Part shown: piece by piece, positions 1-64,000 of the stretch
How the letters are laid out: every line of letters starts with the position of its first letter
Numbering within the stretch: position 1 is the first letter of the stretch
Virus record (IMG/VR): IMGVR_UViG_3300026484_000351
Location: 1 to 64,000 of that record
DNA from: a virus
Length of the DNA stretch: 64,000 bases
Direction: 5' to 3' (one strand)
Position numbers and translations under genes: made by a program
Notes under the pieces: generated by a model
Database searches by the model: none
Told to the model about the DNA's origin: nothing
What the model saw: only the letters and a program-made list of their open reading frames with translations

Positions 1-2
1 TA

Positions 3-182
3 ATTAAAGAATGGCTTTACAAAGATGGTGAACGGGCTGCCCGTTTAGAGTATGAGGTGTTGCAAGATAGCATAGAATATCAAGTACACAATCATAAAAT
101 ATCAGGTATTATACCTTCTGGTGGAGGCAGTTCTGAACTAAGAACTATTAATCTATTAGAAACTATAGAAAAATTAAGATAA
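3..182 (+). CDS. C-terminal fragment of a possible GIY-YIG-like nuclease
   Basis: The frame is open from the window edge and ends in TAA; the start lies outside. The 59 residues seen include GERAARLEYEVLQ, which resembles the A-x-x-x-E helix near the end of GIY-YIG nuclease domains, followed by a basic tail. Homing nucleases often sit beside or inside phage metabolic genes, and the next gene carries NUMOD1-like repeats that usually accompany such nucleases. The family call is tentative because the catalytic GIY and YIG strands are not in view. Confidence 0.4.
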   Translation: MKEWLYKDGERAARLEYEVLQDSIEYQVHNHKISGIIPSGGGSSELRTINLLETIEKLR

Positions 183-214
183 ATAAGTGTATAATACAAT
201 ATAAAGGAATAGAT

Positions 215-1426
215 ATGAATAAAAATATACCAATAGTAAGAATTTCCAAAAAAGGAGAATTTATTAAAGAATGGCCTTCAGTAAGCCAGGCGATTAGAAA
301 GACAGGTCTTAAAAGTATCGGTGCAGCTTTACAAAGAGTAGACACTTTTTTTGTGGATGGTTCGATGTGGCTATATAAAGACGAATATAAAGATATTGAA
401 GATATTACTATATTTGTTAAGCATTACAAAATGTTAAGATATATAGATAAACGGACTTTTATGAATATAAGACAATATAATAAAGAAGGAGTATTGTTAA
501 ACACTTTCGATACTTTAGAAGAAGCAGTATCAGAAACTGGCTCTAAACAAATCAAGTCAGCCCTTAAAGGATTACAGAAAACTGCTAACGGTTTTGTATG
601 GAAAAGTGATATAGTGACAGACATATACAGAGAAAACATTAGAAACATTCATAATATGGATTTAGATGTTAAAAAAGCTTTTATAGACAAATTTGGAAGT
701 ATAGAAGGTTATTACAGTGCTAAGAAAATTTATGAGAACACTAATTCTTTTGCCCCAAACGGAAATATCTTCGAAACTGAAGCAGGAAAAGAATGGGATG
801 ACAAAGTTCATTTTATTATGAGATGGACTACAGGTAATCACATTAAAAATGCATTCAAGGCTATGAAAATAGATATAACTGACGATAATGTTTCTCAAAA
901 CCTTAAAGAAGGTAATATAGGTACTTATCAGAGAATCGCTAAAGTTTGGTGTGGAGATGGAACTCATGATGATAGAGAACTTGGCTCGGGTAGATGGAGT
1001 GTTAAGCCTAGATTGGCATCTTTTCCTAATACCGGAAATAAGACTATTCCAATTACTAAAAGAGTTGATATCATTAGTAATTGTTCACATCACAATATAG
1101 TATTTTCGACTCTACAGAGGGAAGACAGTTATGCTGTAATTAGTTACATACCTGATGAAGAAGTACTTGGTATTTCTAAGTTACAGAGAATAACTGATTG
1201 GGTGTCACAACGATATTGGCTTCAAGAAGATTTAACCAAAAAGTTATTCGATGAGGTAGCTCTTGTAGCTAAAACAGAATCTGTTTTAGTTGCTTTAATA
1301 AATGTTACTCACGGTTGTGAATCTTTTAGAGGAGCAAAAGCAAACGATGGAGCTTTTACAAGTATGCATTATGGAGGAAAGTTTGAAGATGCGGATATTA
1401 GAAATAGTGTACTAAATAACGCTTAA
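215..1426 (+). CDS. folE: GTP cyclohydrolase I with two N-terminal NUMOD1-like repeats
   Basis: The C-terminal half (about residues 195-400) matches type I GTP cyclohydrolase. It has the zinc ligands C290 and H293 in NCSHHN and C368 in THGCESFRG, plus the YIPDEEVLGISKLQRI segment. The enzyme makes dihydroneopterin triphosphate, the first step to 7-deazaguanines. The N-terminal 140 residues hold two related units of about 50 residues (around 5-55 and 83-132) with the pattern K-x-G...W/F...S/T-x-x-x-A...G...I...L, like NUMOD1 DNA-binding modules of homing nucleases. That makes the protein 403 residues, well above the usual 180-220. The start follows AAAGGAATAGAT. QueD is next, so the pair probably feeds modified guanine for phage DNA. 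Confidence 0.85.
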   Translation: MNKNIPIVRISKKGEFIKEWPSVSQAIRKTGLKSIGAALQRVDTFFVDGSMWLYKDEYKDIEDITIFVKHYKMLRYIDKRTFMNIRQYNKEGVLLNTFDTLEEAVSETGSKQIKSALKGLQKTANGFVWKSDIVTDIYRENIRNIHNMDLDVKKAFIDKFGSIEGYYSAKKIYENTNSFAPNGNIFETEAGKEWDDKVHFIMRWTTGNHIKNAFKAMKIDITDDNVSQNLKEGNIGTYQRIAKVWCGDGTHDDRELGSGRWSVKPRLASFPNTGNKTIPITKRVDIISNCSHHNIVFSTLQREDSYAVISYIPDEEVLGISKLQRITDWVSQRYWLQEDLTKKLFDEVALVAKTESVLVALINVTHGCESFRGAKANDGAFTSMHYGGKFEDADIRNSVLNNA

Positions 1427-1431
1427 ATAAG

Positions 1432-1458
1432 TTTAGGGATGGAGAATCCATCCCTAAA
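1432..1458 (+). terminator. Perfect 11-bp hairpin after folE
   Basis: TTTAGGGATGG and CCATCCCTAAA pair exactly around a 5-base loop, starting five bases after the folE stop. No strong T run follows, so it may be an intrinsic terminator or an mRNA 3' end stabiliser. Confidence 0.65.
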
Positions 1459-1529
1459 AGTTGTTATATAACGATTTTATATAATTCTTTGTTATAGTAA
1501 AATTTAATGAGATTTTAGGTAAAATACTA

Positions 1530-1535
1530 TATAAT
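1530..1535 (+). promoter_or_regulatory. Possible -10 box before queD
   Basis: TATAAT in an AT-rich stretch 24 bases before the queD start and after the folE hairpin. It lacks the ATGT extension of the common phage promoter seen elsewhere in the window. Confidence 0.35.
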
Positions 1536-1559
1536 AGTATAAATAAGAAAAGGAGATAA

Positions 1560-2222
1560 ATGAAATATATTATAGATAAAAGCTTTAGCTTTTGTTATGG
1601 ACACAGAGTTCATAACCAGCGTTTAAATACAAAGTTTACAGAATCTGGAAATGCTTGTTTGGCATGTAGACATTTACACGGACACGAAGGTTTGGTTAAG
1701 GTTTTCTTAGAAGAAGATACAGATAGTACAAATGTTGCTGATACTGGAATGGTAACAGATTTTAAACACCTTGGTTGGTTTAAAAATTTCTTAGATGATA
1801 CTTTAGACCATAAATTTATTATGGATTTAGAAGATCCATTGCTATATAATGAACTTGTTCATTATTCACATTCTTTTGCATCAGAAGAAGATTATCAAAA
1901 GTCTACTATAGAATTAGTAAGTAAACAAGTTGCAACAGACGGAACAGTAAAAGGGGTAAGGAAAGACAAATTAGTTGCCCATAAAGAAGGTTTCTATACT
2001 TTAGATTTAAATCGTTTAATTAATGATGGAACACCACACGAAAATGCTAACTTTGAGAAATACGAAGGGATAGTTTTAGTAGATTTTGTTCCTACTTCTG
2101 AAAATTTAACAGCTTGGTTAGTTTCAGTAGTACAAGATAAAATGAAAAATTTATCTGGGGTAAGAGTAAAAGCAGTAGAATATTGGGAAACACCAAAAAG
2201 CCATTGTAGAGTAGAGGCATAA
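1560..2222 (+). CDS. queD: 6-carboxy-tetrahydropterin synthase (QueD family)
   Basis: The family's zinc-binding histidines are visible in CYGHRVHNQRL near residue 13 and in CRHLHGHEG near residue 43. The VTDFKHL and LDHKF motifs follow. The enzyme turns dihydroneopterin triphosphate into 6-carboxy-tetrahydropterin on the way to preQ0. At 220 residues it is longer than the usual 120-150, with an extra C-terminal half. It sits after folE and begins after AAAAGGAGATAA. In Campylobacter firehammerviruses such genes feed replacement of dG by an amido-7-deaza-dG; that link is inferred here. Confidence 0.88.
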   Translation: MKYIIDKSFSFCYGHRVHNQRLNTKFTESGNACLACRHLHGHEGLVKVFLEEDTDSTNVADTGMVTDFKHLGWFKNFLDDTLDHKFIMDLEDPLLYNELVHYSHSFASEEDYQKSTIELVSKQVATDGTVKGVRKDKLVAHKEGFYTLDLNRLINDGTPHENANFEKYEGIVLVDFVPTSENLTAWLVSVVQDKMKNLSGVRVKAVEYWETPKSHCRVEA

Positions 2223-2381
2223 ATGAAAGAATGTGCCAACTGCTACTTTGGTGAGAAATGTAATGTAAAAGAAGGATATACGCATTGTAGAATATATGAT
2301 GCTTCTTTTACTGATGATTCCAGATGTACTAAATACGAAAAGGAAGATAATGTACACAAAAAACAGCAAACTTTATTTTGA
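2223..2381 (+). CDS. Small cysteine-rich protein
   Basis: This 52-residue frame starts directly after the queD stop (TAAATG). It holds five cysteines (C4, C7, C13, C22, C35), suggesting a small metal-binding fold. It overlaps the start of the phosphoribosyltransferase gene in another frame. Function unknown; it might deliver or hold zinc for the pterin enzymes, but nothing proves it. Confidence 0.5.
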   Translation: MKECANCYFGEKCNVKEGYTHCRIYDASFTDDSRCTKYEKEDNVHKKQQTLF

Positions 2382-2802
2382 GCCTATTGACTTTGAAAAA
2401 GCAGTGGAAGATTTAGAAACAAAAATTCAACTTCATACCAATGTACACTTAGTAACTTTATACAGGGGTGGATTGCCTCTTGGAGTAAGAATGAGTAATC
2501 AGTTGAATCTTCCACTTAGTATATTGGATTATCAGAGATTGGATGGAGATTCTAAAGAAGTTGCAATGATGAAAGACGCAGGAATTAAAACAACAGATGT
2601 AATATATTTGGTAGATGATATAGCAGATGAAGGAATTACAATTACTGAAGCCATAAAGTTCTTACAAAGTGAATATCCAGAAACAGAAATAGTAATCTAT
2701 ACTATATTTGGCAATAGTGGTAAACATCCTAGAGAATGGCAGTACACTTTTAAACATAGTGCCGAGTGGATATGTTTTGGACCTTGGGAGGGCTATAATT
2801 AG
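2350..2802 (+). CDS. Purine-type phosphoribosyltransferase
   Basis: A type I phosphoribosyltransferase of about 150 residues. The PRPP loop is VIYLVDDIADEGITITEA, and LVTLYRGGLPLG supplies the upstream PPi-loop region as in xanthine/hypoxanthine-guanine enzymes. The ATG at 2350 follows AAAAGGAAGATA and is preferred over the upstream in-frame ATG at 2296, which lies inside the preceding small gene. The position after folE and queD suggests salvage of a guanine analogue or adjustment of purine pools. Its stop overlaps the next GTG. Confidence 0.75.
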   Translation: MYTKNSKLYFEPIDFEKAVEDLETKIQLHTNVHLVTLYRGGLPLGVRMSNQLNLPLSILDYQRLDGDSKEVAMMKDAGIKTTDVIYLVDDIADEGITITEAIKFLQSEYPETEIVIYTIFGNSGKHPREWQYTFKHSAEWICFGPWEGYN

Positions 2803-3047
2803 TGGCAATATTAGGAGGAATACTTTTAATTTGTGCTGCCCTTTTAATGTTTAAGGGAAAAATATATGAAGCAAGTATGCTCTATATTGCTGCAGATATT
2901 GCTTGGATTTACTTAGCTTGGTTATCAAGTAATATGATAGGTGCGGCACTTGTACTTATAGGTGGAATACTTAACTTTGGGGTATTTTTAAAAATGCATA
3001 AAGGAATGTTCGTTAAAGATTTAAAGAAAAATAATTCTTATAAATAG
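2802..3047 (+). CDS. Small membrane protein
   Basis: 81 residues with about three hydrophobic segments (residues 2-17, 24-42, 44-62) and a short basic tail ending KNNSYK. It starts with GTG overlapping the stop of the previous gene (TAGTG), so it is translationally coupled. No family recognised. Confidence 0.6.
   Translation: MAILGGILLICAALLMFKGKIYEASMLYIAADIAWIYLAWLSSNMIGAALVLIGGILNFGVFLKMHKGMFVKDLKKNNSYK
3039..3046 (+). promoter_or_regulatory. T4-type late promoter box
   Basis: TATAAATA, 18 bases before the next start codon. This is the exact T4 late -10 consensus recognised with a gp55-like sigma. Confidence 0.55.
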
Positions 3048-3064
3048 TTTAAAAGGAGTTATTA

Positions 3065-3412
3065 ATGTTTTTAAACGAGCAATTTCAACCTCTTAATGAA
3101 GATTTAAAGTTTGAAGCTTTATCTCAATTAAGAGAAATACAATCCAATCTTGTAGGAATCTCCTTCCTACCAGTTATAGCAATCATGAAACCTGAGAATC
3201 CTTTAAAGAAAGAGGTTTTAGAATTTCAAGATGGGCTAGACGAACTTACAATGAAAATTCAAAACTTTATATCAAGCGCAAAAAATGACATAACTTACGA
3301 TTCTGAAGAAGGTGAAGAACCAGAAGCTGAAGAGCCAGAAGCTGAAGAGCCTACAAGTGACGAAAAAGAAGTAGAAGATTCATCAGAACCTAAAGATAAA
3401 GGAGACAAGTAA
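3065..3412 (+). CDS. Hypothetical protein with acidic repeat tail
   Basis: 115 residues. The N-terminal 80 are mixed helical; the tail is almost all Glu/Pro/Ala/Ser, with EPEAEEP repeated, then KDKGDK. It begins MFLNEQFQPLNED; PLNE followed by an acidic residue could be read as a prohead-protease-like site, but this is weak. It lies behind a TATAAATA box and its stop overlaps the endolysin start, so it is probably a late gene. Confidence 0.6.
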   Translation: MFLNEQFQPLNEDLKFEALSQLREIQSNLVGISFLPVIAIMKPENPLKKEVLEFQDGLDELTMKIQNFISSAKNDITYDSEEGEEPEAEEPEAEEPTSDEKEVEDSSEPKDKGDK

Positions 3413-3879
3413 TGTATGACTTTGGCAACAAATCTAGGGAACAATTTAATACTTTACATATTGATTTACAATTGATCCTTAAAGAAGTTATTAGGATATA
3501 TGATTTTAGTATTCTTGAAGGCATTAGAACAACGGTGAGACAACAGGAGTTATTTAAAAATGGCCGTAGTAAACTTGATGGTATCAATAAAAAGTCTAAA
3601 CATCAGGGCAGAAAAGACAAAGATGGAAATATTGTTTCATTCGCTGTCGACATAATGCCATACAAAAAAAATACAAATGCTTTTGAAGATACCGAAGATG
3701 CAAGAAAAAGATTTTATTTCCTTGCCGGTATAATGTTTTCAGTTACACAAAGATTGTTAAAAAAAGGAAAAATATCTCATAACATAAGGTGGGGTGGTGA
3801 TTGGCAAATGGATATGGTATATAATACTAAATCAGAATTTGTAGATTTACCTCATTTTGAGCTTATAAAAGTTAAATAG
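3412..3879 (+). CDS. Endolysin, L-alanyl-D-glutamate peptidase type (M15)
   Basis: 155 residues with the VanY/M15 layout: LEGIRTTVRQQELF, then zinc ligands H64 (SKHQG), D80 (FAVDI) and H148 (DLPHFEL), and IRWGGDW near 126-131. This matches the T5-type endolysin that cuts the peptide stem of peptidoglycan at lysis. No signal peptide or membrane segment is seen, so a holin would be needed; the membrane protein two genes upstream is one untested candidate. Confidence 0.88.
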   Translation: MYDFGNKSREQFNTLHIDLQLILKEVIRIYDFSILEGIRTTVRQQELFKNGRSKLDGINKKSKHQGRKDKDGNIVSFAVDIMPYKKNTNAFEDTEDARKRFYFLAGIMFSVTQRLLKKGKISHNIRWGGDWQMDMVYNTKSEFVDLPHFELIKVK

Positions 3880-3888
3880 GAGACAAAT

Positions 3889-4443
3889 ATGAAAACATTT
3901 AAAGAAATGGCTCTAAATGAAGCCGCGAAAGAGTTGGATAAATACGCTTTAAGAATAGACGAACAATTAACTTATCTTTATATTAATGATAATGAGTTAC
4001 AAGAAGCACTTGAAATACACAATATGGAAGGAATGGAAGATAAAATTTTATTTGTATTTGGTATTAAACAAGATATGGGATTAAATGTATTTGAGGCTGT
4101 TTATGCTCAGAAGGGATATGGTCCTATTGCTTATAAAACAGCAATGCAAATGATGGGGGAAATGGCCCCTTCTCAGGACAGTAGAATTACTAAATCAGCG
4201 CAAAAAGTTTGGGAAGAATTTTTTAGCGGAAAAGGCTCAAAGGATGTAAATAAAGAATTATTTGGAAGTACAGAAGGTAATTGGCAGAGATATACCTATT
4301 CCCTTAAAAAAGAATTAGACTATGTTACGAATATTAAAAATAATGATAACTTTATTGGTAAAGACCCTTATAACGAAAAAACTAATATGCTTAATGAAGT
4401 AGCAGACGGACTTCTTATTAACAGTATGAGAGCCATATATTAA
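3889..4443 (+). CDS. Candidate head-internal protein with capsid-targeting start
   Basis: 184 residues starting MKTFKEMALNEAAKEL. T4 internal proteins begin MKTYQEFIAEA, which targets them into the prohead and is cut by the gp21 protease after L/I-x-E. Here LNE/A fits that site at residue 11. The rest has no recognised family. It follows the endolysin after AAATAGGAGACAAAT, inside the late block. Packaging in the head is inference from the N terminus and context. Confidence 0.65.
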   Translation: MKTFKEMALNEAAKELDKYALRIDEQLTYLYINDNELQEALEIHNMEGMEDKILFVFGIKQDMGLNVFEAVYAQKGYGPIAYKTAMQMMGEMAPSQDSRITKSAQKVWEEFFSGKGSKDVNKELFGSTEGNWQRYTYSLKKELDYVTNIKNNDNFIGKDPYNEKTNMLNEVADGLLINSMRAIY

Positions 4444-4451
4444 TATAAATA
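4444..4451 (+). promoter_or_regulatory. T4-type late promoter box
   Basis: TATAAATA directly after the preceding stop and 20 bases before the broken capsid-tag gene. Confidence 0.45.
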
Positions 4452-4470
4452 TTCTAAAAGGGAGATGGGT

Positions 4471-4563
4471 ATGGGAACATTTAAAGGATCGATGTAATAA
4501 CTGAAGTTGTGAAAACCGGCACAAAAAATACAGAGTATGCTATTAAAAATAGTGAAGATATAT
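4471..4563 (+). pseudogene. Broken capsid-tag gene
   Basis: ATG GGA ACA TTT AAA opens like the other tagged genes (M-x-T-F-K) after GGGAGATGGGT, but meets TAA TAA after eight codons. A +1 shift gives DVITEVVKTGTKNTEYAIK and then a stop, so the ITE/V step of a capsid-tag can still be read. It lies between two intact tagged genes and looks like a decayed third copy. Confidence 0.4.
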
Positions 4564-4607
4564 AGGAATTTCTTTTGAAGAAGAAACATATAAAAAGGAG
4601 AAGAAAA

Positions 4608-5078
4608 ATGATAACATTTAGTGAATACTTAGTAACAGAAGCAGAAGAGGATAATACTTTTTATGCAAGATCCAATATAGGCAATACAGAAGTACTATAT
4701 CAAGTAGCAATGAGAGCAAAAAGTGCAACTGATTTAGAAAAGGGAATGAAAAAGATGTTCAGTAAATTTCCTGATAGAGAGAAAATTGATTTGAAAAAAG
4801 TTAATTGGAAAAGTATATATACTGAATTAAATGAGGTAGCTCAAGGTACAAGTATACTAATCGAAGGATTTAAAACTAAAGAATACGATGAAATGATGGA
4901 CGGTCTAGATACTGATAAATTTACTAGTGCAATGTATGATTGGTTTCAAGATAATTATCCTGATGCACCAATATATGGTGGAGATGCAACTCCAGATGAA
5001 TTTATTGATTTATTAGACCAAGAAAACGATGGTAAAATGATTAAGAAATTCTATAAAGACATGAAGAAATTTTTATAA
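4608..5078 (+). CDS. Candidate head-internal protein with capsid-targeting start
   Basis: 156 residues. The ATG at 4608 follows AAAAGGAGAAGAAAA and gives MITFSEYLVTEAEEDN, close to the T4 capsid-targeting peptide, with a possible cleavage after VTE. An in-frame ATG at 4575 would add a basic leader that spoils this pattern. The remainder is acidic and rich in aromatic residues (FQDNYPDAPIYGG). No known family; probably carried in the capsid with the DNA. Confidence 0.62.
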   Translation: MITFSEYLVTEAEEDNTFYARSNIGNTEVLYQVAMRAKSATDLEKGMKKMFSKFPDREKIDLKKVNWKSIYTELNEVAQGTSILIEGFKTKEYDEMMDGLDTDKFTSAMYDWFQDNYPDAPIYGGDATPDEFIDLLDQENDGKMIKKFYKDMKKFL

Positions 5079-5095
5079 GAATTGCATAAGTCCTT

Positions 5096-5103
5096 TATAA
5101 ATA
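5096..5103 (+). promoter_or_regulatory. T4-type late promoter box before terminase
   Basis: TATAAATA, 16 bases before the terminase start. AAGTCCTTTA just upstream can pair with the TTAAAGGATACTT that holds the ribosome site, so a small RBS-masking hairpin is possible. The string TTATAAATAAACTTAAAGGAT recurs in large part at 21183. Confidence 0.6.
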
Positions 5104-5119
5104 AACTTAAAGGATACTT

Positions 5120-6142
5120 ATGACAGGTATATTTGATGAGTTAAAAAAAGCAAATAACAACTTAGAAATAGATGATTTGACTAAGGATAAACTTCTTAGT
5201 CAAATTGACACCCCAAAAAATCAAGAAGGCTTCTACTTAGACGCCTTTGAAAATGTAATTTCATTCAACGGAATTAGGCAATTAAAAAAACCCCACACAA
5301 AATTAAAACTTAACAAATATCAACAACAAGAAATTCTAGCATGTCATAATGACTATTTTTATTTTAGAAGAAATTATTGCAAAATTTTAACTAAATCTGG
5401 TATTGGGAGACCCGAACCAAGAGGTTATCAAAAACGGCTTGAAAATGATCTTGTACAAGGTGATGATGTTATAGCATTCTTCCCAAGGCAAAGCGGGAAA
5501 ACAGTTACCATTGCAACATATTTATTATGGCGAGCACTTACTTCTGAAAATATTAATATCGGAATAGCAGCAAATGTTATGTCACTAGCAACAGAAGTCC
5601 TAGATAAAATCAAGAAAATATATATTGAAATGCCTATTTGGTTACAACCTGGATTAATGAGTTGGAATAAAAGAAGTATAGAACTTGATAACGGTTGTAA
5701 AATCATGACAGCTGCAAGTAATTCAGATGCTTTTAGAGGGTACTCATTATCTATAATGTATGTCGATGAAACGGCCTTTATTAGAAACAATCTTTTTGAA
5801 GAATTTATGGATTCAGTTATGCCTGCTATGTCTGCTATTCAGGATAGCCAGGCTATTTTTTCGAGCACTGCTTCGGGTTTGAATCACTTCTACTGGATGG
5901 TAGAAGGCGCGAGAAAAAAAGAAAACGGTTATAATCTTTGTGAAGCAAAATGGCAAGAAGTCCCTCGTTTTCACAAAGATGGTAGACCAAAAACTCCAGA
6001 AGAATTTAAATCAGAACAAGTAGCAAAGAATGGACAGACTCATTTCGAACAAAATTTCGGTAATTGTGTGGGATATGATACACTTATAGATATAGAAAAT
6101 TTAGGAAGTATAAAAATAGGAGATTTATATAATTTGTTGTAA
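5120..6142 (+). CDS. Large terminase N-terminal half fused to a split-intein N fragment
   Basis: Residues 1-315 are the ATPase half of a T4 gp17-type terminase: Walker A PRQSGKT (122-128), Walker B IMYVDET (212-218), coupling motif STASG (249-253) and HFEQNFGN at the junction. Residues 316-340 (CVGYDTLIDIENLG...DLYNLL) are an intein N fragment starting with the nucleophile Cys; the frame then stops. The C half resumes at 7277. The very short 25-residue N fragment is the layout of the atypical AceL-TerL split intein. Protein trans-splicing should rebuild a packaging motor subunit of about 602 residues. Confidence 0.92.
   Translation: MTGIFDELKKANNNLEIDDLTKDKLLSQIDTPKNQEGFYLDAFENVISFNGIRQLKKPHTKLKLNKYQQQEILACHNDYFYFRRNYCKILTKSGIGRPEPRGYQKRLENDLVQGDDVIAFFPRQSGKTVTIATYLLWRALTSENINIGIAANVMSLATEVLDKIKKIYIEMPIWLQPGLMSWNKRSIELDNGCKIMTAASNSDAFRGYSLSIMYVDETAFIRNNLFEEFMDSVMPAMSAIQDSQAIFSSTASGLNHFYWMVEGARKKENGYNLCEAKWQEVPRFHKDGRPKTPEEFKSEQVAKNGQTHFEQNFGNCVGYDTLIDIENLGSIKIGDLYNLL
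6065..6139 (+). other. Split intein, N fragment (25 residues)
   Basis: It begins with Cys after N315 of the terminase and contains only intein block A (C-x-x-x-D-T...I-x-I-G-D-L). It closely follows the known AceL-TerL N fragment, which also starts CV and has 25 residues. Confidence 0.9.
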
Positions 6143-6230
6143 AAATAATTAATATTCTCATTAATTATTTGGATAGGAAAAACATAAGTTATGCTAAATT
6201 TGTAGATATAAAGATGAGAAATGGTAGAAT

Positions 6231-6238
6231 TATAAATA
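6231..6238 (+). promoter_or_regulatory. Possible late promoter for the intein endonuclease
   Basis: TATAAATA lies 44 bases before the endonuclease start in a spacer with no other frame. It could let the nuclease be made late, apart from the terminase. Confidence 0.35.
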
Positions 6239-6281
6239 TAGATAAACCCAAGTGTTAAATTCCAAAACGGAGAAGAAATAA

Positions 6282-7304
6282 ATGAAGATGTGTGTGGATT
6301 GTTCAAAAGAAATTAAAGCCAAAAATAAATCAAATATTAGATGTTATTCTTGTTCAAACAAAATAAGATACAAAGATAAAGAGCATCTTAAAAATATGAA
6401 AGAATCAATTAGAAAATCAAGAAAAAAAGAACTAAATTATGATGGTGATTTGTATGATTTAGATAAGCTTAAGGATGTTTTAAAAAATTTTGATATAAAT
6501 AAATATACAGGCTCAGGGAAAAACAGAACTTTTTATAAAAATGAACCCAAAATAATGTTTTCTTTAAAAAAGCACTCCAACCACCTTGCTTTGAAATATA
6601 GCTATATAAATAGATGTATTTTATCTGATTATACTTTAGTAACAAAGGGTATAGACTTGTGCATTTGTAGTTGCAAGAAAACTTTAAAATGGGATTATTC
6701 TAAAAAATCATTTCAAAAAGCACCAAAATGTTGTAAATTAGGACCTAACTCTATAGAACGCAAAATTTTAGAACATGGTGAAGAAAAGGGTAAAATTATT
6801 TATGAAGAATTTTGTAAAAAAAATGGGGAAGTTAGGAAGGGTTTTTTAAGTTTAGAATACTTTAAAGAGAAATATGATACCCAAGGCCAAGAAGAGTATG
6901 ATAAATATTGGCAATTTAATTTTTCTAAAAGAAAACAAGTAAATTTTAGTAAAATTAGCCAAGAATTGTTTAATAGCATAATCATAAATAAAAAAATAGA
7001 TAAAAGTTATGTTAGATTTGCAACTTTTAATGATAAAGGTGAAGTGAGAATTAATTTTAATAAAAAAGATAAAGAACTGATTGGTGAGTCAAGAGTTTGT
7101 ATGTATTTAGACTTTGTATATAAAGATAAAGTGATCGAATTTGATGGCGCTTATTGGCATAGAAATTCGGAAGAACATGACAAAATAAGAGATGAAATTC
7201 TTAAAAATAAAGGTTATAAAATTTTAAGGATAAAAGAAAAATATTATAAAAAAGATAAAAATAAGGAAATAGAAAAATGTTCAAACTTCTTGATAAACCC
7301 TTAA
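6282..7304 (+). CDS. Free-standing homing endonuclease inside a split intein, Vsr/PD-(D/E)XK-like
   Basis: 340 residues. The N terminus has a zinc finger (CVDC at 4-7, CYSC at 22-25) and a basic linker. A second Cys cluster (CICSCKK...CCK) lies near 127-150. The C-terminal 60 residues show the Vsr-like core: LDFVYKDKVIEFDGAYWH, then R-D-x-x-L-K-N-x-G-Y-K-I-L-R-I. Such nucleases are known between the halves of fractured split-intein genes. It overlaps the C-fragment gene by 28 bases. Its target is expected to be an intein-free terminase gene. Confidence 0.82.
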   Translation: MKMCVDCSKEIKAKNKSNIRCYSCSNKIRYKDKEHLKNMKESIRKSRKKELNYDGDLYDLDKLKDVLKNFDINKYTGSGKNRTFYKNEPKIMFSLKKHSNHLALKYSYINRCILSDYTLVTKGIDLCICSCKKTLKWDYSKKSFQKAPKCCKLGPNSIERKILEHGEEKGKIIYEEFCKKNGEVRKGFLSLEYFKEKYDTQGQEEYDKYWQFNFSKRKQVNFSKISQELFNSIIINKKIDKSYVRFATFNDKGEVRINFNKKDKELIGESRVCMYLDFVYKDKVIEFDGAYWHRNSEEHDKIRDEILKNKGYKILRIKEKYYKKDKNKEIEKCSNFLINP

Positions 7305-7594
7305 AAGTAAAGACACCTAATGGTTATAAAACCTTTACAGGAATACAAAAATATACAAAAAAAACTTATTTGTTAATCACTACTATAGGTGAAATAGAAA
7401 CAGCAGAGCTTCATAGATTTGTAGTAGATGGTAAAGAAATCTTTGCAAAAGATTTAAAGGTTGATGACAGTTTACAAACTGAAACAGGTCACACAAAAAT
7501 AAAAAAAATAATTAAAGGTCCCGTCAAAGATGTTTATGATTTAACTAATGTGGATGGAGAGATATATTATACTAATGGAATATTAAGTCATAAT
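7277..7594 (+). other. Split intein, C fragment (106 residues)
   Basis: It starts with its own ATG and ends LSHN before Thr. Length and motifs match the roughly 104-residue C fragment of AceL-TerL. Confidence 0.9.
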
Positions 7595-8458
7595 ACATTT
7601 TTAGGTTCTTCAGCTACTCTTGTATCGGGAACAGCACTTAAAAATATCACCCCTATGAAAGACGAAGATATAATTTTCAATTCATTATTTGACGGACTTA
7701 AAGTTTATCAAGAAGTAAAAGAAGGCCATAATTATATTTTAACTTCAGACCCTAAACAGGCTGGGATAGATAGTATAGGATTGCATGTTATTGATGTAAC
7801 AAATATTCCTTTTGTGCAAGTAGCATCTGCTAAACTAGATGAAAGTTTTTTAGTTATTCCTAATAGAGTATATGATTTAGGACATTATTATAATGATGCT
7901 TATGTTGTTCAAGAAAATAATATTGAAGCTAATCTTATTAATACTTTGCATGATCAACTGGAATATGAAGGTGAAATTTTTAGAGAAAGGAAAACTTCAG
8001 GTAAAGGTTTTAAGAATATTTGGGGCATCAGAACAACCACAAAAACTAAAAAAATGATGACTTCTTTTCTTAAAAAATTTGTTGAAGATGGTCTTTTAGA
8101 AATAAACGACAAAGCTACACTTGATGAGATGTTTAACTTTATAGAAAAGAAAAATGGAACTTATAGTGCAGAAGAAGGCTATAAAGATGACTTGGTTATG
8201 AGTTTAATGCTTGTGTTTGCACCATTTTTTGATATTAAAAATTGGGATAACTTCAAAGGGTTTAGTTCATTACTTGAGAAACGAGCTGGACAACAAGAAA
8301 AAGAAGAAAAAGAAACTGCTGAGTTTTTAGACTTAGGATTTGCACCTGATGATAATACAACTGTTTCTCCTTTTACTGAGGGTGCATGGGATGAAAATGA
8401 CTTCGGTACGGATGCAATGGAAATGTATCAACAAGATATGGACGATAGAGGTTGGTAA
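7277..8458 (+). CDS. Split-intein C fragment fused to the large terminase nuclease half
   Basis: Residues 1-106 are the intein C fragment: TPNGYKTFTGIQK, block B ELHRFVVDG..DLKVDDSL, and the C-terminal block YTNGILSHN. T107 is the +1 extein residue. Residues 107-393 continue the terminase with TFLGSSATLVSG and the RNase H-like nuclease domain; acidic residues D158 (SDPKQ), E217 (NNIEAN) and D304/D305 (YKDDL) fit the gp17 active site. Thr at +1 differs from Cys in AceL-TerL. Both halves must be made for DNA packaging. Confidence 0.92.
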   Translation: MFKLLDKPLKVKTPNGYKTFTGIQKYTKKTYLLITTIGEIETAELHRFVVDGKEIFAKDLKVDDSLQTETGHTKIKKIIKGPVKDVYDLTNVDGEIYYTNGILSHNTFLGSSATLVSGTALKNITPMKDEDIIFNSLFDGLKVYQEVKEGHNYILTSDPKQAGIDSIGLHVIDVTNIPFVQVASAKLDESFLVIPNRVYDLGHYYNDAYVVQENNIEANLINTLHDQLEYEGEIFRERKTSGKGFKNIWGIRTTTKTKKMMTSFLKKFVEDGLLEINDKATLDEMFNFIEKKNGTYSAEEGYKDDLVMSLMLVFAPFFDIKNWDNFKGFSSLLEKRAGQQEKEEKETAEFLDLGFAPDDNTTVSPFTEGAWDENDFGTDAMEMYQQDMDDRGW

Positions 8459-8460
8459 TT

Positions 8461-8468
8461 TATAAATA
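8461..8468 (+). promoter_or_regulatory. T4-type late promoter box
   Basis: TATAAATA, 19 bases before the neck-protein start and right after the terminase stop. Confidence 0.6.
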
Positions 8469-8487
8469 TTAATAAACGGGGGACAAA

Positions 8488-9225
8488 ATGAATCTTAATC
8501 TTGGAGACAACAGTCACAATAGTGAATATGAATTATTTAGAAGTACTTCCGAAGAACTCATATCAATGTATGGAGTCCCGATAAAATATTTAATAACCGA
8601 AAAAATAAATCAGGATAAAATCTTTGGAGAGCATAGCCATATCAAAATAGATAATGAGGCTATCCACCAACTATATGCTATGCCATCCGCAACAGATATG
8701 TGGGAAGGAGATAGTAATTTATTTAGTAAATTTGGTTTACAAAATTTGGATACTATGAGCATTTTTATTTCTAGAACAGATATGGAAAAAATTCATCCTG
8801 AGATAACTAACAGAGAAGGAAAAGCTACAGTTAATAACCTGCCTAATGGAAATTTAGTTACTTTTGAAAATAATAAAATCATGGAAGTTACTAATTTCGA
8901 ATTGTCAAGCACTGAAACTGGTAATAATAATGTTTTTACTTCAGATAGAGATAAAAATGTTTATAAATTAACTCTTAAATCTTATTTCTACAATTCGGAT
9001 GACACTTCAAAAGCAGATGAAATAACCGATAGCGCAAAATTTGAATATGAAGATTTTGGTAACTTAGATGCTATTTTTAGAGATGACGAAGAGCAAAAAG
9101 AAGAAGTATTAACAAGGTCAGAAACGCCAGTTATGGAAGATGAAGTTATTTATCCTGCTGAAGAACGAGTAAAACCAGTTAGAAGAACAGTAGACGAAAA
9201 TAATCCATTTGGCGATTTCGGATAG
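8488..9225 (+). CDS. Neck protein, T4 gp14 type
   Basis: 245 residues. The middle reads DKIFGEHSH...WEGDSNLFSKFGLQNLDTMSIFIS, which lines up with IFGED...YEGD.SFYSKFGMEVQDEVTLSI of T4 gp14, and YGVPIKYLITE matches the segment before it. gp14 joins the head to the tail. The last 50 residues are acidic, ending DENNPFGDFG. It has its own late box and lies beside the terminase, as the equivalent genes do in T4-like phages. Confidence 0.78.
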   Translation: MNLNLGDNSHNSEYELFRSTSEELISMYGVPIKYLITEKINQDKIFGEHSHIKIDNEAIHQLYAMPSATDMWEGDSNLFSKFGLQNLDTMSIFISRTDMEKIHPEITNREGKATVNNLPNGNLVTFENNKIMEVTNFELSSTETGNNNVFTSDRDKNVYKLTLKSYFYNSDDTSKADEITDSAKFEYEDFGNLDAIFRDDEEQKEEVLTRSETPVMEDEVIYPAEERVKPVRRTVDENNPFGDFG

Positions 9226-9235
9226 GAGAACAAAT

Positions 9236-9766
9236 ATGAAAACATTTCAAGAAATGGCAGTACAAGAAGATTTTAAATATACTGGCAAACTCAAGCCTTA
9301 CCAAGTACTTTTATTTACGGCATATACAGAATTTCTACAAGATTATTTTGAGACAAATATTACTCTTAAAATTTCTTTTAGAAAACCTAAGAAGGATTAC
9401 TTCGGTGATGTAGACTTAAACAAGCTTAAAAAGAAAAATTATACAATAACTATGGAAAATACTCCTTATGGGATACTAGGTAGAATAGGGCACGAGTTTA
9501 CTCATATATCACAATACCTTAAAGGAGAATTAAATACTTCAGATAATAAAAAATTTATTACTTGGAAAGGTGAGGATTATATCTCAATAGAAGATTATAA
9601 CAACATTAAAGATATGCCAACCTATAAAGCGCTTCCTTGGGAAACTGAAGCATATAGCAATCAGGAAAAAATACCAGTGTTATTTAAGAAATCGAAGTCC
9701 CTTAAAAATATCTTAGGGCAAAATACTACTTTAGATTTTGGTGTAGAAAACGACCTATGGTTTTAA
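9236..9766 (+). CDS. Capsid-tagged HExxH metallopeptidase
   Basis: 176 residues from the ATG after GGATAGGAGAACAAAT; an upstream in-frame ATG at 9209 lies inside the previous gene. It starts MKTFQEMAVQED, like a T4 capsid-targeting peptide. Residues 84-91 are IGHEFTHI, a zinc-protease HExxH helix, and PWETEAYSNQ at 134-143 supplies a likely third ligand. The simplest reading is a zinc peptidase packaged in the head and injected with the DNA, or one that matures the prohead. No signal peptide is present. Confidence 0.72.
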   Translation: MKTFQEMAVQEDFKYTGKLKPYQVLLFTAYTEFLQDYFETNITLKISFRKPKKDYFGDVDLNKLKKKNYTITMENTPYGILGRIGHEFTHISQYLKGELNTSDNKKFITWKGEDYISIEDYNNIKDMPTYKALPWETEAYSNQEKIPVLFKKSKSLKNILGQNTTLDFGVENDLWF

Positions 9767-9811
9767 TTAAGTAAAAAAAGTGTATTATGTAGAAAACAAA
9801 GGATAAGAATA

Positions 9812-10231
9812 ATGAAAAATAAAGAGATAGGCGTTACGCCTACTGGAGTTTCTTTTAGCGATGCATCTCAAGAAAAACAATTAGCTGATTTACTTAAAAT
9901 GAAAGCAGAAGAAAAACTAAAGTTATCAAAAACAGTTGGCCTAAGAGTGCTTAGTAAATCTAAATTTTATTATAGTAGTACTGGTGACCTTAGAGAACAT
10001 ATTGCAAGTTATAAAGGTTATGCAATAATGATAAAACAAGAAAAAATTTCTGAAGACTATAATGAAAAAGAAGTCTTAATGTTTCCTTCTTTAATTTCTT
10101 TAATTGACCTCAAAAAATTAAAGAAAGTAAATGGAAACATAGTTAGAAAATTACAACCAAAAACCATCCACGAGTATGAGAAAATTGCTTTAATATATGG
10201 AGTGCTCACTAAAATAGACGAGGGTTTATAA
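9812..10231 (+). CDS. Hypothetical protein
   Basis: 139 residues, Lys/Leu-rich, with an early helical stretch (EKQLADLLKMKAEEKLKLSK) and a mixed second half. It begins after AAAGGATAAGAAT; one base separates it from the next gene. No family recognised. Confidence 0.6.
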   Translation: MKNKEIGVTPTGVSFSDASQEKQLADLLKMKAEEKLKLSKTVGLRVLSKSKFYYSSTGDLREHIASYKGYAIMIKQEKISEDYNEKEVLMFPSLISLIDLKKLKKVNGNIVRKLQPKTIHEYEKIALIYGVLTKIDEGL

Positions 10232-10232
10232 A

Positions 10233-10499
10233 ATGACTCCTTTGTCCATTAGTATAGTTTCTAAACCCCAAGATTATAAGATAAAAAAGCAGCATAAATA
10301 TGCATTATCTTTTTTTAAATTTGGAGTAATTATAGAGAAAAATGATGAAACTATAATCCAAGGTGAATTATATGACATTTCTAATGACAAAAGTTATTTA
10401 GGGAAAGTACAAAAGAGTTATGCCGATATTTATGACTTACAATTAAAATGGCCATTCTTAAAAACTAGATTTTCCTTACAGAAACTCTTTCCTATTTAA
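10233..10499 (+). CDS. Hypothetical protein
   Basis: 88 residues with no clear motif and short beta-like hydrophobic segments (FFKFGVIIE). It starts one base after the previous stop and is probably co-transcribed with it. Confidence 0.55.
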   Translation: MTPLSISIVSKPQDYKIKKQHKYALSFFKFGVIIEKNDETIIQGELYDISNDKSYLGKVQKSYADIYDLQLKWPFLKTRFSLQKLFPI

Positions 10500-10506
10500 C
10501 TTTGGC

Positions 10507-10527
10507 TTAAGATTAATATGTTATAAT
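10507..10527 (+). promoter_or_regulatory. Phage 21-base promoter, copy 1
   Basis: TTAAGATTA followed by ATATGTTATAAT; the extended -10 box is 10522-10527. The same 21-base frame recurs about 17 times in the window, each time before a gene. Confidence 0.75.
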
Positions 10528-10548
10528 ATTATATAAAAGGGATATAAT

Positions 10549-11241
10549 ATGAAAACACAAAAAGAATTATTACAAGAACTCAAAAAAACACAATCAATAG
10601 CAAGAAGCTTACAAATAAACTTAGATAAAGCAGTTGAAAAGGCTAAATATTGGGAAGATAAAGCTTCCCAACAAAATGAATGTATTGTGTCTCAAAGCAA
10701 AAGATATGAAAAATTAGAACAAACTATTAAGGAAAATACACAACCAATTGATACTGTAGTTAGGATTACTGAATTAGAAGCTGTTTTACAAGCAGAAAGA
10801 ACAAGAAACAAAGAACTTGATAAAATGCTTGAAAATTATGAAGATAATTTTAGTAGTATGTCATACAAAATTAAATCTTTAGAAAAAGATATTAAAGATT
10901 TAACAAATACTTGCGATTCACAAACTAAAGATTTAAAAATAGCACAGGCAAATGAAAGTTTATTTTTAAGGGAAATAGCAAAATATTCCCAAGCTAGAAA
11001 AGATTTTAAGGAAAAGTCTAGAAAACATAGTAGAGAAAAAAGAACTTGTAACCCAAGACCTCAGAAAACAAAGTCTTTAAGAGATATTAATCCAAATCCA
11101 AGAGGATTATGTTTTGACGAAATGGTGACAAAAGAACAACAAGATAGAGAAAGTTATCAAGAGAAAGAAGTTTTTAAAGCTATTAAATCAATTAAAATAA
11201 CTTTTGATAAAATTGGCAACTATATGCCTAAAAGGGGTTAA
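10549..11241 (+). CDS. Coiled-coil protein
   Basis: 230 residues. Residues 1-150 are a long Lys/Glu/Gln coiled coil; residues 150-185 are strongly basic (KSRKHSREKRTCNPRPQK). It follows a phage promoter and AAGGGATATAAT. The frame stays open for 66 codons after its TAA stop, so the gene may once have been, or may still be, longer. Function unknown. Confidence 0.65.
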   Translation: MKTQKELLQELKKTQSIARSLQINLDKAVEKAKYWEDKASQQNECIVSQSKRYEKLEQTIKENTQPIDTVVRITELEAVLQAERTRNKELDKMLENYEDNFSSMSYKIKSLEKDIKDLTNTCDSQTKDLKIAQANESLFLREIAKYSQARKDFKEKSRKHSREKRTCNPRPQKTKSLRDINPNPRGLCFDEMVTKEQQDRESYQEKEVFKAIKSIKITFDKIGNYMPKRG

Positions 11242-11606
11242 AATAAGACTCTATTACTAAAATTAGAAGAACACAAGTCAGAAGGAAGAGACCTAGATTA
11301 TTTATGGGTATATGAAACAGATATAATGGCACAGTATCAAATTATTTCAATTTACACAAGTAGAATTGAAACTGATAGGTTTACTATTAGTAAGGAGATT
11401 AACTTTAACACACCCAAATTTTCAAGAATTACTAAAAAGTAATAATCTATTGAATAAAAGAGATAACGAAATTAAACAGAAAGAAACGGATAATGATAAG
11501 TTTATTAATACTTAAGATAAGTTACAGAATGTGGAAGAGACTCAGAATAAGTAAGATTCAAAAAAGTACAACAGTTAAAGAAAATTAAACTATAGAAGAG
11601 GATTAT
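11242..11606 (+). pseudogene. Coding-like spacer with in-frame stops
   Basis: After the TAA of the coiled-coil gene the same frame reads NKTLLLKLEEHKSEGRDLDY and on to 11442. Another frame then reads HPNFQELLKSNNLLNKRD and onward with three TAA codons up to about 11580. It looks like the continuation of the coiled-coil gene or a second gene broken by stops and one slip. No other feature is seen here. Confidence 0.45.
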
Positions 11607-12716
11607 ATGTTAGAACTTAATGAAACTGCCTCTATATTAAATATAGATAAAGATGGGAAAATTGTTTTTTCAAAAGGAGATATTTTGAAAAATATCTCAG
11701 ATGCTGGTGAAAACTTTATTGAAATTGGTAAAGTAAAATCGAATATAGGCACAATAACCAAAAAGAATAGCGATTATACTTTAGAAGTCCCTAAAAATTT
11801 TAATGGAACTATTGAATTATTGATGAAGGCAACAGATGGGTATATTGAAGTGCCAAAAAAAGCTCTAATTACAGTTCAACTAGAAAATAATAATCCCAAA
11901 ATTACTTTTATTAATCCTAGTTTTTTGGAAGATGAAGGAGTTATTGTTAATTTAAATATTCTTGATGTTGAGAGTACAACTGTTGAAGTTTTTCAAAGTT
12001 CAAATAACGGAAACTGTATAATAAACACAGATAGAAATTTAGAATATACACCAGTAAAAGATTATAATGGGGCACAAGAAATTACGATTAAAATTTCTGA
12101 TGGTAATTCAACCACATATAAAACAGTTGAAATAGAAGTATCTCCCGTAAAAGATAAACCTAGTATTAAAATCTTACAAGAGATAACAATAGATAAAGAC
12201 TCAGAAGAAATTATAAGTTTTGATATGCAAAATATTAACGATGATATTATAAATTTTGAAGTTTACACACCAAATAAGGGAATAATAATTGTAGATGGGT
12301 CTCAAGTAACATATATTCCTAATGAAAATTATAATGGAACAGATGTCTTAACTATTAAATATACAGATGGGATAGCACAGAAAACAAGCACCGTTAATAT
12401 TAATGTTCAAAGTGTAGATAATAAATCTTATATTAATGTGGTAAACGGAGTGCATATGGTAGAAGACAAAGTACAAGAAGTATTAATAACGGTCGGGAAT
12501 TTTGAAGGTTTAAGTATTTTTAGTGCAGAGGCGGATAATGGAGTTTGTATTGTGGATGAGAGTGGGAACATTGTTTATTCACCAAATGTAGTTTACAATG
12601 GAACAGAAACAATAGTAATTTCTGCAACAGACGCAGATAGTGTAACAGTTTCTAAAAATGTAAATGTACAGATAGATAAAATGATAGATAAACGAAACCC
12701 ATACAGAAATGGTTGA
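11607..12716 (+). CDS. Ig/cadherin-like tandem repeat surface protein
   Basis: 369 residues made of about four repeats of 85-95 residues. Each ends near a Y-(T/I/S)-P-N/V-x-x-Y-N-G-T/A-x-x-(I/L)-T/V-I-K/S-x-(S/T)-D-G motif typical of tandem-95 or cadherin-like domains. No signal peptide, which is normal for virion proteins. It may decorate the capsid, like T4 Hoc, or belong to tail fibres. It starts after AGAAGAGGATTAT. Coding-like sequence continues out of frame beyond the TGA, so the present end may be a truncation. Confidence 0.7.
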   Translation: MLELNETASILNIDKDGKIVFSKGDILKNISDAGENFIEIGKVKSNIGTITKKNSDYTLEVPKNFNGTIELLMKATDGYIEVPKKALITVQLENNNPKITFINPSFLEDEGVIVNLNILDVESTTVEVFQSSNNGNCIINTDRNLEYTPVKDYNGAQEITIKISDGNSTTYKTVEIEVSPVKDKPSIKILQEITIDKDSEEIISFDMQNINDDIINFEVYTPNKGIIIVDGSQVTYIPNENYNGTDVLTIKYTDGIAQKTSTVNINVQSVDNKSYINVVNGVHMVEDKVQEVLITVGNFEGLSIFSAEADNGVCIVDESGNIVYSPNVVYNGTETIVISATDADSVTVSKNVNVQIDKMIDKRNPYRNG

Positions 12717-12898
12717 ACATACAGAAGAGGTAGTAAGTTGATACATCTTATAAAAAACTATATTGAATTTAACCGAATCTGAATTATAAATTACTAAATT
12801 AGCAGAAATAAATACTAAGAAGACAACAACAATATGAGCCGGACAAAGTTATGTTCCTTCAATAATTACTTAAGTAAAATAGCAAAAAAGGAGTTAAT
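12717..12898 (+). pseudogene. Coding-like spacer after the Ig-repeat gene
   Basis: A frame shifted from the upstream gene reads ETHTEMVEHTEEVVS, stop, YIL, stop, KTILNLTESEL, stop, ITKLAEINTKKTTTI, stop, AGQSYVPSIIT. The AGQSYVP ending recalls a LysM module. Six stops interrupt 60 codons. Another frame gives a Gln-like pattern, so the reading is uncertain. Confidence 0.35.
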
Positions 12899-13093
12899 AT
12901 GTTTAAATACCTATTTGGTGTAGAATATGTCACTAGGAGTAATAAGAAACTGGTTGTTTTTAAAAACTGGTTTAAAAAAGGTTATACTGTTAAAGTAAAG
13001 ATTTGGAACTTTTTATATCAAGAATACGAATTTTTTGATGTAAATCAATTTAGTAGCCTAGAATTAGTTGATGATTATATAAAAAGGAATTAA
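12899..13093 (+). CDS. Hypothetical small aromatic-rich protein
   Basis: 64 residues, basic and rich in Phe, Tyr and Trp (FKNWFKKGYTVKVKIWNFLYQEYEFF). It starts after AAAAAGGAGTTAAT. Likely a compact beta fold; function unknown. Confidence 0.55.
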   Translation: MFKYLFGVEYVTRSNKKLVVFKNWFKKGYTVKVKIWNFLYQEYEFFDVNQFSSLELVDDYIKRN

Positions 13094-13103
13094 AGGGTAA
13101 AAC

Positions 13104-13331
13104 ATGACATCTAAAAAAGAAACTATATATAGTATTAATAAATTAATTAAACAATATCAAAAGCGTTCACAAAATGTTCAAGAACAGTCATCAAAAATGA
13201 CTCAAGAAAAAGATATAGTTTTAACTGAAGGGTTTTTGCAAATAGAAATATTACAAAATGAGGAAATGCTTATAGAAGAGTTCATTTCTGATTTGAAAGA
13301 CTTGCTTGAAGATATACAAGATGAAAATTAA
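13104..13331 (+). CDS. Small coiled-coil protein
   Basis: 75 residues, Gln/Glu/Lys-rich and almost wholly helical (KLIKQYQKRSQNVQEQSSK...). Its stop overlaps the start of the next gene. Function unknown. Confidence 0.55.
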   Translation: MTSKKETIYSINKLIKQYQKRSQNVQEQSSKMTQEKDIVLTEGFLQIEILQNEEMLIEEFISDLKDLLEDIQDEN

Positions 13332-13620
13332 TGAGTTCACAAAAGAATTAATTAAGGAATATCATTTACCCATGATGAGGGCAAAAATGCTTTTTGAAGG
13401 TTGTAAAAATTATGATGAAGCATTAAGAGTTCTTGCATTAACAGAAGAAAATTGGAGTTGGAGTATATTGGATTATAGAGATTCAGAAGAATTAAAAAAT
13501 CTTAGAAAAATTTTTCAAGAGGAAGAAAAACTTGTTTATATTCATTGGGGTTTATGGAACCAAGACAGAGGCATACCAGATTATGAAATTTGGAAAAGAA
13601 GATATTTAAAAGGAAAATAA
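13321..13620 (+). CDS. Hypothetical protein
   Basis: 99 residues from ATG 13321 (MKINEFTKELIKEY); a TTG 15 bases upstream is less likely. Helical, with Trp-rich segments ENWSWSILDY and YIHWGLWNQD. The stop overlaps the smpB start (TAATG). Confidence 0.6.
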   Translation: MKINEFTKELIKEYHLPMMRAKMLFEGCKNYDEALRVLALTEENWSWSILDYRDSEELKNLRKIFQEEEKLVYIHWGLWNQDRGIPDYEIWKRRYLKGK

Positions 13621-14081
13621 TGAATAAAACATATTCAAAAAATAAAAAGGCATATCACGATTATGAAATGTTGGAAAGTTATGAAGCAGGTTTAAAATTA
13701 TCAGGTGCTCAAGTCAAATCTGTAAGGGCAAGTACAGTAAACTTATTAGGTTCTTATGCTTCAGTTGAAGATGGAAGTAAAATAATTCTTAAGCAATGTC
13801 ACATATCAAAACCAGACCATTTGGGATATATGGCTAAAGGATTTGATGAAACTGCCCATATTTCATTATTACTTAGTAAAAAAGAGATTAAAGAAATACT
13901 TAAAATGGTCCAGAATCCTGGAATCAGTTTGATAGTAACTTCCATTTATCAAAGAGAAAATACAAAGAAAATTAAATGTAAACTTAATATCGCCAAAGGT
14001 AAAAGAGATTATGACAAACGAGAGTCTTTAAAAAGAAAAGCTCAAGATATGGATGCTAAAAGAGCAATGAAAAATTATTAA
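13620..14081 (+). CDS. smpB: SmpB, tmRNA-binding protein
   Basis: 153 residues from the ATG overlapping the previous stop; an upstream in-frame ATG at 13590 lies inside that gene. The family landmarks are in order: NKKAYHDYEMLESYEAGLKL, SGAQVKSVRAS, LLLSKKEIKEIL, KCKLNIAKGKRDYDKRES, then a basic tail. SmpB brings tmRNA to ribosomes stalled without a stop codon. A phage copy could keep trans-translation going or redirect it late in infection. No tmRNA gene was recognised nearby. Confidence 0.88.
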   Translation: MNKTYSKNKKAYHDYEMLESYEAGLKLSGAQVKSVRASTVNLLGSYASVEDGSKIILKQCHISKPDHLGYMAKGFDETAHISLLLSKKEIKEILKMVQNPGISLIVTSIYQRENTKKIKCKLNIAKGKRDYDKRESLKRKAQDMDAKRAMKNY

Positions 14082-14088
14082 TTTTATT

Positions 14089-14109
14089 TTAAAGTTGTTA
14101 TGTTATAAT
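14089..14109 (+). promoter_or_regulatory. Phage 21-base promoter, copy 2
   Basis: TTAAAGTTGTT then ATGTTATAAT; -10 box 14104-14109, just after smpB. Confidence 0.7.
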
Positions 14110-14359
14110 TATATTAATAAAAAAAGAAATGAAAAATCTTCTTTAAATAAATTAATTACACAGAGACTTCAAAGAATCATTATGAAATTAGAATAGACAC
14201 AGCAAATAGCACTTATTGGTTCCAAAAAGGACAATCAAGTGAAGAAAACTTCTAACAGAAAAAGGAAAATTAACAATGCAGATGGCAATAATATCTTTAA
14301 TAATGAGGTAATTAAATTGTTGTCTAAAAGAACCTTAAACAAAAAAGAAAGGAACAAAT
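14110..14359 (+). pseudogene. Coding-like spacer
   Basis: Behind the promoter and an ATG at 14129, a shifted frame reads INYTETSKNHYEIRIDTANS and on through TYWFQKGQSSEENF, then TAA. There is no clean start. It is probably a broken small gene; nothing else is visible in the stretch. Confidence 0.4.
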
Positions 14360-14578
14360 ATGAAAATCTATAGAAAAACTTACAGAAGTTGTACTACTTC
14401 AGAATCAGTGGAAATATCAGATGGACAAGAAGAACTTTATGAAAAGGGCAAAATTTCATTAGAGGATTTATTTAGTAATAAAGAAAAAGAATTATTAAAC
14501 AAAAATAAAAATCCTGAAATTGAATATGAAAATAGGGAATATAGCCGAGAAGTTGAATATGAATTATCCTGGAATTAA
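14360..14578 (+). CDS. Hypothetical acidic protein
   Basis: 72 residues, Glu-rich, with a C-terminal run of charged residues ending YELSWN. It begins after AAGAAAGGAACAAAT. The frame continues past the TAA (next entry), so this may be the first part of a longer product. Confidence 0.55.
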   Translation: MKIYRKTYRSCTTSESVEISDGQEELYEKGKISLEDLFSNKEKELLNKNKNPEIEYENREYSREVEYELSWN

Positions 14579-14719
14579 GTGAACTCATTACATAACTACT
14601 TTAAAAGATACTTTTAGTCATTTAAAAATGATGAATTAATTGATAATGCTTATGATAACAAAGAGGAAGTTAAAAAGCCAATGAGGAACATAATAAATCA
14701 TCTTGGCATTAGACTTTAA
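14579..14719 (+). pseudogene. In-frame continuation with one TAG
   Basis: Directly after the upstream TAA, in the same frame, GTG opens VNSLHNYFKRYF, TAG, SFKNDELIDNAYDNKEEVKK, then PMRNIINHLGIRL and a TAA. Only one internal stop breaks 46 codons. It is either a GTG-started small gene broken once or the tail of the previous gene behind two stops. Confidence 0.4.
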
Positions 14720-14743
14720 AAATTGAAATATAGGAGAAATTTA

Positions 14744-15310
14744 ATGAGCTTAATTTTAAAAGAAAATTGGAAAAGGTTTAAAAAAATTATAATTGAACCT
14801 ACACTTAGGGACAAGAATAATAAATATTATCACAATAAAACCGTTTATATGAGAAAGTTACAAAGTAAATTATTTTTAATTGCAATATTAGCAATCGGTT
14901 GTTTTATGCCTAGTATTTATTTTGTGCCTTCTGTAATGGTAATAACTATTACTTGGCTTATAGGAAGATATTATGATACTAAATTTGATGAGGGATTTAT
15001 CAATCCTTTAAACGAAACTCATAGAGCTTTGTTAAAAAGATACAATAAAATGGCAGTGGATAATGCTGATAATAACCTCGAGGCATCTCAAGAAGTTATT
15101 AATTTAACAAATACAGCTTTAAAACATTATGAAAATTGGCCTGTAGATAAAACTTCGAGATGGATAGGGTATGCACAAGGTATGTTAATTCAGAATAAAT
15201 TTACAACAGTAGATAAAGAACGGGATTTCAGTCGACCTTTATTTCATAGAAGTTATAATGAATTAGGTTATGATAAACCAAGATCAGTGAGTATTTATCA
15301 AGAAAACTAA
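14744..15310 (+). CDS. Membrane-anchored conserved phage protein
   Basis: 188 residues from ATG 14744 after ATAGGAGAAATTTA. Two hydrophobic segments lie near residues 43-76. The soluble C-terminal part has TSRWIGYAQGMLI, VDKERDFSRPLFH and Y-x-E-L-G-Y, a layout I associate with a conserved but unnamed phage family. It probably sits in the inner membrane with the C terminus inside. Function unknown. Confidence 0.62.
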   Translation: MSLILKENWKRFKKIIIEPTLRDKNNKYYHNKTVYMRKLQSKLFLIAILAIGCFMPSIYFVPSVMVITITWLIGRYYDTKFDEGFINPLNETHRALLKRYNKMAVDNADNNLEASQEVINLTNTALKHYENWPVDKTSRWIGYAQGMLIQNKFTTVDKERDFSRPLFHRSYNELGYDKPRSVSIYQEN

Positions 15311-15364
15311 AGAATTAACTAAAAAATAGTATAATAACTATATAACTGCAAAGGAAATGATAGA

Positions 15365-16111
15365 ATGCAAAGAGATAAAAAAGACAATAACGAAGAGAGA
15401 AAGAACAATAATGAAGAGAAGAAATTAAGTTCAACAAAACATACACTTTTTAAGAAAAAAATACATAGTTCTGAAAAAGCAAATAAAAAAGGTTTATTTA
15501 AAAGAGTGCCCGGATATACACAATATAGGTTTTTTGTAAATGATTTTGAGGAATTTGAAAAAGGACTTCATGACATTTATAACGAACTTTGGAACGCAGG
15601 GGGGAGTGATAAATTAGAATTGAGAATTAACTCAAATGGTGGAATGGTTAATGAAGGGGCTCAATTCTACTCAATAATCAAAAATAAATTTAATGGAAGA
15701 ACTACAACTATTCTCGATAATAAAGGTTACTCAATGGGAGCACTTGCTTTTTGTATGGGTGATAAAAGAATAGTAACAGAAAGAGCAGATTTAATGTTTC
15801 ACGATTATTCAGTAGGTGTTCTCGGAAAAGGTGGAGAAATTCAGGCAAGAACTGAGCATACACAAGTATTCATAAGAAAATTCTTTAAAGAGATTATTAA
15901 AGACCAAGGTTTTTTAACTAAAAAAGAATATGAAAACATGCTTATTGGACAGGATTTTTGGATGAATGCAGAAGAAATGTGTAAAAGAGGTATTGCAACT
16001 CATGTGCTTATGAATGGCAAAGAGATTAAAGCAAAAAAATATTTAAAACTATTACAAAAAGGAAACTCAAATGAAAAAAGTAAAAACGATAACAGCAAAA
16101 AAAGCAAATAA
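15365..16111 (+). CDS. ClpP-like serine protease
   Basis: 248 residues with a charged N-terminal extension of about 45. The ClpP/SppA fold is shown by ELRINSNGGMVNEG, the nucleophile S123 in DNKGYSMGALAF, H146 in MFHDYSVG and an Asp near 195 in GQDFWMNAEEM. The extension and the basic Lys/Asn/Ser tail are unlike a host ClpP. It may mature capsid proteins or, with host ClpX/ClpA, degrade chosen proteins; the phage SmpB nearby makes the second idea attractive. Confidence 0.75.
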   Translation: MQRDKKDNNEERKNNNEEKKLSSTKHTLFKKKIHSSEKANKKGLFKRVPGYTQYRFFVNDFEEFEKGLHDIYNELWNAGGSDKLELRINSNGGMVNEGAQFYSIIKNKFNGRTTTILDNKGYSMGALAFCMGDKRIVTERADLMFHDYSVGVLGKGGEIQARTEHTQVFIRKFFKEIIKDQGFLTKKEYENMLIGQDFWMNAEEMCKRGIATHVLMNGKEIKAKKYLKLLQKGNSNEKSKNDNSKKSK

Positions 16112-16244
16112 GTTAATTAAACAATACACAGCAGAGATAATGGATACAGGTAATTCAGATAAAATTGATAAGATAGAACGAAAAATTGCTATTCTTGAGA
16201 ACTTTATCAATTTTCAAAAAGAACTATTTAGTTCTGATTGGTAG
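16071..16244 (+). CDS. Small basic helical protein
   Basis: 57 residues (MKKVKTITAKKANKLIKQY...), overlapping the end of the ClpP-like gene in another frame and ending four bases before the next ATG. It has a good ribosome site (AAAAAGGAAACTCAA). Function unknown. Confidence 0.6.
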   Translation: MKKVKTITAKKANKLIKQYTAEIMDTGNSDKIDKIERKIAILENFINFQKELFSSDW

Positions 16245-16247
16245 AAG

Positions 16248-17084
16248 ATGTTGAATACAACTAAATATAAAGGCCTTGTTTCGCAGGGCTTTGATTATCA
16301 TCACGGCTATATAAAAATAGAGAAAACATATAATAGTAATATGGAAGGCTTTACAGGTTTATCACTGGATTATGGATATACTATGAAGAAATTCTTTTAC
16401 GATATGCAATATATAAAAGATTTTACAGAAGAATTTGATAATGAAATCTTAAATAAAATCATAAATTTGAAGAAACGAGACTTATGTTTAGATCTTGAGA
16501 AAAAATGGACTAATATTGGAAAAGAAAGTGTTTTTAATACCGATTTAGGTGTAGCAAAATTATATGAAGAACCTCTTAAAGAATATTTAGATGATACTTC
16601 ATTTATAACATTTAGTAAGGAATATTATTTAAAAGAGGGTTTTAGTTTTTCAAATATCAACAAAGACCAGGATATGAGTAAACAACCATCTAATAAGAGA
16701 TATTTTAAATCACTCTACGATACTCATAAAAAAGATTCACTGCTTATAGCTTTAGAAGAAGCTATTGGAGCTAATGAAGAAACTTTAAGTAAGGCACCAA
16801 ACTTACAAGGTATTTATTATGTTAATTCAAGTAATAAAAATAAACCCCAAATTTATAGACTTGAAATGGAAACAACTTTATTTCAAATGAGATATCTTCA
16901 GAGGGAATGTGAGATAAGTAATATCTATTTTCAATTCGATGGGATGCTATTGCAGCATACCAACAGTGAATACAATGGATGGAATATCACTTATTCAACG
17001 ATAACAGAAAACTTTTTTCAAGAAGGGATTTGGTTTATACCTTATATAGGCGATCCCTCTGAATTAATAAAAATAGGAGATTAA
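16248..17084 (+). CDS. Hypothetical protein
   Basis: 278 residues, mixed alpha/beta by composition, rich in Tyr and Phe, with no motif recognised. It is followed without a gap by the NADAR gene, suggesting co-translation. No signal or membrane segment. Confidence 0.6.
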   Translation: MLNTTKYKGLVSQGFDYHHGYIKIEKTYNSNMEGFTGLSLDYGYTMKKFFYDMQYIKDFTEEFDNEILNKIINLKKRDLCLDLEKKWTNIGKESVFNTDLGVAKLYEEPLKEYLDDTSFITFSKEYYLKEGFSFSNINKDQDMSKQPSNKRYFKSLYDTHKKDSLLIALEEAIGANEETLSKAPNLQGIYYVNSSNKNKPQIYRLEMETTLFQMRYLQRECEISNIYFQFDGMLLQHTNSEYNGWNITYSTITENFFQEGIWFIPYIGDPSELIKIGD

Positions 17085-17594
17085 ATGGCACTTATGAATA
17101 AAAGACAAACACCAGGGAGAATAACAGAAACGCATGTTTTCTTCTGGAGTAGCATTTATAGTCAATGGTACACTACACCAAAACAGTTTATAGAAGATGG
17201 AATTACATATACAAATGCAGAAAAATATATGATGGTTAAGAAGGCGAAAGTATTTGGTGCAACAGATATTTTAGAACAAATGCTTGAAACAGATAACCCA
17301 AGAGTTATTAAACAACTTGGTAGAAAAATTCCAAATTTCACTGATGCAGTTTGGGACCAACATAAAATGGATATTGTCACTCAAGGGAATGTACTTAAAT
17401 TTGGTCAGAATCCAGATTTACTAGAAATTTTAAAAGAACACAAAGATAAAATTATTGTTGAAGCATCACCGCAAGACCCTATTTGGGGTATTGGAATGCA
17501 CTGGGATAATGATTTGATCCTTGATTCTAAAAACTGGAAAGGCCAAAATTTACTTGGCGAATGTATAATGAGAGCAAGAACTATACTTATTTAA
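17085..17594 (+). CDS. NADAR family N-glycosidase (YbiA-like)
   Basis: 169 residues with the full NADAR pattern: FFWSSIYSQWYTTPKQF, YTNAEKYMMVKKA near 45-57, IPNFTDAVWDQHK, LLEILKEHKDKIIVEASPQD, and PIWGIGM. NADAR enzymes cleave N-glycosidic bonds; some remove ADP-ribose from guanine in DNA and counter DarT-type toxins. In a phage with guanine-modification genes, protection from or repair of host ADP-ribosylation is a fair guess, not shown. Confidence 0.82.
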   Translation: MALMNKRQTPGRITETHVFFWSSIYSQWYTTPKQFIEDGITYTNAEKYMMVKKAKVFGATDILEQMLETDNPRVIKQLGRKIPNFTDAVWDQHKMDIVTQGNVLKFGQNPDLLEILKEHKDKIIVEASPQDPIWGIGMHWDNDLILDSKNWKGQNLLGECIMRARTILI

Positions 17595-17610
17595 GTTGTT
17601 TAATATTATC

Positions 17611-17631
17611 TTAAGGCTATTATGTTATAAT
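17611..17631 (+). promoter_or_regulatory. Phage 21-base promoter, copy 3
   Basis: TTAAGGCTATT then ATGTTATAAT; -10 box 17626-17631. Confidence 0.75.
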
Positions 17632-17655
17632 TGTATAAACAAAAAGGAATAGAGT

Positions 17656-18135
17656 ATGGCAGATAGCACTAATAAAAAAATTTTTCACGGCGGGTGTACG
17701 CCTTGCTACTCACAAGATATTTATGGTATTACAAGATGTAAAGGGTGTCAATGTTATGAATCAGATTGGAGCAAACCAAATTTGTTAATGCAAGAAAGTG
17801 AATATAAAAAAATAATGCTAAAACACAATGAAAATTTTCAAAAATCCAGTACGCCAAGAACTTTTAATGAACTGGTTTCTCCAATTTCAGGCTTTAAACT
17901 GAAGAAAACTGTAGACAGAAAAAAAATGCTAAAACAGGTTTATTTGGATATTGAAAATGATTTTTCAGAAGGTACAAAAGCAAATCATATTCACGAGTTT
18001 TTTAGGGAAATGTTGGCGGTTATTCCAAAGGAATTCCTAGAACATAATTTCCCAACTATACATTTTAAAGATGCTTTAAAAGAAAAAATGGGAGAAGAGT
18101 TTAAAGAAGAAAAACCAGGAAAAAGATATATTTAA
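17656..18135 (+). CDS. Hypothetical protein with N-terminal Cys cluster
   Basis: 159 residues. The first 35 carry CTPC, CKGCQC and a His, likely one zinc site; the rest is charged and helical. It ends GKRYI, one of several -(K/R)-Y-I ends in this window. It follows a phage promoter. Function unknown. Confidence 0.6.
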   Translation: MADSTNKKIFHGGCTPCYSQDIYGITRCKGCQCYESDWSKPNLLMQESEYKKIMLKHNENFQKSSTPRTFNELVSPISGFKLKKTVDRKKMLKQVYLDIENDFSEGTKANHIHEFFREMLAVIPKEFLEHNFPTIHFKDALKEKMGEEFKEEKPGKRYI

Positions 18136-18158
18136 GGAAGTTTAAAGGAAAAGAAAGA

Positions 18159-18449
18159 ATGAAAATAGTAGATATAAATGGAATAGAATATTTGGGATAT
18201 GTTAGTTTAACTACACAGCCAAAAACATCTTATTTCTTACAAGTGAAAAGTTTAATACCTGAAATGACAGCATTCAAAGAAACTCTAAGAAATAGGGGCG
18301 AGGGAATAAGTTACTCAAATCATATTAGTTATTTTAATGTTAATGGCAGACCGAGAGGAACAATTTCTGTTAATAGTTTATTTGAAACGAGAGAATTAAT
18401 TGAATTCTCTGAACAATATGAGGTTAAATTTCCGGAGTACACATTATAA
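18159..18449 (+). CDS. Hypothetical protein with PE-type C-terminal tail
   Basis: 96 residues, beta-rich by composition, ending EVKFPEYTL. This is a member, far from the main cluster, of the group of proteins ending in h-P-E-aromatic-x-I/L. Function unknown. Confidence 0.6.
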   Translation: MKIVDINGIEYLGYVSLTTQPKTSYFLQVKSLIPEMTAFKETLRNRGEGISYSNHISYFNVNGRPRGTISVNSLFETRELIEFSEQYEVKFPEYTL

Positions 18450-18475
18450 GTTCAAGAGAAGGTACGGCAACATCA

Positions 18476-18835
18476 ATGAAACCAATGAAACCAACAGTAA
18501 AACCGGAGCTAGCACTTGTACAAGAAGACAGTAGCGAAGCAAACATAGTGACAGTTCTATTGTCATCTATTATTGTGATTTTATTAACAGTGATTCTAAA
18601 CACAAATTATTCCGGGCACAAAACACAAAATAAAATGGTTTATCAACAAAAGCAAGTTACCAAAGTTATTGTAAAAGAAAGGGAACCACTTATAAATTTA
18701 AGCAATAATGAGAAAGCAGCATTATTTTTAATTATTCCAAGTGGTGTTATTCTTTATTTTATATTTACAGGAATTGGTGCAGGTGCAAGAGCAGGTAAAC
18801 AAAAAATTGATAGCTTCGGCAGAAAATATATTTAA
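18476..18835 (+). CDS. Two-span membrane protein
   Basis: 119 residues with hydrophobic segments near 24-42 and 82-100, a charged loop between them (QQKQVTKVIVKEREP) and a Gly/Ala-rich stretch (GAGARAGKQK) before the end FGRKYI. Inner-membrane location is likely. No family recognised. Confidence 0.6.
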   Translation: MKPMKPTVKPELALVQEDSSEANIVTVLLSSIIVILLTVILNTNYSGHKTQNKMVYQQKQVTKVIVKEREPLINLSNNEKAALFLIIPSGVILYFIFTGIGAGARAGKQKIDSFGRKYI

Positions 18836-18845
18836 GGAAATTAAA

Positions 18846-19187
18846 ATGGCTTTAACAATAGATGAAATGAAGAGAAACGAAAGTAAAATGTTTTACGATA
18901 TGTATCCAAGAATGGGTTTATGTCAAGATTATTCTTTAGATGGTATTACTAAAAAAGAACTATTTGAAGGGGTATCCGAATTAGATATTAGAAATAACAC
19001 AAAGTTTGTTCAAGCACCTTGTTGGCATGTAGAAGGAATAAAATTCAATGAGGAAATCACTGCAGAGCAAATTACATTTGCAGCTAGAATGACAATGGCA
19101 CAAATGCAATGTGATAGTATTGAAATGGATGAAGAATCTTTAAATTCATTAAAAGCAAAATATTATGGAAATTCTATCAAAAAATAG
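18846..19187 (+). CDS. Hypothetical protein
   Basis: 113 residues from the ATG after AAGGAAATTAAA (MALTIDEMKRNES); the longer frame from 18741 overlaps the previous gene and lacks a ribosome site. Cysteines at LCQDY, APCWH and QMQCD could bind metal. Function unknown. Confidence 0.58.
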   Translation: MALTIDEMKRNESKMFYDMYPRMGLCQDYSLDGITKKELFEGVSELDIRNNTKFVQAPCWHVEGIKFNEEITAEQITFAARMTMAQMQCDSIEMDEESLNSLKAKYYGNSIKK

Positions 19188-19203
19188 TAAATTTAATCTC
19201 TTC

Positions 19204-19224
19204 TTAAAGTTAATATGTTATAAT
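19204..19224 (+). promoter_or_regulatory. Phage 21-base promoter, copy 4
   Basis: TTAAAGTTAAT then ATGTTATAAT; -10 box 19219-19224. Confidence 0.75.
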
Positions 19225-19253
19225 TATTGTAGAATTTAACAAAAAGACATAAA

Positions 19254-19508
19254 ATGAATAATTACTTACATCAAATTACAAAGTCAGCAACACCAGAGGT
19301 TGGAACACCAGCAACATTTTTATCTTATACAGATAGAAATCCAGGAGTAGTTACTAAAATTAATTCACCTAAAAATATAGAAATCGCTTATGTAGAAACT
19401 AAAACCTTACCAAACCCAAATACAAAAGATGGTTCTTATGAAATGGGAGAAGTTCGACAATACAAATATACCGTTGATTTAACAAGACAGGTTCAGTTTA
19501 TACTTTAA
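19254..19508 (+). CDS. Hypothetical protein
   Basis: 84 residues, Thr/Pro-rich and beta-like (TPATFLSYTDRNPGVVTK). It starts 30 bases after a phage promoter. Function unknown. Confidence 0.55.
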   Translation: MNNYLHQITKSATPEVGTPATFLSYTDRNPGVVTKINSPKNIEIAYVETKTLPNPNTKDGSYEMGEVRQYKYTVDLTRQVQFIL

Positions 19509-19595
19509 GAAAAAAGGTAACTGGCAAATGAAAGGCTGTGCTTTAAATAGTGGATGTGGTAAAGTTATAACAAACAAAATATAAAAGGTTAAAAA

Positions 19596-19910
19596 ATGAA
19601 GATTATCTTAATTCTATTAATTACTTTAAGTCTTTATGCTGAGACTTTTAAGGAATATAAGGACACTGTAGGTAAAGATATAGTTGCGTTTGATAAAAAA
19701 TACGGTGCTGTTCTTTATATTAAAATAATCCAGAAGCATATTATATATTTCATAAAGTAAATGGGAAGTTTTTAGTAAAAATTATTATGGTAGATAATTA
19801 CTCTAAACTCGATTTAATAACGATGACTTATCTTGATTATAAACTAAAACTTGAAAAACAACTAGAAACAAGATTAAGAGTGTTTAATTTAATACAAAAA
19901 ATAAAGAAGG
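19596..19910 (+). pseudogene. Secreted or lipoprotein-like small gene with a frameshift
   Basis: ATG after AAAAGGTTAAAAA opens MKIILILLITLSLYAETF, a clear signal peptide, and continues to LYIK. One base missing from an A run near 19724 would join it to NNPEAYYIFHKVNGKFLVKI and on to a helical end beside the next gene. As read, it stops after 54 residues. A mini frame MKGCALNSGCGKVITNKI precedes it at 19528. The rest of this 409-base gap holds nothing else clear. Confidence 0.5.
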
Positions 19911-19917
19911 AGAAAAA

Positions 19918-20775
19918 ATGGCAAAGGAAAACAGTAGGGTAGAGTCATTGGGTACTAGAATGAAGGAATATGAAGCGCAGTCAGAAGTTAGAATTAATCC
20001 TAAAGATCATATAATAATTCGTATTGATGGTCACAAATTTTCTAAATATACTAAAGGAATGCAAAAACCATTTGATAAAATATTTAGTAAAGCAATGGAA
20101 CTTACTACAATTGATGTTCATAATGAATTTAGTGCTGTTATTTCTTATACACAAAGTGATGAAATCACATTAGTTTTACCAAGTCTTATGAATGCTGATA
20201 AACATAAAGGTCAAAATAAACCAAAATGGGAACATACTTCAGGTGGTAGAACACAAAAACTAGCATCATTAGTATCAGGTTTTACCACAATGAGTTTTAA
20301 TAAACATTTTCATTGTGAAGTAAATAACTATCAAGACGAAAAAGGTATTGACCCTGATTATCTTTGGAAAATGAGAAGTAAAGAATATAAAGCTTGGTTT
20401 GATTGTAGGGTATTTGGTGTGCCATCGGATGAAGAAGCATTTAATGCAGTAATGTGGAGAATTCGAGACTGCACTAAAAATTCAAGAAGCATGTTTGCAC
20501 AGACTTATTGTAGCCATAAAGAATTACAAAATAAAACAGCCTTAGAACAGGTGCAATTTTGTAAAGAAAAAACCGGAAAAGATTGGGAGTTAATTGAAGA
20601 CCGTTATAAGTATGGAGTTTTAGTAAAGAAAGAAAAATACTTAAAACCTGTTTTTGGAGGTTCTATGGATTATACTCAAAATGAATTTGTAGAAAGAAGT
20701 AGAGTTGTAACATATAGTGAAAAATTAACTTTTAGCGATAAAGCAGTTCAAAAAATTATGAGAAAATATTTGTAA
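19918..20775 (+). CDS. Thg1-like 3'-5' RNA polymerase
   Basis: 285 residues. The Thg1 fold is clear from HIIIRIDGHKFSKYTKGM (first metal-binding Asp), PFDKIFSKAMELTT, SYTQSDEITLVLP (second acidic pair) and KLASLVSGFTTMSFN. The family adds nucleotides in the 3'-5' direction, to tRNA-His or to damaged tRNA 5' ends. In a phage it may repair tRNAs cut by host defence nucleases; the CCA-enzyme-like gene at 57 kb would fit the same job. Confidence 0.88.
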   Translation: MAKENSRVESLGTRMKEYEAQSEVRINPKDHIIIRIDGHKFSKYTKGMQKPFDKIFSKAMELTTIDVHNEFSAVISYTQSDEITLVLPSLMNADKHKGQNKPKWEHTSGGRTQKLASLVSGFTTMSFNKHFHCEVNNYQDEKGIDPDYLWKMRSKEYKAWFDCRVFGVPSDEEAFNAVMWRIRDCTKNSRSMFAQTYCSHKELQNKTALEQVQFCKEKTGKDWELIEDRYKYGVLVKKEKYLKPVFGGSMDYTQNEFVERSRVVTYSEKLTFSDKAVQKIMRKYL

Positions 20776-20789
20776 AAAGAGGAATTTAA

Positions 20790-21188
20790 ATGGTATTCAA
20801 AAAACAAAAAGAATGGTTTAGTTTACAGCAATGCATTGATAATCCAGATAAATTATATATTTTTGGTGATAATACATTTAGAAAAGGCACTTGTGGACAA
20901 GCGCAGATTAGACATTGTGATAATTCCTATGGAATTTGTACAAAATGGGCACCCAATACAACCGATGGTGCTTATTTTTCCGATACCATTAACTGTTTAG
21001 AAATAGTTGAAAAAGATATTTTGACTTTAATTAAATTATCTAAAGAGGGAAAATATAAGGAAATTATTTTTCCTTTGGAAGGAATAGGTTCAGGTTTATC
21101 CAAAATGCCTCAAAAATGTCCTTTGCTTTATAGAAAAATGAATAGATTATTTAAAAAGTACTTTGATATATCTTACAATAATTTATAA
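20790..21188 (+). CDS. Macrodomain-like protein
   Basis: 132 residues. LYIFGDNTFRKGTCGQAQIR, then NSYGICTKWAPN, and IIFPLEGIGSGLSKMP resemble the ADP-ribose-binding layout of macrodomains (N-x-x-G-x-x-x-G-G...P-x-x-G-x-G). It lies right after Thg1 and about 3 kb from the NADAR gene, suggesting a set handling ADP-ribose or RNA ends. It could also be a DUF4326-like or other NAD-related fold. Confidence 0.55.
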   Translation: MVFKKQKEWFSLQQCIDNPDKLYIFGDNTFRKGTCGQAQIRHCDNSYGICTKWAPNTTDGAYFSDTINCLEIVEKDILTLIKLSKEGKYKEIIFPLEGIGSGLSKMPQKCPLLYRKMNRLFKKYFDISYNNL

Positions 21189-21191
21189 ATA
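21184..21191 (+). promoter_or_regulatory. T4-type late promoter box
   Basis: TATAAATA overlapping the end of the previous gene, 16 bases before the repeat-protein start; its flank resembles the terminase promoter at 5096. Confidence 0.5.
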
Positions 21192-21207
21192 AACTTAAAG
21201 GATGTTA

Positions 21208-21993
21208 ATGGAAGATTCTAATGTAGTTTTAAAACTAACGGGAATAATTAATGAACTAACTAACATTATTGCTGATTTAACCAAACTAAGAAAATTGCCC
21301 ACAGAAGTAGATTTTGAAAAAATAAATACAACTGAAAAAATAGTTGAAGTTATTAAAGAAGAACCAGTAGAAGTAGTAAAAGAAATACCAGTAGAAGTAA
21401 TAAAAGAAGTAGAAAAAATAGTTGAAGTTGAAGTAGTAAAAGAAATACCAGTAGAAGTAATAAAAGAAGTAGAAAAAATAGTTGAAGTTGAAGTAGTAAA
21501 AGAAATACCAGTAGAAGTAATAAAAGAAGTAGAAAAAATAGTTGAAGTTGAAGTAATAAAAGAAATACCAGTAGAAGTAATAAAAGAAGTAGAAAAAATA
21601 GTTGAAGTTGAAGTAATAAAAGAAATACCAGTAGAAGTAATAAAAGAAGTAGAAAAAATAGTTGAAGTTGAAGTAATAAAAGAAATACCAGTAGAAAAAA
21701 TAGTTACTAATAAACCATATTCTGAGATTGAGGAAATGAAGATAAAAGCGCCTAGTGGTCCGGCACCGCACAAATTCCCGAAACACCTTTACTATAAGGA
21801 AATAGAATTAAGTCAATATCAGGGTGAGTTGTTATATAAACCAAGATATATTCTTCAACCCAATCAAAAGGCGTACGGAATTCAGGATGAATGGAATGTA
21901 ATTGTAACATTTAAAGAAGACAAATATATTACAGAGCATCCTCAGGAACATTTTAATAATCACATTTTAACAAGGAAACATAATGGCAATTGA
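21208..21993 (+). CDS. Val/Glu/Lys/Pro repeat protein
   Basis: 261 residues from ATG 21208; the ATG at 21202 overlaps the AAAGGA ribosome site. After a 40-residue helical start come about 5.5 copies of a 20-residue unit (KEIPVEVIKEVEKIVEVEVV), then an 85-residue globular end with KFPKHLYYKEIELSQYQGEL. Such repeats form extended linkers, often in virion or cell-surface proteins. The late box supports a structural role. Confidence 0.65.
   Translation: MEDSNVVLKLTGIINELTNIIADLTKLRKLPTEVDFEKINTTEKIVEVIKEEPVEVVKEIPVEVIKEVEKIVEVEVVKEIPVEVIKEVEKIVEVEVVKEIPVEVIKEVEKIVEVEVIKEIPVEVIKEVEKIVEVEVIKEIPVEVIKEVEKIVEVEVIKEIPVEKIVTNKPYSEIEEMKIKAPSGPAPHKFPKHLYYKEIELSQYQGELLYKPRYILQPNQKAYGIQDEWNVIVTFKEDKYITEHPQEHFNNHILTRKHNGN
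21371..21696 (+). repeat. 60-bp tandem repeat, about 5.4 copies
   Basis: In-frame 60-base unit inside the repeat protein; copies differ mainly by GTAGTA versus GTAATA. Near-identity suggests recent expansion by slippage or recombination. Confidence 0.95.
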
Positions 21994-22201
21994 TATGAAA
22001 GATTCAATAAAAATTTTACAAAAAATAAGAGAAGCATTAAATAAAAAGACAAATACTACACTTCAAGTAAACGGAAATAATAAGGCAGGGATAAGTTTTG
22101 AACGATTTCATCAGAATAATACTATTTCACCAGATGAAATGTTTGGAGACCAATTATACGGTCATCCATTAATTAAAGAAATGCTTGATGTAAAGAAATA
22201 A
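21983..22201 (+). CDS. Hypothetical protein
   Basis: 72 residues, helical start (MAIDMKDSIKILQKIREAL) and a polar end. It overlaps the previous gene by 11 bases. Function unknown. Confidence 0.5.
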   Translation: MAIDMKDSIKILQKIREALNKKTNTTLQVNGNNKAGISFERFHQNNTISPDEMFGDQLYGHPLIKEMLDVKK

Positions 22202-22210
22202 AGAAAAGGA

Positions 22211-22711
22211 ATGGCAAAAGAACAAAGTTATGGAATATGCCCATATACAATTATATTAGGAAACTTTTTTGTTTTATTAAATAAAACATCTGAGGAAAGC
22301 TATTATAACTTCTTTAAAGGTAAAATCGAAGAAGGAGAAACTACTGAGCAATGTGCTCAAAGAGAATTTTTTGAGGAAACAGGAGTTAAAGTAGATTCTA
22401 AAGATTTTGAAGATTATTTCTTTCAAAAATCCTCTAGAAAAGATGTAGGTATTTTTCTTGTTGATTGGGCAAGATATCAACAATTTCCTTTTTATTTTCA
22501 AGAAAAAGAAATCTGGAGTGCGACTTGGGTTAGATTAAAATCTATTGAGGTTTCTAAAAATCAACAAGAAATTATTAATTCTATTGAATTATTGTTTAAA
22601 CCACGGTTTCAGCAGTTAAGGAATATTTGTTTTCCAACAGCTAATATAAATAACATAAATGAACTTACCAAAAATGATAGAACTAATAAGTTTTCTTCGG
22701 TTAAAAAGTAA
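22211..22711 (+). CDS. Nudix hydrolase
   Basis: 166 residues with an intact Nudix box at about residues 36-58: GKIEEGETTEQCAQ, then REFFEETGV (G-x5-E-x7-R-E-U-x-E-E-x-G-U). The family hydrolyses nucleoside diphosphates linked to other groups, such as modified dNTPs, NAD derivatives or RNA caps. The 50 C-terminal residues are Asn-rich and probably disordered. The substrate cannot be told from sequence. Confidence 0.85.
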   Translation: MAKEQSYGICPYTIILGNFFVLLNKTSEESYYNFFKGKIEEGETTEQCAQREFFEETGVKVDSKDFEDYFFQKSSRKDVGIFLVDWARYQQFPFYFQEKEIWSATWVRLKSIEVSKNQQEIINSIELLFKPRFQQLRNICFPTANINNINELTKNDRTNKFSSVKK

Positions 22712-22724
22712 CAAATGAAGAATA

Positions 22725-22832
22725 ATGTCTTTAAGGGCTCTTATCATTCATATTAGTGACAACGATTATGAGTTCAACAACGGATATGTGCAAATTTATC
22801 TAACCCAGATTGTCAATTTAGTAAAATTTTAA
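22725..22832 (+). CDS. Possible 35-residue peptide
   Basis: An ATG opens MSLRALIIHISDNDYEFNNG and on to a TAA just before the next ribosome site. There is only a weak ribosome site. It may be a real miniprotein or a remnant. Confidence 0.3.
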   Translation: MSLRALIIHISDNDYEFNNGYVQIYLTQIVNLVKF

Positions 22833-22842
22833 AGGAGTAAAT

Positions 22843-23001
22843 ATGATATATTTAATAGTTCTGAGTTTTCTGGTCTTGAAAATAATGAGTTTAGTTATTA
22901 TACACAATAAAGTTAAGAAAAACAATAAAGTTAAGAAAAACAATAAAGTTAAGAAAAACAATAAAGTTAAGAAAAACAATAAAGTTAAGAAATATATTTA
23001 A
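22843..23001 (+). CDS. Small membrane protein with KVKKNN repeats
   Basis: 52 residues: a hydrophobic N-terminal span (MIYLIVLSFLVLKIMSLVII) then five KVKKNN units and the end KVKKYI. It begins after AAAGGAGTAAAT. A membrane anchor with a strongly basic cytoplasmic tail could hold nucleic acid or acidic lipids at the membrane. Confidence 0.6.
   Translation: MIYLIVLSFLVLKIMSLVIIHNKVKKNNKVKKNNKVKKNNKVKKNNKVKKYI
22906..22994 (+). repeat. 18-bp tandem repeat, about five copies
   Basis: The unit AATAAAGTTAAGAAAAAC repeats in frame in the miniprotein gene with almost no divergence. Confidence 0.95.
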
Positions 23002-23008
23002 TGTTGTT

Positions 23009-23029
23009 TTAAGAATAATATGTTATAAT
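23009..23029 (+). promoter_or_regulatory. Phage 21-base promoter, copy 5
   Basis: TTAAGAATAAT then ATGTTATAAT; -10 box 23024-23029. Confidence 0.75.
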
Positions 23030-23057
23030 TATATATATTAAAATAAGGAAGTCACAA

Positions 23058-24107
23058 ATGACAACGGAAATAGTAGAAACATCAATAATTGAAACAGATA
23101 AAGCAACAAGATCTCAAAGTTCAGTAGCAGAGTTAGAAGTTGAATTCAGTGCATTTATTAAAGAAATGGAAGTTGCAAATAATTCAGTTTCAAGTAAAAT
23201 GCAAATGGACGAGTTAAATGAAATTAGTGATGAAGTTATTAAAGCAAAACAATATTTAACTTCTTTTGCGTCAGGTGAAAAGAAGACAGTTAGAGAACAA
23301 GCATATAGTCAATTAAAAGGTTTACCATTAATCGGAAACTGGGCCGGCAAAAAAGTAGTAGAAGTACAAGTGCAAGCAATGAAAGACGGTGGAGTTAAAG
23401 AAGTATTAAATAGCATTTTTGAATCTTTTGAAGTTAAGAAAAAACGATTAGTTGAATTGACTGTTATGGCAGAAGGAATGAGGAATAATTTAATCCATCA
23501 GGAAAAACAATTGGAAAAATATATTCAAAAATTGGATGAAATTATTGAAAATCCCCCAAGTATAGCTGATAAAATGAGAGCTTTAGATATGAGTATTATT
23601 GCAAATAGCCAACAACATATTACTAAAGATATGGTATATAATAATTTAGCTTTTATTATAGAACTTCTTGAAAACTTAATGATTAAGATTAGTAAAACAT
23701 TGCCAACCCTTAAAAATACTTTAAGTAACTCGTTAAATATTGTTGGTTCAATTAATAGTATTAAAGACGCAGTAGAAATGATGAATACATTAGAAAGTTT
23801 AACAAATGAAATATCTCAATCAAGTACTAACAACATTCAAGGTTTAATTGTTAATGTTACGGAATCATTAAGTGACGGGACTGATATTGAATTTTATAAA
23901 GATTCCCAAAAAAGAAATGAAGAATTTAACAAGACGCTTATAGATGCTAGAGTTAGACATATTGAATCAACAGTATCGAATTATGAAACTCTTAAAACAA
24001 TGCAAATAGATGCGAGTTCTCAGCTAGAACATAGAAGAAATGCTGAAATGAAAGCCCTAGGGATGACAGTAGATTCACTAAAAAAGGATACACAAATAGT
24101 TATATAA
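23058..24107 (+). CDS. TelA-like (toxic anion resistance family) protein
   Basis: 349 residues, almost all helical. KGLPLIGNWAGKKVVEV, then repeated long helices with VYNNLAFIIELLENLMI and QLEHRRNAEMKALGMTVDSL, fit the TelA/KlaA layout by pattern only. Phage TelA homologues are common and their role is unknown; ties to stress or envelope defence have been suggested. It has its own promoter and a hairpin terminator, so it is a single-gene unit. Confidence 0.5.
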   Translation: MTTEIVETSIIETDKATRSQSSVAELEVEFSAFIKEMEVANNSVSSKMQMDELNEISDEVIKAKQYLTSFASGEKKTVREQAYSQLKGLPLIGNWAGKKVVEVQVQAMKDGGVKEVLNSIFESFEVKKKRLVELTVMAEGMRNNLIHQEKQLEKYIQKLDEIIENPPSIADKMRALDMSIIANSQQHITKDMVYNNLAFIIELLENLMIKISKTLPTLKNTLSNSLNIVGSINSIKDAVEMMNTLESLTNEISQSSTNNIQGLIVNVTESLSDGTDIEFYKDSQKRNEEFNKTLIDARVRHIESTVSNYETLKTMQIDASSQLEHRRNAEMKALGMTVDSLKKDTQIVI

Positions 24108-24131
24108 GAGGGTTTAAACATTAAAACCCTC
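24108..24131 (+). terminator. 8-bp hairpin terminator after the TelA-like gene
   Basis: GAGGGTTT and AAACCCTC pair perfectly around an 8-base AT loop immediately after the stop codon; short T stretches follow (CACTTCTCT). Confidence 0.65.
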
Positions 24132-24292
24132 ACTTCTCTAAGACTAAGCGAGATTGAGAAATCTAAACTTTTAATGAATAGTACACTTAGTTGTAACTTT
24201 TATAAAATCAACAACAAAAACTTCTTTAAATAGATTAAATCCAAATAATATTTGAAGTTATGAAAAGTTGCTATTTGTTAATAAGTTTAAAC
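24132..24292 (+). pseudogene. Coding-like remnant in spacer
   Basis: One frame reads LTSLRLSEIEKSKLLMNSTL and SCNFYKINNKNFFK, then TAG, IKSK, TAA. No start or ribosome site is evident. Nothing else is visible between the hairpin and the next promoter. Confidence 0.25.
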
Positions 24293-24296
24293 TTAT

Positions 24297-24319
24297 TTTA
24301 ATGTTTAAAGTGTTATAAT
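24297..24319 (+). promoter_or_regulatory. Variant phage promoter
   Basis: TTTAATGTTTAAAG then TGTTATAAT; -10 box 24314-24319. The upstream part departs from the standard form. Confidence 0.55.
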
Positions 24320-24342
24320 ATAAAAAATAAATAAGGAAAATA

Positions 24343-24897
24343 ATGAAAAATTTTTATACAGCAGTTGAGTTAGGAAAGTTATCAGATGAAGAGTTAATTA
24401 AATTAACTTCTTTTGAAGGTGCCGGAGAAACATTTTTTTATTCTAATATTCAAGTAGTGGGAGAAGATAATAGTGAATTTTGTTTTAAACTTAAAAATGG
24501 TGAAGAAATCTTCACCAAAAATGTCAACTTAATTAGAGAGATTAAACACGGTAAAGCAAGATATGATTTACTTGCAAAATCATTAGAGAATATGAATACT
24601 GAAAAAGATTCACACAAATCATTTCAAAATGAAATGAAACAAATGTTAAAAGATGAATTACAACATATAAATAAACAAGTTGAAACAAATAAAACAAATT
24701 TTGACTTAGGAATCCAAAGTAATAGTAAGAAGATAAATGAAGCACTTACAAGCATGGAAACAATGATTGAAAAAGCTGCAACTTCTTGGGATAATAAGAT
24801 AGATACTCTAAAGAAAGTAGATACAAGAAGATTGGATAAAATGATGTTACAAATGGAAACAATTACTAAAGCGTTTGGCCAATTACTAGAAGATTAA
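24343..24897 (+). CDS. Coiled-coil protein with small N-terminal domain
   Basis: 184 residues. Residues 1-75 look globular (KLSDEELIKLTSFEGAGETF); residues 80-184 form a coiled coil with Met-rich heptads (MLQMETITKAFGQLLED). Placed 10 bases before the next gene. Function unknown. Confidence 0.6.
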   Translation: MKNFYTAVELGKLSDEELIKLTSFEGAGETFFYSNIQVVGEDNSEFCFKLKNGEEIFTKNVNLIREIKHGKARYDLLAKSLENMNTEKDSHKSFQNEMKQMLKDELQHINKQVETNKTNFDLGIQSNSKKINEALTSMETMIEKAATSWDNKIDTLKKVDTRRLDKMMLQMETITKAFGQLLED

Positions 24898-24907
24898 AAG
24901 GATTAAA

Positions 24908-25768
24908 ATGTTAAGAAAATTCGGAAAATTGTTTGGGAGGTCTACAACTTACAAGATGAAACAAGAATTTTTCAAAATTCTTGAGCTTGAAGAAAAAAGA
25001 TTAAAAATAGTTAAAGAATATGGTAATAATCTACCACAAGATATAGCAGTTACCCAAAGAGATATTTTAAGAAATAACCTTTTAACATTGGCAAAGGTTG
25101 TTGACTCAGAAGGAGGATTTGAAAATCCTCTGGAGAAAATGCTTAAACAAGAATACTTCAACATTCAAGGTACTAAGCCACAAGTCCATATAATTGATTT
25201 TGATGAATATAAGTATAATGATAACTTTTCTCGTAAAGAATTTTCGTTAAATGGAAAAGACGGAGTTACAACTTGTGAAAGAATAGATACTGGAATTTTT
25301 GCCGGGATTATTACTGATATGCTTAAATTTGAAGAAAAATTTATAAATCTTAGAGGCCCAAAAATAAAACAGCCCATCAAAAACAAATTAAAGTATTTGG
25401 CAGAACAGAAAATAGTTAAAAAAGTCCAAGAATTCGCAAATATGTTTAAAGGAAATGAACAATTGGTTAAAGAATATATTTTTAGTGGTCTAAAAGGAGA
25501 AGATGGCTACTGGGATGATTTTGACGAGTTTAAATTGAGATTAAACTTTATGGGGTTACTATACTATAAACTGGGCAACCCAGTTTGGGACGGAGGGAAA
25601 TATAATAAAGTTTCATCAGAAGATTTCGAAATAGGGACTAAAAAACTGGTTTATATTTTTTCAGGAAAATATCTAGAACTCAAAAAATTATTAAGTAACA
25701 TAAATATTAAGAATATGGATTTTATTATTTGTGAAAATCAAATGAAATATGAGTGGGAGGGCAAATGA
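24908..25768 (+). CDS. Hypothetical protein
   Basis: 286 residues, basic N terminus (MLRKFGKLFGRSTTYK), helical middle and a C-terminal part rich in Tyr and Lys. A short perfect hairpin (AAACTGGG-CAA-CCCAGTTT, 25568-25586) lies in the coding sequence. The end overlaps the next start. No family recognised. Confidence 0.58.
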   Translation: MLRKFGKLFGRSTTYKMKQEFFKILELEEKRLKIVKEYGNNLPQDIAVTQRDILRNNLLTLAKVVDSEGGFENPLEKMLKQEYFNIQGTKPQVHIIDFDEYKYNDNFSRKEFSLNGKDGVTTCERIDTGIFAGIITDMLKFEEKFINLRGPKIKQPIKNKLKYLAEQKIVKKVQEFANMFKGNEQLVKEYIFSGLKGEDGYWDDFDEFKLRLNFMGLLYYKLGNPVWDGGKYNKVSSEDFEIGTKKLVYIFSGKYLELKKLLSNINIKNMDFIICENQMKYEWEGK

Positions 25769-26070
25769 CTAAAAAAGAAGTTTTTCAAACTTTTTTGAAG
25801 AATTACAATATGTTTATTGATTTTAATGGTAGTGACTACACTCTATTTACTAAAGATAACACTATTGTAACGGTGGCCAACACACCAGACGAGCTTCTAC
25901 AGTACATTATGGGTTATAATAACTGTTATGGAGAGATGCTTGAACAGATTTCTAAACTTGAACAAGCAACTGAAGCCTTGCATAAACAGAATAATCTCAA
26001 TATAGAAAACTATGAGAATATTATACTGGGCATGGGAGGAGAACAAATCGAAGATGTAAGCACCGAATAG
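25765..26070 (+). CDS. Hypothetical protein
   Basis: 101 residues from the ATG after GGGAGGGCAA (MTKKEVFQTFLKNY); a GTG 12 bases upstream is part of that ribosome site. A coiled-coil-like second half precedes an acidic end. It overlaps the previous gene by four bases. Function unknown. Confidence 0.58.
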   Translation: MTKKEVFQTFLKNYNMFIDFNGSDYTLFTKDNTIVTVANTPDELLQYIMGYNNCYGEMLEQISKLEQATEALHKQNNLNIENYENIILGMGGEQIEDVSTE

Positions 26071-26116
26071 TAATGAAACTGTAAAAGGTGAAAACATTTA
26101 CGATTTTAATATTGTT

Positions 26117-26137
26117 TTAAAGTTATTATGTTATAAT
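26117..26137 (+). promoter_or_regulatory. Phage 21-base promoter, copy 6
   Basis: TTAAAGTTATT then ATGTTATAAT; -10 box 26132-26137. Confidence 0.75.
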
Positions 26138-26160
26138 ATACTATAATAAAGGATAATATA

Positions 26161-26343
26161 ATGATAGCATTAATATTAAAAGATATTAACGGAAGAACTT
26201 TAACTTTGGAAAATACAATTAGAATGATTAATGAAGAAGTTTATGGTGGAATATCAGAGGTAAGATTAAACCAAAATAATAAACACAGTTTTGAAATAAG
26301 AGCATTTGGAAATTTCAAATGCTCTGTATGCTCAAGATATTAG
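26161..26343 (+). CDS. Hypothetical small protein
   Basis: 60 residues, probably beta-alpha-beta, ending FKCSVCSRY with a CxxC. It starts after a phage promoter and AAAGGATAATATA. Function unknown. Confidence 0.55.
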   Translation: MIALILKDINGRTLTLENTIRMINEEVYGGISEVRLNQNNKHSFEIRAFGNFKCSVCSRY

Positions 26344-26358
26344 AATAGGAGTTTTAAA

Positions 26359-27336
26359 ATGAATATTTTTCAAAAATTATTAGTTAAAATACTACCAGAT
26401 AATATATTAAATAAAAATACAGTCGAGATTAATTCATCTGTAATGTACACTAAAATTGCATTTGATGCTAGTGTTATGAATAATAAAAATCTTGGTATAG
26501 GCATGTATGATATGAGTAATAATGTAAGATTGCGTAAAGGTGGGAAACTTCACAAACAATGTTCAACATTAGGCGAAGCAGAAGCACTTAAATTTACTCT
26601 AAAATATGCAAATGAAAAAGGATTTAAAAACCTTGCATTGTTTACTGATAGTCAAAATTTATCAAGACACGAATTAGGTCAATATACAAAAGATTACAAT
26701 TTTAATAGAGTTGTCTTAACTTGGATACCAAGAGAATTAAATACAGAAGCTGATAAAATGAGTAAAGAAGGACAAAAACTTAATAAAAAAGTGATTTTTG
26801 AAACACCTAATCTAATATATCCTAAAGCGGCAAATGATACAACAGTTAAGATAAGTAAACAATCTTTATCTACTATTAAATCTAGAACAGGATTAAGAAT
26901 TGTTTCAAAAGGAAATACCAAATCAACAAATCAAAAAAGTATTAAAAGTATGTTTAAAGATTATTCTTATAATCAAAAAGCATTATTTATTTCAAGATTG
27001 GCTGTAACAGAACCAGAAAAAGAATTCGGTAGAATGCTTATTCAGGCAACACCTGGAATTTATAATTTTCAACCAAGTAATAAAATGGCACCTTTAATAA
27101 GAATGGCTAAGACAATTATAGAACATAATGAGATGCCGGCTTATATTAAAAAAAGATTCAATAAATTTAAAATGGACAATAATCAAAAAATGGTTATTCA
27201 CAACTCAACAAGTTTTAGAAAAGAATATGAAAGTAGGAAGTTACAAGCACTTAAAAAAGTGAATTATATAGCAAAAAAAGAACCAGTAATGAGAACATCA
27301 GATATGATGGAACTTGTGGCTGCTATAACTGCTTAA
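26359..27336 (+). CDS. RNase H-like domain protein
   Basis: 325 residues. Residues about 30-135 have the RNase HI core: AFDASVMNNKNLGIG (first Asp), GEAEALKFTLKYA (Glu), LFTDSQNL (Asp), then TWIPRELNTEADKMSK (His/Asp region). All four acidic positions are kept, so RNA-strand cutting in hybrids is plausible, perhaps primer removal. The basic C-terminal 190 residues have no known match and may bind nucleic acid. The 3' end meets the leftward HNH gene tail to tail. Confidence 0.72.
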   Translation: MNIFQKLLVKILPDNILNKNTVEINSSVMYTKIAFDASVMNNKNLGIGMYDMSNNVRLRKGGKLHKQCSTLGEAEALKFTLKYANEKGFKNLALFTDSQNLSRHELGQYTKDYNFNRVVLTWIPRELNTEADKMSKEGQKLNKKVIFETPNLIYPKAANDTTVKISKQSLSTIKSRTGLRIVSKGNTKSTNQKSIKSMFKDYSYNQKALFISRLAVTEPEKEFGRMLIQATPGIYNFQPSNKMAPLIRMAKTIIEHNEMPAYIKKRFNKFKMDNNQKMVIHNSTSFRKEYESRKLQALKKVNYIAKKEPVMRTSDMMELVAAITA

Positions 27337-28295
27337 ATTTTTTCTTTTAAATATATTTCTTGTTCTTTTAAAGTTGGGAAATAAAGTTCAGCATACCATC
27401 CCACTTTATGAAAATTACCAAATCTTTTTAAAGTGGCTATTGAAGATTTAGAATTACCTAATGGTTTTTCAAAACTAGACTTGGGCAAAGAAGAACTAAG
27501 TTCATTAAGATCACAATAAGGCATAATTTTAATAGAACTATTGGTGTATAATTTAAACCATTTTCCTTTTTTTAATTTAGTAGATAATATCTTTTTTCTA
27601 TGATTAATTCCTACTTCTTTCTTCCACTCTTCAGAGTTTAAAGTTTCTTTAATTTTTCTTGCTTGTTCTTTACCTATAGTATTTTTCCACTCTTCAGAGT
27701 TTTTGGTGTAAGACATCTTATCTTTCATCTTCTTACCTGTGGTATTTTCCCACTCTATGGAATTTTTGGTTTCTTTAATTTTTCTTGCTTGTTCTTTACC
27801 TATAGTATTTTTCCACTCTTCAGAGTTTTTAATTTCCTTGTGTTTTTCTGATTGAATTTTTCCCTTAGTATTTCTCCACTCTTTTGAATTAAGTAATTTG
27901 CTATGATTTTCACTTCTTTCTTCCATTTTTTTCTGAAATTCTTCAGCTGGTATTAAATCATTTTCACTTATTCTACCATTTTTAATATCTTTATTATTCA
28001 TTGCACAAAATGCACTTAATTGACTATAATTATCTATTGCTTCAGTAAATAAATAATGAGCATAATAATGGTCAGAATATAATAAATGAGTTCCGTTCCA
28101 CGGATTTTCTTTAAGATTACTATATTTTGGGAAACAAGAGTTTGCTTGAGGCAAAATATGATGATATGAAGTTTTACCTTTTATTTTTTCTTGTTGATTA
28201 TTTGTTATACAAAATTGTATATACTGTTTTAATTTTTCTTGTGATTTTATTTCTAAAGTTGAGTTTAAGAACTCTTGTAATATTTTAGTTTTCAT
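27333..28295 (-). CDS. HNH-type homing endonuclease with 21-residue repeats
   Basis: 320 residues. SYHHILPQANS and NPWNGTHLLYSDHYYAHYLF give the HNH-like metal site of phage mobile nucleases. From residue 130 to 230 a basic helical unit (NSEEWKNTIGKEQARKIKET) repeats about five times, like tandem DNA-binding modules; two copies are near-identical over roughly 58 bases at the DNA level. It reads leftward among rightward genes, which marks it as an insertion. A TATAAATA box on its strand lies at 28354-28361. Confidence 0.75.
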   Translation of the reverse strand: MKTKILQEFLNSTLEIKSQEKLKQYIQFCITNNQQEKIKGKTSYHHILPQANSCFPKYSNLKENPWNGTHLLYSDHYYAHYLFTEAIDNYSQLSAFCAMNNKDIKNGRISENDLIPAEEFQKKMEERSENHSKLLNSKEWRNTKGKIQSEKHKEIKNSEEWKNTIGKEQARKIKETKNSIEWENTTGKKMKDKMSYTKNSEEWKNTIGKEQARKIKETLNSEEWKKEVGINHRKKILSTKLKKGKWFKLYTNSSIKIMPYCDLNELSSSLPKSSFEKPLGNSKSSIATLKRFGNFHKVGWYAELYFPTLKEQEIYLKEKI

Positions 28296-28326
28296 TTGTT
28301 TATCCTATAATTTATTGATAAACGAA

Positions 28327-28429
28327 CTTGCAGGTTACTTGTTTATCTATTATTATTTATAAAAGTATATATACTATCTTCAATCCAGTAACCTGCAAGA
28401 AACAAATATTAGATAGCATATATACTTTT
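28327..28429 (-). repeat. Interleaved inverted repeats (A-B-A'-B')
   Basis: A is CTTGCAGGTTACT (28327-28339) and pairs perfectly with 28387-28399. B is 28361-28379 (AAAAGTATATATACTATCT) and pairs with 28411-28429 with one mismatch. The order A-B-A'-B' means the two stems cannot nest; they would form a pseudoknot or two alternative folds. The stretch lies in the leader between the leftward mini-gene and the HNH gene. Confidence 0.8.
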
Positions 28430-28444
28430 ACTTTAATATTATAC

Positions 28445-28597
28445 TTAATCTTTACTTAATTTATCCTGCATTAGTTCTATTTCAGATTTTAATCTAACAA
28501 TTTCTTTTTCATCAGTGAGTTCTTCTAATTTCTTGATTTTCTGATTAATAATTTCTTGATTAATCTGTTCAAATATGTATTCTCTAAAAGTTTTCAT
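28445..28597 (-). CDS. Mini capsid-tag protein on the minus strand
   Basis: 50 residues: MKTFREYIFEQINQEI then a charged helix ending MQDKLSKD. The start matches the T4 capsid-targeting peptide (MKTYQEFIAEA) better than any other gene here. It has a strong ribosome site (TAAAGGAGAAGAAAT) and a TATAAATA box 46 bases upstream on its strand. It may be a head-packaged peptide or a scaffold-like piece carried with the HNH element. Confidence 0.6.
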   Translation of the reverse strand: MKTFREYIFEQINQEIINQKIKKLEELTDEKEIVRLKSEIELMQDKLSKD

Positions 28598-28620
28598 ATT
28601 TCTTCTCCTTTAAGGTGTTT

Positions 28621-28642
28621 TTAATAAACATTATGTTATAAT
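28621..28642 (+). promoter_or_regulatory. Phage promoter, variant copy 7
   Basis: TTAATAAACATT then ATGTTATAAT; -10 box 28637-28642. It drives the rightward nucleotidyltransferase gene and lies back to back with the leftward mini-gene. Confidence 0.65.
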
Positions 28643-28665
28643 TATTTATATTTAAAAGGAAAGAA

Positions 28666-29748
28666 ATGAAAGAAATGAAAGAAACTAAAGAATACAAAAA
28701 AATTAAAGAGTTCGAACAAAGAACTGGTGCGTCTGTAATTTATATTACAGTGACTGGTTCAAAATTATATGGAACAGATAATGAATTAAGTGATACTGAC
28801 TATAAATTCCTCTTTATTCCCTCAAAAGAATCAGTTTTATTGAAACGGGATATAGATAGCATCAATTTGGGCAACCAATCTAAAGATAAAAATACTTCAG
28901 AGGATGTAGATATTCAAGGGCACAGTTTATATGCCTTTTTTGACCAATTAGCAAAATCTGAGACAGGGGCAATTGATGTTCTTTTTAGCATGTTTAAAGA
29001 AGATACAATAATGATGCAGGATAAAGCAATTATTGATAAAATTAGGAAAGAATACAAAGTTTTTCTTAACAAAAATATGAAAAGTTTTATCGGTTATGCT
29101 CTAAGTCAAACCAAAAGATTTGGAATTAAGGGTGCAAGATATGATGAATTAGATAAGTTTGTAAAATTACTTGAACAGTTTAAAAAAGATGAAGATATAG
29201 TAAATGTACAAGATAAATTAGGAAAAAGTTTTGATGCTTTTAGGATCATCCTAAAAGCGGGCAACTATAAATATATCAAATTTGTTATGGCACCAGGTTC
29301 AAGAGTTAAAGGTGGGGCAGCAGACGACGTTGAATATATTTCGGTACTTGGAAAATTATTTTCTGCTACTGTAACTTTTGAATATTTTATGACAAGAGTC
29401 GGGACTTTGTATAACCAATTTGGCAACAGAACCAAAACAGTTGCTGAGACAGAATCTAAAACAGATTTTAAAGCTCTGAGTCATAGCTTAAGAATTGCAG
29501 ATGAAGTGAAAGAATTACTCGAAACAGAATTTATTAAATTTCCTTTAAAAAATGCAGCTTATATTCGTGAAATTAAAGAAGGAAAGCATGAAACACAAAA
29601 AGTAATTGATGAAATTTCAGATGTCCTTGATAAAGTTGATATTTTATTACTTAGCAGTAAACTTCCAGAAGAAACAGACAGAGAAAAATTAAACAAATTT
29701 CTTTTAACGGTTCTTACTTATAAATGGAATAAAAGAAGGAATTCCTAA
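28666..29748 (+). CDS. Predicted nucleotidyltransferase (RlaP-like)
   Basis: 360 residues. The N-terminal domain has the pol-beta signature GSKLYGTDNELSDTDYKFLF (near 31-50) with two catalytic Asp, and a third acidic position in SEDVDIQGHSLYAF. This fits the RlaP/YcgL family of predicted nucleotidyltransferases. The substrate (tRNA, DNA end or antibiotic-like) is unknown. A second enzyme of this group is at 58.3 kb. A perfect 23-base palindrome lies at 29236-29258. Confidence 0.75.
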   Translation: MKEMKETKEYKKIKEFEQRTGASVIYITVTGSKLYGTDNELSDTDYKFLFIPSKESVLLKRDIDSINLGNQSKDKNTSEDVDIQGHSLYAFFDQLAKSETGAIDVLFSMFKEDTIMMQDKAIIDKIRKEYKVFLNKNMKSFIGYALSQTKRFGIKGARYDELDKFVKLLEQFKKDEDIVNVQDKLGKSFDAFRIILKAGNYKYIKFVMAPGSRVKGGAADDVEYISVLGKLFSATVTFEYFMTRVGTLYNQFGNRTKTVAETESKTDFKALSHSLRIADEVKELLETEFIKFPLKNAAYIREIKEGKHETQKVIDEISDVLDKVDILLLSSKLPEETDREKLNKFLLTVLTYKWNKRRNS

Positions 29749-30275
29749 TGGATGTTGAACTAAGTAAAATTATGGATGCTGTGGATTTAACAGAAACAGT
29801 ACTTATAGAAGGAATTAAGGATTTGCCAATTATTCAAAATGGGATGATTTTTACTCAAGACCCCAACGGACACATAGCGACCCCTATTAGAGATATTACA
29901 GGTTATAAGTTTACTATGCAGATTGACTTTAATGACTTTTTTATTGATGGCAAAAATGTAAAAGTTAGAAAAAGATATACCGGTTTCGAATTTACTTGCG
30001 GGTCCGAAGAGATATCAGATTATCATAAAGATTATAACAAGTTTTTGAAAGAATTCCAAAAAAATATTAAGTGTACTTTAAGAATAGAGTTTAAGGCATA
30101 TATCAGGAAAACCACTGTTTCGGATACTAAAACTTTCTATAATATATCTTTTGCTACTTACGCCGTTGAAGAAATTCATTTATTGCAAAAGGATTTCCTG
30201 GATATATGTAGAAGAGAAATTATAAATAAAATTACACAGAGTACATCAAACACAAAAGAAAGGAAAGAGATATGA
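29748..30275 (+). CDS. Hypothetical protein
   Basis: 175 residues; the start overlaps the previous stop. Beta-rich middle (FTMQIDFNDFFIDGKNVKV), Tyr-rich, no motif. Translational coupling suggests it works with the nucleotidyltransferase. Confidence 0.58.
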   Translation: MDVELSKIMDAVDLTETVLIEGIKDLPIIQNGMIFTQDPNGHIATPIRDITGYKFTMQIDFNDFFIDGKNVKVRKRYTGFEFTCGSEEISDYHKDYNKFLKEFQKNIKCTLRIEFKAYIRKTTVSDTKTFYNISFATYAVEEIHLLQKDFLDICRREIINKITQSTSNTKERKEI

Positions 30276-30469
30276 AAATTAGTTTAAGGAGTTTAAAAAC
30301 GATTGAACTTGGATTAGAAATAGTTTGTGGTATTTTGATACTTGGAATGAGTTATGAATTATTGGCACCGTCAGTATTAATAGGCATTATATTAACACTT
30401 GGGGGAATATTTACAAGCATAAGTTATTTAAATAGCAAGGATAAAGAGGGGATTAGTGAAACGATTTAA
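30272..30469 (+). CDS. Small membrane protein
   Basis: 65 residues with two hydrophobic spans (LGLEIVCGILILGMSYELLA; VLIGIILTLGGIFTSI). It follows AAAGGAAAGAGAT and overlaps the previous stop. Confidence 0.58.
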   Translation: MKISLRSLKTIELGLEIVCGILILGMSYELLAPSVLIGIILTLGGIFTSISYLNSKDKEGISETI

Positions 30470-30472
30470 AAA

Positions 30473-30565
30473 ATGGACACGATTATAGCCGCATTTAGTC
30501 TTTTTATAAGGTCAATTAGATTAATTTATAGTTATTTAATTACAATAACATTTATTGCTTTTTAA
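30473..30565 (+). CDS. Possible 30-residue membrane peptide
   Basis: MDTIIAAFSLFIRSIRLIYS then a second hydrophobic run, with no charged tail. It starts four bases after the previous stop with only a weak ribosome site. A small holin-like or regulatory peptide is possible. Confidence 0.3.
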   Translation: MDTIIAAFSLFIRSIRLIYSYLITITFIAF

Positions 30566-30600
30566 TCTTCTTGCGTGGTAATTATATAGATTGTTCATGC

Positions 30601-30790
30601 GATGTCGCAATTCAACTTATTTGGATTAAATCCAGAGAATAATCTTGAAGAATAATATCACAAGAGTTCTTAAATTCTAACTTTCTATTTATAAAGATTT
30701 AAATAGTAGGAACCTTATAGATAGTATGCAGAGCAATATAATCCCTCTGAGAAAGAGATAATTTTATACTTTGAAAAATTAAGTATTATT
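30601..30790 (+). pseudogene. Coding-like spacer with repeated TAA/TAG
   Basis: An ATG opens MSQFNLFGLNPENNLEE, then the frame continues with six TAA or TAG codons and no TGA through YAEQYNPSEKEIILYFEKL to the next promoter. If TAA/TAG stood for Gln the text would be a normal polar protein. Alternatively this is decayed sequence; the 362-base gap holds nothing else clear except the mini-ORF at 30473. Confidence 0.35.
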
Positions 30791-30831
30791 TAGTTATAAT
30801 AGTATGATAAACATAAAGATAAAGGAAGTAA

Positions 30832-31743
30832 ATGGAAGAAAATGTCATTGCAATAGATCTTGGGTACAGCTCAAGCAAGGTTGCATATAAAGATAAAATA
30901 GCGAAATTTCCAACAGCAATTAGTTTTGCTACGGATATTGGTGCCGCTTATGGGGAGGAGAATATTTATGAATTTGAAGGTGACAAGTACCATGTCGGTA
31001 AAGAGGCAGTAGATTCTGAAGCTTTTACAACCTCTGAGTATAAATTCCTTTTAAAATTTGCGCCACTTTTAATATTTCATATTTTAAGTAAGTTTGAAAA
31101 AGCAGATTTAGACGAACCAATTATTGTTAAAACAGGTTTAGCTATTGTTGATTGGGGCAAAAAAGACGAGTTTATAGAAAGAATTTCAAATATTAAAGTG
31201 AATGATAAGACAATTGAAATAATTCCGCAATTAATCCCTCAAGGTGCAGGTTGTGCGGTCGACTGGACTCACTATAACAATAATGACGAGTTTCCGGATA
31301 AGCTAACAGTTATTGATATAGGAAATAATACTATTAACCTTGTGCATTTTGAGCACGGAAAACCTCAAAGAAAAAATATGAAAAGTTATCCTGGGCATGG
31401 TGTTTCTAGTATTATTAAACCTTTTACAAGTTTTATGGAAAATAAATTTGCTGTAACATTTTCAGAACAAGAGTCTACCCAGACTTTCGATAAAGGCGAA
31501 TTTAGGTATAACGGAGAATTACAAGATGAAGTAACAGAAAAGATTACTGAATTAAAATCTCAATTTGTTAAAAAAATATTTCAGAGTGTTTTAGTAAATG
31601 ACAAAAAATTGCTTGCAATGTCAGATGTAGTTCTTATCGCTGGTGGTGGTGCATATTTACTTCAAGATATTCCTTTTCCACCAAATGTAGAGTTTGTAGA
31701 AGCACCAATGGAATTTTCAAATTGTAGAGGTTATTTACTATAA
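30832..31743 (+). CDS. Actin-like ATPase (ParM/Alp type)
   Basis: 303 residues. Phosphate-1 motif VIAIDLGYSSSKVAYK, phosphate-2 LTVIDIGNNTINLVHF, and adenosine motif VVLIAGGGAYLL match actin/Hsp70-fold segregation ATPases. Phage members form filaments that position DNA or, in large phages, other structures. No partner DNA-binding gene of ParR type is obvious; the next two small basic genes are candidates. TTATAAT upstream (about 30796) may be its promoter. The 134 bases after it hold only a 15-codon frame. Confidence 0.72.
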   Translation: MEENVIAIDLGYSSSKVAYKDKIAKFPTAISFATDIGAAYGEENIYEFEGDKYHVGKEAVDSEAFTTSEYKFLLKFAPLLIFHILSKFEKADLDEPIIVKTGLAIVDWGKKDEFIERISNIKVNDKTIEIIPQLIPQGAGCAVDWTHYNNNDEFPDKLTVIDIGNNTINLVHFEHGKPQRKNMKSYPGHGVSSIIKPFTSFMENKFAVTFSEQESTQTFDKGEFRYNGELQDEVTEKITELKSQFVKKIFQSVLVNDKKLLAMSDVVLIAGGGAYLLQDIPFPPNVEFVEAPMEFSNCRGYLL

Positions 31744-31877
31744 TCCATAATTTTATAAGTAATTAAAAAGTAATCTAGAGATGTTATCAAGTAGTTAAAC
31801 TTGAGTAAGAATGAAAAAATGTAGTATTTCAAAAAAAGAAATGCTAGGTTATATTTAGATAATATAAAGGAAATAAA

Positions 31878-32240
31878 ATGAAAGAAATATGGGCAAAGAT
31901 AATGTTTTTTTTAGAAGGATGCAACTTTTTAGAAGAGATTAAAACGAAAAATGAAAACGATTATAGAAGAAAACAAGAAGCAATAGATAAACTTTATAAA
32001 AAAGATTCCAAAGTTTATACTATGGAAGTATCAGATGATTTTGTAAAAGATACCAGCATAATAAATTCTATTGTTAAAGCAAAAGAAAATATTAAGAAAG
32101 CAAAAGTTAAAAAAGTAGTCAAACCTAAAAGACACTGGTATAATGACACACATTCTCAAAAATTGGTTATTGAGGGTGAAGAAGCCAAGTTACCAAAAAC
32201 TTGGAAAAAAGGGCGTTTGCCTAAAGTTAAAAAGGATTAA
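31878..32240 (+). CDS. Hypothetical basic protein
   Basis: 120 residues, with Lys-rich second half (KAKVKKVVKPKRHWYND...KGRLPKVKKD). Probably binds nucleic acid. It starts after AAAGGAAATAAA. Confidence 0.55.
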   Translation: MKEIWAKIMFFLEGCNFLEEIKTKNENDYRRKQEAIDKLYKKDSKVYTMEVSDDFVKDTSIINSIVKAKENIKKAKVKKVVKPKRHWYNDTHSQKLVIEGEEAKLPKTWKKGRLPKVKKD

Positions 32241-32241
32241 A

Positions 32242-32685
32242 ATGAAAAGTATAAGAAACTTAAAAGAAAATATTGAAGATAAAATGTATAATTTAATGAG
32301 GATTCAAAAAAGAATAGCGAAAAAATGTTATATTGGCAGAGAGTTATCGGTTATAGATACAGATGAAATTATAAATTCTTTATATGTAATAAACATAACA
32401 AACAATAAAAAAATAAGAAAATATCTTAAAAAAGGAAAAATACCAAAAGGCATAAAGTTAGGAAGTTTTAAAACAACTTTGAAAATTGAGTACACATACA
32501 TTATAGAACTTATGTTAAGATTGAATACTGATATATATGGTGTTCAAGATATACTAGATAGTTATAAAGTATTTATATCAACAATTGAATCAGCCAAACA
32601 CCCAGGAAAAGCAGGTTCAACAATAGAAAATGTTAGTTTGTTAATAGATTCCGAAAGATTACAAACAATAAGTAAGATAAAATAG
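32242..32685 (+). CDS. Hypothetical basic helical protein
   Basis: 147 residues from the ATG after AAAAAGGATTAAA (MKSIRNLKENIEDK); the frame from 32143 lies inside the previous gene. Mostly helical, Lys/Ile-rich. One base separates it from the next gene. Confidence 0.58.
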   Translation: MKSIRNLKENIEDKMYNLMRIQKRIAKKCYIGRELSVIDTDEIINSLYVINITNNKKIRKYLKKGKIPKGIKLGSFKTTLKIEYTYIIELMLRLNTDIYGVQDILDSYKVFISTIESAKHPGKAGSTIENVSLLIDSERLQTISKIK

Positions 32686-32686
32686 C

Positions 32687-32995
32687 ATGGCTGAAGCACA
32701 AAACTTAAGCATCAATCTTGATGCTAATTCGATTAATATACTTAAAAAAGTTGATGCTATCCATAGGGATAGTTTAATTAATGTAGGATTAGCACTCGTT
32801 TCAAAAACGGGTTACTATAAAACACTTACAGGAATAGCAGACTCCACTAATGAAAAATTGGATGAGGTCACATCACTTGAAGTTCTTGATGAAGATGGAG
32901 ATAAACCAGTTTCTAAAAAGGCAAGTAAAAAGGCAAAAGCTCAAGAAGCAGAAGCACCGGCTAAAAAACCAGCATCAAGTTGGGATGCTTTTTAA
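32687..32995 (+). CDS. Hypothetical protein with Ala/Lys/Pro tail
   Basis: 102 residues. Helical start, then a low-complexity tail (KKASKKAKAQEAEAPAKKPA) capped by SSWDAF. Such a tail with a short aromatic/acidic tip often mediates protein contacts. Function unknown. Confidence 0.58.
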   Translation: MAEAQNLSINLDANSINILKKVDAIHRDSLINVGLALVSKTGYYKTLTGIADSTNEKLDEVTSLEVLDEDGDKPVSKKASKKAKAQEAEAPAKKPASSWDAF

Positions 32996-33018
32996 AAAAC
33001 TCTAGATTTTATCTTTCT

Positions 33019-33039
33019 TTAAGGTTATTATGTTATAAT
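33019..33039 (+). promoter_or_regulatory. Phage 21-base promoter, copy 8
   Basis: TTAAGGTTATT then ATGTTATAAT; -10 box 33034-33039. This is close to the consensus. Confidence 0.78.
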
Positions 33040-33066
33040 TATACTATTTAAAAAGAAGGATAGAAA

Positions 33067-33285
33067 ATGTCAGAATTAATAAAAACAACAACACCAGAAT
33101 TACAAGAATTAGAAAAAGATTATAAAGAAACAATGAGTAGTCCTTGGGATATGTATAATAATTTATCTTGGAATGAGGTAATTTGTACATTTAATAAAAA
33201 AGGTTACGAAGTAGCAAAAGAATTAATTAGAAGAAGTGATATAACTGCTTATAGAAGAGAAGAAGCTGCCTGTGGGTGTATATAA
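33067..33285 (+). CDS. Hypothetical protein
   Basis: 72 residues, acidic helical start, ending EEAACGCI. The stop overlaps the next ATG. Function unknown. Confidence 0.55.
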   Translation: MSELIKTTTPELQELEKDYKETMSSPWDMYNNLSWNEVICTFNKKGYEVAKELIRRSDITAYRREEAACGCI

Positions 33286-33443
33286 TGGAAATAACAAAAA
33301 GCTTTATAGCACTTATGAATATTAGGAACAAAGTTGTTAATGCTGGCATTTTGAATAGAAATTTATCAGACGGCGGAATTGAATGTATGGTTGAAGATTA
33401 TGGATATACTTATACTAAAAATTATTTGAAAGGACTTTTATGA
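33285..33443 (+). CDS. Hypothetical small protein
   Basis: 52 residues (MEITKSFIALMNIRNKVVNA...YTKNYLKGLL). It overlaps both neighbours by one to four bases, which supports that it is real. Function unknown. Confidence 0.55.
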   Translation: MEITKSFIALMNIRNKVVNAGILNRNLSDGGIECMVEDYGYTYTKNYLKGLL

Positions 33444-33793
33444 TATTATATTTACCAGGTGTAGAAAATATAGAAACGAATACCTTTGGTGAATATTTAT
33501 GGCAAGTTGATAGTACAGATATTGTTGAAATAAAATGTACAGATAGACTTAGACAAGGTCCACCTAAAATTGTAAATGGATATTTTGGTGATGATGATGG
33601 ATATAGAACTGGTTGGAATATTGATATAATGCACTATATTATGGAAGTATATACTTCAAAAGGCAAAAAAGAAATATATTTTAATGAACCATTTGCGAGA
33701 AGCCAAGCAATTAATGAAATAGCAGACCGCATGCAAAATAAAAATTTAAATGATAAAAATAATGATTTTTATTTAAAAAATAAAAAAAATTAG
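33440..33793 (+). CDS. Hypothetical protein
   Basis: 117 residues, beta-rich start (MILYLPGVENIETNTFGEYL) with Asp/Gly-rich GYFGDDDGYRTGW, and a Lys/Asn tail. Translationally coupled to the gene before it (ATGA overlap). Confidence 0.55.
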   Translation: MILYLPGVENIETNTFGEYLWQVDSTDIVEIKCTDRLRQGPPKIVNGYFGDDDGYRTGWNIDIMHYIMEVYTSKGKKEIYFNEPFARSQAINEIADRMQNKNLNDKNNDFYLKNKKN

Positions 33794-33818
33794 CTGAGGC
33801 TTTTTAAAAAGGAATATA

Positions 33819-34058
33819 ATGGAAAATTTAGGAGAAGATTTAAGAGATTATTTTTATGATGAAAATAATGTAGATTTACAAGTTGAAACTGATGAAGATG
33901 AAATTACTGTTTATTTGGATTTACCAAGTACAGACAATTATGATAATCATATAACTGAAATAGAAAGATTTTTTAAATTTAGTGAATATGATGTTGAAGA
34001 TTATGAAATTGACGGAGATTATGAAGGTATAATCACTGTAACATATATAGGAGAATAA
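33819..34058 (+). CDS. Hypothetical acidic protein
   Basis: 79 residues, about one third Asp/Glu, with alternating beta-like segments. The strong negative charge could mimic DNA, but no known DNA mimic is recognised. Confidence 0.55.
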   Translation: MENLGEDLRDYFYDENNVDLQVETDEDEITVYLDLPSTDNYDNHITEIERFFKFSEYDVEDYEIDGDYEGIITVTYIGE

Positions 34059-34059
34059 A

Positions 34060-34368
34060 ATGATAATTGATTATTTAATTATGGGATTTATTCTTATATT
34101 GGGAACTTTATTTGTTGGTTTTTTGCTTGGACTTAAAAAACCAATTGATTCAGATAAGTATTTTCAAGCAATGTTTACAGGATATGAAGAATCAAAATTA
34201 AGATGGCTTTGGAAAACTTTAATATTTGGTGTTGAATATATTGTGGGTGTTCTTATATTATTCATTATCAATACTACTTTTTATCCTGCAGATTTAATTA
34301 GAACAATTATTAAATATTTATTCGTTAGTTCAAATGACACAGAATCAAAAACGCCAAAAGCTAATTAG
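34060..34368 (+). CDS. Two-span membrane protein
   Basis: 102 residues with hydrophobic spans near 3-23 and 55-75 and a positively charged loop with KWLWKTL-like aromatics between them. It starts one base after the previous stop. Function unknown. Confidence 0.58.
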   Translation: MIIDYLIMGFILILGTLFVGFLLGLKKPIDSDKYFQAMFTGYEESKLRWLWKTLIFGVEYIVGVLILFIINTTFYPADLIRTIIKYLFVSSNDTESKTPKAN

Positions 34369-34618
34369 TTTAATTTTTGGTGGTAAAAATCTTCTCAACC
34401 AAAGTCAAATTGATATTTTAGTTCAAGAAATTACAGTCAATAAAAGCAAAGATTACTCGGATAAAATTTATTTGACTTATAATGATTTGGCAGAACAATT
34501 TAAATATTTTGGGCCTGAAATAAGTTTATCAAGAATGAAAAAAAGACAACACCTCGTTCTTAATTATGAAACACTTATTAAAAATGTTGAGACAAAGTTG
34601 CCGGAATTTTTTATTTAA
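34334..34618 (+). CDS. Hypothetical protein with PE-type tail
   Basis: 94 residues, overlapping the membrane gene by 35 bases, so the start is not certain. It ends ETKLPEFFI, the same kind of tail as the small genes at 40-49 kb. Confidence 0.55.
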   Translation: MTQNQKRQKLISLIFGGKNLLNQSQIDILVQEITVNKSKDYSDKIYLTYNDLAEQFKYFGPEISLSRMKKRQHLVLNYETLIKNVETKLPEFFI

Positions 34619-34804
34619 AGAAGAATAGACTTTTCACACAATGAAAATGTTTAAACAGCAAATGTGGTACAAAAATTAGATTAAATTACGAGAAAAACTT
34701 ATAAGTTAAACTGACTTAGAAATGTATTAGAAACAAGAATAAAAAAGAGAACCAGAATATGTCTTAAGTAAAAAAGATAGATATATTGAAACTAAAAATT
34801 AAAG
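34619..34804 (+). pseudogene. Coding-like spacer with four TAA/TAG
   Basis: From an ATG at 34641 one frame reads MKMFKQQMWYKN, TAG, IKLREKLIS, TAA, TDLEMY, TAG, KQE, TAA, KREPEYVLSKKDRYIETKN, TAA, ending 24 bases before the next ATG and just before its ribosome site. No frameshift is needed. It is a broken small gene or one read through its stops. Confidence 0.4.
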
Positions 34805-34827
34805 ATACAATATAAAAGGAAAGAAAA

Positions 34828-35262
34828 ATGTCACTTTTAGAAGATATTAAGAAAGCACAATTACAAGCAAGAAAAGAAAAAGATAAATTTAGAGCAGGCG
34901 TATTGACTTGTTTATACGGTGAAGTAAGTATTATAGGCAAAAATGAGGGTAATAGAGAAACTACTGACGAAGAATGTATTAGGATTGTTACCAAATTTAA
35001 AAAAGGTGTTGAAGAAAACATTAGATTAAAAAGAGATTCTGGGTGTAATGCAAGAGACCTTGCTAAATTTTTTCAAGAAATAGAATTTTATAATACTTTT
35101 CTTCCACAGCAAATGACTAAAGATGAATTAACAGAATACATTAAAAAAACTATTGCACTTGGTGCTAATAATATTGGAGCGGTAATGAAAGTTATGAAAG
35201 CTGAAATTAATGGATTATATGATGGGAAAATGGCTTCAGAGTTAATCAAAAAGTTACTATAA
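34828..35262 (+). CDS. GatB/YqeY-domain protein
   Basis: 144 residues. SLLEDIKKAQLQARKEKDKF, EECIRIVTKFKKGVEENI, IEFYNTFLPQQMTKDELTEY and IGAVMKVMKAEINGLYDGKM match the YqeY family. That domain also ends GatB, the subunit that amidates Glu-tRNA-Gln and Asp-tRNA-Asn. Free-standing YqeY has no firm function but probably binds tRNA. A link to Gln decoding is tempting given the TAA/TAG pattern in this window, but is speculation. Confidence 0.78.
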   Translation: MSLLEDIKKAQLQARKEKDKFRAGVLTCLYGEVSIIGKNEGNRETTDEECIRIVTKFKKGVEENIRLKRDSGCNARDLAKFFQEIEFYNTFLPQQMTKDELTEYIKKTIALGANNIGAVMKVMKAEINGLYDGKMASELIKKLL

Positions 35263-35302
35263 ATTTAAGTAAGATTACTATATAATAAATAAAAGGAAAT
35301 TA

Positions 35303-36166
35303 ATGGAAACAGTTTACGGAATAGATTACACAAAACCAGAAGTTATGTTACTTCAAGAAACAGGATTGGGTGTACCTGAAATGGCCGCAAGGACTTGTTA
35401 TGACTCTTTTAATGCATCAGAAAATGAATGTATACCGAGATTAAATAATGCCATTAAAGCTCAGGATCTGACAGCGGCAACTCATTATTTAACCGAAGTT
35501 AATAATATTGAACACTCAGAATTACTTGATACTTTAGCTTGGACTCACTTCCATCACAGCATACTAGAACATACAAATTTATCATTTTTAATTAAAGGCA
35601 CTTCTAGAGGGGTTCTTCAGGAGCATGCTAGACACAGAATCCAAAATATATCTGTAAGAAGTACAAGATACACAATGAGCGGAATTATTAATGCATTTGC
35701 TGCAACAGTTAAAGAATCTTCAGGAAAAAATGCTTTTATTAGTTTGGTTTTGCCAATGAATATGTTTGTGACTTCGGATGATAGTTATAACAGAATAGAA
35801 ATTGGTGGAATATTTGACAAATTGATGTATCAATATAGATTACTTGGTAGAGAAAAATTTATGGAGATAGCAGTAGCAAAATCTAGTTTAGATTATGTTA
35901 ATAGTACAGAGCCTTATGCAATTAAATTTCAATTACTTCAAGATGGTAAGAAAAAAAGAAATGTTGGAGATGCGCTTAAGCACATCGTCACGGATAACTG
36001 GAAGGTTGATATGATTGTTACCATGAACCTAAGAGGATTAAAAAATTATTTCAATTTAAGAGATAGTGGAGCAGCATTTTTTCAAATAAGATGGTTAGCA
36101 AAAGCAATGAAAGAAGTTACACCTTCAAAGTATTTGGATCTGATAGTAAGAAACAAAGGTAAATAA
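35303..36166 (+). CDS. thyX: FAD-dependent thymidylate synthase
   Basis: 287 residues with the ThyX signature RHRIQNISVRS at 110-120 (R-H-R-x7-S), preceded by HHSILEHTNLSF. It makes dTMP from dUMP with FAD and a folate, feeding the AT-rich phage genome. C-terminal LRGLKNYFNLR and FFQIRWLAKAM also fit. TATAAT at about 35279-35284 may be its promoter. Confidence 0.92.
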   Translation: METVYGIDYTKPEVMLLQETGLGVPEMAARTCYDSFNASENECIPRLNNAIKAQDLTAATHYLTEVNNIEHSELLDTLAWTHFHHSILEHTNLSFLIKGTSRGVLQEHARHRIQNISVRSTRYTMSGIINAFAATVKESSGKNAFISLVLPMNMFVTSDDSYNRIEIGGIFDKLMYQYRLLGREKFMEIAVAKSSLDYVNSTEPYAIKFQLLQDGKKKRNVGDALKHIVTDNWKVDMIVTMNLRGLKNYFNLRDSGAAFFQIRWLAKAMKEVTPSKYLDLIVRNKGK

Positions 36167-36199
36167 TGTAAGATAATAAAATCGTCTGTTAAAAAGTGA

Positions 36200-36394
36200 A
36201 TGAAAGTGTTGTGTAGATGCAAACATCAAATAACAATAGGTAACATCCAAGCAATAAAGATGATTTCTATTATGGATTTTTTGGGATATGTTTGTCATAT
36301 AAATGGCAAAAATAGGGTAATTTTCACAGACAGAAAACATAGTTTTTGTGAAGAATCTGAAAGAAAAGATAAAAGGGAAAATAATGAAATATAA
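36200..36394 (+). CDS. Doubtful small protein
   Basis: 64 residues (MKVLCRCKHQITIGNIQAIK...) with no ribosome site at the ATG, overlapping the next gene by 11 bases. The middle (ISIMDFLGYVCHINGKNR) looks coding. A remnant is as likely as a gene. Confidence 0.35.
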   Translation: MKVLCRCKHQITIGNIQAIKMISIMDFLGYVCHINGKNRVIFTDRKHSFCEESERKDKRENNEI

Positions 36395-37079
36395 AACATT
36401 TGAAAGTTTGTTAAATACTTGTAAAAAATTATATGAAGATGGTAGCAAAAAAGATGAACAATTAACTAAAGCATTTGGTGGTGATACTACTATATTACAA
36501 GACTGGTGGGATAATTCAATAGTAGATATTCTTAATTCAATATCAAATGAATTTGGATTAGACACAGAAAATGATAATACAATCGATTGGTTATTCTGGG
36601 ATAGTATGTGCGGATATGATATGAACAATAGATATTTAAGTTTTAATGTAGATGGAATTGAATATGTTGGCTCTCCCAAAAATGTTTACTTAGATTTGAA
36701 TAATATGTTAGATGAAAGATTAGGGATAACAAAAGTAAATAGTGAACCGAAAAAATACGAAATTGATAAAGATTATAAAGAAGAAAAAATTGAAACTCAT
36801 TTTATACAGACAAAAGAAATAAAAGATGTTTTAAACGGTGAAACTGTTAAAGAAACCCCAAGAGAAAGAATTATTAGATATTTTATATCGGCCGGGATAG
36901 AAGTATTACAAAAAATAACAGATTTTCCTAAAGAGACTGTCTTAAGTGCTGAGATAAATGTAGATAATTTGTATGACGAAATTAAAGAGTTAGGTTACGA
37001 TAAACAACTTTTTAGAATTAATCTTTTAGATGTAAAGACTTTAAATAACAAATATAATATAGATTATATAAAGCTTTAA
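36384..37079 (+). CDS. Hypothetical protein
   Basis: 231 residues from the ATG after AAAAGGGAAAATA (MKYKTFESLLNTCKKLYEDG). Acidic; the N-terminal half has many Trp and Asp (LQDWWDNSIVD, WLFWDSMCGYD); the C-terminal 70 residues look like a separate helical domain. No family recognised. Confidence 0.6.
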   Translation: MKYKTFESLLNTCKKLYEDGSKKDEQLTKAFGGDTTILQDWWDNSIVDILNSISNEFGLDTENDNTIDWLFWDSMCGYDMNNRYLSFNVDGIEYVGSPKNVYLDLNNMLDERLGITKVNSEPKKYEIDKDYKEEKIETHFIQTKEIKDVLNGETVKETPRERIIRYFISAGIEVLQKITDFPKETVLSAEINVDNLYDEIKELGYDKQLFRINLLDVKTLNNKYNIDYIKL

Positions 37080-37080
37080 A

Positions 37081-37461
37081 ATGATAATAGAAAAGAAAGA
37101 AGTTAAAACAGTATGTGATTGCTGTTTAAAAGAATTAACAGATATTGATATATGGGCAAATAACGAAAGTTTTCGAGAACTGTACTTAAAACGAACACAA
37201 GATAATATTGATTTATGCTATACTTGTGCTGGTAAAATATTTTATAGAGAAGTTCAACAAAAAGTTCCAACTGAAAAAATGCGGGAATGGATAAAAAGTC
37301 TTAGAAAAGTGGAAGGCTCAAACTTAGTTGAAAGTGCTGGTGAAACGGGAAATAGGGAGAATGACAATTGTTCAAAGGAAATATTAGTTAAATCTAGTCC
37401 AAACAGTTCAAGTAATTCATTAAAGTCAATTGATGACCCGAAAAGTATAAAGGATTTATAA
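37081..37461 (+). CDS. Zinc-finger-like protein
   Basis: 126 residues. CDCC at 12-15 and CYTC near 46-49 form a plausible zinc site; the last 50 residues are Ser/Asn-rich and probably disordered. Its stop overlaps the CYTH gene start. Confidence 0.58.
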   Translation: MIIEKKEVKTVCDCCLKELTDIDIWANNESFRELYLKRTQDNIDLCYTCAGKIFYREVQQKVPTEKMREWIKSLRKVEGSNLVESAGETGNRENDNCSKEILVKSSPNSSSNSLKSIDDPKSIKDL

Positions 37462-37934
37462 TGGGGATAGAAATAGAAAGAAAATTTTTAGTTAAAATGA
37501 AAAAAGGGCCAATGATAAGTAATAGAAAATATGAAATAACTCAAGGTTACATTTTAAATTTACCTGAAAAAGTTATAAGAATTAGAATATTTGATAATAG
37601 TACAGCTTATATAACTATTAAAGGTAAAAATGAAAATATGACAAGACCAGAATATGAGTATAATATTCCCTGCGCAGAGGGTGCAGAACTTATAAAAGTA
37701 ATGTGTACAGATATTATCACTAAAACGAGATATATATGCAATGTGAAAAATAGTAAATGGGAAGTTGATTTTTTCCACGGAGATAATGAAGGTTTAATTG
37801 TCGCAGAAATTGAGTTAAAAGATGAAGATGATCCTATAGATTACCCAGAGTGGATAGGAAAAGAAGTAACTGGCAAGAAGAAATATTATAACAATAATTT
37901 AATTAAAAATCCTTATAAAGATTGGAGTAAATAA
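37461..37934 (+). CDS. CYTH-domain triphosphate tunnel protein
   Basis: 157 residues. The signature EIERKFLV opens the protein, then ITQGYIL, VIRIRIFDNSTAYITIKG, a central Arg/Lys-Glu ladder, and EVDFFHG...LIVAEIELKDED. CYTH enzymes bind triphosphates in a beta tunnel; activities include triphosphatase, thiamine-triphosphatase and class IV adenylate cyclase. In a phage it may act on nucleotide or RNA 5' triphosphates. Genes on both sides overlap it by one base. Confidence 0.85.
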   Translation: MGIEIERKFLVKMKKGPMISNRKYEITQGYILNLPEKVIRIRIFDNSTAYITIKGKNENMTRPEYEYNIPCAEGAELIKVMCTDIITKTRYICNVKNSKWEVDFFHGDNEGLIVAEIELKDEDDPIDYPEWIGKEVTGKKKYYNNNLIKNPYKDWSK

Positions 37935-38176
37935 TGGAAGTTTATGCAGATAAACTAGGCATTCCACTAAATGTCGGAGATAGAGTTATAATAGCCAGTG
38001 GTGAAACACAAGATTCTTCTATTTATTTAGGAACAGTTAGTGAATTATCTGTATCAAGATATGGTTCAAAACAAGTTAAAGTAAAAAAAGATGGTGGTTC
38101 AATAAATAAAAGAGAACCTGAAGATGTTTTAAGTTTAGTTATTTATGGGAATAATTGTCCCGAAGTTTTTATATAG
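37934..38176 (+). CDS. Small beta-barrel-like protein with PE-type tail
   Basis: 80 residues. LNVGDRVIIASGE, YLGTVSELS and SKQVKVKKDGG look like a KOW/SH3-type barrel. It ends NNCPEVFI. It illustrates the likely common build of the PE-tailed genes: a small barrel plus the tail. Confidence 0.58.
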   Translation: MEVYADKLGIPLNVGDRVIIASGETQDSSIYLGTVSELSVSRYGSKQVKVKKDGGSINKREPEDVLSLVIYGNNCPEVFI

Positions 38177-38184
38177 GAGATAAT

Positions 38185-38526
38185 ATGGCAGATATTTTAA
38201 GTCAAGATGAAATTAATGCTCTTTTAGATATTCCTGATGAAAACTCAGGTGAACCAGATTTTGGTTCACCTGAGTTTAAAAAATTATCAGATGCTTTTAA
38301 CAAAGCATTTCACAAAGTATTTAAGAGAACAGATTTTTATAGAGAAAAAGTGGAACAGAGTGGTTATATTCCTAGAATCCGGGGAACAAATCCTAAAGAT
38401 ATGATGGACAGTTTAAAGTGCGAAGAAGAATATTTTCAGAGTACATTAAAGAATTATAAAAAATTTAAAGAATTTCACAAGAAATTTAAGAAGATAGCAG
38501 ATGAACAACCTGAAATTTTTATTTAG
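38185..38526 (+). CDS. FliM-N-like protein with PE-type tail
   Basis: 113 residues from the ATG after ATAGGAGATAAT; the frame from 38155 overlaps the previous gene. Its first 16 residues, MADILSQDEINALLDI, match the N-terminal peptide of flagellar switch protein FliM (SQ-x-E-I-D-x-L-L), which binds phosphorylated CheY. The rest is helical, is not FliM, and ends EQPEIFI. A 16-bp perfect hairpin lies just after the FliM-like part. Possible CheY sponge; inferred. Confidence 0.6.
   Translation: MADILSQDEINALLDIPDENSGEPDFGSPEFKKLSDAFNKAFHKVFKRTDFYREKVEQSGYIPRIRGTNPKDMMDSLKCEEEYFQSTLKNYKKFKEFHKKFKKIADEQPEIFI
38241..38277 (+). repeat. 16-bp perfect inverted repeat inside a gene
   Basis: AAACTCAGGTGAACCA (38241-38256), loop of five, then its exact complement (38262-38277). 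It encodes residues about 20-31 of the FliM-N-like protein. The strongest hairpin seen in the window. Confidence 0.9.
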
Positions 38527-38620
38527 GAAAATAACCACAAGATATTTATAACTATATAAAAGAGACATTTAAAATAAAAACTAGAGATTTGTATCTAAAA
38601 GTTAGTAATTTAATATTAAA

Positions 38621-38641
38621 TTAAGATTAATATGTTATAAT
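38621..38641 (+). promoter_or_regulatory. Phage 21-base promoter, copy 9
   Basis: TTAAGATTAAT then ATGTTATAAT; -10 box 38636-38641. Confidence 0.78.
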
Positions 38642-38666
38642 TATATAAACAAAAAAAGGATATAAT

Positions 38667-38864
38667 ATGGCATTTAGTTACAAAGATTTAATGAGAAGCA
38701 TCAAAGCAACACAAGCAAACATTGATGAGATTCAAGAACAAATTAGTTTATGTGATAGTGAATACGAATTGGCTCAATTAACAGCAGAGTTAGACCATTA
38801 TGAAACTCAATTAAAGGTAACTGAAGATTATATTGATCGAATAGTGGCTAGAGGAAGATATTAG
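38667..38864 (+). CDS. Small coiled-coil protein
   Basis: 65 residues, a helical hairpin by pattern (IDEIQEQISLCDSEYELAQL...ELDHYETQLKV). It follows a phage promoter. Function unknown. Confidence 0.58.
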   Translation: MAFSYKDLMRSIKATQANIDEIQEQISLCDSEYELAQLTAELDHYETQLKVTEDYIDRIVARGRY

Positions 38865-39181
38865 TGTTTCTCTTCCACTTGAAATTACCTAAATTGAGAA
38901 AATCGGTTATAATCGGAAAAACATGGATAAGGTTTTTTGAAACCTTAAAAGAAGAACAAATATATCAGAACTGAAGTAATATTATCGGTAGAACTATTTA
39001 ATAGAAGATTATTCAAGAGATATACCACACAGCATTACGAGGAGATTTATACAAAAATAATGTTACTTAAACTTTTGTATTAGCACAAGATGCTAAAGTT
39101 GTAATTGAGTGTGTATTGGTTAGAGGAACAAATGAAAATTTGCAACTTTAATAAGCAATTCGATTAATACTCCAAAATAGA
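38865..39181 (+). pseudogene. Coding-like spacer with in-frame stops
   Basis: One frame reads WIRFFETLKEEQIYQN, TGA, SNIIGRTI, TAA TAG, KIIQEIYHTALRGDLYKNNV and T, TAA, then TFVLAQDAKVVIECVLVRGT, NENLQL, TAA TAA, AIRLILQNRK. The long clean run from KIIQ to ENLQL strongly suggests former or hidden coding. No start with a ribosome site is seen. Nothing else is found in this 327-base gap. Confidence 0.42.
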
Positions 39182-39191
39182 AAGGAAAAAT

Positions 39192-39464
39192 ATGTCTAAA
39201 AACTCATGGGTAGTAATTATTGGTGGAGGTTTAATAGGGTTAGGTTTGGGTGTAATGGGAATAACTTTTAATATGCCATTATGGTGGTTTTTAAATTTAC
39301 CATTAATTATGTTATTAAATCAGTTTAGCGGAGAAATAGGTGACTTTTTCTCAGATTGGTACAACGATATCATAAAAGGTGAGGTAGTAAATATAATTAT
39401 TCCCAGAGAAGAGATTAAAGAAAAGCGAAAAGAACAAGCAAAATCTAAGAAAAAATATATTTAA
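39192..39464 (+). CDS. Membrane protein with basic tail
   Basis: 90 residues with two hydrophobic spans (VVIIGGGLIGLGLGVMGITF; FLNLPLIMLLN), then a charged tail ending KSKKKYI. Begins after GAAAGGAAAAAT. Confidence 0.58.
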   Translation: MSKNSWVVIIGGGLIGLGLGVMGITFNMPLWWFLNLPLIMLLNQFSGEIGDFFSDWYNDIIKGEVVNIIIPREEIKEKRKEQAKSKKKYI

Positions 39465-39482
39465 CAGAAAAGGAAAGAAAGA

Positions 39483-40775
39483 ATGAACATAACACAAGTA
39501 TTACCTATAATGGCGGCAAGTAAAAAGACGGGCGATGTTGTACTAATGAGAGGACTGCATGGAATAGGTAAAAGCGCTATAACAGTACAATATGCAGATC
39601 AGTATAATCTTGGTCTAGAGATATTAATATTATCTCTAATGGAACAAGGCGATTTAATCGGAATACCAAACATTACTAATAATACAACTACTTGGGCAGC
39701 ACCTGACTGGTTAAATAATTTAAGAGATAAAGCATGGCCTAAAAGATTTAATTTTGAAGATTTAGAATTTAAAGATAAAAATTTTGAAGAAGAAGTCAAC
39801 AAACATTCAAAAAATGCAATACTTAGAGAAAATTTAAATAAATTATATAACGAGTTTTATAATGTTAATTTAATTGAGCCTGTTTTAACAAAACAGGATA
39901 ATGTTTCTTGTAGATTGTCTAAAGAAACTGTATTATTTGTTGATGAATATTCAAGAGCTGGTGCAGACATACATAACAGCACAATGCAATTAATATTAGA
40001 CAAAAGACTTCATAATCATGTATTGCCTTATGTTAATGGTGTACAAACACAGATAATTGCTGCAGATAATCCCGCTGACGGTGATTACCATGTAACTGAA
40101 TTAGACCCAGCCAAATTAGATAGATTTTTAATTATTGATGTAGAAGTTGATGCAAAAGCGTGGTTGGCTTGGGCAAGAGAAAATGAGGTTAATTCTATTG
40201 TAAGAGATTTTATTATGAATAACCTAACAAAAATCCATTATGTTCCGGAAGACCAAAGTCAAACAGGAGCAACACCGAGGTCTTGGACTATGCTAGGAAA
40301 ATTTGTAAACCTTTTTGAAACTATTCCTGAAGAAAGTATTTTTCCAATTATTAGAGGTAAAGTGGGTAGCTCATTAGGAGCACAATTCTATACATATTAC
40401 AATGATTATAATAAAAATGTAAGTATTGAAGACATTCAAAAGATTATAGACCAAGAATTCTTTAAACAAGGCGATAATATTGACTTAGAGAAAATTGGAA
40501 AAGTTGTTAAGGAACTAACAAAAGAAATGGAAGGCGTAACTAAAATGGAGTATGCAGAAGAATTATTTTCGGCCATTAAAACTGAAATTAACGATGCTAA
40601 AGGGGTTGAAAATGTAATCCATGTTCTTGGCTTTTTATACTCACTTGATTTGGAAATCCTAACTTCATTACTTAAAGAATGGAAAAACAATGAAAAAGAA
40701 GCATTTTATGGATTAATGAAACTTGATCCTAAGAAGGCACTTGCCTTAAAAATTAAAAGTAAAGTTCAAAAATAA
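39483..40775 (+). CDS. MoxR-type AAA+ ATPase
   Basis: 430 residues. Walker A GLHGIGKSA (24-32), Walker B TVLFVDEYSRAG (around 148-159), sensor region IIAADNPADGDYHVTELDPA and the Arg-rich KLDRFLIIDV follow the MoxR/CbbQ order. MoxR ATPases act with VWA proteins as a chaperone or metal-insertion system. A VWA partner lies 5 kb downstream at 45653, with the PE-tailed small genes and IS607 between. Late, middle or early timing cannot be told; no clear promoter is adjacent. Confidence 0.82.
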   Translation: MNITQVLPIMAASKKTGDVVLMRGLHGIGKSAITVQYADQYNLGLEILILSLMEQGDLIGIPNITNNTTTWAAPDWLNNLRDKAWPKRFNFEDLEFKDKNFEEEVNKHSKNAILRENLNKLYNEFYNVNLIEPVLTKQDNVSCRLSKETVLFVDEYSRAGADIHNSTMQLILDKRLHNHVLPYVNGVQTQIIAADNPADGDYHVTELDPAKLDRFLIIDVEVDAKAWLAWARENEVNSIVRDFIMNNLTKIHYVPEDQSQTGATPRSWTMLGKFVNLFETIPEESIFPIIRGKVGSSLGAQFYTYYNDYNKNVSIEDIQKIIDQEFFKQGDNIDLEKIGKVVKELTKEMEGVTKMEYAEELFSAIKTEINDAKGVENVIHVLGFLYSLDLEILTSLLKEWKNNEKEAFYGLMKLDPKKALALKIKSKVQK

Positions 40776-41023
40776 TGAATAAAATACTTTTAAATGATGT
40801 TTTAAAAGTTAAAAATGATTTTTGGGAGGGAAGGAACCCAGAAATTATAGGTTTAGTATCAGAAGTTCATACCGATTCTAAAGTATATTTTATGAATTTT
40901 ATAAATGGTATAGATGCACTCCCAACTGTTTCTAATGGGTTTTATATTAAAGAAAATGATATAATTGAAAATTTTGGAAATATCAAAGTTTTTAAAGATA
41001 AGTATCCAGAATATTTTTTATAA
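40775..41023 (+). CDS. PE-tailed small protein
   Basis: 82 residues, beta-rich (EIIGLVSEVHTDSKVYFMNF), ending KDKYPEYFL. Its ATG overlaps the stop of the MoxR gene, so the two are translated together. Function unknown. Confidence 0.6.
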   Translation: MNKILLNDVLKVKNDFWEGRNPEIIGLVSEVHTDSKVYFMNFINGIDALPTVSNGFYIKENDIIENFGNIKVFKDKYPEYFL

Positions 41024-41088
41024 TTTTTCTTATGAGCATAAGTTAGATAGTTATGGAAAAATAAATAATAAAAATATGTTGGTCGATT

Positions 41089-41232
41089 ATGGCAACTAAA
41101 ACAAGTCCGGGTATAGGTGATTTTCTACTACACTCAAGTAAATCTGGTAGAAATATGATAGTTGAGATTATGGAAATTTTTATAACGGATTCTTGTAGTG
41201 TTATAATAGCAAAGAAATATAAATTTATATAA
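41089..41232 (+). pseudogene. Probable 5' part of a PE-tailed gene cut by IS607
   Basis: 47 codons from ATG: MATKTSPGIGDFLLHSSKSG, then a beta-like stretch to KKYKFI, and TAA at the edge of the IS607 element. The size and the opening fit the neighbouring PE-tailed genes, and a matching 3' part ending KYPEVYI lies on the far side (43266). No strong ribosome site is visible. Confidence 0.45.
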
Positions 41233-41249
41233 AGAATATAAATCTATAT

Positions 41250-41364
41250 AATAGTATAAAAAGTTATACTATCCTTATTTACTGCTTCTAAGTAACTTCT
41301 ATAGAACAATTTCTATAGTGGTATAAGAACTCCACAGTCATTAATTTTTTATACTGGTTAGGTA
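41250..41364 (-). ncRNA. Probable omega-RNA 3' region / element end
   Basis: Beyond the tnpB stop, read leftward, lie hairpins: ACTGGCTAGGA with TACCTAACCAGT (around 41354-41384, including the end of tnpB), TATAGAA-ATTGTTC-TATA, and GTATAAC-TTTTT-ATAC. TnpB guide RNAs are made from the tnpB 3' end and the element end, so the guide would read out from this side. The exact RNA limits are not visible. Confidence 0.4.
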
Positions 41365-42543
41365 CTATTCTATCCTAGCCAGTCTTAATGCTTCATTTAG
41401 TATGTTTATAGAAGCATTTATATCTCTATCTTCTTCAAAACTGCATTCAGAACATGAGTATATTCGCTCTTCGAGCGATAAACTCTCTTTTACTGAACCA
41501 CATCTTGAACAGGTTTTAGAGGAAGGATAATAAGTATCTATTCTAGATATACTAACTTGGTTTTCGTTAGCTTTATACTCTATTTTAGATACTAAATCAC
41601 TCCATGCTATATTAGATATAGCTTTAGACAATCTTCTATTTTTAATCATATTTTTTACTTGAAGACTTTCTAAACCTATAAAATCATATAGATTGATTAG
41701 TTTTTTGGATACCTGATGATTTATAGTGTTTCTTGAATTCTTTATTTTATTATGCACCCTAGCTACTTTTAATCTAGCTTTATTTCTATTTTTGCTTCCT
41801 TTCTTCTTTTTACTTAGTTTTCTTTGTTCTAATTTAAGTTTTCTTTGGTACTTATATGTTAATTTATGATTTTCTATAGTATATCCATCAGAACATATTA
41901 TCATATCTTTAAGACCTAAATCTATACCTACTTTCTTATTGGTTTTCTTTCTATTATTCTTTACTTCTATCTTATGTGTTATGGTTATTCAGTACTTATC
42001 TAGGTTATCTTTTTCTATAGTAAAACCTGTTATTTTACCTATATTATGGTTTGTTTTATGTTTCTTAAATTTTATTTTATGGTCTTCTTTAGTATAAGAT
42101 GACTTATTGCTTTTATTTAATTGTATATGGTTATCTTCTATTTTAACTCTAGAACCAGCCTTCATACCTATAGTCTTTTTAGATGTCTTTTTACTCTTAA
42201 ATTTAGGATATCCTCTATCTGGTTGTTTTATAAATTCCTTCATACCAAGATATAAATTAGATAAACTAGATTGTATAAAATCATTAGGTAATTTATTAAT
42301 AAAAGAATATTCTTCTTTTAATTTAGTACTAAAACCTACTATACCAGTTTGATTAGGTATCTTAGGTCTCACTTGACCTTTATTTTTGCCTTTTTCTATA
42401 GTGTACACACCAAAATAATTATCTTGTATCTTACCTAAAACATTATTATAGGTAAATCTATAGAGGTTAAATTGTTTATCTAATAATGCTTTTTGTTTAG
42501 CATTAGGATATAGTCTATATTTGTTTGTTCTTACTAATTCCAT
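41365..42543 (-). pseudogene. tnpB: TnpB RNA-guided nuclease with one in-frame TGA
   Basis: Two frames, 42543-41989 and 41988-41365, are in phase and separated only by TGA at 41991-41989 (after LDKY). Together they make a 392-residue TnpB: N-terminal RNA-binding part MELVRTNKYRLYPNAKQ, RuvC D in GIDLGLKD, E in FIGLESLQV, zinc finger CSRCG...CSEC, and D in DRDINASINIL. All catalytic residues remain. A TGG or other sense codon changed to TGA would explain it; a C-terminal start at MIICSDG would lose the first Asp. Confidence 0.82.
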
Positions 42544-42576
42544 ATTTAACCCCTTTATATTTATTTATACAATTAT

Positions 42577-43176
42577 TTATATAATATTATTTTTAAGATT
42601 TTCTTGTACAGATTTTAACATCTTTCTTCTATTACTATACATTTTCATACTAAAATGATGTATTATAGATATTAAATCCTGTGTTAATTCAGTTTGAAAA
42701 TCTTCTTCTTTGGTAAAATTTATATATACTATATCTGTTCCATAACTACTAAACCATTTTTCTATATAATTATAGCCAAATCTAGTAAGTCTATCTTTAT
42801 AAGAAATATATATAGTATCTATATTACCATTTTGTACTTCTTTAATAAGAGCATTAAAACCCTTCCTATCTTCATTCATTCCAGAAGCTATATCTTTATA
42901 TACCTTATCTACTATAATACCTTTAGAAGCAATAAATTCCCTTAATATTTTTTCTTGCTTTTCTAAGTCTTCTTTTTGTTTAGTATTACTTACTCTACAA
43001 TATATAACTTGATTTTTATCTTTGGGTTTTGTGAGCATTAAACTATCTATATCATATAAGAAATTCCTACTATTTAATTCTTTGTATTTAACCTTTCCTT
43101 GTCTTCTATAATTATTTAAAGTTTGACTTGTAATGCCCAAAATCTCTTTTATTTTCTTAGCGTTTATATAACTCAT
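42577..43176 (-). CDS. tnpA: IS607 transposase, serine recombinase
   Basis: 199 residues. N-terminal MerR-like helix-turn-helix (KKIKEILGITSQTLNNYRRQ), then the small serine recombinase domain: VIYCRVSNTKQKEDLEKQ with the nucleophile Ser, and YKDRLTRFGYNYIEKWF with the Arg pair. This order, DNA-binding first, is typical of IS607 TnpA. It appears intact, so the element could still move even with a broken tnpB. Confidence 0.88.
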   Translation of the reverse strand: MSYINAKKIKEILGITSQTLNNYRRQGKVKYKELNSRNFLYDIDSLMLTKPKDKNQVIYCRVSNTKQKEDLEKQEKILREFIASKGIIVDKVYKDIASGMNEDRKGFNALIKEVQNGNIDTIYISYKDRLTRFGYNYIEKWFSSYGTDIVYINFTKEEDFQTELTQDLISIIHHFSMKMYSNRRKMLKSVQENLKNNII

Positions 43177-43265
43177 TTATTTCCTTTTATATTTATTTAT
43201 ATATTAAGTAATTTTATTATATAATTTATTATAGATAGAAAGTTATTAATTATAGGTGCAAAATA

Positions 43266-43394
43266 ATGTTTATTATTGGAGAAAAAGGTCCGGCACCTCT
43301 TAAAGGTACTATTGCTTATGTTACTAATTATGATTTATGGATAAATTGCAATTTAGAAGAAATCCCTAGTAAATATCCGGAGGTATATATTTGA
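43266..43394 (+). pseudogene. Probable 3' part of a PE-tailed gene cut by IS607
   Basis: 42 codons: MFIIGEKGPAPLKGTIAYVT...SKYPEVYI, open upstream to the edge of IS607. It carries the PE tail. With the fragment at 41089 it could rebuild a protein of about 95 residues. It may also be translated alone, but the ATG has no good ribosome site. Confidence 0.45.
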
Positions 43395-43870
43395 AAATAA
43401 ATGAATTAAAAATAACTCACACCAATGGAGATTTATATTCCGGATATACGATTGAACTTAACAATATTACTAAATATTTTGAACACAATGAGAAATTTCA
43501 AGAAGCAGGAATGTTCACAACTAGAAAAATGAAACAACTTTTAGAGGACCCAGAATTCCTAGACTTTGTAATAAGTAATTACAAGTCTTCAGAACCAGTT
43601 GTTGATTTTGATTCTCTAATAGTAGAAAAGGGAGTATCAAAATCAATGCAGGTGCTATTTTATCGTTCTAGAATAGCAATGAATTATTTTGGAGTGATAA
43701 CCGAAATGTTAATGAAACTCCGAAATCGAAAAACGATTTTAATTAAACTAGAAGACCCCTTAAAAAACTTTAATATAGAAACAATCGTAAAACTACAAAA
43801 TAAAGAAGAAATGAAGGAGTTTTTTGATTATCAATATATTGAAAACAAATACCCGGAGATGTATATATGA
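43391..43870 (+). CDS. PE-tailed protein
   Basis: 159 residues with a TTG start inside the previous stop (ATTTGA), behind a strong GGAGG. Mixed alpha/beta with AMNYFGVITEMLMKLRNRKT; ends ENKYPEMYI. Function unknown. Confidence 0.6.
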   Translation: MKINELKITHTNGDLYSGYTIELNNITKYFEHNEKFQEAGMFTTRKMKQLLEDPEFLDFVISNYKSSEPVVDFDSLIVEKGVSKSMQVLFYRSRIAMNYFGVITEMLMKLRNRKTILIKLEDPLKNFNIETIVKLQNKEEMKEFFDYQYIENKYPEMYI

Positions 43871-44133
43871 AAAAAAGAGAAGTATTAAAAGGTGATTATG
43901 TTTTAATAAAAGACCGTAATGATATTCAGCATGTTGTAAGAGTAGATGCTGTTGTAAAAATAGATACGATAAAACCTTCAAAAAAAGTCCAAGCGTATGC
44001 AAGTACTATTATTAAAAGTATAGATAAAAGTAATCTTAATACCACCACATTTTATGATAAAGATGTACAACTAATATTAGGAGCTATAAATGCTCGAACA
44101 CTAGAAACAGAATATCCTGAGATATTTCTATGA
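43867..44133 (+). CDS. PE-tailed small protein
   Basis: 88 residues. GDYVLIKDRNDIQHVVRVDAV is barrel-like (KOW/SH3-type); ends ETEYPEIFL. ATGA overlap with the gene before and after. Confidence 0.6.
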   Translation: MKKREVLKGDYVLIKDRNDIQHVVRVDAVVKIDTIKPSKKVQAYASTIIKSIDKSNLNTTTFYDKDVQLILGAINARTLETEYPEIFL

Positions 44134-44399
44134 TTGGTAAATTTGTATTAATAAAAACAGATAATATTATTGAAAAAGGTTCGAAGCACTCAGAAGATCA
44201 ACCTTGTTATTTTGTGGTAAATATAATAGAAAAGAGTAAAATTGGCAGAGATTGGAAATCAAAAGTTCTTTGGTTTTATGATGTTGCATATAATGAATTA
44301 CATTTTTTTAAAAAAGATATATTGTTTGAATTTGAAAAAGAACCATCTTGGAGAGAGATGGAAAACATGGAAGGAACACATCCAGAGTACTGGTTATAA
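44130..44399 (+). CDS. PE-tailed small protein
   Basis: 89 residues. MIGKFVLIKTDNIIEKGSKH opens a barrel-like domain; ends EGTHPEYWL. It overlaps the previous stop by four bases. Confidence 0.6.
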   Translation: MIGKFVLIKTDNIIEKGSKHSEDQPCYFVVNIIEKSKIGRDWKSKVLWFYDVAYNELHFFKKDILFEFEKEPSWREMENMEGTHPEYWL

Positions 44400-44421
44400 A
44401 GGATTAAAAATAGTTTATGCA

Positions 44422-44742
44422 ATGGTAGATGACCAACTGAATATTTTAAAAATATATTCAGAAAAGGGTTTAGATGACATTAGAAAATTAAGAACTATCC
44501 ATGTAAGTAAATTTGAAAAATTAAAATTTAATGGAAATTATGGAAGTTCAACTGTTTTTCCGTTTTATGATATTAATGAGGCAAAAATAGTTACTGCTAT
44601 TAAACAGGTTCAGGGATTAAAGGAACAAGCAATTAATTATGAGAATAACGACTGGAAAATTAATGAAAATTTCAAAAGTATAGATAAAACTCAAGAGTGG
44701 TTGAAAAAGAAGGAAAAAATTTATCCAGAGTACTTCGTTTAA
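44422..44742 (+). CDS. PE-tailed protein, start uncertain
   Basis: 106 residues from ATG 44422 (MVDDQLNILKIYSEKG); the frame is open from 44242, but that part overlaps the previous gene. AAAGGATTAAAA lies 12 bases too far upstream for this ATG, so an unusual start near 44412 is possible. Ends KIYPEYFV. Confidence 0.5.
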   Translation: MVDDQLNILKIYSEKGLDDIRKLRTIHVSKFEKLKFNGNYGSSTVFPFYDINEAKIVTAIKQVQGLKEQAINYENNDWKINENFKSIDKTQEWLKKKEKIYPEYFV

Positions 44743-44749
44743 TCTTATT

Positions 44750-44771
44750 TTAATATTTATTATGTTATAAT
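44750..44771 (+). promoter_or_regulatory. Phage promoter, variant copy 10
   Basis: TTAATATTTATT then ATGTTATAAT; -10 box 44766-44771. Confidence 0.68.
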
Positions 44772-44801
44772 TATTATAGAAAAACACATAAAGGTTATAT
44801 A

Positions 44802-44936
44802 ATGACAAAAGCGATAAACAACTACAGAATAAGTATTAATTCAAATGACAGATTAACTGGAGAGTTTACAGGTGGAAAAGAATATTTTGAAACTGAAGCA
44901 GAAGCAGTGATAGTTTTTAATAAATTTGTTTTATAA
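44802..44936 (+). CDS. Small protein, possibly truncated
   Basis: 44 residues (MTKAINNYRISINSNDRLTG...NKFVL) after AAAGGTTATATA. Past the TAA the same frame reads ELAPNNNFLFIEKYI, and with one more A in the A run near 44983 it would continue NEILASFDTTGI and stop exactly against the next ATG. The present stop may therefore cut a gene of about 73 residues. Confidence 0.5.
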   Translation: MTKAINNYRISINSNDRLTGEFTGGKEYFETEAEAVIVFNKFVL

Positions 44937-45022
44937 GAATTAGCACCAAATAATAACTTTCTATTTATAGAGAAATATATAAAAATGAAATTTTAGCAAG
45001 TTTTGATACAACAGGAATATAA

Positions 45023-45643
45023 ATGATACATAATTTTTTAATAGAGTCTTTGAATGATATTGAAGGTATTAATAAAATACAGCATAAACTACAAGATACT
45101 TTGTTAAGACCAGCAAAAATCCCTAAGGGAACAGCGGCATTATATTTTAGTGCAAGTGAACTTTCTCGAATAGTTACTAAATTTTTAGATATTAAAAAGA
45201 AGTTTATTGAATTAGATTTATTTAAAGATGAGTTTGATAGATGTAATTATTTTAAAGTTTCTGAATTAGATACACTTACTTTAATAGAACATAATTTGAT
45301 GCTTTGGGATTTAAATTATGAAAGTTTATTTGCCACTTTAAAGTATGAAATAAACGATTTAACAGAAAGAATAAAAAGAGCACCATTAAATTGGTATAAT
45401 AAGCATGCTTATTTAATAAATAATGAGACTTATATTGACAAAAAATATTTTAGTATTTACAGAATAGTTGATAAAAATTGGGATACTTTAACAATCACCT
45501 TAGAATGTTGTAAGTATAGTACCCATTCGAAAAGTCTTTCAATAGATATAGTTAAAATTAAATGTGATAGTATTAGAGATATATATCAAGAACAGTTTTT
45601 AAGTGAAGAAATAGGGAAGATTTACCCCGAATGGTTTTTATAA
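45023..45643 (+). CDS. PE-tailed protein
   Basis: 206 residues, the longest of the group. Helical first 135 residues (LTLIEHNLMLWDLNYESLFA), then a beta-rich domain with NKHAYLINNETYIDKKYFSI; ends KIYPEWFL. Next to the VWA gene. Confidence 0.6.
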   Translation: MIHNFLIESLNDIEGINKIQHKLQDTLLRPAKIPKGTAALYFSASELSRIVTKFLDIKKKFIELDLFKDEFDRCNYFKVSELDTLTLIEHNLMLWDLNYESLFATLKYEINDLTERIKRAPLNWYNKHAYLINNETYIDKKYFSIYRIVDKNWDTLTITLECCKYSTHSKSLSIDIVKIKCDSIRDIYQEQFLSEEIGKIYPEWFL

Positions 45644-45652
45644 GGAGAAATA

Positions 45653-46996
45653 GTGGAAAAAGCAACAGTAGAGAAATTATATAACGAGCAGGATAGGGAA
45701 TGTATAGATTCCACCTTTGCTAATATGTTTTCTAGTCCAGCATACAGAGAAGATTATGTTTTTTATGCTCATATATTGGCGCAATGTAAAGTAATTATGA
45801 CAAGCGATGTTGATTTAGCAGGAGTAAATTTTACAATTAACAAGTATAACCTTTTTATTAATCCAGAAAGATTTCTTGAATTACCCCTTTTGGAAAGAAT
45901 GTCAGTACTTAAACACGAATCGCTTCATATTCTTTATGGGCATATTTCAAGAAAGGGAGACAGAAACCATAAATTATTCAATAACTCTTCAGATGTTGCA
46001 ATTAACCAGCTTATCACGAGAGAACATTTACCTGAAGGCTGTCTTTACCCTGATACTCTTGAAAAGGCTCTAAAGGAACAAGGTTATAAAATAAAAGTAC
46101 CTGAAATGCTTTCAGCAGAACATTATTATGATTTACTTCCTTCAGAAATAAAAGATAATGCCGAGAATGGACAATGTAATAGTGGAGAAGGAAATCCTCA
46201 AAATTGTGAAAAATGTGGTGGAGCTGGTAAAGAAGAAGACGGAAAACCTTGTAAACATTGTAATGGAACGGGTAAAGAATTCTACAAAGGTTTATTTAAA
46301 GATAATCCACTTGATGACCATAGCAAATGGAATGAGTCAGAAGGAGAATCTGACTTACAACAGGACATCACAAAAAGAATGATTGATAAAAGTATTGAAA
46401 AATCAAGAGGAAACACGCCTTCTCATTTAGAGTATTTTATGGAATTATGGGGGAAAAAAGCACAAATTAGTTGGAAAAAAGTTCTTAGAAATATCGCAAG
46501 TAATAAAAAAGCAAATAAAGTAACAACTATTATGAGAAAATCAAGACGGTTCCCAAATAGACTTGAAATTAGAGGCCATAAGAAAGACAAAATCTTTGAT
46601 ATTGTAGTTATATTAGATGTTTCGGGGAGTATGTCAGATAAAGAAATTATTACTGGACTGGCAGAAATTCGTGAAGTAGCAAAACTTACGGCAAGTACTG
46701 TTAAAATTATTCAAGTTGATACAGAAGTGCATGCAGTAGAGGATTTTACGCCAGGCAAATTTAATAGAAGTGCAGGTGGTGGAACAGAAATGCTACCAGG
46801 ATTTAGATACATTAAGGAGAATAAGGTATCGCATGATGCTATTATTTTAATTACAGATGGATGGATAGAGGATATTTCATACTGGGCAAAAGAAGGTGTA
46901 GCACCAAAATGTCCTTTAATGATTCTTAGCACTGAAGCAGATATTGATGTTTCAGGATACAGAAATTATAGATTTTTCAAACTAGATCAAGCGTAG
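45653..46996 (+). CDS. VWA protein with metallopeptidase-like N-terminal domain
   Basis: 447 residues, GTG start after AAGGAGAAATA. HESLHILYGH (88-97) is an HExxH zinc motif as in DUF2201-type VWA proteins. CEKCGGAGK and CKHCNGTGK near 183-206 form a DnaJ-like zinc knuckle. The C-terminal VWA domain has the MIDAS motif DVSGSMS near 325, with GGTEM and ITDGW. Together with the MoxR gene at 39483 it makes a MoxR/VWA chaperone pair. Possible clients are the PE-tailed proteins encoded around it (inference). Confidence 0.8.
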   Translation: MEKATVEKLYNEQDRECIDSTFANMFSSPAYREDYVFYAHILAQCKVIMTSDVDLAGVNFTINKYNLFINPERFLELPLLERMSVLKHESLHILYGHISRKGDRNHKLFNNSSDVAINQLITREHLPEGCLYPDTLEKALKEQGYKIKVPEMLSAEHYYDLLPSEIKDNAENGQCNSGEGNPQNCEKCGGAGKEEDGKPCKHCNGTGKEFYKGLFKDNPLDDHSKWNESEGESDLQQDITKRMIDKSIEKSRGNTPSHLEYFMELWGKKAQISWKKVLRNIASNKKANKVTTIMRKSRRFPNRLEIRGHKKDKIFDIVVILDVSGSMSDKEIITGLAEIREVAKLTASTVKIIQVDTEVHAVEDFTPGKFNRSAGGGTEMLPGFRYIKENKVSHDAIILITDGWIEDISYWAKEGVAPKCPLMILSTEADIDVSGYRNYRFFKLDQA

Positions 46997-47006
46997 GAAA
47001 AACATT

Positions 47007-47270
47007 ATGAATTATTATGAAAATGCTAATATGCAATTTGAAAAAAGAGAACCAATTAGATATTATTTTGATGGTAAAGATCTCAAAGGAATTTATAATA
47101 TAGATTCTGGAAAAAATCTAAAAAAATCTATTTTAAAAAGAAAATTCAAGATAGGCTCATTAAAAAGTGTTGATATAGCCGAATATAGAGAACTAGGATT
47201 ATTTCATAGTTATCATAAAAGTATTTCAAAAGAAAAGGCAGAAAAATTATATCCAGAATTTTTTATATAA
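47007..47270 (+). CDS. PE-tailed small protein
   Basis: 87 residues, basic middle (GKNLKKSILKRKFKIGSLKS), ending KLYPEFFI. Function unknown. Confidence 0.6.
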   Translation: MNYYENANMQFEKREPIRYYFDGKDLKGIYNIDSGKNLKKSILKRKFKIGSLKSVDIAEYRELGLFHSYHKSISKEKAEKLYPEFFI

Positions 47271-47279
47271 GGAAAAAAT

Positions 47280-47561
47280 ATGAGTTTAAAGAATATTAAA
47301 GTATTTAATCAAAATGAATATATTGGTAAAATTATCAAACTTCAAATGAAAGGTACTAACAATATAGGTTTTTATGAAGTTGTTAAATTTAACAGTTATA
47401 TATCTTGTAGATTAATTTATACTATTGAGAAAGGAACAATAAGAAAACAATTTAAAACTAATAGATGTGTCTTATTTGACATTAAAGATTTTTTTAATAG
47501 TGAATTCTTAAATTGTAAACCAGAGGAATTTGAAATTAAATACCCTGAATATTTTATATAG
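47280..47561 (+). CDS. PE-tailed small protein
   Basis: 93 residues, barrel-like start (YIGKIIKLQMKGTNNIGFYE), ending EIKYPEYFI, the clearest form of the tail. Starts nine bases after the previous stop. Confidence 0.6.
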   Translation: MSLKNIKVFNQNEYIGKIIKLQMKGTNNIGFYEVVKFNSYISCRLIYTIEKGTIRKQFKTNRCVLFDIKDFFNSEFLNCKPEEFEIKYPEYFI

Positions 47562-47569
47562 GAGAGAAA

Positions 47570-47785
47570 ATGAATGAATTAGATAAATATTTTAATAAAA
47601 AAATGTCATTCAAAGACATATTTACTAAAGATGGAAGTGGTTCTTTTAGTGAAGATTTTGATGTCCGTACTATAAAGGACAGAAAAATGGAAAATATAAA
47701 AAATTATATCAAAGAACATTATGATATGAGTTTGGATGAATTAGATGAATTTATAATGAAATATGAACCTGAAAGGACTGTATAA
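47570..47785 (+). CDS. Hypothetical protein
   Basis: 71 residues, acidic and helical, ending KYEPERTV. It lies in the PE-tail cluster but lacks the tail. The stop overlaps the next ATG. Confidence 0.55.
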   Translation: MNELDKYFNKKMSFKDIFTKDGSGSFSEDFDVRTIKDRKMENIKNYIKEHYDMSLDELDEFIMKYEPERTV

Positions 47786-48228
47786 TGGGTAAAATCTTAT
47801 ACGCAATTAAACCAATAGGTGTCACAAAGGGGTTTGGGCGAGTATATAACAAACAGTTATATATTGGTAAGTATGAAGTTATTAATGGTACTGACATTAA
47901 ATTAGTAGAAGTGCAGGACTTTAATAAAAATATAATTAAAAGACATTCATTTCCAGCGTCACTAAAATATGGCTCATACAATGGAATACAAACAGAAGAT
48001 GTTGGTAGTGAAAATATCTATTCTGGAATGCCCAACACCAATTCGGTAATATTATTTGTAACATTAGTCGAAGCCAAATTACAAAAATTAATAGATATAA
48101 AATATATTAAGATATATTTTGAAAAGGAACTAAGAAAACTTCAAGAAAGAGCAGAAAATAATCTACCTAAAAATATTGAAGAAATTTTTGAGGAATATAG
48201 TGGTAAATACCCGGAATATTTAATATGA
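47785..48228 (+). CDS. PE-tailed protein
   Basis: 147 residues. YIGKYEVINGTDIKLVEVQD is barrel-like and followed by a Lys/Glu helix (FEKELRKLQERAENN); ends GKYPEYLI. Confidence 0.6.
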   Translation: MGKILYAIKPIGVTKGFGRVYNKQLYIGKYEVINGTDIKLVEVQDFNKNIIKRHSFPASLKYGSYNGIQTEDVGSENIYSGMPNTNSVILFVTLVEAKLQKLIDIKYIKIYFEKELRKLQERAENNLPKNIEEIFEEYSGKYPEYLI

Positions 48229-48788
48229 TTAATTCAGGTGAGCATTTTGAAAATTATATTAGTCACAAAGATATTAAAATTTATTTTGATAACAATAAAG
48301 ATAAAACCCAAATGAAATTATTTACCTCTTATTATGGATATATAACTGTTAATGGCAGAAAAACATCCCTTCAAGAAGATTATAAAGTTGAACCAGTTGA
48401 AATTGTATTATCTGTAGAAAATAAAGAACTTTGTGACCCGTTCAGAAATATGGATAATCTTATGAATGGATTAGATGAAAAACATAATACAGGTTTAAGC
48501 TCAGATAGTTTTAAAAACCCCGAGTTGACAGAATGGCAACCTTTACCCAAAGATACATTAACCTATTTTGATTGGCATGTAACTTTAACAACTCAAAATT
48601 CAGATATAGAAATTGATAAAGGAATTATAGAAAGACTTAAATTTTTTCATACAATGGAACAGGCAGAAATGAATTATATTAAAATGATGGAATATAAATT
48701 TAAAGAATTAGGAATATTTGAAGCATTTGATAAATATAATGAATTATATAATTCATTAAGTAATAAATATCCTGAAGAATTTATATAA
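48225..48788 (+). CDS. PE-tailed protein
   Basis: 187 residues, overlapping the previous stop by four bases. Beta-rich first half, WQPLPKDTLTYFDWHVTLTT in the middle and a helical end; ends NKYPEEFI. Confidence 0.6.
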   Translation: MINSGEHFENYISHKDIKIYFDNNKDKTQMKLFTSYYGYITVNGRKTSLQEDYKVEPVEIVLSVENKELCDPFRNMDNLMNGLDEKHNTGLSSDSFKNPELTEWQPLPKDTLTYFDWHVTLTTQNSDIEIDKGIIERLKFFHTMEQAEMNYIKMMEYKFKELGIFEAFDKYNELYNSLSNKYPEEFI

Positions 48789-48828
48789 AAATGAACAATT
48801 ACTTAAAAAACTTTATTTAAGGAACTAT

Positions 48829-49026
48829 ATGAATACAGAAATAATTATTGAACCTTTAAATTTTCAAAGCAATTATTTTATTTGTGAAGTAAGATATAAA
48901 GTTGGTAAAAGTATAGTCGTTGCCGAAGGAATTGTAATGCTTACATTAAAAGACTTAACTAAAACAGTTCCTTTGCATTGTACTTTAAAGAACTTTGAGG
49001 AAGAGCATCCAGAGTTTTTCTTATAA
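48829..49026 (+). CDS. PE-tailed small protein
   Basis: 65 residues, one small beta domain (YFICEVRYKVGKSIVVAEGI) then EEHPEFFL. After the stop a frame without start reads TGYNYQRISGIFEDREIYYN and ends at TGA, a likely gene remnant up to about 49123. Confidence 0.58.
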   Translation: MNTEIIIEPLNFQSNYFICEVRYKVGKSIVVAEGIVMLTLKDLTKTVPLHCTLKNFEEEHPEFFL

Positions 49027-49200
49027 CTGGATACAATTATCAGAGAATAAGTGGCATTTTTGAAGATAGAGAAATATATTATAATGTAGAAATTCTTAGG
49101 GAAGAGAATGGATGCAATATTTGAAAATCAATTTGAATCCTAAAACTCTATAATTAAATTAATGAAAAGGGCTGTCCGGAATGTTCTATCTAAAGTTATT

Positions 49201-49221
49201 TTAAGGTTATTGTGTTATAAT
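49201..49221 (+). promoter_or_regulatory. Phage 21-base promoter, copy 11
   Basis: TTAAGGTTATTG then TGTTATAAT; -10 box 49216-49221, before the HAD gene. Confidence 0.72.
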
Positions 49222-49241
49222 TATATTTACAAAGGACAAAA

Positions 49242-49811
49242 ATGAAACAATATTTTGTAGACATAGACGAAACTTTAATTTTTACTAAAGCTAAAATACA
49301 TATTATTAAAAACAATAAAATTATTAGAAAGTTATCTAATCGAGAATATAATGCATATTCTCTACAGCAAGGCGAGAGTTATGACTTTGTAGAATTTACT
49401 TCTACAAAAATTTTCACTGAGACTTCTCAACCCAATCTAACAATGATAAAAGTCCTTGAAAAAATTAGCAAGGAAACTAAAAATATAGCTTTACTTACAG
49501 CGAGAAGAGATTTTGATGATAAAAAATCTCTTCTTAAGTACCTTAGGACTCATAAGATAAATGTAGGGCATTATAGGGATGGTCAAATTCATATAATCAG
49601 ATCAGGCAATATTACTAATAAACGCACTAACACTGCACAAGCGAAGATTAAAATGATAGACAACATAGTTAAGAAAAACCCTAAAATAACTGAAATTGTT
49701 ATATATGATGACTGTATTAAGAATCTTAACGCCGTTAAACAATATGCTTTAGAAAAAGGTTTGAAGTCTTCAACTTTCAAAGTAAAAGAGGGAAACATAA
49801 ATTTGGTTTAA
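49242..49811 (+). CDS. HAD-type phosphatase
   Basis: 189 residues. Motif I VDIDETLIFT (6-15) has the two catalytic Asp, motif II is ALLTARRDF, and EIVIYDDC is motif IV. The size and order resemble the 3'-phosphatase part of T4 polynucleotide kinase/phosphatase, though no kinase is fused. It may mend RNA or DNA ends. Confidence 0.75.
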   Translation: MKQYFVDIDETLIFTKAKIHIIKNNKIIRKLSNREYNAYSLQQGESYDFVEFTSTKIFTETSQPNLTMIKVLEKISKETKNIALLTARRDFDDKKSLLKYLRTHKINVGHYRDGQIHIIRSGNITNKRTNTAQAKIKMIDNIVKKNPKITEIVIYDDCIKNLNAVKQYALEKGLKSSTFKVKEGNINLV

Positions 49812-49828
49812 AGTTAATATGTTGCATT
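49808..49828 (+). promoter_or_regulatory. Degenerate phage promoter
   Basis: TTAAAGTTAAT then ATGTTGCATT; the -10 box is changed from TATAAT to TGCATT, so activity is doubtful. Confidence 0.35.
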
Positions 49829-49845
49829 TATACAAAAGGGAAAAA

Positions 49846-49953
49846 ATGGAAAAGACAACACCGGTATCTTTAAATCAAGAGACAAACAAAGTGTTTAATG
49901 AAACAATAGAAAATAATTTAGATACAAGAAGCAATTCTTCTAAAACTTTATAA
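49846..49953 (+). CDS. Small polar peptide
   Basis: 35 residues (MEKTTPVSLNQETNKVFNET...), Thr/Asn-rich, after AAAAGGGAAAAA. Probably disordered. Function unknown. Confidence 0.4.
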   Translation: MEKTTPVSLNQETNKVFNETIENNLDTRSNSSKTL

Positions 49954-49978
49954 TAGAAAAAATGAAAAGGAAGTATTA

Positions 49979-50305
49979 ATGGAAACATTTACATCATCAA
50001 CGGTATTTACTTTATCACTAAGTAATCCTTTAATGGTATTAGGTATGGTAGCAGTATTATGGTCAAAATCATTTAGGAATTTTGTAGAAAATTGGGGATT
50101 CTTATTTATGATTTTGTGTTGGTATTTTTATGGAATTATAGGATGGTTATTGCTTTGGATATTTTATGAATTAGTAGTTTTTATGCATAACAATACTAAA
50201 GCAAAAACTAAAAAAGTTAAGAAAAAGACAAAAGATACTAATGACCAGTTTTTTGATGATTTGAAAAACAAGAAAAGAAAACAAGAAGCAAAAAAATATA
50301 TTTAA
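49979..50305 (+). CDS. Membrane protein with basic tail
   Basis: 108 residues with two or three hydrophobic spans (12-27, 39-70), then a Lys-rich tail ending QEAKKYI, the recurrent K-K-Y-I end. It starts after AAAAGGAAGTATTA. Confidence 0.6.
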   Translation: METFTSSTVFTLSLSNPLMVLGMVAVLWSKSFRNFVENWGFLFMILCWYFYGIIGWLLLWIFYELVVFMHNNTKAKTKKVKKKTKDTNDQFFDDLKNKKRKQEAKKYI

Positions 50306-50314
50306 GGAAATAGA

Positions 50315-50590
50315 ATGAGTAAAATAATTAAAGGTTTAAGAATAAACCAAGTACCTTCGAAAAATTATATTAATAAAGATGAATATACAAAAGAGTTTAA
50401 TAATGATATAATTCCTGAATATGAATTTTTATATTTGGAAAATGGGAAATTATATAGTGAATGCTTTGCATTAGAATATGGAGAATGTAGTTCGGGATAT
50501 TGTGGCGCAGAATGGATTAAAAAAGGAAATAAAAAACAAGTATCAAGTTTAGGAACATTGCATTATATACTAAAGGAAAATTGGAAATAG
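50315..50590 (+). CDS. Hypothetical protein
   Basis: 91 residues with LYSECFALEYGECSSGYCGA, whose three cysteines could bind metal. Begins after AAGGAAATAGA and overlaps the next gene. Confidence 0.55.
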   Translation: MSKIIKGLRINQVPSKNYINKDEYTKEFNNDIIPEYEFLYLENGKLYSECFALEYGECSSGYCGAEWIKKGNKKQVSSLGTLHYILKENWK

Positions 50591-50961
50591 ATCATTTTAT
50601 TACAAGTAATTATGATGGTAATGATTATTTCATTATTTATGAAAATGACTGTCGATGGTATCCAAATGCCAATATTCAGATAAAATTTGATAATTGGATA
50701 GATACAAAACGAGGCAAAGACAAAAAACAAATTTATATATTTAAGGGACCGAGTGCAATAGGAAAGTCTTATATAGCAAATTCAACTAATTTGGAGGTTT
50801 TTGAAACAGATGGACGACCGTTAAATGAATTAAATATTTCTTTTGATATTATAGTTGTAGGAAACAAACACGGATATACAACAAGAAATATTATATCTGA
50901 GTTTAAGGAGGATAATTTAAAAAATATAGAGTTTATATTAGTTGGATTCAAGAAAATCTAG
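50581..50961 (+). CDS. Small P-loop NTPase
   Basis: 126 residues with a TTG start (AAAGGAAAATTG) since no suitable ATG exists. Walker A IFKGPSAIGKSYIA near residues 59-72 and FDIIVVGNKHG later suggest a minimal nucleotide kinase-like fold. Substrate unknown. Confidence 0.6.
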   Translation: MEIDHFITSNYDGNDYFIIYENDCRWYPNANIQIKFDNWIDTKRGKDKKQIYIFKGPSAIGKSYIANSTNLEVFETDGRPLNELNISFDIIVVGNKHGYTTRNIISEFKEDNLKNIEFILVGFKKI

Positions 50962-51013
50962 ATTACTAGGTTATTAAGTTAAACAAAGTTATAATATATT
51001 ATAAAGGAATATA

Positions 51014-51439
51014 ATGGTAAGAGAAAAATTAAATCAAGTACCATATTTTAAAAATGTTGAAGAAAGCGACAGCATTTTTGGATTAGTATTTGGTAAAGGC
51101 AAAGTAGCAAATGTATGGGAAAATAGTCATTATACATTTGAAATTGAATTTGAAAATGGATTTACTGTTCCATATACATCAGATGGAATTCCTGGATGGA
51201 GCGGAAAATTGGATTATCAAACAGTGTTTTATTCAGAAGATATAGATTTAACAGATGTTGATTTTAGTCCAAGTGAAGAAGTTCTTAATGTTAAGAAAAT
51301 TATTAAATTAAGAGATAAGGGAAAACTGGATGCTAGGTGTCCTAGTGGAGTTTGGATAAATATTAAACAATGTCCTAATTATATTATAGAAGAATATCTT
51401 GAAAATAACAAATTACATTTATTTAGAAAAGCAAGGTAA
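51014..51439 (+). CDS. Hypothetical protein
   Basis: 141 residues. FGLVFGKGKVANVWENSHYT and VPYTSDGIPGWSG suggest a beta-barrel like CarD/KOW-type folds; basic end LHLFRKAR. It follows TTATAAT (about 50986) and AAAGGAATATA. Confidence 0.58.
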   Translation: MVREKLNQVPYFKNVEESDSIFGLVFGKGKVANVWENSHYTFEIEFENGFTVPYTSDGIPGWSGKLDYQTVFYSEDIDLTDVDFSPSEEVLNVKKIIKLRDKGKLDARCPSGVWINIKQCPNYIIEEYLENNKLHLFRKAR

Positions 51440-51451
51440 TTTAACTTTGTT

Positions 51452-51472
51452 TTAAGGAAATTATGTTATAAT
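51452..51472 (+). promoter_or_regulatory. Phage 21-base promoter, copy 12
   Basis: TTAAGGAAATT then ATGTTATAAT; -10 box 51467-51472. Confidence 0.75.
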
Positions 51473-51499
51473 ATATTATATAAAAAGAAGGATTACAAT

Positions 51500-51799
51500 A
51501 TGTTGGAACATTATTTTAATATAGTAGAACTTACATTTGAAGAAGTGAAATTAAGAATTAAACAATTATATAAAGATAGAAAATTTTATGGTGAAACTCC
51601 TCAAGAATATCTTAAGGCAGTTGTTTATGAAACTAAAATTAAGGATACTATAATTGTAATGAAAATGGACGGTTTTACAAAAGAAGATAAAGAAAATTTT
51701 TATTGGGACGATTGGAAAGAGATTCAACTAAATGTTTTTAAATGGTTGAATCCCAATACAGGTAATATATTTATAATTGATGGAAGTGAAATAAAATAA
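51500..51799 (+). CDS. Hypothetical protein
   Basis: 99 residues, acidic/aromatic (FYWDDWKEIQLNVFKWLNPN). Its stop overlaps the next ATG (TAATG). Function unknown. Confidence 0.55.
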   Translation: MLEHYFNIVELTFEEVKLRIKQLYKDRKFYGETPQEYLKAVVYETKIKDTIIVMKMDGFTKEDKENFYWDDWKEIQLNVFKWLNPNTGNIFIIDGSEIK

Positions 51800-52026
51800 T
51801 GGGTACTGCTATTCAAGTTCAAGAAATTATGGAAATAATGAATGAAAGACTTAACAATTTTGAAGTTAATGTTTTTTTCAATAGAGGAAAAGAATACGCA
51901 AGTTGTTATTTAGCAGACTTTAGTGATTATGAAAAAGATCAAGTTCCAGGTGTCCCACCAGCAGGAAGAACACTTAAACAACATAACCTTATTTTAAGTT
52001 TAAACAAAAAAGGAAGGAAATATTGA
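51799..52026 (+). CDS. Hypothetical protein
   Basis: 75 residues with YLADFSDYEKDQVPGVPPAG; basic end NKKGRKY. Coupled to both neighbours by overlaps. Confidence 0.55.
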   Translation: MGTAIQVQEIMEIMNERLNNFEVNVFFNRGKEYASCYLADFSDYEKDQVPGVPPAGRTLKQHNLILSLNKKGRKY

Positions 52027-52202
52027 ATAGTTTATTAAAACCGGTAAATATGATTATGTTACATCCAGTATCAATTTTTATTAATATTATGGGTGTTATA
52101 GCATCTGTTTCAGTATTTCCAATATGGGTGAATTTAATATTAATTCTATTAATACTTCCAAATTTTGTAGAACAATACAATAAATTAAGTAGGGTTAGAT
52201 AA
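52023..52202 (+). CDS. Small membrane protein with TTG start
   Basis: 59 residues with two hydrophobic spans (VSIFINIMGVIASVSVF; VNLILILLILPNFV). TTG at 52023 follows AAAAGGAAGGAAA and overlaps the previous stop; an in-frame ATG is nine codons in. Confidence 0.5.
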   Translation: MNSLLKPVNMIMLHPVSIFINIMGVIASVSVFPIWVNLILILLILPNFVEQYNKLSRVR

Positions 52203-52404
52203 GAATAATATTTATTATCTAGTATCCAGAGAAGAATTCAAAAACAATTCTAATTTATTTGGAATAAGCACAAGTCACAAAAATCCAAATAATAAAGGAA
52301 AGGTTACGGTAGTTATTGATGGTGAATATTATCAAATAACCAAAGAAGAATTTGATAATAATAAAACATTATATCAAGGAATACAGAAGGGAAGGAAGGT
52401 AAAT
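52198..52404 (+). other. Open frame without start, fused in phase to the HAD gene
   Basis: 69 codons with no stop: DKNNIYYLVSREEFKNNSNL and KVTVVIDGEYYQITKEEF are clearly coding-like and run in frame into the HAD gene's ATG. No ATG, GTG or TTG opens it. It may be a separate gene that lost its start or a true N-terminal domain with an unusual start. Confidence 0.4.
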
Positions 52405-53076
52405 ATGGAAAAAAGAAATGCTAATTCAAAAAAATATAATATATTAAAAAATGGCATAATAATTGAAAATAATATTTATGCCAAGGATGTAAGAAAAATA
52501 TCTCAAGCGTTAATTAAAACATCTAAAGAATTACCATTAGGAAATTCTAAAATTAATCTTATAGCGTTAGACATTGATGATTGCATTCTTCCTAGTAATC
52601 AAAATTATTTTGGGAAAACAACAGACGCTTTAGAAATTTTTGAAATCAATCTTAAAAGACTTGTAATGATTTTAGAAAAATACAATTTAAAATTATTTAT
52701 GACATCTAGTTGGTATCATTTATATGAAATTGAAGCAGTTTCAAAAGGTAATTTAAAACCAAAAGACTCTACTTTAAAACAATTTCAGTATGATAAAGAA
52801 ATTAAAAGTGCTCATAATCTAATGGTAAAATATATTGAAAAATATTTTATTGGTATGAGTTCTGGAGATAGGAGCCAAGATATTATAAATCTTTTACAAA
52901 ATGAAAAATATGATAAAATTATTGTTATGGATGATTGGGACTTACAAAAAGAATGTAATTTATCAGACAGAGCATTGTATATTCCAATGTACGGTTATAT
53001 AGATGGAAATGTTGGATTTATGATACACAAACTAATAACAGAAAATAAGAAAGTGGCAAGAAGAAGTTATTACTAA
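52405..53076 (+). CDS. HAD-like hydrolase
   Basis: 223 residues from the ATG after AAGGGAAGGAAGGTAAAT. Motif I IALDIDDCILPS (near 53-64), motif II FMTSSWYHLY, and KIIVMDDWDLQ as motif IV. The second Asp of motif I is kept. A phosphatase acting on a nucleotide or end group is likely. The frame continues upstream (previous entry). Confidence 0.7.
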   Translation: MEKRNANSKKYNILKNGIIIENNIYAKDVRKISQALIKTSKELPLGNSKINLIALDIDDCILPSNQNYFGKTTDALEIFEINLKRLVMILEKYNLKLFMTSSWYHLYEIEAVSKGNLKPKDSTLKQFQYDKEIKSAHNLMVKYIEKYFIGMSSGDRSQDIINLLQNEKYDKIIVMDDWDLQKECNLSDRALYIPMYGYIDGNVGFMIHKLITENKKVARRSYY

Positions 53077-53082
53077 TGAAAC

Positions 53083-53240
53083 AGCGAAATTTTACAAGAT
53101 AAAGCAGAAGTTTTAATATTTGTTATTGAGGACTATGAGGTTAGTAAATAACCAAGTGAAAATATTAAATGCCGGGAGTGAAAGCATTTGTTGAGAATGT
53201 TAGAGAAAATGTATTCCCATAACCATCTGTTGTGGAGATG
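53083..53240 (+). pseudogene. Coding-like spacer, two TAA and one slip
   Basis: One frame reads NSEILQDKAEVLIFVIEDYE and VSK, TAA, PSENIK. Adding one A at the AAA near 53163 joins it to MPGVKAFVENVRENVFP, TAA, PSVVEM, TAA, just before the next ribosome site. The text is otherwise clean. Broken gene or hidden coding. Confidence 0.42.
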
Positions 53241-53255
53241 TAAAAAGGAAATATA

Positions 53256-53648
53256 ATGGATTTTTGGTTAGAAATACTTGGATTAGTAGGATTTGCAATA
53301 GGATATAGCGTTCCTTTTACTTGGGCTATAATTGCTTTAGTTTGTTTTATACTTATGTTATTTAGGATTAAAGATGAAATGGCAAAAGCAATAATCGCCG
53401 AATTAGGCAAGTATTTGTTTATAGGTATAGCACTCGGAAATGGTTGGACTTATTATCAGACAGAACCAGAATTAGTCTTAACTAATTCTGGTACGGCTCA
53501 AGAGCACCCAAAACATTACAAAGTTATTGATGGTGTTGTTTATGTTAAAGCAACAGATATTTCAGAAACAGTAGAAATTAAAAAAATAGAAAAGAGCACT
53601 TGGGAAAATTTAAAAACTTGGAAACCATTTGCAAAAGAAGGAGAATAA
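53256..53648 (+). CDS. Membrane protein
   Basis: 130 residues with two or three hydrophobic spans (3-37, 50-66) and a polar C-terminal domain of about 60 residues (HYKVIDGVVYVKATDISETV). Begins after AAAAAGGAAATATA. Function unknown. Confidence 0.6.
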   Translation: MDFWLEILGLVGFAIGYSVPFTWAIIALVCFILMLFRIKDEMAKAIIAELGKYLFIGIALGNGWTYYQTEPELVLTNSGTAQEHPKHYKVIDGVVYVKATDISETVEIKKIEKSTWENLKTWKPFAKEGE

Positions 53649-53649
53649 G

Positions 53650-53944
53650 ATGGATAAAATCTCAACTAGAAGAAAGATCTGTACAACTATAATTTTAAAA
53701 TTAGATAGCAGCGAAATAGGAACTTTGCCAGGTGTAAAAACATTAGATAATTATTACTGCAATTAAGGATTGAGTTCAAGGATGTGGTGTTCTCAGACCA
53801 CGGAAGAATTTGTGAGGTTAAGGATAAAGATTTTAAAGACTAATTTTTATAACAGAAATTCTCACTAATTAGCAAAAACGAGCAGTTAAATATAGATAGA
53901 ACGCTTAATAGGATATTATTTAGAAAAAATTAATTAAGGAAAAA
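53650..53944 (+). pseudogene. Gene with in-frame TAA codons and one slip
   Basis: ATG opens a clean 38-codon start (MDKISTRRKICTTIILKLDS...LDNYYCN) ending in TAA. One more A just after would join it to RIEFKDVVFSDHGRICEVKD, KDFKD, TAA, FL, TAA, QKFSLISKNEQLNIDRTLNR, and a TAA five bases before the next ribosome site. The join would make a protein of about 95 residues. As read, only the 38-residue peptide is made. Confidence 0.48.
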
Positions 53945-53947
53945 GAA

Positions 53948-54625
53948 ATGAACAAGGATATATTAGATAGAATAGATGAAAATACTTGGATAATTTCAGA
54001 TACGCATATAGGTCACGGTAAAGAGGGAACGGGTATTTTGTCCTTTGAACCTGGTAGATTAACTCAAATGAGGGTTGATGGATATAAAGCAAATGAGCAT
54101 GATAAATGGGTAATTGACAATTGGAATGCTAAAGTAAAGCCAGGAGAAACTGTTCTGCATTTAGGAGATTTTAGTTTTAAGGCGGTTGCTGATAACATCC
54201 AAAAATTAAATGGAAACATTATCTTAATTCTCGGGAATCACGACGGGAAAGGAACAGAACAAAAATATCAAGGAGTTGAAGCAATTAAAGGTTTTTACTT
54301 TGAAGATGAAGTAGGGTTATTAAATAAAATTTATAATCCAATTCCGAATGATAGAATGCTATCAGGATTAATTAAAGAGATTAATGGCGAAAAATTATTA
54401 TTTTGTCATTATGAAATTCATACTACTGATCCTTGGGATTATCAAAACAAAAGAATAGCACCGAGAATAGAGGTCCTTAAAAATATTTTTGAAAATCATA
54501 AATGCAAATATAATATTCATGGACATACACATTCTAGTCCTAGTAGTACTAATTTTTCAAAAAATGTTTCGTTTGAGCAAATAGGATTTGCTCCAATTAG
54601 ATTAGGAGAATTACTTAGCAAATAG
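53948..54625 (+). CDS. Calcineurin-like metallophosphoesterase
   Basis: 225 residues with all family motifs: SDTHIGH (18-24), HLGDFSF, GNHDGK, FCHYEIH and HGHTHSS. These bind two metals. Phage members cut nucleic acids, nucleotides or phosphoproteins. No extra domain. Confidence 0.85.
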   Translation: MNKDILDRIDENTWIISDTHIGHGKEGTGILSFEPGRLTQMRVDGYKANEHDKWVIDNWNAKVKPGETVLHLGDFSFKAVADNIQKLNGNIILILGNHDGKGTEQKYQGVEAIKGFYFEDEVGLLNKIYNPIPNDRMLSGLIKEINGEKLLFCHYEIHTTDPWDYQNKRIAPRIEVLKNIFENHKCKYNIHGHTHSSPSSTNFSKNVSFEQIGFAPIRLGELLSK

Positions 54626-54673
54626 TTAAGTAATTTTTTAGTATAATAATTAATATAATATAAAAGGAAGAAA

Positions 54674-55180
54674 ATGAAAGACTTATTAACTTTTGAAGTA
54701 AAAGAAGTAATGAGAGAAAATGCACATTCTCTAGTGGAAACGTTAATACTGGAGGAAGTACCATTTAGGATAGTACTTTGGAATAACGACAATTGGGATT
54801 CTCCATTACCCAAGAAAATAATGGAAACATTTCCTAAACAATTAGTTTTAGATATTAAAGAAATGGCACTAAGAACTTCCTACTTAAATGAATCAACAGG
54901 TGAAATAATTCTAAGTACAGCTTTTGAAAGTAGAGAATACAGTAAAATTTTACACTATGATGAAATAATTGCTGTTTTAGACCTTAAAGGGCAACCATAT
55001 CTATTAAACAATTTTCCTCAAGATACTGTTAAAGACATTAAAACCCTTTTTAGAGAACCTGCAAGTAAAAAAGAATGGATAGAAATAGCAACTAGCGGCG
55101 GGATAACTGCAGAAGCTGCAGAGAGAAGTATTAGTGCTTTTATTAAACATAACCCTAATCTTAGCTATTTGGACAAATAA
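54674..55180 (+). CDS. SspB-like protein (possible ClpXP adaptor)
   Basis: 168 residues. VPFRIVLWNNDNWDSPLP, then KQLVLDIKEMALRTSYLN, GEIILSTAFESREYSKI and YDEIIAVLDLKGQPYLL follow the order of SspB (TPHLVVD...GQIVLNIAPRAV...ARFGG...AVLAIYARENG). SspB carries ssrA-tagged proteins to ClpXP. The match is by pattern only. A phage adaptor would fit with SmpB and the ClpP-like protease encoded here. Coding-like sequence continues after the stop. Confidence 0.4.
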   Translation: MKDLLTFEVKEVMRENAHSLVETLILEEVPFRIVLWNNDNWDSPLPKKIMETFPKQLVLDIKEMALRTSYLNESTGEIILSTAFESREYSKILHYDEIIAVLDLKGQPYLLNNFPQDTVKDIKTLFREPASKKEWIEIATSGGITAEAAERSISAFIKHNPNLSYLDK

Positions 55181-55385
55181 TAGGAACTTTCGGTTAAGCA
55201 CCAGATTTAGTTGACATTTTAAATATAGTAAATGAATCAAATTTTACATTAGGTAAAGAACTAGAAACTGTTATCCTTTGAAACTACCTAAAATAACAGA
55301 ACTAAACAAAGAAGAAATATAAGTGTTCTTTTACACTCTTGTAATGTAAAAACTTAAGAAAGTAATCTTAGTGAAATACTAATTT
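55181..55385 (+). pseudogene. Coding-like continuation after the SspB-like gene
   Basis: GTFG, TAA, APDLVDILNIVNESNFTLGK and ELETVI read cleanly in one frame; after a slip KLPKITELNKEEI, TAA, VFFYTLVM, TAA, KLKKVILVKY follows and stops just before the next promoter. It is probably the lost C-terminal part of the SspB-like protein. From 55416 to 55534 nothing but the promoter and a long leader is seen. Confidence 0.42.
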
Positions 55386-55394
55386 AATATAATA

Positions 55395-55415
55395 TTAAAG
55401 TTAATATGTTATAAT
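55395..55415 (+). promoter_or_regulatory. Phage 21-base promoter, copy 13
   Basis: TTAAAGTTAAT then ATGTTATAAT; -10 box 55410-55415. The leader to the next gene is unusually long, about 120 bases. Confidence 0.72.
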
Positions 55416-55534
55416 TATATAAGTAAATAGATTTGATACAAATAATAAGATCGAAACATTTTTCTTATGTTTGTTAAAAATCATATTTAGAGCGGTAGTA
55501 AGTTACCGATATACAAAGACAATAAAGGAAAAGA

Positions 55535-56419
55535 ATGAAAATTAAATTTTTAGGAAGTGGCTCTGCATTTACATTAGCAGAAGAAAATTATCAAAGTAAT
55601 ATTTTAATTAGTAAAAATATTGAGAATTTTAAAGTATCTGAACAATGTATAAATGGTGGGCCGACTATTTTAGAAGATAGAAAACAAACAAAAAGACTCC
55701 TTTATGATGCAGGGAGCTCAATAGCAGAAGCACTAAATGCTTATGATTTAAAACCCCAGGACTTGGATTCAATTTATATTTCTCATTTACACGACGATCA
55801 TGCTGGTGGTATTGAATATATTGGCTTCAAAACTTATTTCGAAGTACATCAGTTTGGAGAAACAGTATTTGGATCTATGAAACCTAAATTAATTGGACAT
55901 TCTGATATTCTTAGAGAAGGTTGGGACACTTGCTGGAAAGGCGGACTTCAGTCAATTCAAGGTCAAACAAATTCTTTAGAAACATATTTTGATACAAATT
56001 ATATGCCGAATAATGGCACTTTTGATTTTTATGGTGCAACAATGATGCCTATTCAAACAGTGCATGCGGTTGATAGCCGAAGAATAGTGCCAAGTTATGG
56101 TTTAATGTTTATTGAAAATAATACAAAAGTTTTTATCACTGGAGATACACAATTTGCGCTAAATTTAATGATTACATATTATATTCAAAGTGATATTATA
56201 TTCCATGATTGTGAATTAATATTTGAAGAAAAAGATGGATATAAAAATGGAGTTCATGCTCAATATTGGCAGTTAAATACTCTAAGTAAAGATATTAAGA
56301 AAAAGATGTGGTTATACCATTATTCTCTTAATGGTAGAACTTATGAAGAATGCGAGGATAGAGTTATAACTGATGGTTTTGCAGGTTTAGTAAAAAGAGG
56401 ACAGGAGTTTGAAATATAA
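55535..56419 (+). CDS. Metallo-beta-lactamase-fold hydrolase (RNase Z-like)
   Basis: 294 residues. FLGSGSAFTLAEENYQSN opens the fold; SHLHDDHAGG (around 88-97) is the zinc motif, with FITGDTQFA and FHDCEL as later ligands and a His near 283 (LYHYSLNG). The family includes tRNA 3' nucleases and phosphodiesterases. Past its TAA the same frame goes on to a PE-type tail (next entry). Confidence 0.82.
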   Translation: MKIKFLGSGSAFTLAEENYQSNILISKNIENFKVSEQCINGGPTILEDRKQTKRLLYDAGSSIAEALNAYDLKPQDLDSIYISHLHDDHAGGIEYIGFKTYFEVHQFGETVFGSMKPKLIGHSDILREGWDTCWKGGLQSIQGQTNSLETYFDTNYMPNNGTFDFYGATMMPIQTVHAVDSRRIVPSYGLMFIENNTKVFITGDTQFALNLMITYYIQSDIIFHDCELIFEEKDGYKNGVHAQYWQLNTLSKDIKKKMWLYHYSLNGRTYEECEDRVITDGFAGLVKRGQEFEI

Positions 56420-56491
56420 GATAACTAAAGGAAAAAGTTAAAAAATATTTACAAATAAGTTGATAAAAATTATCCAGAAATACTAATATAA
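56420..56491 (+). other. In-frame extension of the MBL gene ending in a PE-type tail
   Basis: Directly in phase after the TAA: DN, TAA, RKKLKNIYK, TAA, VDKNYPEILI, TAA. The end has exactly the tail seen on 16 other proteins. Three TAA codons stand between it and the MBL protein. Readthrough, a decayed separate PE-tailed gene, or a decayed MBL tail are all possible. Confidence 0.5.
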
Positions 56492-56511
56492 TCTCACTTT
56501 TTAATCTTGTT

Positions 56512-56532
56512 TTAAGATTAATATGTTATAAT
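56512..56532 (+). promoter_or_regulatory. Phage 21-base promoter, copy 14
   Basis: TTAAGATTAAT then ATGTTATAAT; -10 box 56527-56532. Confidence 0.78.
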
Positions 56533-56553
56533 ATATTATAACAAAGGATTAAA

Positions 56554-56697
56554 ATGTCAGATTTTATTATAGATATAACTAATTATATATCAAGTTTAGA
56601 GGATATTAGTTCTGAAAATGCACAAAATATTGTGTTTAATATAAGTGAACCAGAAATAAAAAATATATTAAATATAAAGGTTTTAGAAAATGTTTAA
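56554..56697 (+). CDS. Small acidic protein
   Basis: 47 residues (MSDFIIDITNYISSLEDISS...), Ile/Asn/Glu-rich, after AAAGGATTAAA and a phage promoter; it overlaps the next gene by eight bases. Function unknown. Confidence 0.55.
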   Translation: MSDFIIDITNYISSLEDISSENAQNIVFNISEPEIKNILNIKVLENV

Positions 56698-56938
56698 TAA
56701 ATCACAAGATAAAAGAAACTTAGTGATTGCATTAGCAAAGTTTAATAGGATGTATGCACAAGTTACAGTTCAAGAACGAACAACAGATGAGCTTGAAACA
56801 GTTGCTAATTATGGCAAAAATATGTTAAAATTATTTTTTGATTTCTTTAAGAATGAAGACGAAATATTAAGTAAGGTTAAGACTTTACAAAAAGCATTAC
56901 AAACAAGAAAAAATAAAGGCCAAGAAGGAATTAAATAA
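56690..56938 (+). CDS. Small helical protein
   Basis: 82 residues, basic ends, Leu/Lys-rich helix (NLVIALAKFNRMYAQVTVQE). Its stop overlaps the next ATG. Function unknown. Confidence 0.55.
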   Translation: MFNKSQDKRNLVIALAKFNRMYAQVTVQERTTDELETVANYGKNMLKLFFDFFKNEDEILSKVKTLQKALQTRKNKGQEGIK

Positions 56939-57123
56939 TGAAAGTAGCAAATACTACAACTTTAGGAACGGAAACAAATCCAAATATATCTATGAGTTAT
57001 GGAGAAATAGCGAAAGAATTAGGTATTACAGTTAAAGAAGTTAAAGACGCAGAAGCAAGTGCTTTTAAAAAAATAAGACACCCAAAAATTGGGAAAGCTT
57101 TTAAACAATACTTAGGTTTATAA
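56938..57123 (+). CDS. Sigma-70 region 4-like miniprotein
   Basis: 61 residues. From residue 19, SYGEIAKELGITVKEVKDAE, then ASAFKKIRHP, matches the region 4.2 helix-turn-helix of primary sigma factors (EIA-x-x-LGIT...RVRQIE..AL-KLRHP), but without the Arg/Gln that read the -35 box. It could bind the polymerase flap and alter promoter choice, as small phage factors do, or bind DNA alone. Confidence 0.65.
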   Translation: MKVANTTTLGTETNPNISMSYGEIAKELGITVKEVKDAEASAFKKIRHPKIGKAFKQYLGL

Positions 57124-57143
57124 ACAGCTGTAAAGGAGAGAAA

Positions 57144-57308
57144 ATGAAAAAAGGCAATATGGTCATTTATATAGATATTTCTAATAACACTTTAGAAAAT
57201 GGAAAAGAATATAAAATTAATAAAGTGCTTAAAGACGGGGCACTTCAAGTTGAAATTGTTACTGGTTTTGCGGGATTAACTTCTGATAGATTTAAATTAG
57301 TAAAATAG
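57144..57308 (+). CDS. Small barrel-like protein
   Basis: 54 residues (MKKGNMVIYIDISNNTLENG...DRFKLVK), pattern of a small KOW/SH3-like barrel, after AAAGGAGAGAAA. Similar in style to the barrel part of the PE-tailed genes, but without the tail. Confidence 0.55.
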   Translation: MKKGNMVIYIDISNNTLENGKEYKINKVLKDGALQVEIVTGFAGLTSDRFKLVK

Positions 57309-57332
57309 TAATTTTATTATTTTAACTTTGTT

Positions 57333-57353
57333 TTAAGATTATTATGTTATAAT
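57333..57353 (+). promoter_or_regulatory. Phage 21-base promoter, copy 15
   Basis: TTAAGATTATT then ATGTTATAAT; -10 box 57348-57353. Confidence 0.78.
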
Positions 57354-57376
57354 TAAGTATACAAAAAGGATATAAA

Positions 57377-58336
57377 ATGTTTATCAGAACACAATTAATG
57401 AACCAATTTAAAAATGAAGTATTTAAAAGAAAATTACAAGGCAAAGTAAATACATTTATTAATATTTCAGCACAGAACTTAAATGAAACTATATTATATG
57501 CAACAAAAAGTCAATTAATTGAATTAGAAAATGATGAAACTCAATTATGTAAATTATTAGAAGATCTAATTATTACTTTTAAAAATAGAAAAACATCAGT
57601 ACAAAATTTTAATAGTAATATGGGTCGAGATTTAAAAAATACTCAGGTTATTGCAGATACAACAGTTCAGAGAATAATTAAAAATTCAACAGAAGTCACA
57701 AAAGAATTAGCAGGTATCCTAAAAACAATTAGTTCAAATTCAGTTATTGTTGGTGGCTGTGTTAGAGATGCAATTCTTGGAAGAGAAGCAAAAGATATTG
57801 ACTTTGCTACAGATGCTCATTATGATAATGTAGAAAAAGCTGTTTCGTCAAATGGTTTTAAAGTAAAAGAAGCAGGAAAACAATTTTTAGTTATGATTGT
57901 TAGCAAAACAAATACAGAAGGCAAAACAGAAGATTTTGAAATTGCAATGTTTCGTAAAGATGGAAATTATACAGATGGTCGAAGACCAGACAGTGTTGAA
58001 ATTGGTACAATCTATGACGATTCTAGGAGAAGGGATTTCACGATCAATTCCCTTTATTTTAACCTTACTACTCAAGTAGTACAAGACCCAAACGGAACTG
58101 GACTACAAGATTTAAGTGATAAAGTCCTTAGATTTGTTGGAAAAGCAGATGATAGAATCAAAGAAGATAAGTTGCGTGTAATGAGGTTTTATAGATTTTT
58201 AGGAAGATATAAAGACCTTGAAATGACGGCTGATAACAAAAGTCTTAAAGCATGTAGAGCTAATTTTGCAGCAATGCAATCAAGTGTAGCACCTGAAAGA
58301 CTTAAAATGGAAATAGAAAAAATGGTGGGATTTTAA
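57377..58336 (+). CDS. CCA-adding / poly(A) polymerase-type nucleotidyltransferase
   Basis: 319 residues. After a helical 110-residue start comes the class II core: VIVGGCVRDAILGREAKDID (catalytic D-x-D), RRPDSVEIG, the RRRDFTINSLYF motif and VLRFVGKADDRIKEDKLRVM. It probably mends or adds CCA at tRNA ends. The C-terminal tRNA-binding part is short compared with bacterial enzymes. One base separates it from a second nucleotidyltransferase. Confidence 0.85.
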   Translation: MFIRTQLMNQFKNEVFKRKLQGKVNTFINISAQNLNETILYATKSQLIELENDETQLCKLLEDLIITFKNRKTSVQNFNSNMGRDLKNTQVIADTTVQRIIKNSTEVTKELAGILKTISSNSVIVGGCVRDAILGREAKDIDFATDAHYDNVEKAVSSNGFKVKEAGKQFLVMIVSKTNTEGKTEDFEIAMFRKDGNYTDGRRPDSVEIGTIYDDSRRRDFTINSLYFNLTTQVVQDPNGTGLQDLSDKVLRFVGKADDRIKEDKLRVMRFYRFLGRYKDLEMTADNKSLKACRANFAAMQSSVAPERLKMEIEKMVGF

Positions 58337-58337
58337 A

Positions 58338-59039
58338 ATGAATTTAGATACAGCACAAATGGAAACAAGAATATTAGTAAAAATACTTACTACCCCAACA
58401 AGTGATTATAATAGTGTTAAAATTATTAAAGATGAAATTTTAGGATTATATGTTTACGGTTCAAAATTATGGGGAACTAATAATGAAAATTCCGACTCAG
58501 ATTATGCAGTTGTTTTAAGTGATACAGCATCTGTTTGGAAATTTTATGAAAAACAATATGTTCAAAGTGAATCTGAGGATGTTGATATTCATATTATGTC
58601 CGAAAGTTATTATAAAAATTTGGTTATAGAATGTGATGAATTTGGTTTAAGTTTATTTGTACAAGAATATCCTTTAATTAAATATGAAACTGATATTGAA
58701 TACAAAGATCTAAGTTTGCAGAATCTTAGAAAATCATTTAGTTCAAAAGCAAATAATAGTTATGTAAAGGCAAAGAAGAAACTGATAGACGGCGAAATAA
58801 ATATTGCTTATAAAAGTATGTATCACAGCCTAAGAATTTTAGATTTAGGAAAAGATATTGCTACTGCAATAAAAGAAGAAGGAAAGATATATGATTTAAC
58901 AAGTTATGGTGAAAATATCGAATACATAGCAGACTTATTCGAACAGCAATATGAAAATTGGGATTATATTCACAAGATATGCAAACCTTTATTTAATGCT
59001 TATGCAACAGAGTTTAGAAAAATGGCTCCAAAAGCTTAG
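58338..59039 (+). CDS. Predicted nucleotidyltransferase
   Basis: 233 residues with GLYVYGSKLWGTNNENSDSD near 38-57 and SEDVDIHIMSESYYKNL, the same family as the gene at 28666 but shorter. It is coupled to the CCA-enzyme-like gene, suggesting a common task in RNA end repair. Confidence 0.75.
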   Translation: MNLDTAQMETRILVKILTTPTSDYNSVKIIKDEILGLYVYGSKLWGTNNENSDSDYAVVLSDTASVWKFYEKQYVQSESEDVDIHIMSESYYKNLVIECDEFGLSLFVQEYPLIKYETDIEYKDLSLQNLRKSFSSKANNSYVKAKKKLIDGEINIAYKSMYHSLRILDLGKDIATAIKEEGKIYDLTSYGENIEYIADLFEQQYENWDYIHKICKPLFNAYATEFRKMAPKA

Positions 59040-59049
59040 GGAGGATAGA

Positions 59050-59772
59050 ATGAAAGAAATATTTAATGTTATAATGGGCTTTTTTTACATTATAGGCGAT
59101 TTACTTAAGCAATTAGTCTTAATTATTGTCGGTTCAGTGACAATGTTTTTCACAGAGAATAGAAAAAATAATGCGTTTTTACGAATGTTGGGACAGAATT
59201 GTTTTCTGAATTTATTCGTAACAGGTTTTATATTATTTTGGCTAATAGGGCATATATCTGTAATAGCGGGGTTAGTGGCAGTTATCCTTTGGTTCTTTAT
59301 ATTTACAGAAATAAGAAAATATTTATATTTTAAGTATGTTAATGAGAATGAATATACTGACGAATATGATATATTGGGTCGTTTTTCCTTAGGTGTAACA
59401 TTATTTTTAACAATACTCGTAAGTAATATTAACAGTGCCTATAAATACCAAGAAGTTGGTAGTTACGCATTCAAGAAATCAGATTTTGTTGGAAAGAAAA
59501 CAGAACAATTTACTGTAGAAGAAGAAAGTGGTGAGAGTGTTAAAAAAAGTAGAACTGTTCCTTATTATTATATAAAGAATACAATGGTATTAGACGGACA
59601 AGAGAAAAAGGTATATGTCAAAGGTTGTAAGGATGCAGGCAAATATAAAATACTTGAAGAAACGCTACCAGTAACTTATATACCAGGTGTTAAGTATGCA
59701 TATACAAGTTTTTATGCTGAATGTTCATCTATGTATCAAAAATATAAAAATATTGAAAAGAAGATTAAATAA
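59050..59772 (+). CDS. Multi-span membrane protein
   Basis: 240 residues from the ATG after GGGAGGATAGA; the frame from 58951 lies in the previous gene. About four hydrophobic spans in the first 140 residues, then a Lys-rich domain with two Cys (GCKDAG, AECSS). The next gene has the same plan, so the two may pair. Confidence 0.62.
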   Translation: MKEIFNVIMGFFYIIGDLLKQLVLIIVGSVTMFFTENRKNNAFLRMLGQNCFLNLFVTGFILFWLIGHISVIAGLVAVILWFFIFTEIRKYLYFKYVNENEYTDEYDILGRFSLGVTLFLTILVSNINSAYKYQEVGSYAFKKSDFVGKKTEQFTVEEESGESVKKSRTVPYYYIKNTMVLDGQEKKVYVKGCKDAGKYKILEETLPVTYIPGVKYAYTSFYAECSSMYQKYKNIEKKIK

Positions 59773-60356
59773 TGAAAGCGTTTTTAGGATTATTTTTAGT
59801 AGTATTTGATTTATTAAAAGGATTGGGGATACCAAATTTAGGAAAGAAAATTAAACATTTTTTTCTTGTTCAATCCTGGTGGAGATTGTTAATTATATTA
59901 ATATCTGCAGGTTGCATAGGGTTTGGTTATAATATATTTGGTGCAGGTATTTTAATTGGTGTTACTATTTGGTATTTAACAGAAAAACAAGAACAATATG
60001 CCAAAAAAAGAGGTAATTGGAATACTGTAGAAAGAAATGACCATTTTATTATTCCCAGTATTTTATCATTAGTTACTATGATAATCATACAAAGTGTTTT
60101 GGTTTATAAAGCGGTTCCTAAATATGAGGTTATTAAAAATATTACTTTAAATGAAAAAACAGTAACAGAAAAATCTTATGTTTATTTAAATGTAAAAGGC
60201 ACATCTGTAAAATTAGACACCGGAAGTAAATGTAAATGGGGTCAGTCAACTGAACTTTATAAGGAAACAAAAGATGTTTTTTGGTTTAACCCAAATATTA
60301 TAGGCAAATATTATTTAAATTGCAATAGACCAATGAAAAAATATACAAAGATTTAG
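59772..60356 (+). CDS. Multi-span membrane protein
   Basis: 194 residues, start overlapping the previous stop. Three hydrophobic spans (32-50, 53-70, 95-115) and a C-terminal domain with SKCKWG and LNCNRP. Similar layout to its neighbour. Function unknown. Confidence 0.62.
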   Translation: MKAFLGLFLVVFDLLKGLGIPNLGKKIKHFFLVQSWWRLLIILISAGCIGFGYNIFGAGILIGVTIWYLTEKQEQYAKKRGNWNTVERNDHFIIPSILSLVTMIIIQSVLVYKAVPKYEVIKNITLNEKTVTEKSYVYLNVKGTSVKLDTGSKCKWGQSTELYKETKDVFWFNPNIIGKYYLNCNRPMKKYTKI

Positions 60357-60358
60357 AA

Positions 60359-60571
60359 ATGATATATAAAGTTAGAAAATTTGATACAGATGAATTGCTT
60401 CTTGAATTTCTTGAGAAAAACATAGGAAAAATAGATATTATTTCAACTCATAATACACCTTTTCAAGAAGACAGAAGATTTGGTGGTAGTTACCGAGACA
60501 TATACACCGAGAGTGTAAGAGTTTCGGTGATATATAAAGAAATTTCAGAAATTAAAAGAAAGGAAATATAA
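60359..60571 (+). CDS. Hypothetical small protein
   Basis: 70 residues (MIYKVRKFDTDELLLEFLEK...SVIYKEISEIKRKEI). The stop overlaps the next ATG. Function unknown. Confidence 0.55.
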   Translation: MIYKVRKFDTDELLLEFLEKNIGKIDIISTHNTPFQEDRRFGGSYRDIYTESVRVSVIYKEISEIKRKEI

Positions 60572-60933
60572 TGCAAGAGTTTGGATTTAGCACAATTGAG
60601 GCTTTTCCAGAGCCAAAAGCTAAACTAACAAAAAGGACTATTATTGGATATTCTTCGCCAAAAATGTTTTATACACCAGATGAAATAGAGCAGGACATCC
60701 CAGTTATTAAATTAGCATTTACGAATAACAATGTTATAAAACTGTTTTTAAGGGAGTTTTATAAACCAACTGATATTCAAATTATACAATACTTGTTGAC
60801 TTATAAAAAAGTTATCTTAACAAACTGTGAATATGAGTTTGTGTATGTACAAGAAGGCCAAGAGGAATTATTCCTGGAAATGTATATGGGAATAAAACAC
60901 GAAGAAAAACAAAAATTTAAAAAATATATTTAA
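60571..60933 (+). CDS. Hypothetical protein with KKYI end
   Basis: 120 residues with IIQYLLTYKKVILTNCEYEF; ends QKFKKYI, then TAAGGAAAAGAA, the same end seen at 18.1, 18.8, 39.5 and 50.3 kb. Function unknown. Confidence 0.55.
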   Translation: MQEFGFSTIEAFPEPKAKLTKRTIIGYSSPKMFYTPDEIEQDIPVIKLAFTNNNVIKLFLREFYKPTDIQIIQYLLTYKKVILTNCEYEFVYVQEGQEELFLEMYMGIKHEEKQKFKKYI

Positions 60934-60942
60934 GGAAAAGAA

Positions 60943-61197
60943 ATGACAGCAGAAAATTTTACATATTGGTTACAAGGGTTTATGGAAGTACAAAATCCAG
61001 AAAATCTTAATAAAACGCAAGTTCAGATTATCAAAGACCATTTGGCTTTAGTTATGACTAAAGTTACACCAGATAGATATAAGTCAGAAGAAAATGACAA
61101 TGTAGATGAAATAGGGGAAGAAGCAGGTCAGTATGCAGAAGATTCTTCACTTCAACCTGACATTATTCCTGATTGTTTTCCGGATACAATTTGCTAA
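60943..61197 (+). CDS. Conserved phage protein (YWLQGF type)
   Basis: 84 residues. FTYWLQGFMEVQNPENLNKT and IIKDHLALVMTKVTP follow a pattern I know from many myoviruses (YWLQGFFE...Q...I.DHL.LV). The role is unknown. Confidence 0.6.
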   Translation: MTAENFTYWLQGFMEVQNPENLNKTQVQIIKDHLALVMTKVTPDRYKSEENDNVDEIGEEAGQYAEDSSLQPDIIPDCFPDTIC

Positions 61198-61296
61198 GCA
61201 CGAGGTAAAAACAACAAATGGGAGAGGTGCAGTTTCAGGAATTGCTTAAGAAAAAAACATAATAAAGTAAGATTAAATAATACAAAGGATTAAAAA

Positions 61297-61782
61297 ATGA
61301 CAGAGTCAAGCAGAATAGTAGATTGGAATGAAAAAAGAGGGTTAATCAAAACACCAGAAGATATGGTAATTGAAAACGAAATGAGTTACGTTGTTGAGGA
61401 AGTTATAGAGTCTATGACAGCAATGACATCTAAAGAAGCAAGACCATTTGCAAGAGCAATCTGTTTAGCAATTAGAAATGGTAATATAAAAATATTAGGG
61501 CACTTAATTGATGAAAATGAACTAACAGTTTCTCAAGATGGGAGTGATGAAGTTATTGAACCTACAGGAGAACAAATTGCTGATGCTTGTGGAGATATTA
61601 AAGTATTCGCAACTGGTACAATTAGAAAAGCGGGCTATAACCCAGACATTGTAATGGATGAAGTACAAAGAGAAATAGATTCAAGAATAGGCAGAATCGA
61701 AGATGGTAAATTTATAAAAGACTCTTCACCTGAAGCACAAGCAAATTGGTATAAAGCTGATTTTACAAAAGCAAAAATATAA
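61297..61782 (+). CDS. MazG/HisE-like nucleotide pyrophosphohydrolase
   Basis: 161 residues. WNEKRGLIKTPEDMVIENEM, then DACGDIKVFATGTIRKAGYN, VQREIDSRIGRIEDGKFIKD and ANWYKADF follow the all-alpha NTP-pyrophosphatase pattern. The E-x-x-E...D-x-x-x-D metal set is only partly clear in the first helix. Such enzymes trim dNTP or (p)ppGpp-related pools. Confidence 0.6.
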   Translation: MTESSRIVDWNEKRGLIKTPEDMVIENEMSYVVEEVIESMTAMTSKEARPFARAICLAIRNGNIKILGHLIDENELTVSQDGSDEVIEPTGEQIADACGDIKVFATGTIRKAGYNPDIVMDEVQREIDSRIGRIEDGKFIKDSSPEAQANWYKADFTKAKI

Positions 61783-61793
61783 GGATTGTTTAA

Positions 61794-62939
61794 ATGGGAA
61801 TAAAATTTGCAACAATAGGAAATCAAGTAAATGTTTATGACTTAAATGAGGAAACATTTTCTGACTTTTTAAAACCAAGAGTTTACACACTAGAATATAG
61901 CCCAAGTTCAGGATTTTATTTAAGAATTTTTAAAGCAAAATTTGATACTCCAAAGAGGTTATATGGTAGTATTAAAAAAAGAGCAAGGAAGGTAATAGAC
62001 ACTTATAAGTCAAGAGTAAATAGCACGGGAGTTTTACTAACTGGGAATAAAGGTTCAGGTAAAACAATGGTATCAGAATATATTGCAAACCAAATGATAA
62101 ATGATGGCAAAGCAGTTATTTTAATAAATCAAAACTTTAATGGACAAAGTTTTACTAACTTTATTAATATGCTGGGTGAATGTGTTTTGTTTTTTGATGA
62201 GTTCGGAAAAACTTTTGAAACTCAAAATAACCCTAACTCTAATAGAAAAAATAACGACCAAAATGAGTTGCTAACTTTAATGGATGGAACATCTAGCCTT
62301 AAAAGAATGTTTCTTTTAACTGAAAATGAAAAAAGAAATATTAATGAGTACATGATTGATAGACCTAGTAGAATTTATTATCATTTTAAATATAATACAT
62401 TAGAAGAATCTATTGTACATGAATATTGTGATGATTTTAAGATACCTGATGATAAAAAATATGAAATAATTGAGGTTTCAAGACAAATAAGTCAATTTAG
62501 TTTTGATATTCTTAAGTGTATTGTTGATGAATACTTAAGATATGGTGGAACTATTACAAATATTGTTCAAGACTTAAATATCACTTATAAAGAAACAAAA
62601 TTTGAATTAGTTCTTGAGAAATTTATTGAGAAAGAAACTAATAAAGAATTAAAAACAAAAACAAAAACAATTGATTACGAAGATGATAAAACTTTTGAAT
62701 TTAATGTAATATATTATCCACAGCCAAACCAACAAGAGGATCTTTTGCCAGAGTCAGATATGGAAGGGATATTTGACAGAATAGATGAACCAGTAGAAGA
62801 AGGTTGTGATAGCACTTGGTTTAGAAGAGTTAATCTAACTTATAATATGAGAGATAATATGGTATTTGATAATAAACATTATATAGTAATAGGCAGTCTT
62901 CAAGAGAAGACTGTTAAGTTTGACTATAAGTCTTTATAA
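61794..62939 (+). CDS. AAA+ ATPase
   Basis: 381 residues. Walker A GNKGSGKTMV (81-90), Walker B CVLFFDEFGKTF (near 126-137), a sensor-like LFLLTENE and the Arg in DRPSRIYYHFKY. The C-terminal 90 residues are acidic with no match. This could be a replication or packaging helper ATPase. It begins after AAGGATTGTTTAA. Confidence 0.75.
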   Translation: MGIKFATIGNQVNVYDLNEETFSDFLKPRVYTLEYSPSSGFYLRIFKAKFDTPKRLYGSIKKRARKVIDTYKSRVNSTGVLLTGNKGSGKTMVSEYIANQMINDGKAVILINQNFNGQSFTNFINMLGECVLFFDEFGKTFETQNNPNSNRKNNDQNELLTLMDGTSSLKRMFLLTENEKRNINEYMIDRPSRIYYHFKYNTLEESIVHEYCDDFKIPDDKKYEIIEVSRQISQFSFDILKCIVDEYLRYGGTITNIVQDLNITYKETKFELVLEKFIEKETNKELKTKTKTIDYEDDKTFEFNVIYYPQPNQQEDLLPESDMEGIFDRIDEPVEEGCDSTWFRRVNLTYNMRDNMVFDNKHYIVIGSLQEKTVKFDYKSL

Positions 62940-62975
62940 TACGATTACACTCTTTAACCCACAGTTAATCTTATT

Positions 62976-62996
62976 TTAAGGTTGTTATGTTATAAT
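62976..62996 (+). promoter_or_regulatory. Phage 21-base promoter, copy 16
   Basis: TTAAGGTTGTT then ATGTTATAAT; -10 box 62991-62996. Confidence 0.78.
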
Positions 62997-63020
62997 TATA
63001 TAAACAAAAAGGATAATATA

Positions 63021-63275
63021 ATGAAAAGAGCAACAGCTTGTAAAGTAAAACAATCAAATGGATTTGAATTTGACTATGGCATTAAATTAAAAATTAATAG
63101 ATTTTTTATTACTTGTGTTCATGTTCAACCATCGTGTGGAGTGACTCAGAAAAAGTTAAGAGAAGCTTATATTAATAGTATTAACGCTTTTAATAAGAAA
63201 AATGATGCAATCGATTATATTAACAAAGAGATTGAAATGGGTTATTTAACTACAGAAGGGTTAATAGCTTTATAA
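63021..63275 (+). CDS. Hypothetical protein
   Basis: 84 residues from the ATG after AAAAGGATAATATA (MKRATACKVKQSNGFEFDYG); an upstream ATG at 62982 is inside the promoter. Cys at ACKV, ITCVH and PSCGV. Function unknown. Confidence 0.58.
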   Translation: MKRATACKVKQSNGFEFDYGIKLKINRFFITCVHVQPSCGVTQKKLREAYINSINAFNKKNDAIDYINKEIEMGYLTTEGLIAL

Positions 63276-63338
63276 AGGAAAGATTTTTTATATAACCGAG
63301 ATAATAAATGGCAACAGAAAATATTGGGTTCAATTAAA

Positions 63339-63425
63339 ATGCAGGAGACTTTTAAAGAAGCCTGTAATGCATCTTTTGATAAGTATAAAATTAATAGACA
63401 GTTAGAGGAGAAAAGGAATGAGTAA
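63339..63425 (+). CDS. Possible 28-residue peptide
   Basis: MQETFKEACNASFDKYKINR then EEKRNE, overlapping the next start. The frame is open 21 codons further upstream without a start codon (YNRDNKWQQKILGSIK). Weak support. Confidence 0.3.
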   Translation: MQETFKEACNASFDKYKINRQLEEKRNE

Positions 63426-63639
63426 TACAGATGTTATAAGATTTGAGGCAAAATTTAATTTAAAGTACATGAACGGCAATTATTTGTTAAGCGGTTTCAC
63501 TCATATAAAAGGTATTCAGATGAATGAAAAAGAATTTGATATTGTTATGAGTTCTGGTATAGAACGAATGAATGAAAAAGAGTGGAACGATTTTGTTGAA
63601 GATTATCCAGATTTACAAGAAACTATGAGGAAGTATTAA
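63418..63639 (+). CDS. Hypothetical protein
   Basis: 73 residues; FEAKFNLKYMNGNYLLSGFT then an acidic helix and FVEDYPDLQETMRKY. Begins after GAGGAGAAAAGG and overlaps the next ATG. Confidence 0.55.
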   Translation: MSNTDVIRFEAKFNLKYMNGNYLLSGFTHIKGIQMNEKEFDIVMSSGIERMNEKEWNDFVEDYPDLQETMRKY

Positions 63640-64000
63640 TGAAATATTTAATGATTATAGTTGTTCCTTTTAGGGAACTTTTTAAAAAAATACCTAAACC
63701 TAGAAACTTAGGAAATTTGTTTTTTATGTTTATTTTTCCACCTGCACTTTTGTTGTTTATTGGTTGGATTAGTTTAGCTGTCTTGCAAATTATATTGGCT
63801 ATAACATTTATAGTTATAGTTATAGTTATTTTAGTATTACCCACAATTGGAGACAGTTGGAATAAAGAATTTATAATGATGATAGTTATGTATATTATAT
63901 CAGGAGTTGTTTTTTTAAATTCAGTTCAAATAAAAACTATTTCAGAATCAAAAAATGTTAATTTAACAGAAAATACAATAGAGTATAAAGGCTTTACAAA
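63639..64000 (+). CDS. Membrane protein, cut by the window end
   Basis: At least 120 residues with about four hydrophobic spans (LFFMFIFPPALLLFIGW; LAVLQIILAITFIVIVIV; MMIVMYIISGVVF). Similar in style to the membrane genes at 59 kb. The 3' end is outside the window. Confidence 0.6.
   Translation, partial: MKYLMIIVVPFRELFKKIPKPRNLGNLFFMFIFPPALLLFIGWISLAVLQIILAITFIVIVIVILVLPTIGDSWNKEFIMMIVMYIISGVVFLNSVQIKTISESKNVNLTENTIEYKGFT

What the first reader, a model, noticed from the sequence alone, without database searches (positions are those of the whole stretch)
5120..8458. Terminase made in two pieces and joined by an atypical split intein that hosts a Vsr-like endonuclease
The ATPase half ends with a 25-residue intein N fragment starting at Cys. 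The nuclease half starts with a 106-residue C fragment ending LSHN before Thr. A 340-residue zinc-finger plus Vsr/PD-(D/E)XK-like nuclease gene sits between them and overlaps the second half. Fragment lengths and motifs match the AceL-TerL intein known from a metagenome. Here there is a full phage context, a Thr instead of Cys at +1, and a complete fractured-gene cassette. Packaging would depend on trans-splicing.
Basis: partly seen in the sequence, partly recalled or inferred. Interest (0 to 1): 0.88.

Follow-up and report, generated by a model that had tools for sequence, protein, structure and literature searches.

The report
Phage packaging motor gene split by intein
This phage makes its DNA-packaging enzyme as two proteins that a split intein should stitch together, with a selfish DNA-cutting gene between them; the arrangement is real and very probably works, but it is a further example of a known arrangement that also occurs in other phages.

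Summary
A T4-type large terminase (TerL) is encoded in two pieces: ATPase half plus 25-aa IntN (5120-6142), and 106-aa IntC plus nuclease half (7277-8458). A 340-aa zinc-ribbon/Vsr-fold endonuclease ORF (6282-7304) lies between. The joined intein is of the AceL/GOS/Cat-TerL type (IntC vs 6DSL CatC E=1e-12; profile 2.6e-22) and has all class-1 splicing residues. Splicing would restore a 602-aa TerL that aligns without a gap at the junction to an uninterrupted relative. The endonuclease is EDxHD-like (I-Bth0305I, 3R3P, is the best sequence and fold match). So this is a fractured gene as described in 2009, and not the first in a phage: PX29, Va1, PSTRCR_127, 92A1, EniLVp02 and K469 are split at nearly the same place, and about 50 endonuclease relatives lie beside an IntC. 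New here: (i) close relatives hold the same intein contiguous (L001, L102) or split without endonuclease (L016); (ii) this lineage uses an insertion codon one downstream of the usual one, which goes with Thr/Ser at +1; (iii) endonucleases at this site form one clade, apart from those at Walker A. Splicing and homing are inferred, not shown.

The parts
5120..6064 (+). TerL N-extein (ATPase): Walker A FFPRQSGKT, Walker B YVDE; 315 aa ending QNFGN
   Evidence: Terminase_6N 1.7e-18, PHROG terminase 1.5e-53; motifs located
6065..6142 (+). IntN, 25 aa CVGYDTLIDIENLGSIKIGDLYNLL plus stop; ends after the first intein helix (S2-type split)
   Evidence: intN HMM 1e-7 and 2e-9 (the window was in the model); aligned with the contiguous inteins of L001/L102 and the split one of L016; helix position in the AF2 model of L001
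6143..6281 (+). 139-bp spacer, no gene recognised; ends with a ribosome-binding site (GGAGAAG) for the endonuclease
   Evidence: no intron or RNA-family match; folding z -0.95; possible Hint fossil not supported; RBS
6282..7304 (+). Free-standing EDxHD/Vsr-like homing-type endonuclease, 340 aa; C4/C7...C21/C24 zinc ribbon, nuclease core D277, E286-F-D-G-x-Y-W-H293, E319
   Evidence: invariant residues over 21 relatives; profile hits 3R3P 1.7e-4 and Vsr 0.06; Foldseek best hit 3R3P prob 1.00; lowest GC (25%) of 27 genes measured
7277..7594 (+). IntC, 106 aa MFKLLDKP...YTNGILSHN; its start overlaps the endonuclease 3' end by 28 bp
   Evidence: CatC 6DSL 1e-12; TIGR01443 above cut-off; intC HMM 7e-30 (the window was in the model)
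7595..8458 (+). TerL C-extein (nuclease), 287 aa starting Thr+1 TFLGSS; nuclease residues SDPK, QENN, KDDLVM
   Evidence: Terminase_6C, PHROG terminase; 38-72% identical to 8 relatives; motifs

Best explanation
A fractured terminase gene. Two precursors are translated from separate ribosome-binding sites: TerL-ATPase-IntN and IntC-TerL-nuclease. The short IntN docks into the large IntC and completes a Hint fold. Cys1 makes an N-S acyl shift, Thr+1 attacks, the last Asn cyclises with help from the penultimate His, and the halves are ligated at FGN-TFLG to give a normal 602-aa T4-type TerL. The ORF between is a homing endonuclease of the EDxHD family. It most likely cuts the intein-free terL allele of co-infecting relatives near this junction, so that repair copies the whole cassette (split intein, endonuclease and the +1 residue) into them. 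Shown here: sequence, homology, intact motifs, the predicted Hint fold in a contiguous relative, a gap-free restored TerL, and endonuclease lineage tracking the insertion site. Inferred: splicing, cutting and homing.
For: Anatomy. Intein: IntC vs CatC E=1e-12; family profile vs CatC 2.6e-22, VidaL 4e-13, gp41-1 2e-11; NCBIfam intein_Cterm. The 131-aa joined intein is 56-61% identical to contiguous inteins (L001, L102) and a split one (L016) at the same site. The L001 model has pLDDT 88.8 and matches VidaL/gp41-1 with TM about 0.8. The spliced TerL aligns gap-free across the junction with the uninterrupted L010 TerL, 44% identity. The same architecture recurs in L021 and L027 and, with a fused endonuclease, in Va1, which argues against artefact. 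Endonuclease: 3R3P is the best sequence and fold match; about 50 of the family's matches have an IntC within 250 bp. Site-C endonucleases form one clade (92/86; 0 of 500 shuffles as clustered), with window+Va1 at 99/90. +1 is Thr/Ser in all four intein-bearing alleles of the lineage but E, K, N, S or T in intein-free ones, as expected if +1 travels with the intein.
Against: No splicing or cleavage has been measured. Whether AceL-like inteins accept Thr+1 is untested. The endonuclease model is good only in its C-terminal part (mean pLDDT 65). No mixed intein-plus and intein-minus population has been seen, so homing is not directly documented. The L016 state (split, no endonuclease) shows that the split can persist without the nuclease.
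Confidence: 0.88

Rival explanations
1. The two halves work as a non-covalent complex and the intein is a relic or only a docking device (a 'gene in pieces').
For: Related phages do break TerL at another place (site D) with no intein: L001, L015, L018.
Against: All splicing residues are intact in the window (Cys1, block-B His, penultimate His, terminal Asn, Thr+1) and in the three site relatives, with +1 restricted to S/T in the four intein-bearing alleles. A docking-only relic would be expected to lose Cys1 or Asn.
Confidence: 0.07
2. The endonuclease ORF is not a homing enzyme for this site but a passenger, or a domesticated nuclease (for example one acting against competing phages).
For: L016 keeps a split intein with no endonuclease. 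Other phages carry different enzymes in the same position (GIY-YIG in PX29; short GIY-YIG-like ORFs in L154, PSTRCR_127 and 92A1). No cleavage data.
Against: Site-C endonucleases form a clade separate from site-A ones, core residues are invariant, and the family sits next to IntC in about 50 places.
Confidence: 0.12
3. Assembly artefact, or RNA-level removal (intron) of the region between the halves.
For: None found beyond the stop codons and the ORF between.
Against: No intron match in Rfam. Independent contigs and an isolate genome have the same order. Each ORF has its own ribosome-binding site. An intron would not explain IntN and IntC.
Confidence: 0.02

Closest known systems
AceL-TerL / GOS-TerL atypical split inteins and the Cat consensus (PDB 6DSL)
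   Same: Same host protein and same split after helix 1 (S2); IntN 25 aa in AceL; large IntC starting MFKL in CatC; class-1 residues; IntC homologous to CatC (PMC11766414, PMC13014065)
   Different: Inserted one codon downstream of the usual Cys codon (GN|TF rather than |C-x-F), +1 Thr rather than Cys. Its clade (window, L001, L016, L102) is well supported, and joining it with the other TerL site-C inteins and CatC is rejected at p-AU 0.02
Vibrio phage Va1 terL (MK387337)
   Same: Fractured TerL at the neighbouring codon with an endonuclease of the same clade (34% identity)
   Different: Va1's endonuclease is fused in frame to IntC (one long ORF); the window's is a separate overlapping ORF; +1 Cys in Va1
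Aeromonas phage PX29 gene 17A/17B (GU396103) and Providencia/Serratia relatives
   Same: Fractured TerL with split intein, so annotated in GenBank for PX29
   Different: GIY-YIG endonuclease, fused to IntC in PX29; insertion two codons upstream of the window's
Fractured genes and EDxHD endonucleases (Dassa et al. 2009; I-Bth0305I, PDB 3R3P)
   Same: Order half-gene / free-standing Vsr-like endonuclease / half-gene; nuclease core profile and fold match 3R3P
   Different: No difference in kind found; the 2009 paper was not held and is known here through citations in PMC11766414 and PMC10448857 and from memory

Membership tests
Atypically split (S2) class-1 intein of AceL/GOS-TerL type | Cys (or Ser) at position 1, block-B His, penultimate His plus terminal Asn | tested here: met
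   CVGYDT..., AELH, LSHN
Atypically split (S2) class-1 intein of AceL/GOS-TerL type | Short IntN (15-37 aa) ending after helix alpha-1 | tested here: met
   25 aa; helix 24-30 of the L001 model corresponds to the IntN end (PMC13014065)
Atypically split (S2) class-1 intein of AceL/GOS-TerL type | Sequence homology to CatC/AceL IntC | tested here: met
   6DSL_B 1e-12 single sequence, 2.6e-22 profile
The AceL/GOS-TerL insertion allele itself | Insertion codon and Cys+1 as in AceL/GOS (identity of the allele, not of the class) | tested here: not met
   Thr+1, one codon downstream; separate clade. So same type of intein, different insertion allele
Atypically split (S2) class-1 intein of AceL/GOS-TerL type | Trans-splicing activity | not testable with these tools
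   needs expression of both halves
Fractured gene with free-standing homing endonuclease | Two half-genes with IntN/IntC and an endonuclease ORF between | tested here: met
EDxHD (I-Bth0305I) homing endonuclease | Vsr-like nuclease core with conserved acidic/His residues | tested here: met
   D277, E286, H293, E319 invariant over 21 relatives; 3R3P best sequence and fold match; the exact assignment of the letters E-D-x-H-D to residues was not verified
EDxHD (I-Bth0305I) homing endonuclease | Site-specific cutting of the intein-free allele | not testable with these tools
   indirect only: clade follows insertion site
T4-type large terminase | Walker A/B ATPase plus RNase H-like nuclease acidic residues | tested here: met
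   PRQSGKT, YVDE, SDPK, QENN, KDDLVM in the joined product

The most novel reading that the evidence does not exclude
One TerL intein has changed between contiguous, split-without-endonuclease and split-with-endonuclease forms at least twice within a single phage lineage (window, L016, L102, L001), so fracture is a reversible state tied to gain and loss of the endonuclease. In this lineage TerL is a general landing pad: up to three intein sites plus a further gene break with no intein, so that some phages build TerL from three polypeptides.
Probability: 0.45. Interest if true: 0.6.

Novelty: new member of a known kind. Interest (0 to 1): 0.42.

Why it matters
It gives a natural series (intein-free, contiguous, split without endonuclease, split with endonuclease) of one intein in one essential gene, which makes the origin of fractured genes testable with real alleles. 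It also adds an atypical split intein with a 25-aa IntN and Thr+1, an uncommon nucleophile pair that would be useful for peptide ligation if active.

Tried and rejected
Spacer 6143-6281 as a fossil of a Hint segment (frame +2 NISYAKFVDIKMRNGRIINIDKPKC): intC HMM gave only 4 bits and did not align the suspected block, so not supported. Intron or RNA splicing: no Rfam match. Regulatory structure in the spacer: z -0.95. Promoter scan: 23 found vs 20 expected, uninformative. Single-sequence endonuclease scan of viral contigs found no relatives; the alignment-based scan gave 80 loci. A second TerL in the record: none. Other inteins of this type or Vsr-like endonucleases in the 96.8-kb record: none found. 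The idea that the window intein is the AceL-site intein slid by one codon is disfavoured: holding all site-C inteins together is rejected at p-AU 0.02, though the tree has only 105 columns. The Dassa 2009 paper could not be read.

Full report
What is there. Three ORFs lie in order on the + strand, each with a plausible ribosome-binding site. 5120-6142 encodes 315 aa of T4-type TerL ATPase followed by 25 aa starting at Cys. 6282-7304 encodes a 340-aa nuclease. 7277-8458 encodes 106 aa ending LSHN followed by 287 aa of TerL nuclease domain starting at Thr. Family searches agree: Terminase_6N 1.7e-18, Terminase_6C 8e-5, PHROG terminases, NCBIfam intein_Cterm above its cut-off, and DUF559/MTES_1575 for the middle ORF. 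The gene after it is a T4-like neck protein, so the context is a myovirus-type head-neck cluster in a 96,768-base virus record. These are the only TerL pieces found in that record.

The intein. IntC alone finds the PDB chain CatC (6DSL, the consensus of AceL/GOS-TerL inteins) at 1e-12. A profile of the family finds CatC at 2.6e-22, VidaL at 4e-13 and gp41-1 at 2e-11. Cys1, the block-B His, His-Asn and a +1 hydroxyl residue are all present. The contiguous relative in L001 (58% identical) gives a Hint fold at pLDDT 88.8 whose best PDB matches are VidaL and gp41-1. The window split falls just after the first helix, the S2 position reported for AceL and GOS TerL (PMC13014065). Splicing would give 602 aa that align without a gap across the junction to the uninterrupted TerL of L010 (44% identity). 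The ATPase and nuclease motifs are present.

Three states of one intein. At the same codon, L001 (67% identical TerL-C) and L102 carry the intein uninterrupted with Ser+1. L016 carries it split by only 29 bp, with a strong ribosome-binding site and no endonuclease. L011, L013, L014, L015, L017 and L018 lack it at this codon. The four inteins form one clade (99/94 to 100/98), with split and contiguous members intermingled, so at least two changes of state are needed on that tree. The tree rests on about 100 columns, so this is suggestive only.

Insertion point and +1 residue. Counting back from the conserved Phe of F-x-G-S/T, the +1 residue is three before it in PX29, PSTRCR_127 and 92A1. It is two before in Va1, EniLVp02, K469, L021, L024, L049 and L154. 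All of these have Cys+1. It is one before in the window lineage, where +1 is Thr or Ser. Holding all these site-C inteins and CatC together as one clade is rejected at p-AU 0.02. So the Thr does not look like a decayed Cys; it comes with a different insertion codon, and this region was probably entered more than once. Cys1/Thr+1 is a known pairing among inteins (PMC11766414). Intein-free relatives have E, K, N, S or T at that position, so the +1 residue most likely travels with the intein.

The endonuclease. It is homologous to the corresponding part of Va1 (34%), to L021 (46% over the nuclease half) and to many viral-contig ORFs. Across 21 relatives D277, E286, F287, G289, Y291, W292, H293 and E319 are invariant. 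The profile's best PDB match is I-Bth0305I (3R3P, 1.7e-4), with Vsr next among nucleases (0.06). The model's best Foldseek match is again 3R3P (prob 1.00, TM 0.66 by target, E 0.011). The N-terminal half of the model is of low confidence. About 50 of the family's matches are followed within 250 bp by an IntC, mostly at the TerL Walker A site. On the tree, endonucleases at the window's site (window, Va1, L021, L024) form one clade (92/86, no shuffle of 500 as clustered), apart from the site-A ones. Several of these rows have long branches, so the clade deserves a recheck with more members. It is what site-specific homing predicts. The ORF is also the most AT-rich of 27 genes measured (25% vs 27-33% GC).

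How it most likely works. Two precursors, trans-splicing to a normal terminase, and an endonuclease that spreads the cassette into empty terL alleles. Sequence relations, motifs, predicted fold and site-tracking are shown. Splicing and cutting are inferred.

What is known already. Fractured genes with split inteins and this nuclease family were described in 2009 (Dassa et al., not held; cited in PMC11766414 and PMC10448857; its content is from memory). AceL-TerL and GOS-TerL have been characterised (PMC11766414). PX29 17A/17B is annotated as such in GenBank. Va1, PSTRCR_127, 92A1, EniLVp02 and K469 have a split TerL intein in the same region, not named as inteins in the annotation seen. The window is therefore a new member of a known kind, with a distinct insertion allele and an informative set of relatives.

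Noticed in passing
L001 5580-5780; L018 1800-1960; L015 4100-5200; contiguous in L102 (ORF 2997-5840): TerL is broken into two cistrons inside a roughly 60-aa non-intein insertion in the linker region of the ATPase half (site D). In L018 the cistrons overlap as TAATG, in L001 they overlap by about 20 bp, and in L015 an endonuclease-like ORF (4180-5130) sits between. No IntC is recognisable, so the pieces would have to work unspliced (a gene in pieces).
   Followed up: partly
L015 667-6222: TerL spread over three polypeptides: contiguous intein at Walker A, split intein at Walker B with a 528-aa endonuclease-like ORF (2041-3627) between, and the site-D break with another ORF.
   Followed up: partly
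L016 6001-9080: One TerL with three inteins: contiguous at Walker A and at Walker B, split without endonuclease at the window's site.
   Followed up: yes
L014 7016-7970: Split intein at Walker B with what looks like a frame-broken GIY-YIG-like remnant between the halves, as if an endonuclease were decaying while the split persists.
   Followed up: no
L021-L100: Very common fractured TerL at the Walker A site (HN|T/S...YLLW) with Vsr-like endonucleases in viral contigs; L046, L080 and L099 carry the pair with other downstream sequences, perhaps other genes.
   Followed up: partly
L009 1541-1786 and L141/L156 4425-4727: Campylobacter phage F336 and related contigs have an IntC at a Walker B-type site (SHN|CAFIDKW) just upstream of the annotated TerL; CP220 records annotate a Hint domain there.
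   Followed up: no
window 215-1426: GTP cyclohydrolase I (1.9e-23) with a long N-terminal extension bearing weak NUMOD-like repeats, followed by a 6-pyruvoyl tetrahydropterin synthase homologue at 1560-2222 (possible 7-deazaguanine DNA modification).
   Followed up: no
window 55535-56419: Metallo-beta-lactamase-fold protein matching the anti-Pycsar protein Apyc1 above Pfam's cut-off (52.4 vs 50 bits).
   Followed up: no
window 27333-28295 (-) and 45653-46996 (+): Two further free-standing HNH/homing-endonuclease-like genes by PHROG match.
   Followed up: no

Follow-up and report, generated by a model that had tools for sequence, protein, structure and literature searches.

The locus

The window, meaning the whole stretch of DNA that was analyzed, covers the first 64 kb of a viral record of 96,768 bp, which is classed as linear and may therefore be a fragment. 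On its plus strand, flanked by the gene for a gp14-like neck protein and a small gene conserved in relatives, lies an ORF of 176 codons (ORF 9236) that translates as MKTFQEMAVQEDFKY...GHEFTHISQY...PWETEAY (Table 1). An in-frame TTG at 9209 was considered as its start and judged less likely, since it would overlap the neck gene, whereas the ATG has a ribosome site of its own. The form predicted to arise by cleavage after E11 would be basic, with a computed mass of ~19.5 kDa and a computed pI of 8.5. With a single domain in 176 aa, the protein does not resemble the polyvalent proteins, which carry several unrelated domains in a long polypeptide.

Table 1. Features at and around ORF 9236 (window coordinates; a slash in a sequence marks the predicted cut)
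Feature	Position	Strand	Remarks
Second CTS-tagged protein, MKTFKEMALNE/A	3889..4443	+	Top of 576 starts in T4-CTS score
Third CTS-tagged protein, MITFSEYLVTE/A	4608..5078	+	CTS score; resembles L011:2172-2384 (MKTFKEFLFE)
Terminase large subunit, two ORFs (5120-6142, 7277-8458)	5120..8458	+	ORF translations
Neck/head-closure Hc2, gp14-like; left edge of slot	8488..9225	+	phrog_679, E 4.6e-26
Shine-Dalgarno AGGAGA	9224..9229	+	Directly before the ATG of ORF 9236-9766; strong ribosome site
CTS-tagged, zincin-like metallopeptidase gene (putative)	9236..9766	+	176 aa; phrog_16532, phrog_10499 and pT24 matches
Putative CTS, MKTFQEMAVQE	9236..9268	+	T4-CTS rank 2/576; predicted prohead-protease cut after E11
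HEFTH, residues 86-90	9491..9505	+	Two metal ligands and general base (predicted); H86, E87, H90 invariant
PWETEA, residues 134-139	9635..9652	+	E136, predicted third metal ligand; start of helix 134-151
Conserved small gene (KSKFYY protein); right edge of slot	9812..10231	+	49-64% identical in L011, L012, L015

A predicted zincin-like domain of an unnamed phage family

The sequence-only reading had noted an HEFTH motif in this protein, and the motif holds up: between divergent homologues in phages it varies little or not at all, which takes it beyond chance. In PHROG profile searches, the protein matches two unnamed families, phrog_16532 (E 4.9e-11, residues 39-146) and phrog_10499 (E 3.4e-10), and the profile match together with the conserved HExxH...PWE places it in phrog_16532. 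By tblastn, a homologue is found in Tenacibaculum phage pT24 (BPT24_172, E 5e-7), with weaker matches in Vibrio, Synechococcus S-SM2, Stenotrophomonas DLP_6, Xanthomonas XacN1, and Caulobacter phages; H86, E87, H90, Q93, L99, W110, P134, W135, E136, and A139 are invariant in the window protein and seven of these relatives. An IMG/VR search from the S-SM2 protein (SSM2_042) gave 80 cyanophage-type loci. In an alignment of 41 sequences, H86, E87, H90, Q93, W110, P134, W135, and E136 are invariant throughout. Position 138, by comparison, is Glu in 29 of the 41 and Gln in the other 12, which rules out E138 as a metal ligand and makes the invariant E136 the better candidate for the third one. The downstream Glu-rich WETEAY segment that had been pointed out beside the motif is thus conserved as PWETEA, but its richness in Glu matters only as E136.

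Relationships beyond this family are distant. Pfam offers no family for the window protein even at E<=10, a single-protein search of IMG/VR returned no close peptidase homologues, a search with the pair alignment of the window and pT24 proteins returned only pT24, and phage records held no DNA-level relatives of the window. The best matches of a profile search of PDB sequences were designed proteins at E 0.013, judged meaningless.

An AlphaFold model built from the 41-row alignment (mean pLDDT 73.6, pTM 0.75) has residues 1-16 disordered (pLDDT below 50), the HExxH on a helix of residues 80-95, and E136 opening the helix 134-151. Structure prediction for a gluzincin-type site had been proposed as a check, and the outcome is favorable: model and alignment agree on an HExxH helix and an invariant Glu ligand on the long helix that follows, as in zincins, and the gluzincin-type layout is supported at the level of a predicted structure. 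The model also resembles the published description of zincins, namely a three-stranded sheet, an HExxH helix, and a second helix with the Glu (PMC5512222). The pT24 protein gives the best match among viral models (E 1.1e-8), and several phage proteins come next, some of them named SprT-like; against the PDB, Foldseek found no match at E<=0.001. Zincin-like hydrolases fill most of the top rows from VIA-align, at Z 5-7.1, modest values that lie below the tool's secure level, with YbeY-type chains at 7.1-6.4 and IRAP/ERAP, Wss1 (6.0), PprI (6.0), selecase, and Spartan (5.3) at 6.2-5.2. The SprT/Spartan/Wss1 and IrrE/PprI (M78) peptidases show a weakly similar fold layout (Z 5.2-6.0), but the window protein cannot be placed with SprT-like (PF10263) or IrrE/M78 (PF06114) proteins, since it is matchless in Pfam and its relatives stay under the curated cut-offs. 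No kinship with botulinum toxin or lethal factor is claimed; such chains are only weak fold neighbors.

A probable T4-type capsid-targeting start

The 96.8-kb record has 576 ATG starts, and residues 2-8 of each were compared with the N-termini of T4 ipI, ipII, and ipIII, using starts taken from the T4 record (MKTYQEFIAEA for ipII and ipIII, MKTFKEF for ipI). ORF 3889 (MKTFKEMALNEA) ranks first, ORF 9236 (MKTFQEMAVQED) second, and ORF 4608 (MITFSEYLVTEA) sixth. The three starts align at T3, F4, E6, residue 7, residue 9, and E11, and the three genes lie within 5.9 kb, around the terminase and neck genes. All three have Glu at position 11, which moves the predicted cut one residue beyond that of T4. 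Besides this offset from position 10, the tag of ORF 9236 departs from T4 in having Met rather than an aromatic residue at 7 and Asp after the cut; in other respects, it reads as an N-terminal targeting propeptide of the T4 kind (10-19 residues, like MKTYQEFIAE). The first 10 residues of T4 IPIII are enough for packaging; residues 4 and 7 of the T4 CTS have a part in targeting, and residues 8 and 10 in processing (PMC9026906). Counted over this phage together with three close relatives, the motif occurs at 15 of 187 starts with a Shine-Dalgarno sequence and at 7 of 693 others (Fisher p 2e-6). Both the rank and this enrichment bear out the earlier claim of a capsid-targeting start, and the N-terminus of ORF 9236 is very probably a real CTS.

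Most homologues, including the cyanophage, Vibrio, Xanthomonas, and Stenotrophomonas members, have no such tag; the cyanophage and Vibrio members score at about 0 or below. The members of phrog_16532 and phrog_10499, such as BPT24_172 and SSM2_042, thus share the HExxHxxQ, W, PWE domain with ORF 9236 but differ from it in mostly lacking the CTS, so that the CTS looks like an addition to the peptidase domain. The start of the pT24 homologue (MKTILEYFDPILTDMVFE/S, CTS score 15) is a weak candidate tag, and apart from it no second protein joining a CTS to the phrog_16532 domain was found among the homologues compared. The ART-PolyVal proteins of pT24 begin with MKTFKKWF; this stretch was taken for the beginning of the ART domain proper and was not counted.

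An exchangeable slot next to the neck gene

The interval from the neck gene to the small gene can be followed in three relatives, L011, L012, and L015, whose neck genes are 56-63% identical to that of the window (63% in L011, 56-58% in L012). In L011 and L012, the slot holds a protein that starts with MKFKDYITE/G or MIKFKEFINE/S and continues with HG...EG-G-Y...ETAE-YG. These two proteins are 47% identical to each other, and that of L011 matches ART-PolyVal (PF18760) at E 7.8e-6 with 27.1 bits, below the cut-off of 31.2; an AlphaFold model of the ART-like slot protein (pLDDT 46.5) was too poor for use. Both relatives also have one further ORF between the flanking genes. L015, with a terminase 72% identical, has an empty slot; between its terminase and neck genes, positions 5903-6514 encode, from a GTG start, a different HExxH protein with a CTS-like beginning (MKFKEFIDLD...GHESIHRIQ), which resembles DUF2268 weakly (E 0.0014, under cut-off) and has no match in phage records. 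Almost the same place thus carries different enzyme-type domains, each preceded by a shared kind of tag. With an HExxH protein, an ART-like protein, or nothing in the slot, gene content here is variable and swapped, as for T4-type internal proteins, and the exchange suggests a repertoire of interchangeable enzymes that enter the host together with the viral DNA. A search of bacterial genomes with the neck profile gave no match.

Other CTS-like starts are seen in the same relatives. Six more small ORFs of this kind lie around the terminase and neck genes of L011 (17-2384 and 7337-7981) and are candidate internal proteins. On the minus strand of L012, the ORF at 11961-12692 has the CTS-like start MNFKDYINEK and a VLYRGFSG stretch that recalls ADP-ribosyltransferases, with no supporting Pfam match.

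Packaged and injected, or not

As a whole, these observations lead us to favor the reading of ORF 9236 as an internal head protein of the T4 type, injected into the host, encoded in an exchangeable slot, and carrying a single-domain, gluzincin-like zinc peptidase as its cargo. Late in infection, residues 1-11 would bind the prohead core, as expected of a CTS; a gp21-type protease would then cut after E11 and leave the basic protein among the DNA, with which it would be ejected in the manner of the T4 internal proteins and Alt. A metal would be held by H86, H90, and E136, with water activated by E87, and early in infection the peptidase would cleave a host protein, most likely one of defense or regulation, as the variability of the slot would suggest. 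The parts of this reading differ in strength: packaging in the head is probable, the product is likely an active metallopeptidase, and action on a host protein after entry is somewhat favored. The original proposal, a packaged HExxH enzyme with a role like that of T4 Alt, is thus supported in part and has strong circumstantial evidence in the CTS rank, the CTS cluster, and the ART-like slot proteins, although gp21 and gp23 were not found in its own 96.8-kb record, a fragment. Both are present in a 193.7-kb relative, G001 (gp21 at E 1.8e-33, gp23 at E 1e-82; neck 50% identical), where the gp23 N-terminus, ...KALSE/ATVDADV, contains a likely LSE/A maturation site, and a gp21-type prohead protease is also present in pT24.

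The lack of a tag in most of the family raises the alternative that ORF 9236 is an ordinary SprT/IrrE-like metallopeptidase, made during infection and left unpackaged, with an N-terminus that is CTS-like by coincidence. The tagless cyanophage, Vibrio, XacN1, and DLP_6 members, annotated where at all as SprT- or IrrE-like, would fit this. We regard it as unlikely, since the tag is exactly what the other members lack and ranks second among 576 starts, the gene is clustered with those of two other CTS proteins in 5.9 kb, and relatives fill the same slot with other CTS proteins.

A packaged peptidase might also work inside the prohead, as a second maturation peptidase that processes head or internal proteins at assembly. 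A conserved but uncharacterized zincin of group 1 jumbo phages has been put forward for additional cleavages in maturation (PMC7824862), P1 DdrB undergoes processing ahead of its packaging in a reaction attributed to its own zincin domain (PMC5512222), and the gene adjoins those of the neck and terminase. No peptidase homologue was found in G001, which makes the gene look accessory; this absence from a phage that has gp21 and gp23, together with that from the slot of the three closer relatives, argues that it is not a core maturation enzyme, and elsewhere the slot holds an ART-like protein. We regard a role in assembly as unlikely too. Very improbable is a packaged, noncatalytic binder on a zincin fold, such as an inhibitor of a host defense enzyme, for which T4 IPI*, an injected nonenzymatic restriction inhibitor, is a precedent (PMC3012670), since H86, E87, H90, and E136 are invariant family-wide, as for a working metal site.

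Comparison with known systems

An injected zinc peptidase, the reading we prefer, has partial parallels. Like T4 IPI, IPII, and IPIII, ORF 9236 has a probable CTS and a small, basic predicted mature form and is unconserved and swapped between relatives; unlike them, it has an enzyme-type domain and a predicted cut one residue later, and we infer its packaging from sequence. The T4 proteins are themselves unconserved, and other basic proteins with CTS-like starts occur in related phages (PMC9026906). T4 Alt resembles the proposed role as a head-carried enzyme that acts on the host at entry but differs in its chemistry, and the ART-like slot proteins of L011 and L012 come closer to Alt. For N4 vRNAP (C1 domain), P1 DdrB, and plasmid ArdC/TraC1, ejected or carried zincin domains have been described or predicted (PMC5512222, PMC12633501). 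These share the HExxH and the Glu on the next helix with ORF 9236 but belong to large multidomain proteins that lack a T4 CTS, whereas ORF 9236 encodes a stand-alone protein of a T4-like phage. For the zincins of jumbo phages, functions in maturation or on host targets have been proposed (PMC7824862). Searches of an open-access library turned up no stand-alone HExxH domain in any described internal protein of T4-like phages, which is not proof of absence. The earlier remark that no such internal protein was known agrees with these searches for T4-like phages, but it needs qualification by the ejected zincins known or predicted elsewhere, in N4 vRNAP and P1 DdrB.

The internal proteins of T4 are an unconserved, arms-race set; one of those described inhibits restriction, one is an ADP-ribosyltransferase, and the others have no clear role. 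If our reading is true, a CTS-tagged, stand-alone zinc peptidase adds proteolysis at entry to T4-like biology. A broader conjecture, which we put forward tentatively and at somewhat less than even chances, is that this lineage keeps a fixed slot from gene 14 to the small gene in which enzyme classes (zinc peptidase, ADP-ribosyltransferase) are swapped behind one capsid tag, delivering interchangeable host-modifying enzymes that include a protease cutting a host or defense protein at entry. The slot comparison also provides a search rule for injected effectors, namely a CTS start between conserved head genes.

Other genes in the record

The two terminase ORFs look like a fractured gene with a split intein: their ends resemble intein halves (CVGYDTLIDIE..., ...YYTNGILSHN), and an endonuclease-like ORF (6282-7304, FDGAYWH) lies between them. 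The C part of the terminase is 69-72% identical in L015 and L016, and L011, L012, L015, and L016 have related but different terminase arrangements.

By eye from the translations, NAMPT-like, NMN adenylyltransferase-like, NAD kinase-like, sirtuin-like, macro-domain-like, and NUDIX genes are seen at 66870-68438, 69149-69973, 71233-72075, and 73684-73965 of G000, beyond the window, and at 20790-21188 and 22211-22711 within it. Together they look like a set of NAD+/ADP-ribose genes, and ART-like cargo is found in relatives of this lineage. Read in the same way, G000 75486-79121, also beyond the window, encodes a small heat-shock protein, a full-length DnaK, a GrpE-like protein, and a DnaJ-like protein in a row, a chaperone set unusually complete for a phage. 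The protein encoded at 21202-21993 contains several near-perfect EVVKEIPVEVIKEVEKIVEV repeats. On the minus strand at 41365-43176, an IS607-like serine recombinase gene adjoins a TnpB-like gene that is apparently split into two ORFs, and 30832-31743 encodes a ParM-like actin homologue in this T4-like phage.

Follow-up and report, generated by a model that had tools for sequence, protein, structure and literature searches.

The N-terminal helix of FliM tethers phosphorylated CheY to the flagellar switch, and CheZ and other CheY partners use short amphipathic helices to occupy the same face of CheY. That viruses imitate short peptides of their hosts is already known. Asp12 of E. coli FliM, equivalent to position 11 of the phage protein described here (P0001), forms a salt bridge with Lys119 of CheY when the two are in complex (PMC7012829). 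FlaGrab (Gp047) is a Campylobacter phage protein that targets the host flagellum, as P0001 is proposed to do (PMC7099621, PMC4690887); however, it binds flagellin glycans externally and has no FliM-type N-terminal peptide. P0001 also differs from CheZ, because its peptide is N-terminal and of the FliM type and no CheZ phosphatase domain was detected in it (Pfam, E<=10). No earlier phage protein copying the CheY-docking peptide of FliM was found in the open-access literature, and a phage mimic aimed at chemotaxis output is new as far as could be checked.

The window, i.e., the whole stretch of 64,000 nucleotides analyzed here, belongs to a 96,768-base IMG/VR record (G000). The gene for P0001 is one of several consecutive genes with the same orientation, and the following features are relevant to it:

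35303-36166, + strand: ThyX; in another phage record (G419), a gene with a FliM-type start lies directly downstream of ThyX
37461-37934, + strand: CYTH-domain protein, 59% identical to the CYTH protein of record G417, where it is likewise one gene from the gene with a FliM-type start
38175-38179, + strand: ribosome-binding site AGGAG, spaced 5 nt from the ATG at 38185
38185-38526 (including stop), + strand: FliM-N-like phage protein P0001, 113 aa, from open reading frame and translation
38185-38229, + strand: codons 1-15 of P0001, MADILSQDEINALLD, a FliM-type peptide (CheY-binding in FliM), assigned by 14/15 identity to Campylobacterota FliM and by alignment with PHROG 8774
38215-38217, + strand: AAT, Asn11, replacing the FliM Asp that contacts CheY Lys119 in E. 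coli
38230-38505, + strand: body of P0001, probably helical (low-confidence model), related neither to FliM nor to the Campylobacter phage family
38506-38523, + strand: PE-type C-terminal tail of P0001, QPEIFI

The full translation is MADILSQDEINALLDIPDENSGEPDFGSPEFKKLSDAFNKAFHKVFKRTDFYREKVEQSGYIPRIRGTNPKDMMDSLKCEEEYFQSTLKNYKKFKEFHKKFKKIADEQPEIFI, which begins with MADILSQDEINALLDIPDENSGEP and ends with EQPEIFI; an alternative in-frame start, TTG at 38155, is less likely than the ATG at 38185. A PE-type tail had been noted in the preliminary description, and this tail is indeed common to many small proteins of the window phage and of its relative G417. Many unrelated small proteins with such tails (PEYFI, PEWFL, PEYWL) are encoded at 43391-48788 and elsewhere in the window, and likewise in G417. 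The frequency of a late-promoter motif, TATAAATA, in the window was not above chance.

P0001 had no match in Pfam at E<=10. In particular, the FliM middle domain (PF02154) was absent both from P0001 at this threshold and from the whole 96.8-kb record, and the C-terminal SpoA-type domain of FliM was not detected in P0001 (Pfam, E<=10). The lack of a Pfam match and of a FliM domain in the record thus indicates that the body is unrelated to FliM. Weak matches to PHROG profiles were limited to phrog_31201 over residues 1-15 (E 0.015), which also matches PHROG 8774 proteins of Campylobacter phages at their start, and phrog_5804 over residues 30-104 (E 0.011). A protein scan of viral contigs gave no close relatives of P0001, phage records contained no relatives at the DNA level, and no relatives of P0002 were found in bacterial genomes. 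A single-sequence structure of P0001 was set aside (pLDDT 50).

The start of P0001 had been described as nearly the N-terminal motif of FliM, followed by an unrelated remainder, and both parts of this description held: 14 of the 15 residues of MADILSQDEINALLD match natural Campylobacterota FliM starts, and no FliM resemblance was seen after residue 15. In the suggested comparison with FliM of candidate hosts, the sole difference from MADILSQDEIDALLD over 15 residues was D11N. P0001 and FliM thus share the N-terminal placement and identity at 14 of the first 15 residues, whereas P0001 lacks the middle and C-terminal domains and carries Asn11 where FliM has Asp. We scanned 84,980 bacterial and archaeal genomes with the pattern MAxILSQ[DE]EIDALL and obtained at least 116 loci, all FliM among the matches listed: 111 of the 116 listed loci scored above 100 bits against C. 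jejuni FliM (start MAEILSQEEIDALLEVVDDDSDD), and the other 5 were FliM genes cut by the ends of stored DNA. FliM starts among these loci include MADILSQDEIDALLDVVDDEGDD, which is 14/15 identical to P0001 and is followed by an acidic stretch, as in P0001. When 4,957 start sites were scored with a FliM N-terminus matrix, P0001 ranked at the top with 27.2; the second site, a protein of a related phage, was the only other above 1.01, and the third scored 1.0. About 2e-6 such scores would be expected by chance in the window, an approximate figure since the matrix was built from pattern-selected FliMs. Judged by these comparisons, the resemblance of the P0001 start to FliM is not due to chance.

A viral counterpart of this start is present in long-studied Campylobacter phages. 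CP21_042, which starts with MAQILSQEEIDALLDDVEVP, was first seen as a weak match of P0001. An anchored pattern, MxxxLSQ[DE]EI[DN]ALL, scanned over 2.9 million viral contigs, matched 7 of them: five are the Campylobacter phages CP220, CP21, PC14, NCTC12673 and CPt10, and the remaining two carry one further phage, in which a FliM-domain gene is the direct neighbor. Relatives of CP21_042, aligned from residue 1, occur in 31 Campylobacter phage records representing three phage groups (Firehammervirus, Fletchervirus and the 35-kb phage DA10). They correspond to PHROG 8774, a family of hypothetical proteins, whose NCTC12673 member is gp149 (gene 149). Over 21 pairs in this family, residues 2-14 were identical at 9-13 of 13 positions (69-100%), while identity of the bodies fell to 24-33% between groups. 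Synonymous codon changes within the motif imply selection on the peptide, and stubs of 40-45 aa (F336, PT14_12670_16 and the second CPt10 copy) retain the peptide with almost no body. Loss of the motif from homologues had been named as evidence that would count against a role in CheY binding; in PHROG 8774, the motif is the best-conserved part. CPt10 (L009, L274) has two genes of this family, of which one is complete and the other encodes a Fletchervirus-type stub of 45 aa.

P0001 carries the N-terminal feature of this family, MAxILSQEEID(A/E/K)LL. Profile comparison (hhalign) aligned PHROG 8774 with P0001 over columns 1-15 only (E 3.7e-7, 80% identity), and the helical body of the family (~105 residues) was not found in P0001 by hhalign beyond these columns or by the PHROG search. 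This limited alignment points to two bodies with one peptide: the same N-terminal peptide is present on a small phage protein in both cases, but the bodies are unrelated by profile comparison and PHROG 8774 keeps the Asp. The body of the Campylobacter phage family was modelled as all-helical, and a Foldseek search with this model gave no significant match.

In phage carrier state C. jejuni, motility was lost and cheV, cheA and cheW were lowered, which was explained by transcription and not linked to gp149 (PMC4534711). NCTC12673 needs motA and motB, and a phage mutant, MutC, infects non-motile cells; no link to gp149 was drawn in the former case and no gp149 change was listed in the latter (PMC8540345). 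Neither FliM nor flagella nor the motor switch is mentioned in the papers on CP220/CPt10, CP21 and IBB_35.

Wider scans revealed FliM-type starts on further phage proteins that are not FliM:

L267 (record G417): start MADILSQDEIDRLL
L272 (record G418): start MADILSQEEIDRLL
L273 (record G419): start MASILSQSEIDALL
L042 (record G003): start MANILGQDEIDALL
L004 and L007 (records G001 and G002): start MRDILSQDEIDALL
L083, L292 and L285: MSDG-type starts

The bodies of these proteins are mostly unrelated to one another. G417 (290 kb) is related to the window phage, with several common genes and PE-type tails, and its protein has the same FliM-type start, Asp included. The bodies of this protein and P0001 gave 22% identity over 64 aa (E 0.004, from a very small set), and full-length BLAST aligned residues 1-24 only. 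G419 has ThyX and SmpB in common with the window phage. A syntenic relative of the window phage (L126) is without the P0001 gene, which is therefore dispensable. Several candidates were dismissed as unrelated: TQEEIDALL proteins (L073, L103, L108), terminases with weaker motif matches (L286, L293, L317) and HTH-like proteins (L282, L287). Full FliM in two viral records (L278, L290) was left out of the counts, as it may be host DNA.

Several phages with a FliM-type start also carry chemotaxis or flagellar genes. In two metagenome records, the gene next to that with the FliM-type start encodes a FliM-domain protein (L004:4965-5840, PF02154 E 2e-12). A CheW-domain protein (L272:3247-3657, - strand, PF01584 E 7e-9) is encoded 2 kb from the corresponding gene in G418. 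G417 (L296:1492-1866, L316:1480-2957) encodes CheY, flagellin and FlaG. Its CheY is a stand-alone protein of 124 aa with 62% identity to C. jejuni CheY; its best match was 54-62% in each of six Campylobacterota genomes versus 43-50% in four other bacteria, and it retains the phospho-acceptor Asp, Thr/Ser, Tyr and Lys as well as a KEKL segment with the Lys119 equivalent. The flagellin of G419 (L313:10286-11110, 274 aa) is without the middle part of host flagellins, and Campylobacterota flagellins are nearest to it. No flagellin was found in 50 control viral contigs, two of them longer than G417 and most shorter. Matches to DNA polymerase, ribonucleotide reductase and baseplate proteins in the sampled stretches of G001, G417 and G419 support their phage nature. 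Genes for CheY, CheW, FliM and flagellin were absent from the 96.8-kb record of the window, which may be incomplete.

The preliminary description had referred to phages of Campylobacter. Outside the window, the record encodes Hsp20, DnaK, GrpE and DnaJ in a row (G000:75486-79121; L243:11987-15622). This DnaK scored 756-844 bits against each of 11 Campylobacterota genomes, and none of the other genomes gave more than 707; in a wider sample, identity reached up to 70%. On these DnaK scores, the host is most likely a Campylobacterota bacterium, but not necessarily Campylobacter. The terminase of the window phage is T4-like, and its best matches include Campylobacter phages. An intein-like insert and an endonuclease-like ORF interrupt the large subunit gene (5120-8458). 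Inspection by eye also pointed to an IS607-like element in the window (41365-43176, - strand), made up of a serine resolvase and a TnpB-like gene that is split, and to a cluster of NAD salvage and NAD kinase-like genes in the phage (L243:3371-8576).

The reading that we consider moderately probable is that P0001 serves as a host-takeover decoy, whose copy of the FliM peptide would bind CheY and uncouple it from the motor. P0001 would be produced in the infected cell and present a free copy of the peptide, which would bind CheY, probably in its phosphorylated form, on the FliM-docking face. Bound CheY would be withheld from the motor by competition with FliM; with less switching signal at the motor, rotation would remain in the default direction of the cell. 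The basis of this reading is the identity to FliM and its specificity, conservation above that of the body, recurrence on unrelated bodies and the co-occurrence of chemotaxis and flagellar genes elsewhere; from these we infer CheY binding, competition and an effect on swimming. Stubs with little beyond the peptide fit a decoy. The preliminary description, which proposed sequestration of CheY or docking on the motor, is partly supported. Besides Asn11, the dispensability of the gene and the lack of chemotaxis and flagellar genes in the possibly incomplete record of the window weigh against the decoy reading. For P0001 itself, Asn11 may weaken binding to CheY, and its copy is perhaps a weak binder because the salt-bridging Asp is replaced. 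No FliM-type start with Asn at position 11 was present in 397 Campylobacterota genomes, and Asp is retained there in every other phage copy read.

The peptide could instead act as an adaptor that brings the body, as the effector, to CheY (or, for G417, to the CheY that the phage itself encodes) in order to dephosphorylate, modify or relocate it. Joining of the peptide to several unrelated bodies, the all-helical body of the Campylobacter family and the CheY encoded by G417 are compatible with this idea; however, no common fold or catalytic motif is recognizable in the bodies, the Foldseek search with the Campylobacter family model having given no significant match, and the 40-45 aa stubs do almost without a body, which makes an adaptor unlikely. 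We consider it a little less likely still that phages took the peptide from host fliM and that it now has a different target, such as a phage protein or a response regulator other than CheY. Asn11 of P0001 would agree with a changed target, as would several synonymous codon differences between phage and fliM, which also indicate that the phage motif is not a recent fliM copy. On the other hand, the full FliM motif has long been conserved, and some of the same phages carry chemotaxis or flagellar genes.

Two further explanations appear very improbable. Since [ST]xxEI is an ordinary helix N-cap, here followed by an amphipathic helix, the likeness could be fortuitous, and terminases are among the unrelated phage proteins that do show weaker N-terminal [ST]Q.EID.LL matches. 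Yet none of these weaker matches extends to MAxILSQ, a form that among the listed matches is FliM in bacteria, plus a few phages, and both the genome and the virus scans disfavor coincidence. Similarly, P0001 might dock as a FliM N-terminal fragment on the switch (C-ring) or disturb its assembly independently of CheY, and phages with flagellin, FlaG and FliM homologs do suggest a wider modification of the flagellum. FliM contacts the ring through its middle and C-terminal domains, however, and these are missing from P0001.

Beyond P0001, recurrence of the same start on unrelated proteins in other phages of such bacteria suggests that host steering is a target of phage interference. Whether Campylobacterota phages and some others possess a recurrent program of steering takeover, in which FliM-N decoys were repeatedly added to unrelated small proteins alongside phage CheY, CheW, FliM, flagellin and FlaG, appears to us evenly balanced. 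If CheY is bound, phages would rewire chemotaxis at its last step by means of a peptide on several unrelated proteins. This would give conserved hypothetical genes of long-studied Campylobacter phages (NCTC12673, CP220, CP21 and F341) a role that is open to testing, and it bears on the motility dependence of Campylobacter phages and on the loss of motility in carrier-state cells (PMC8540345, PMC4534711).
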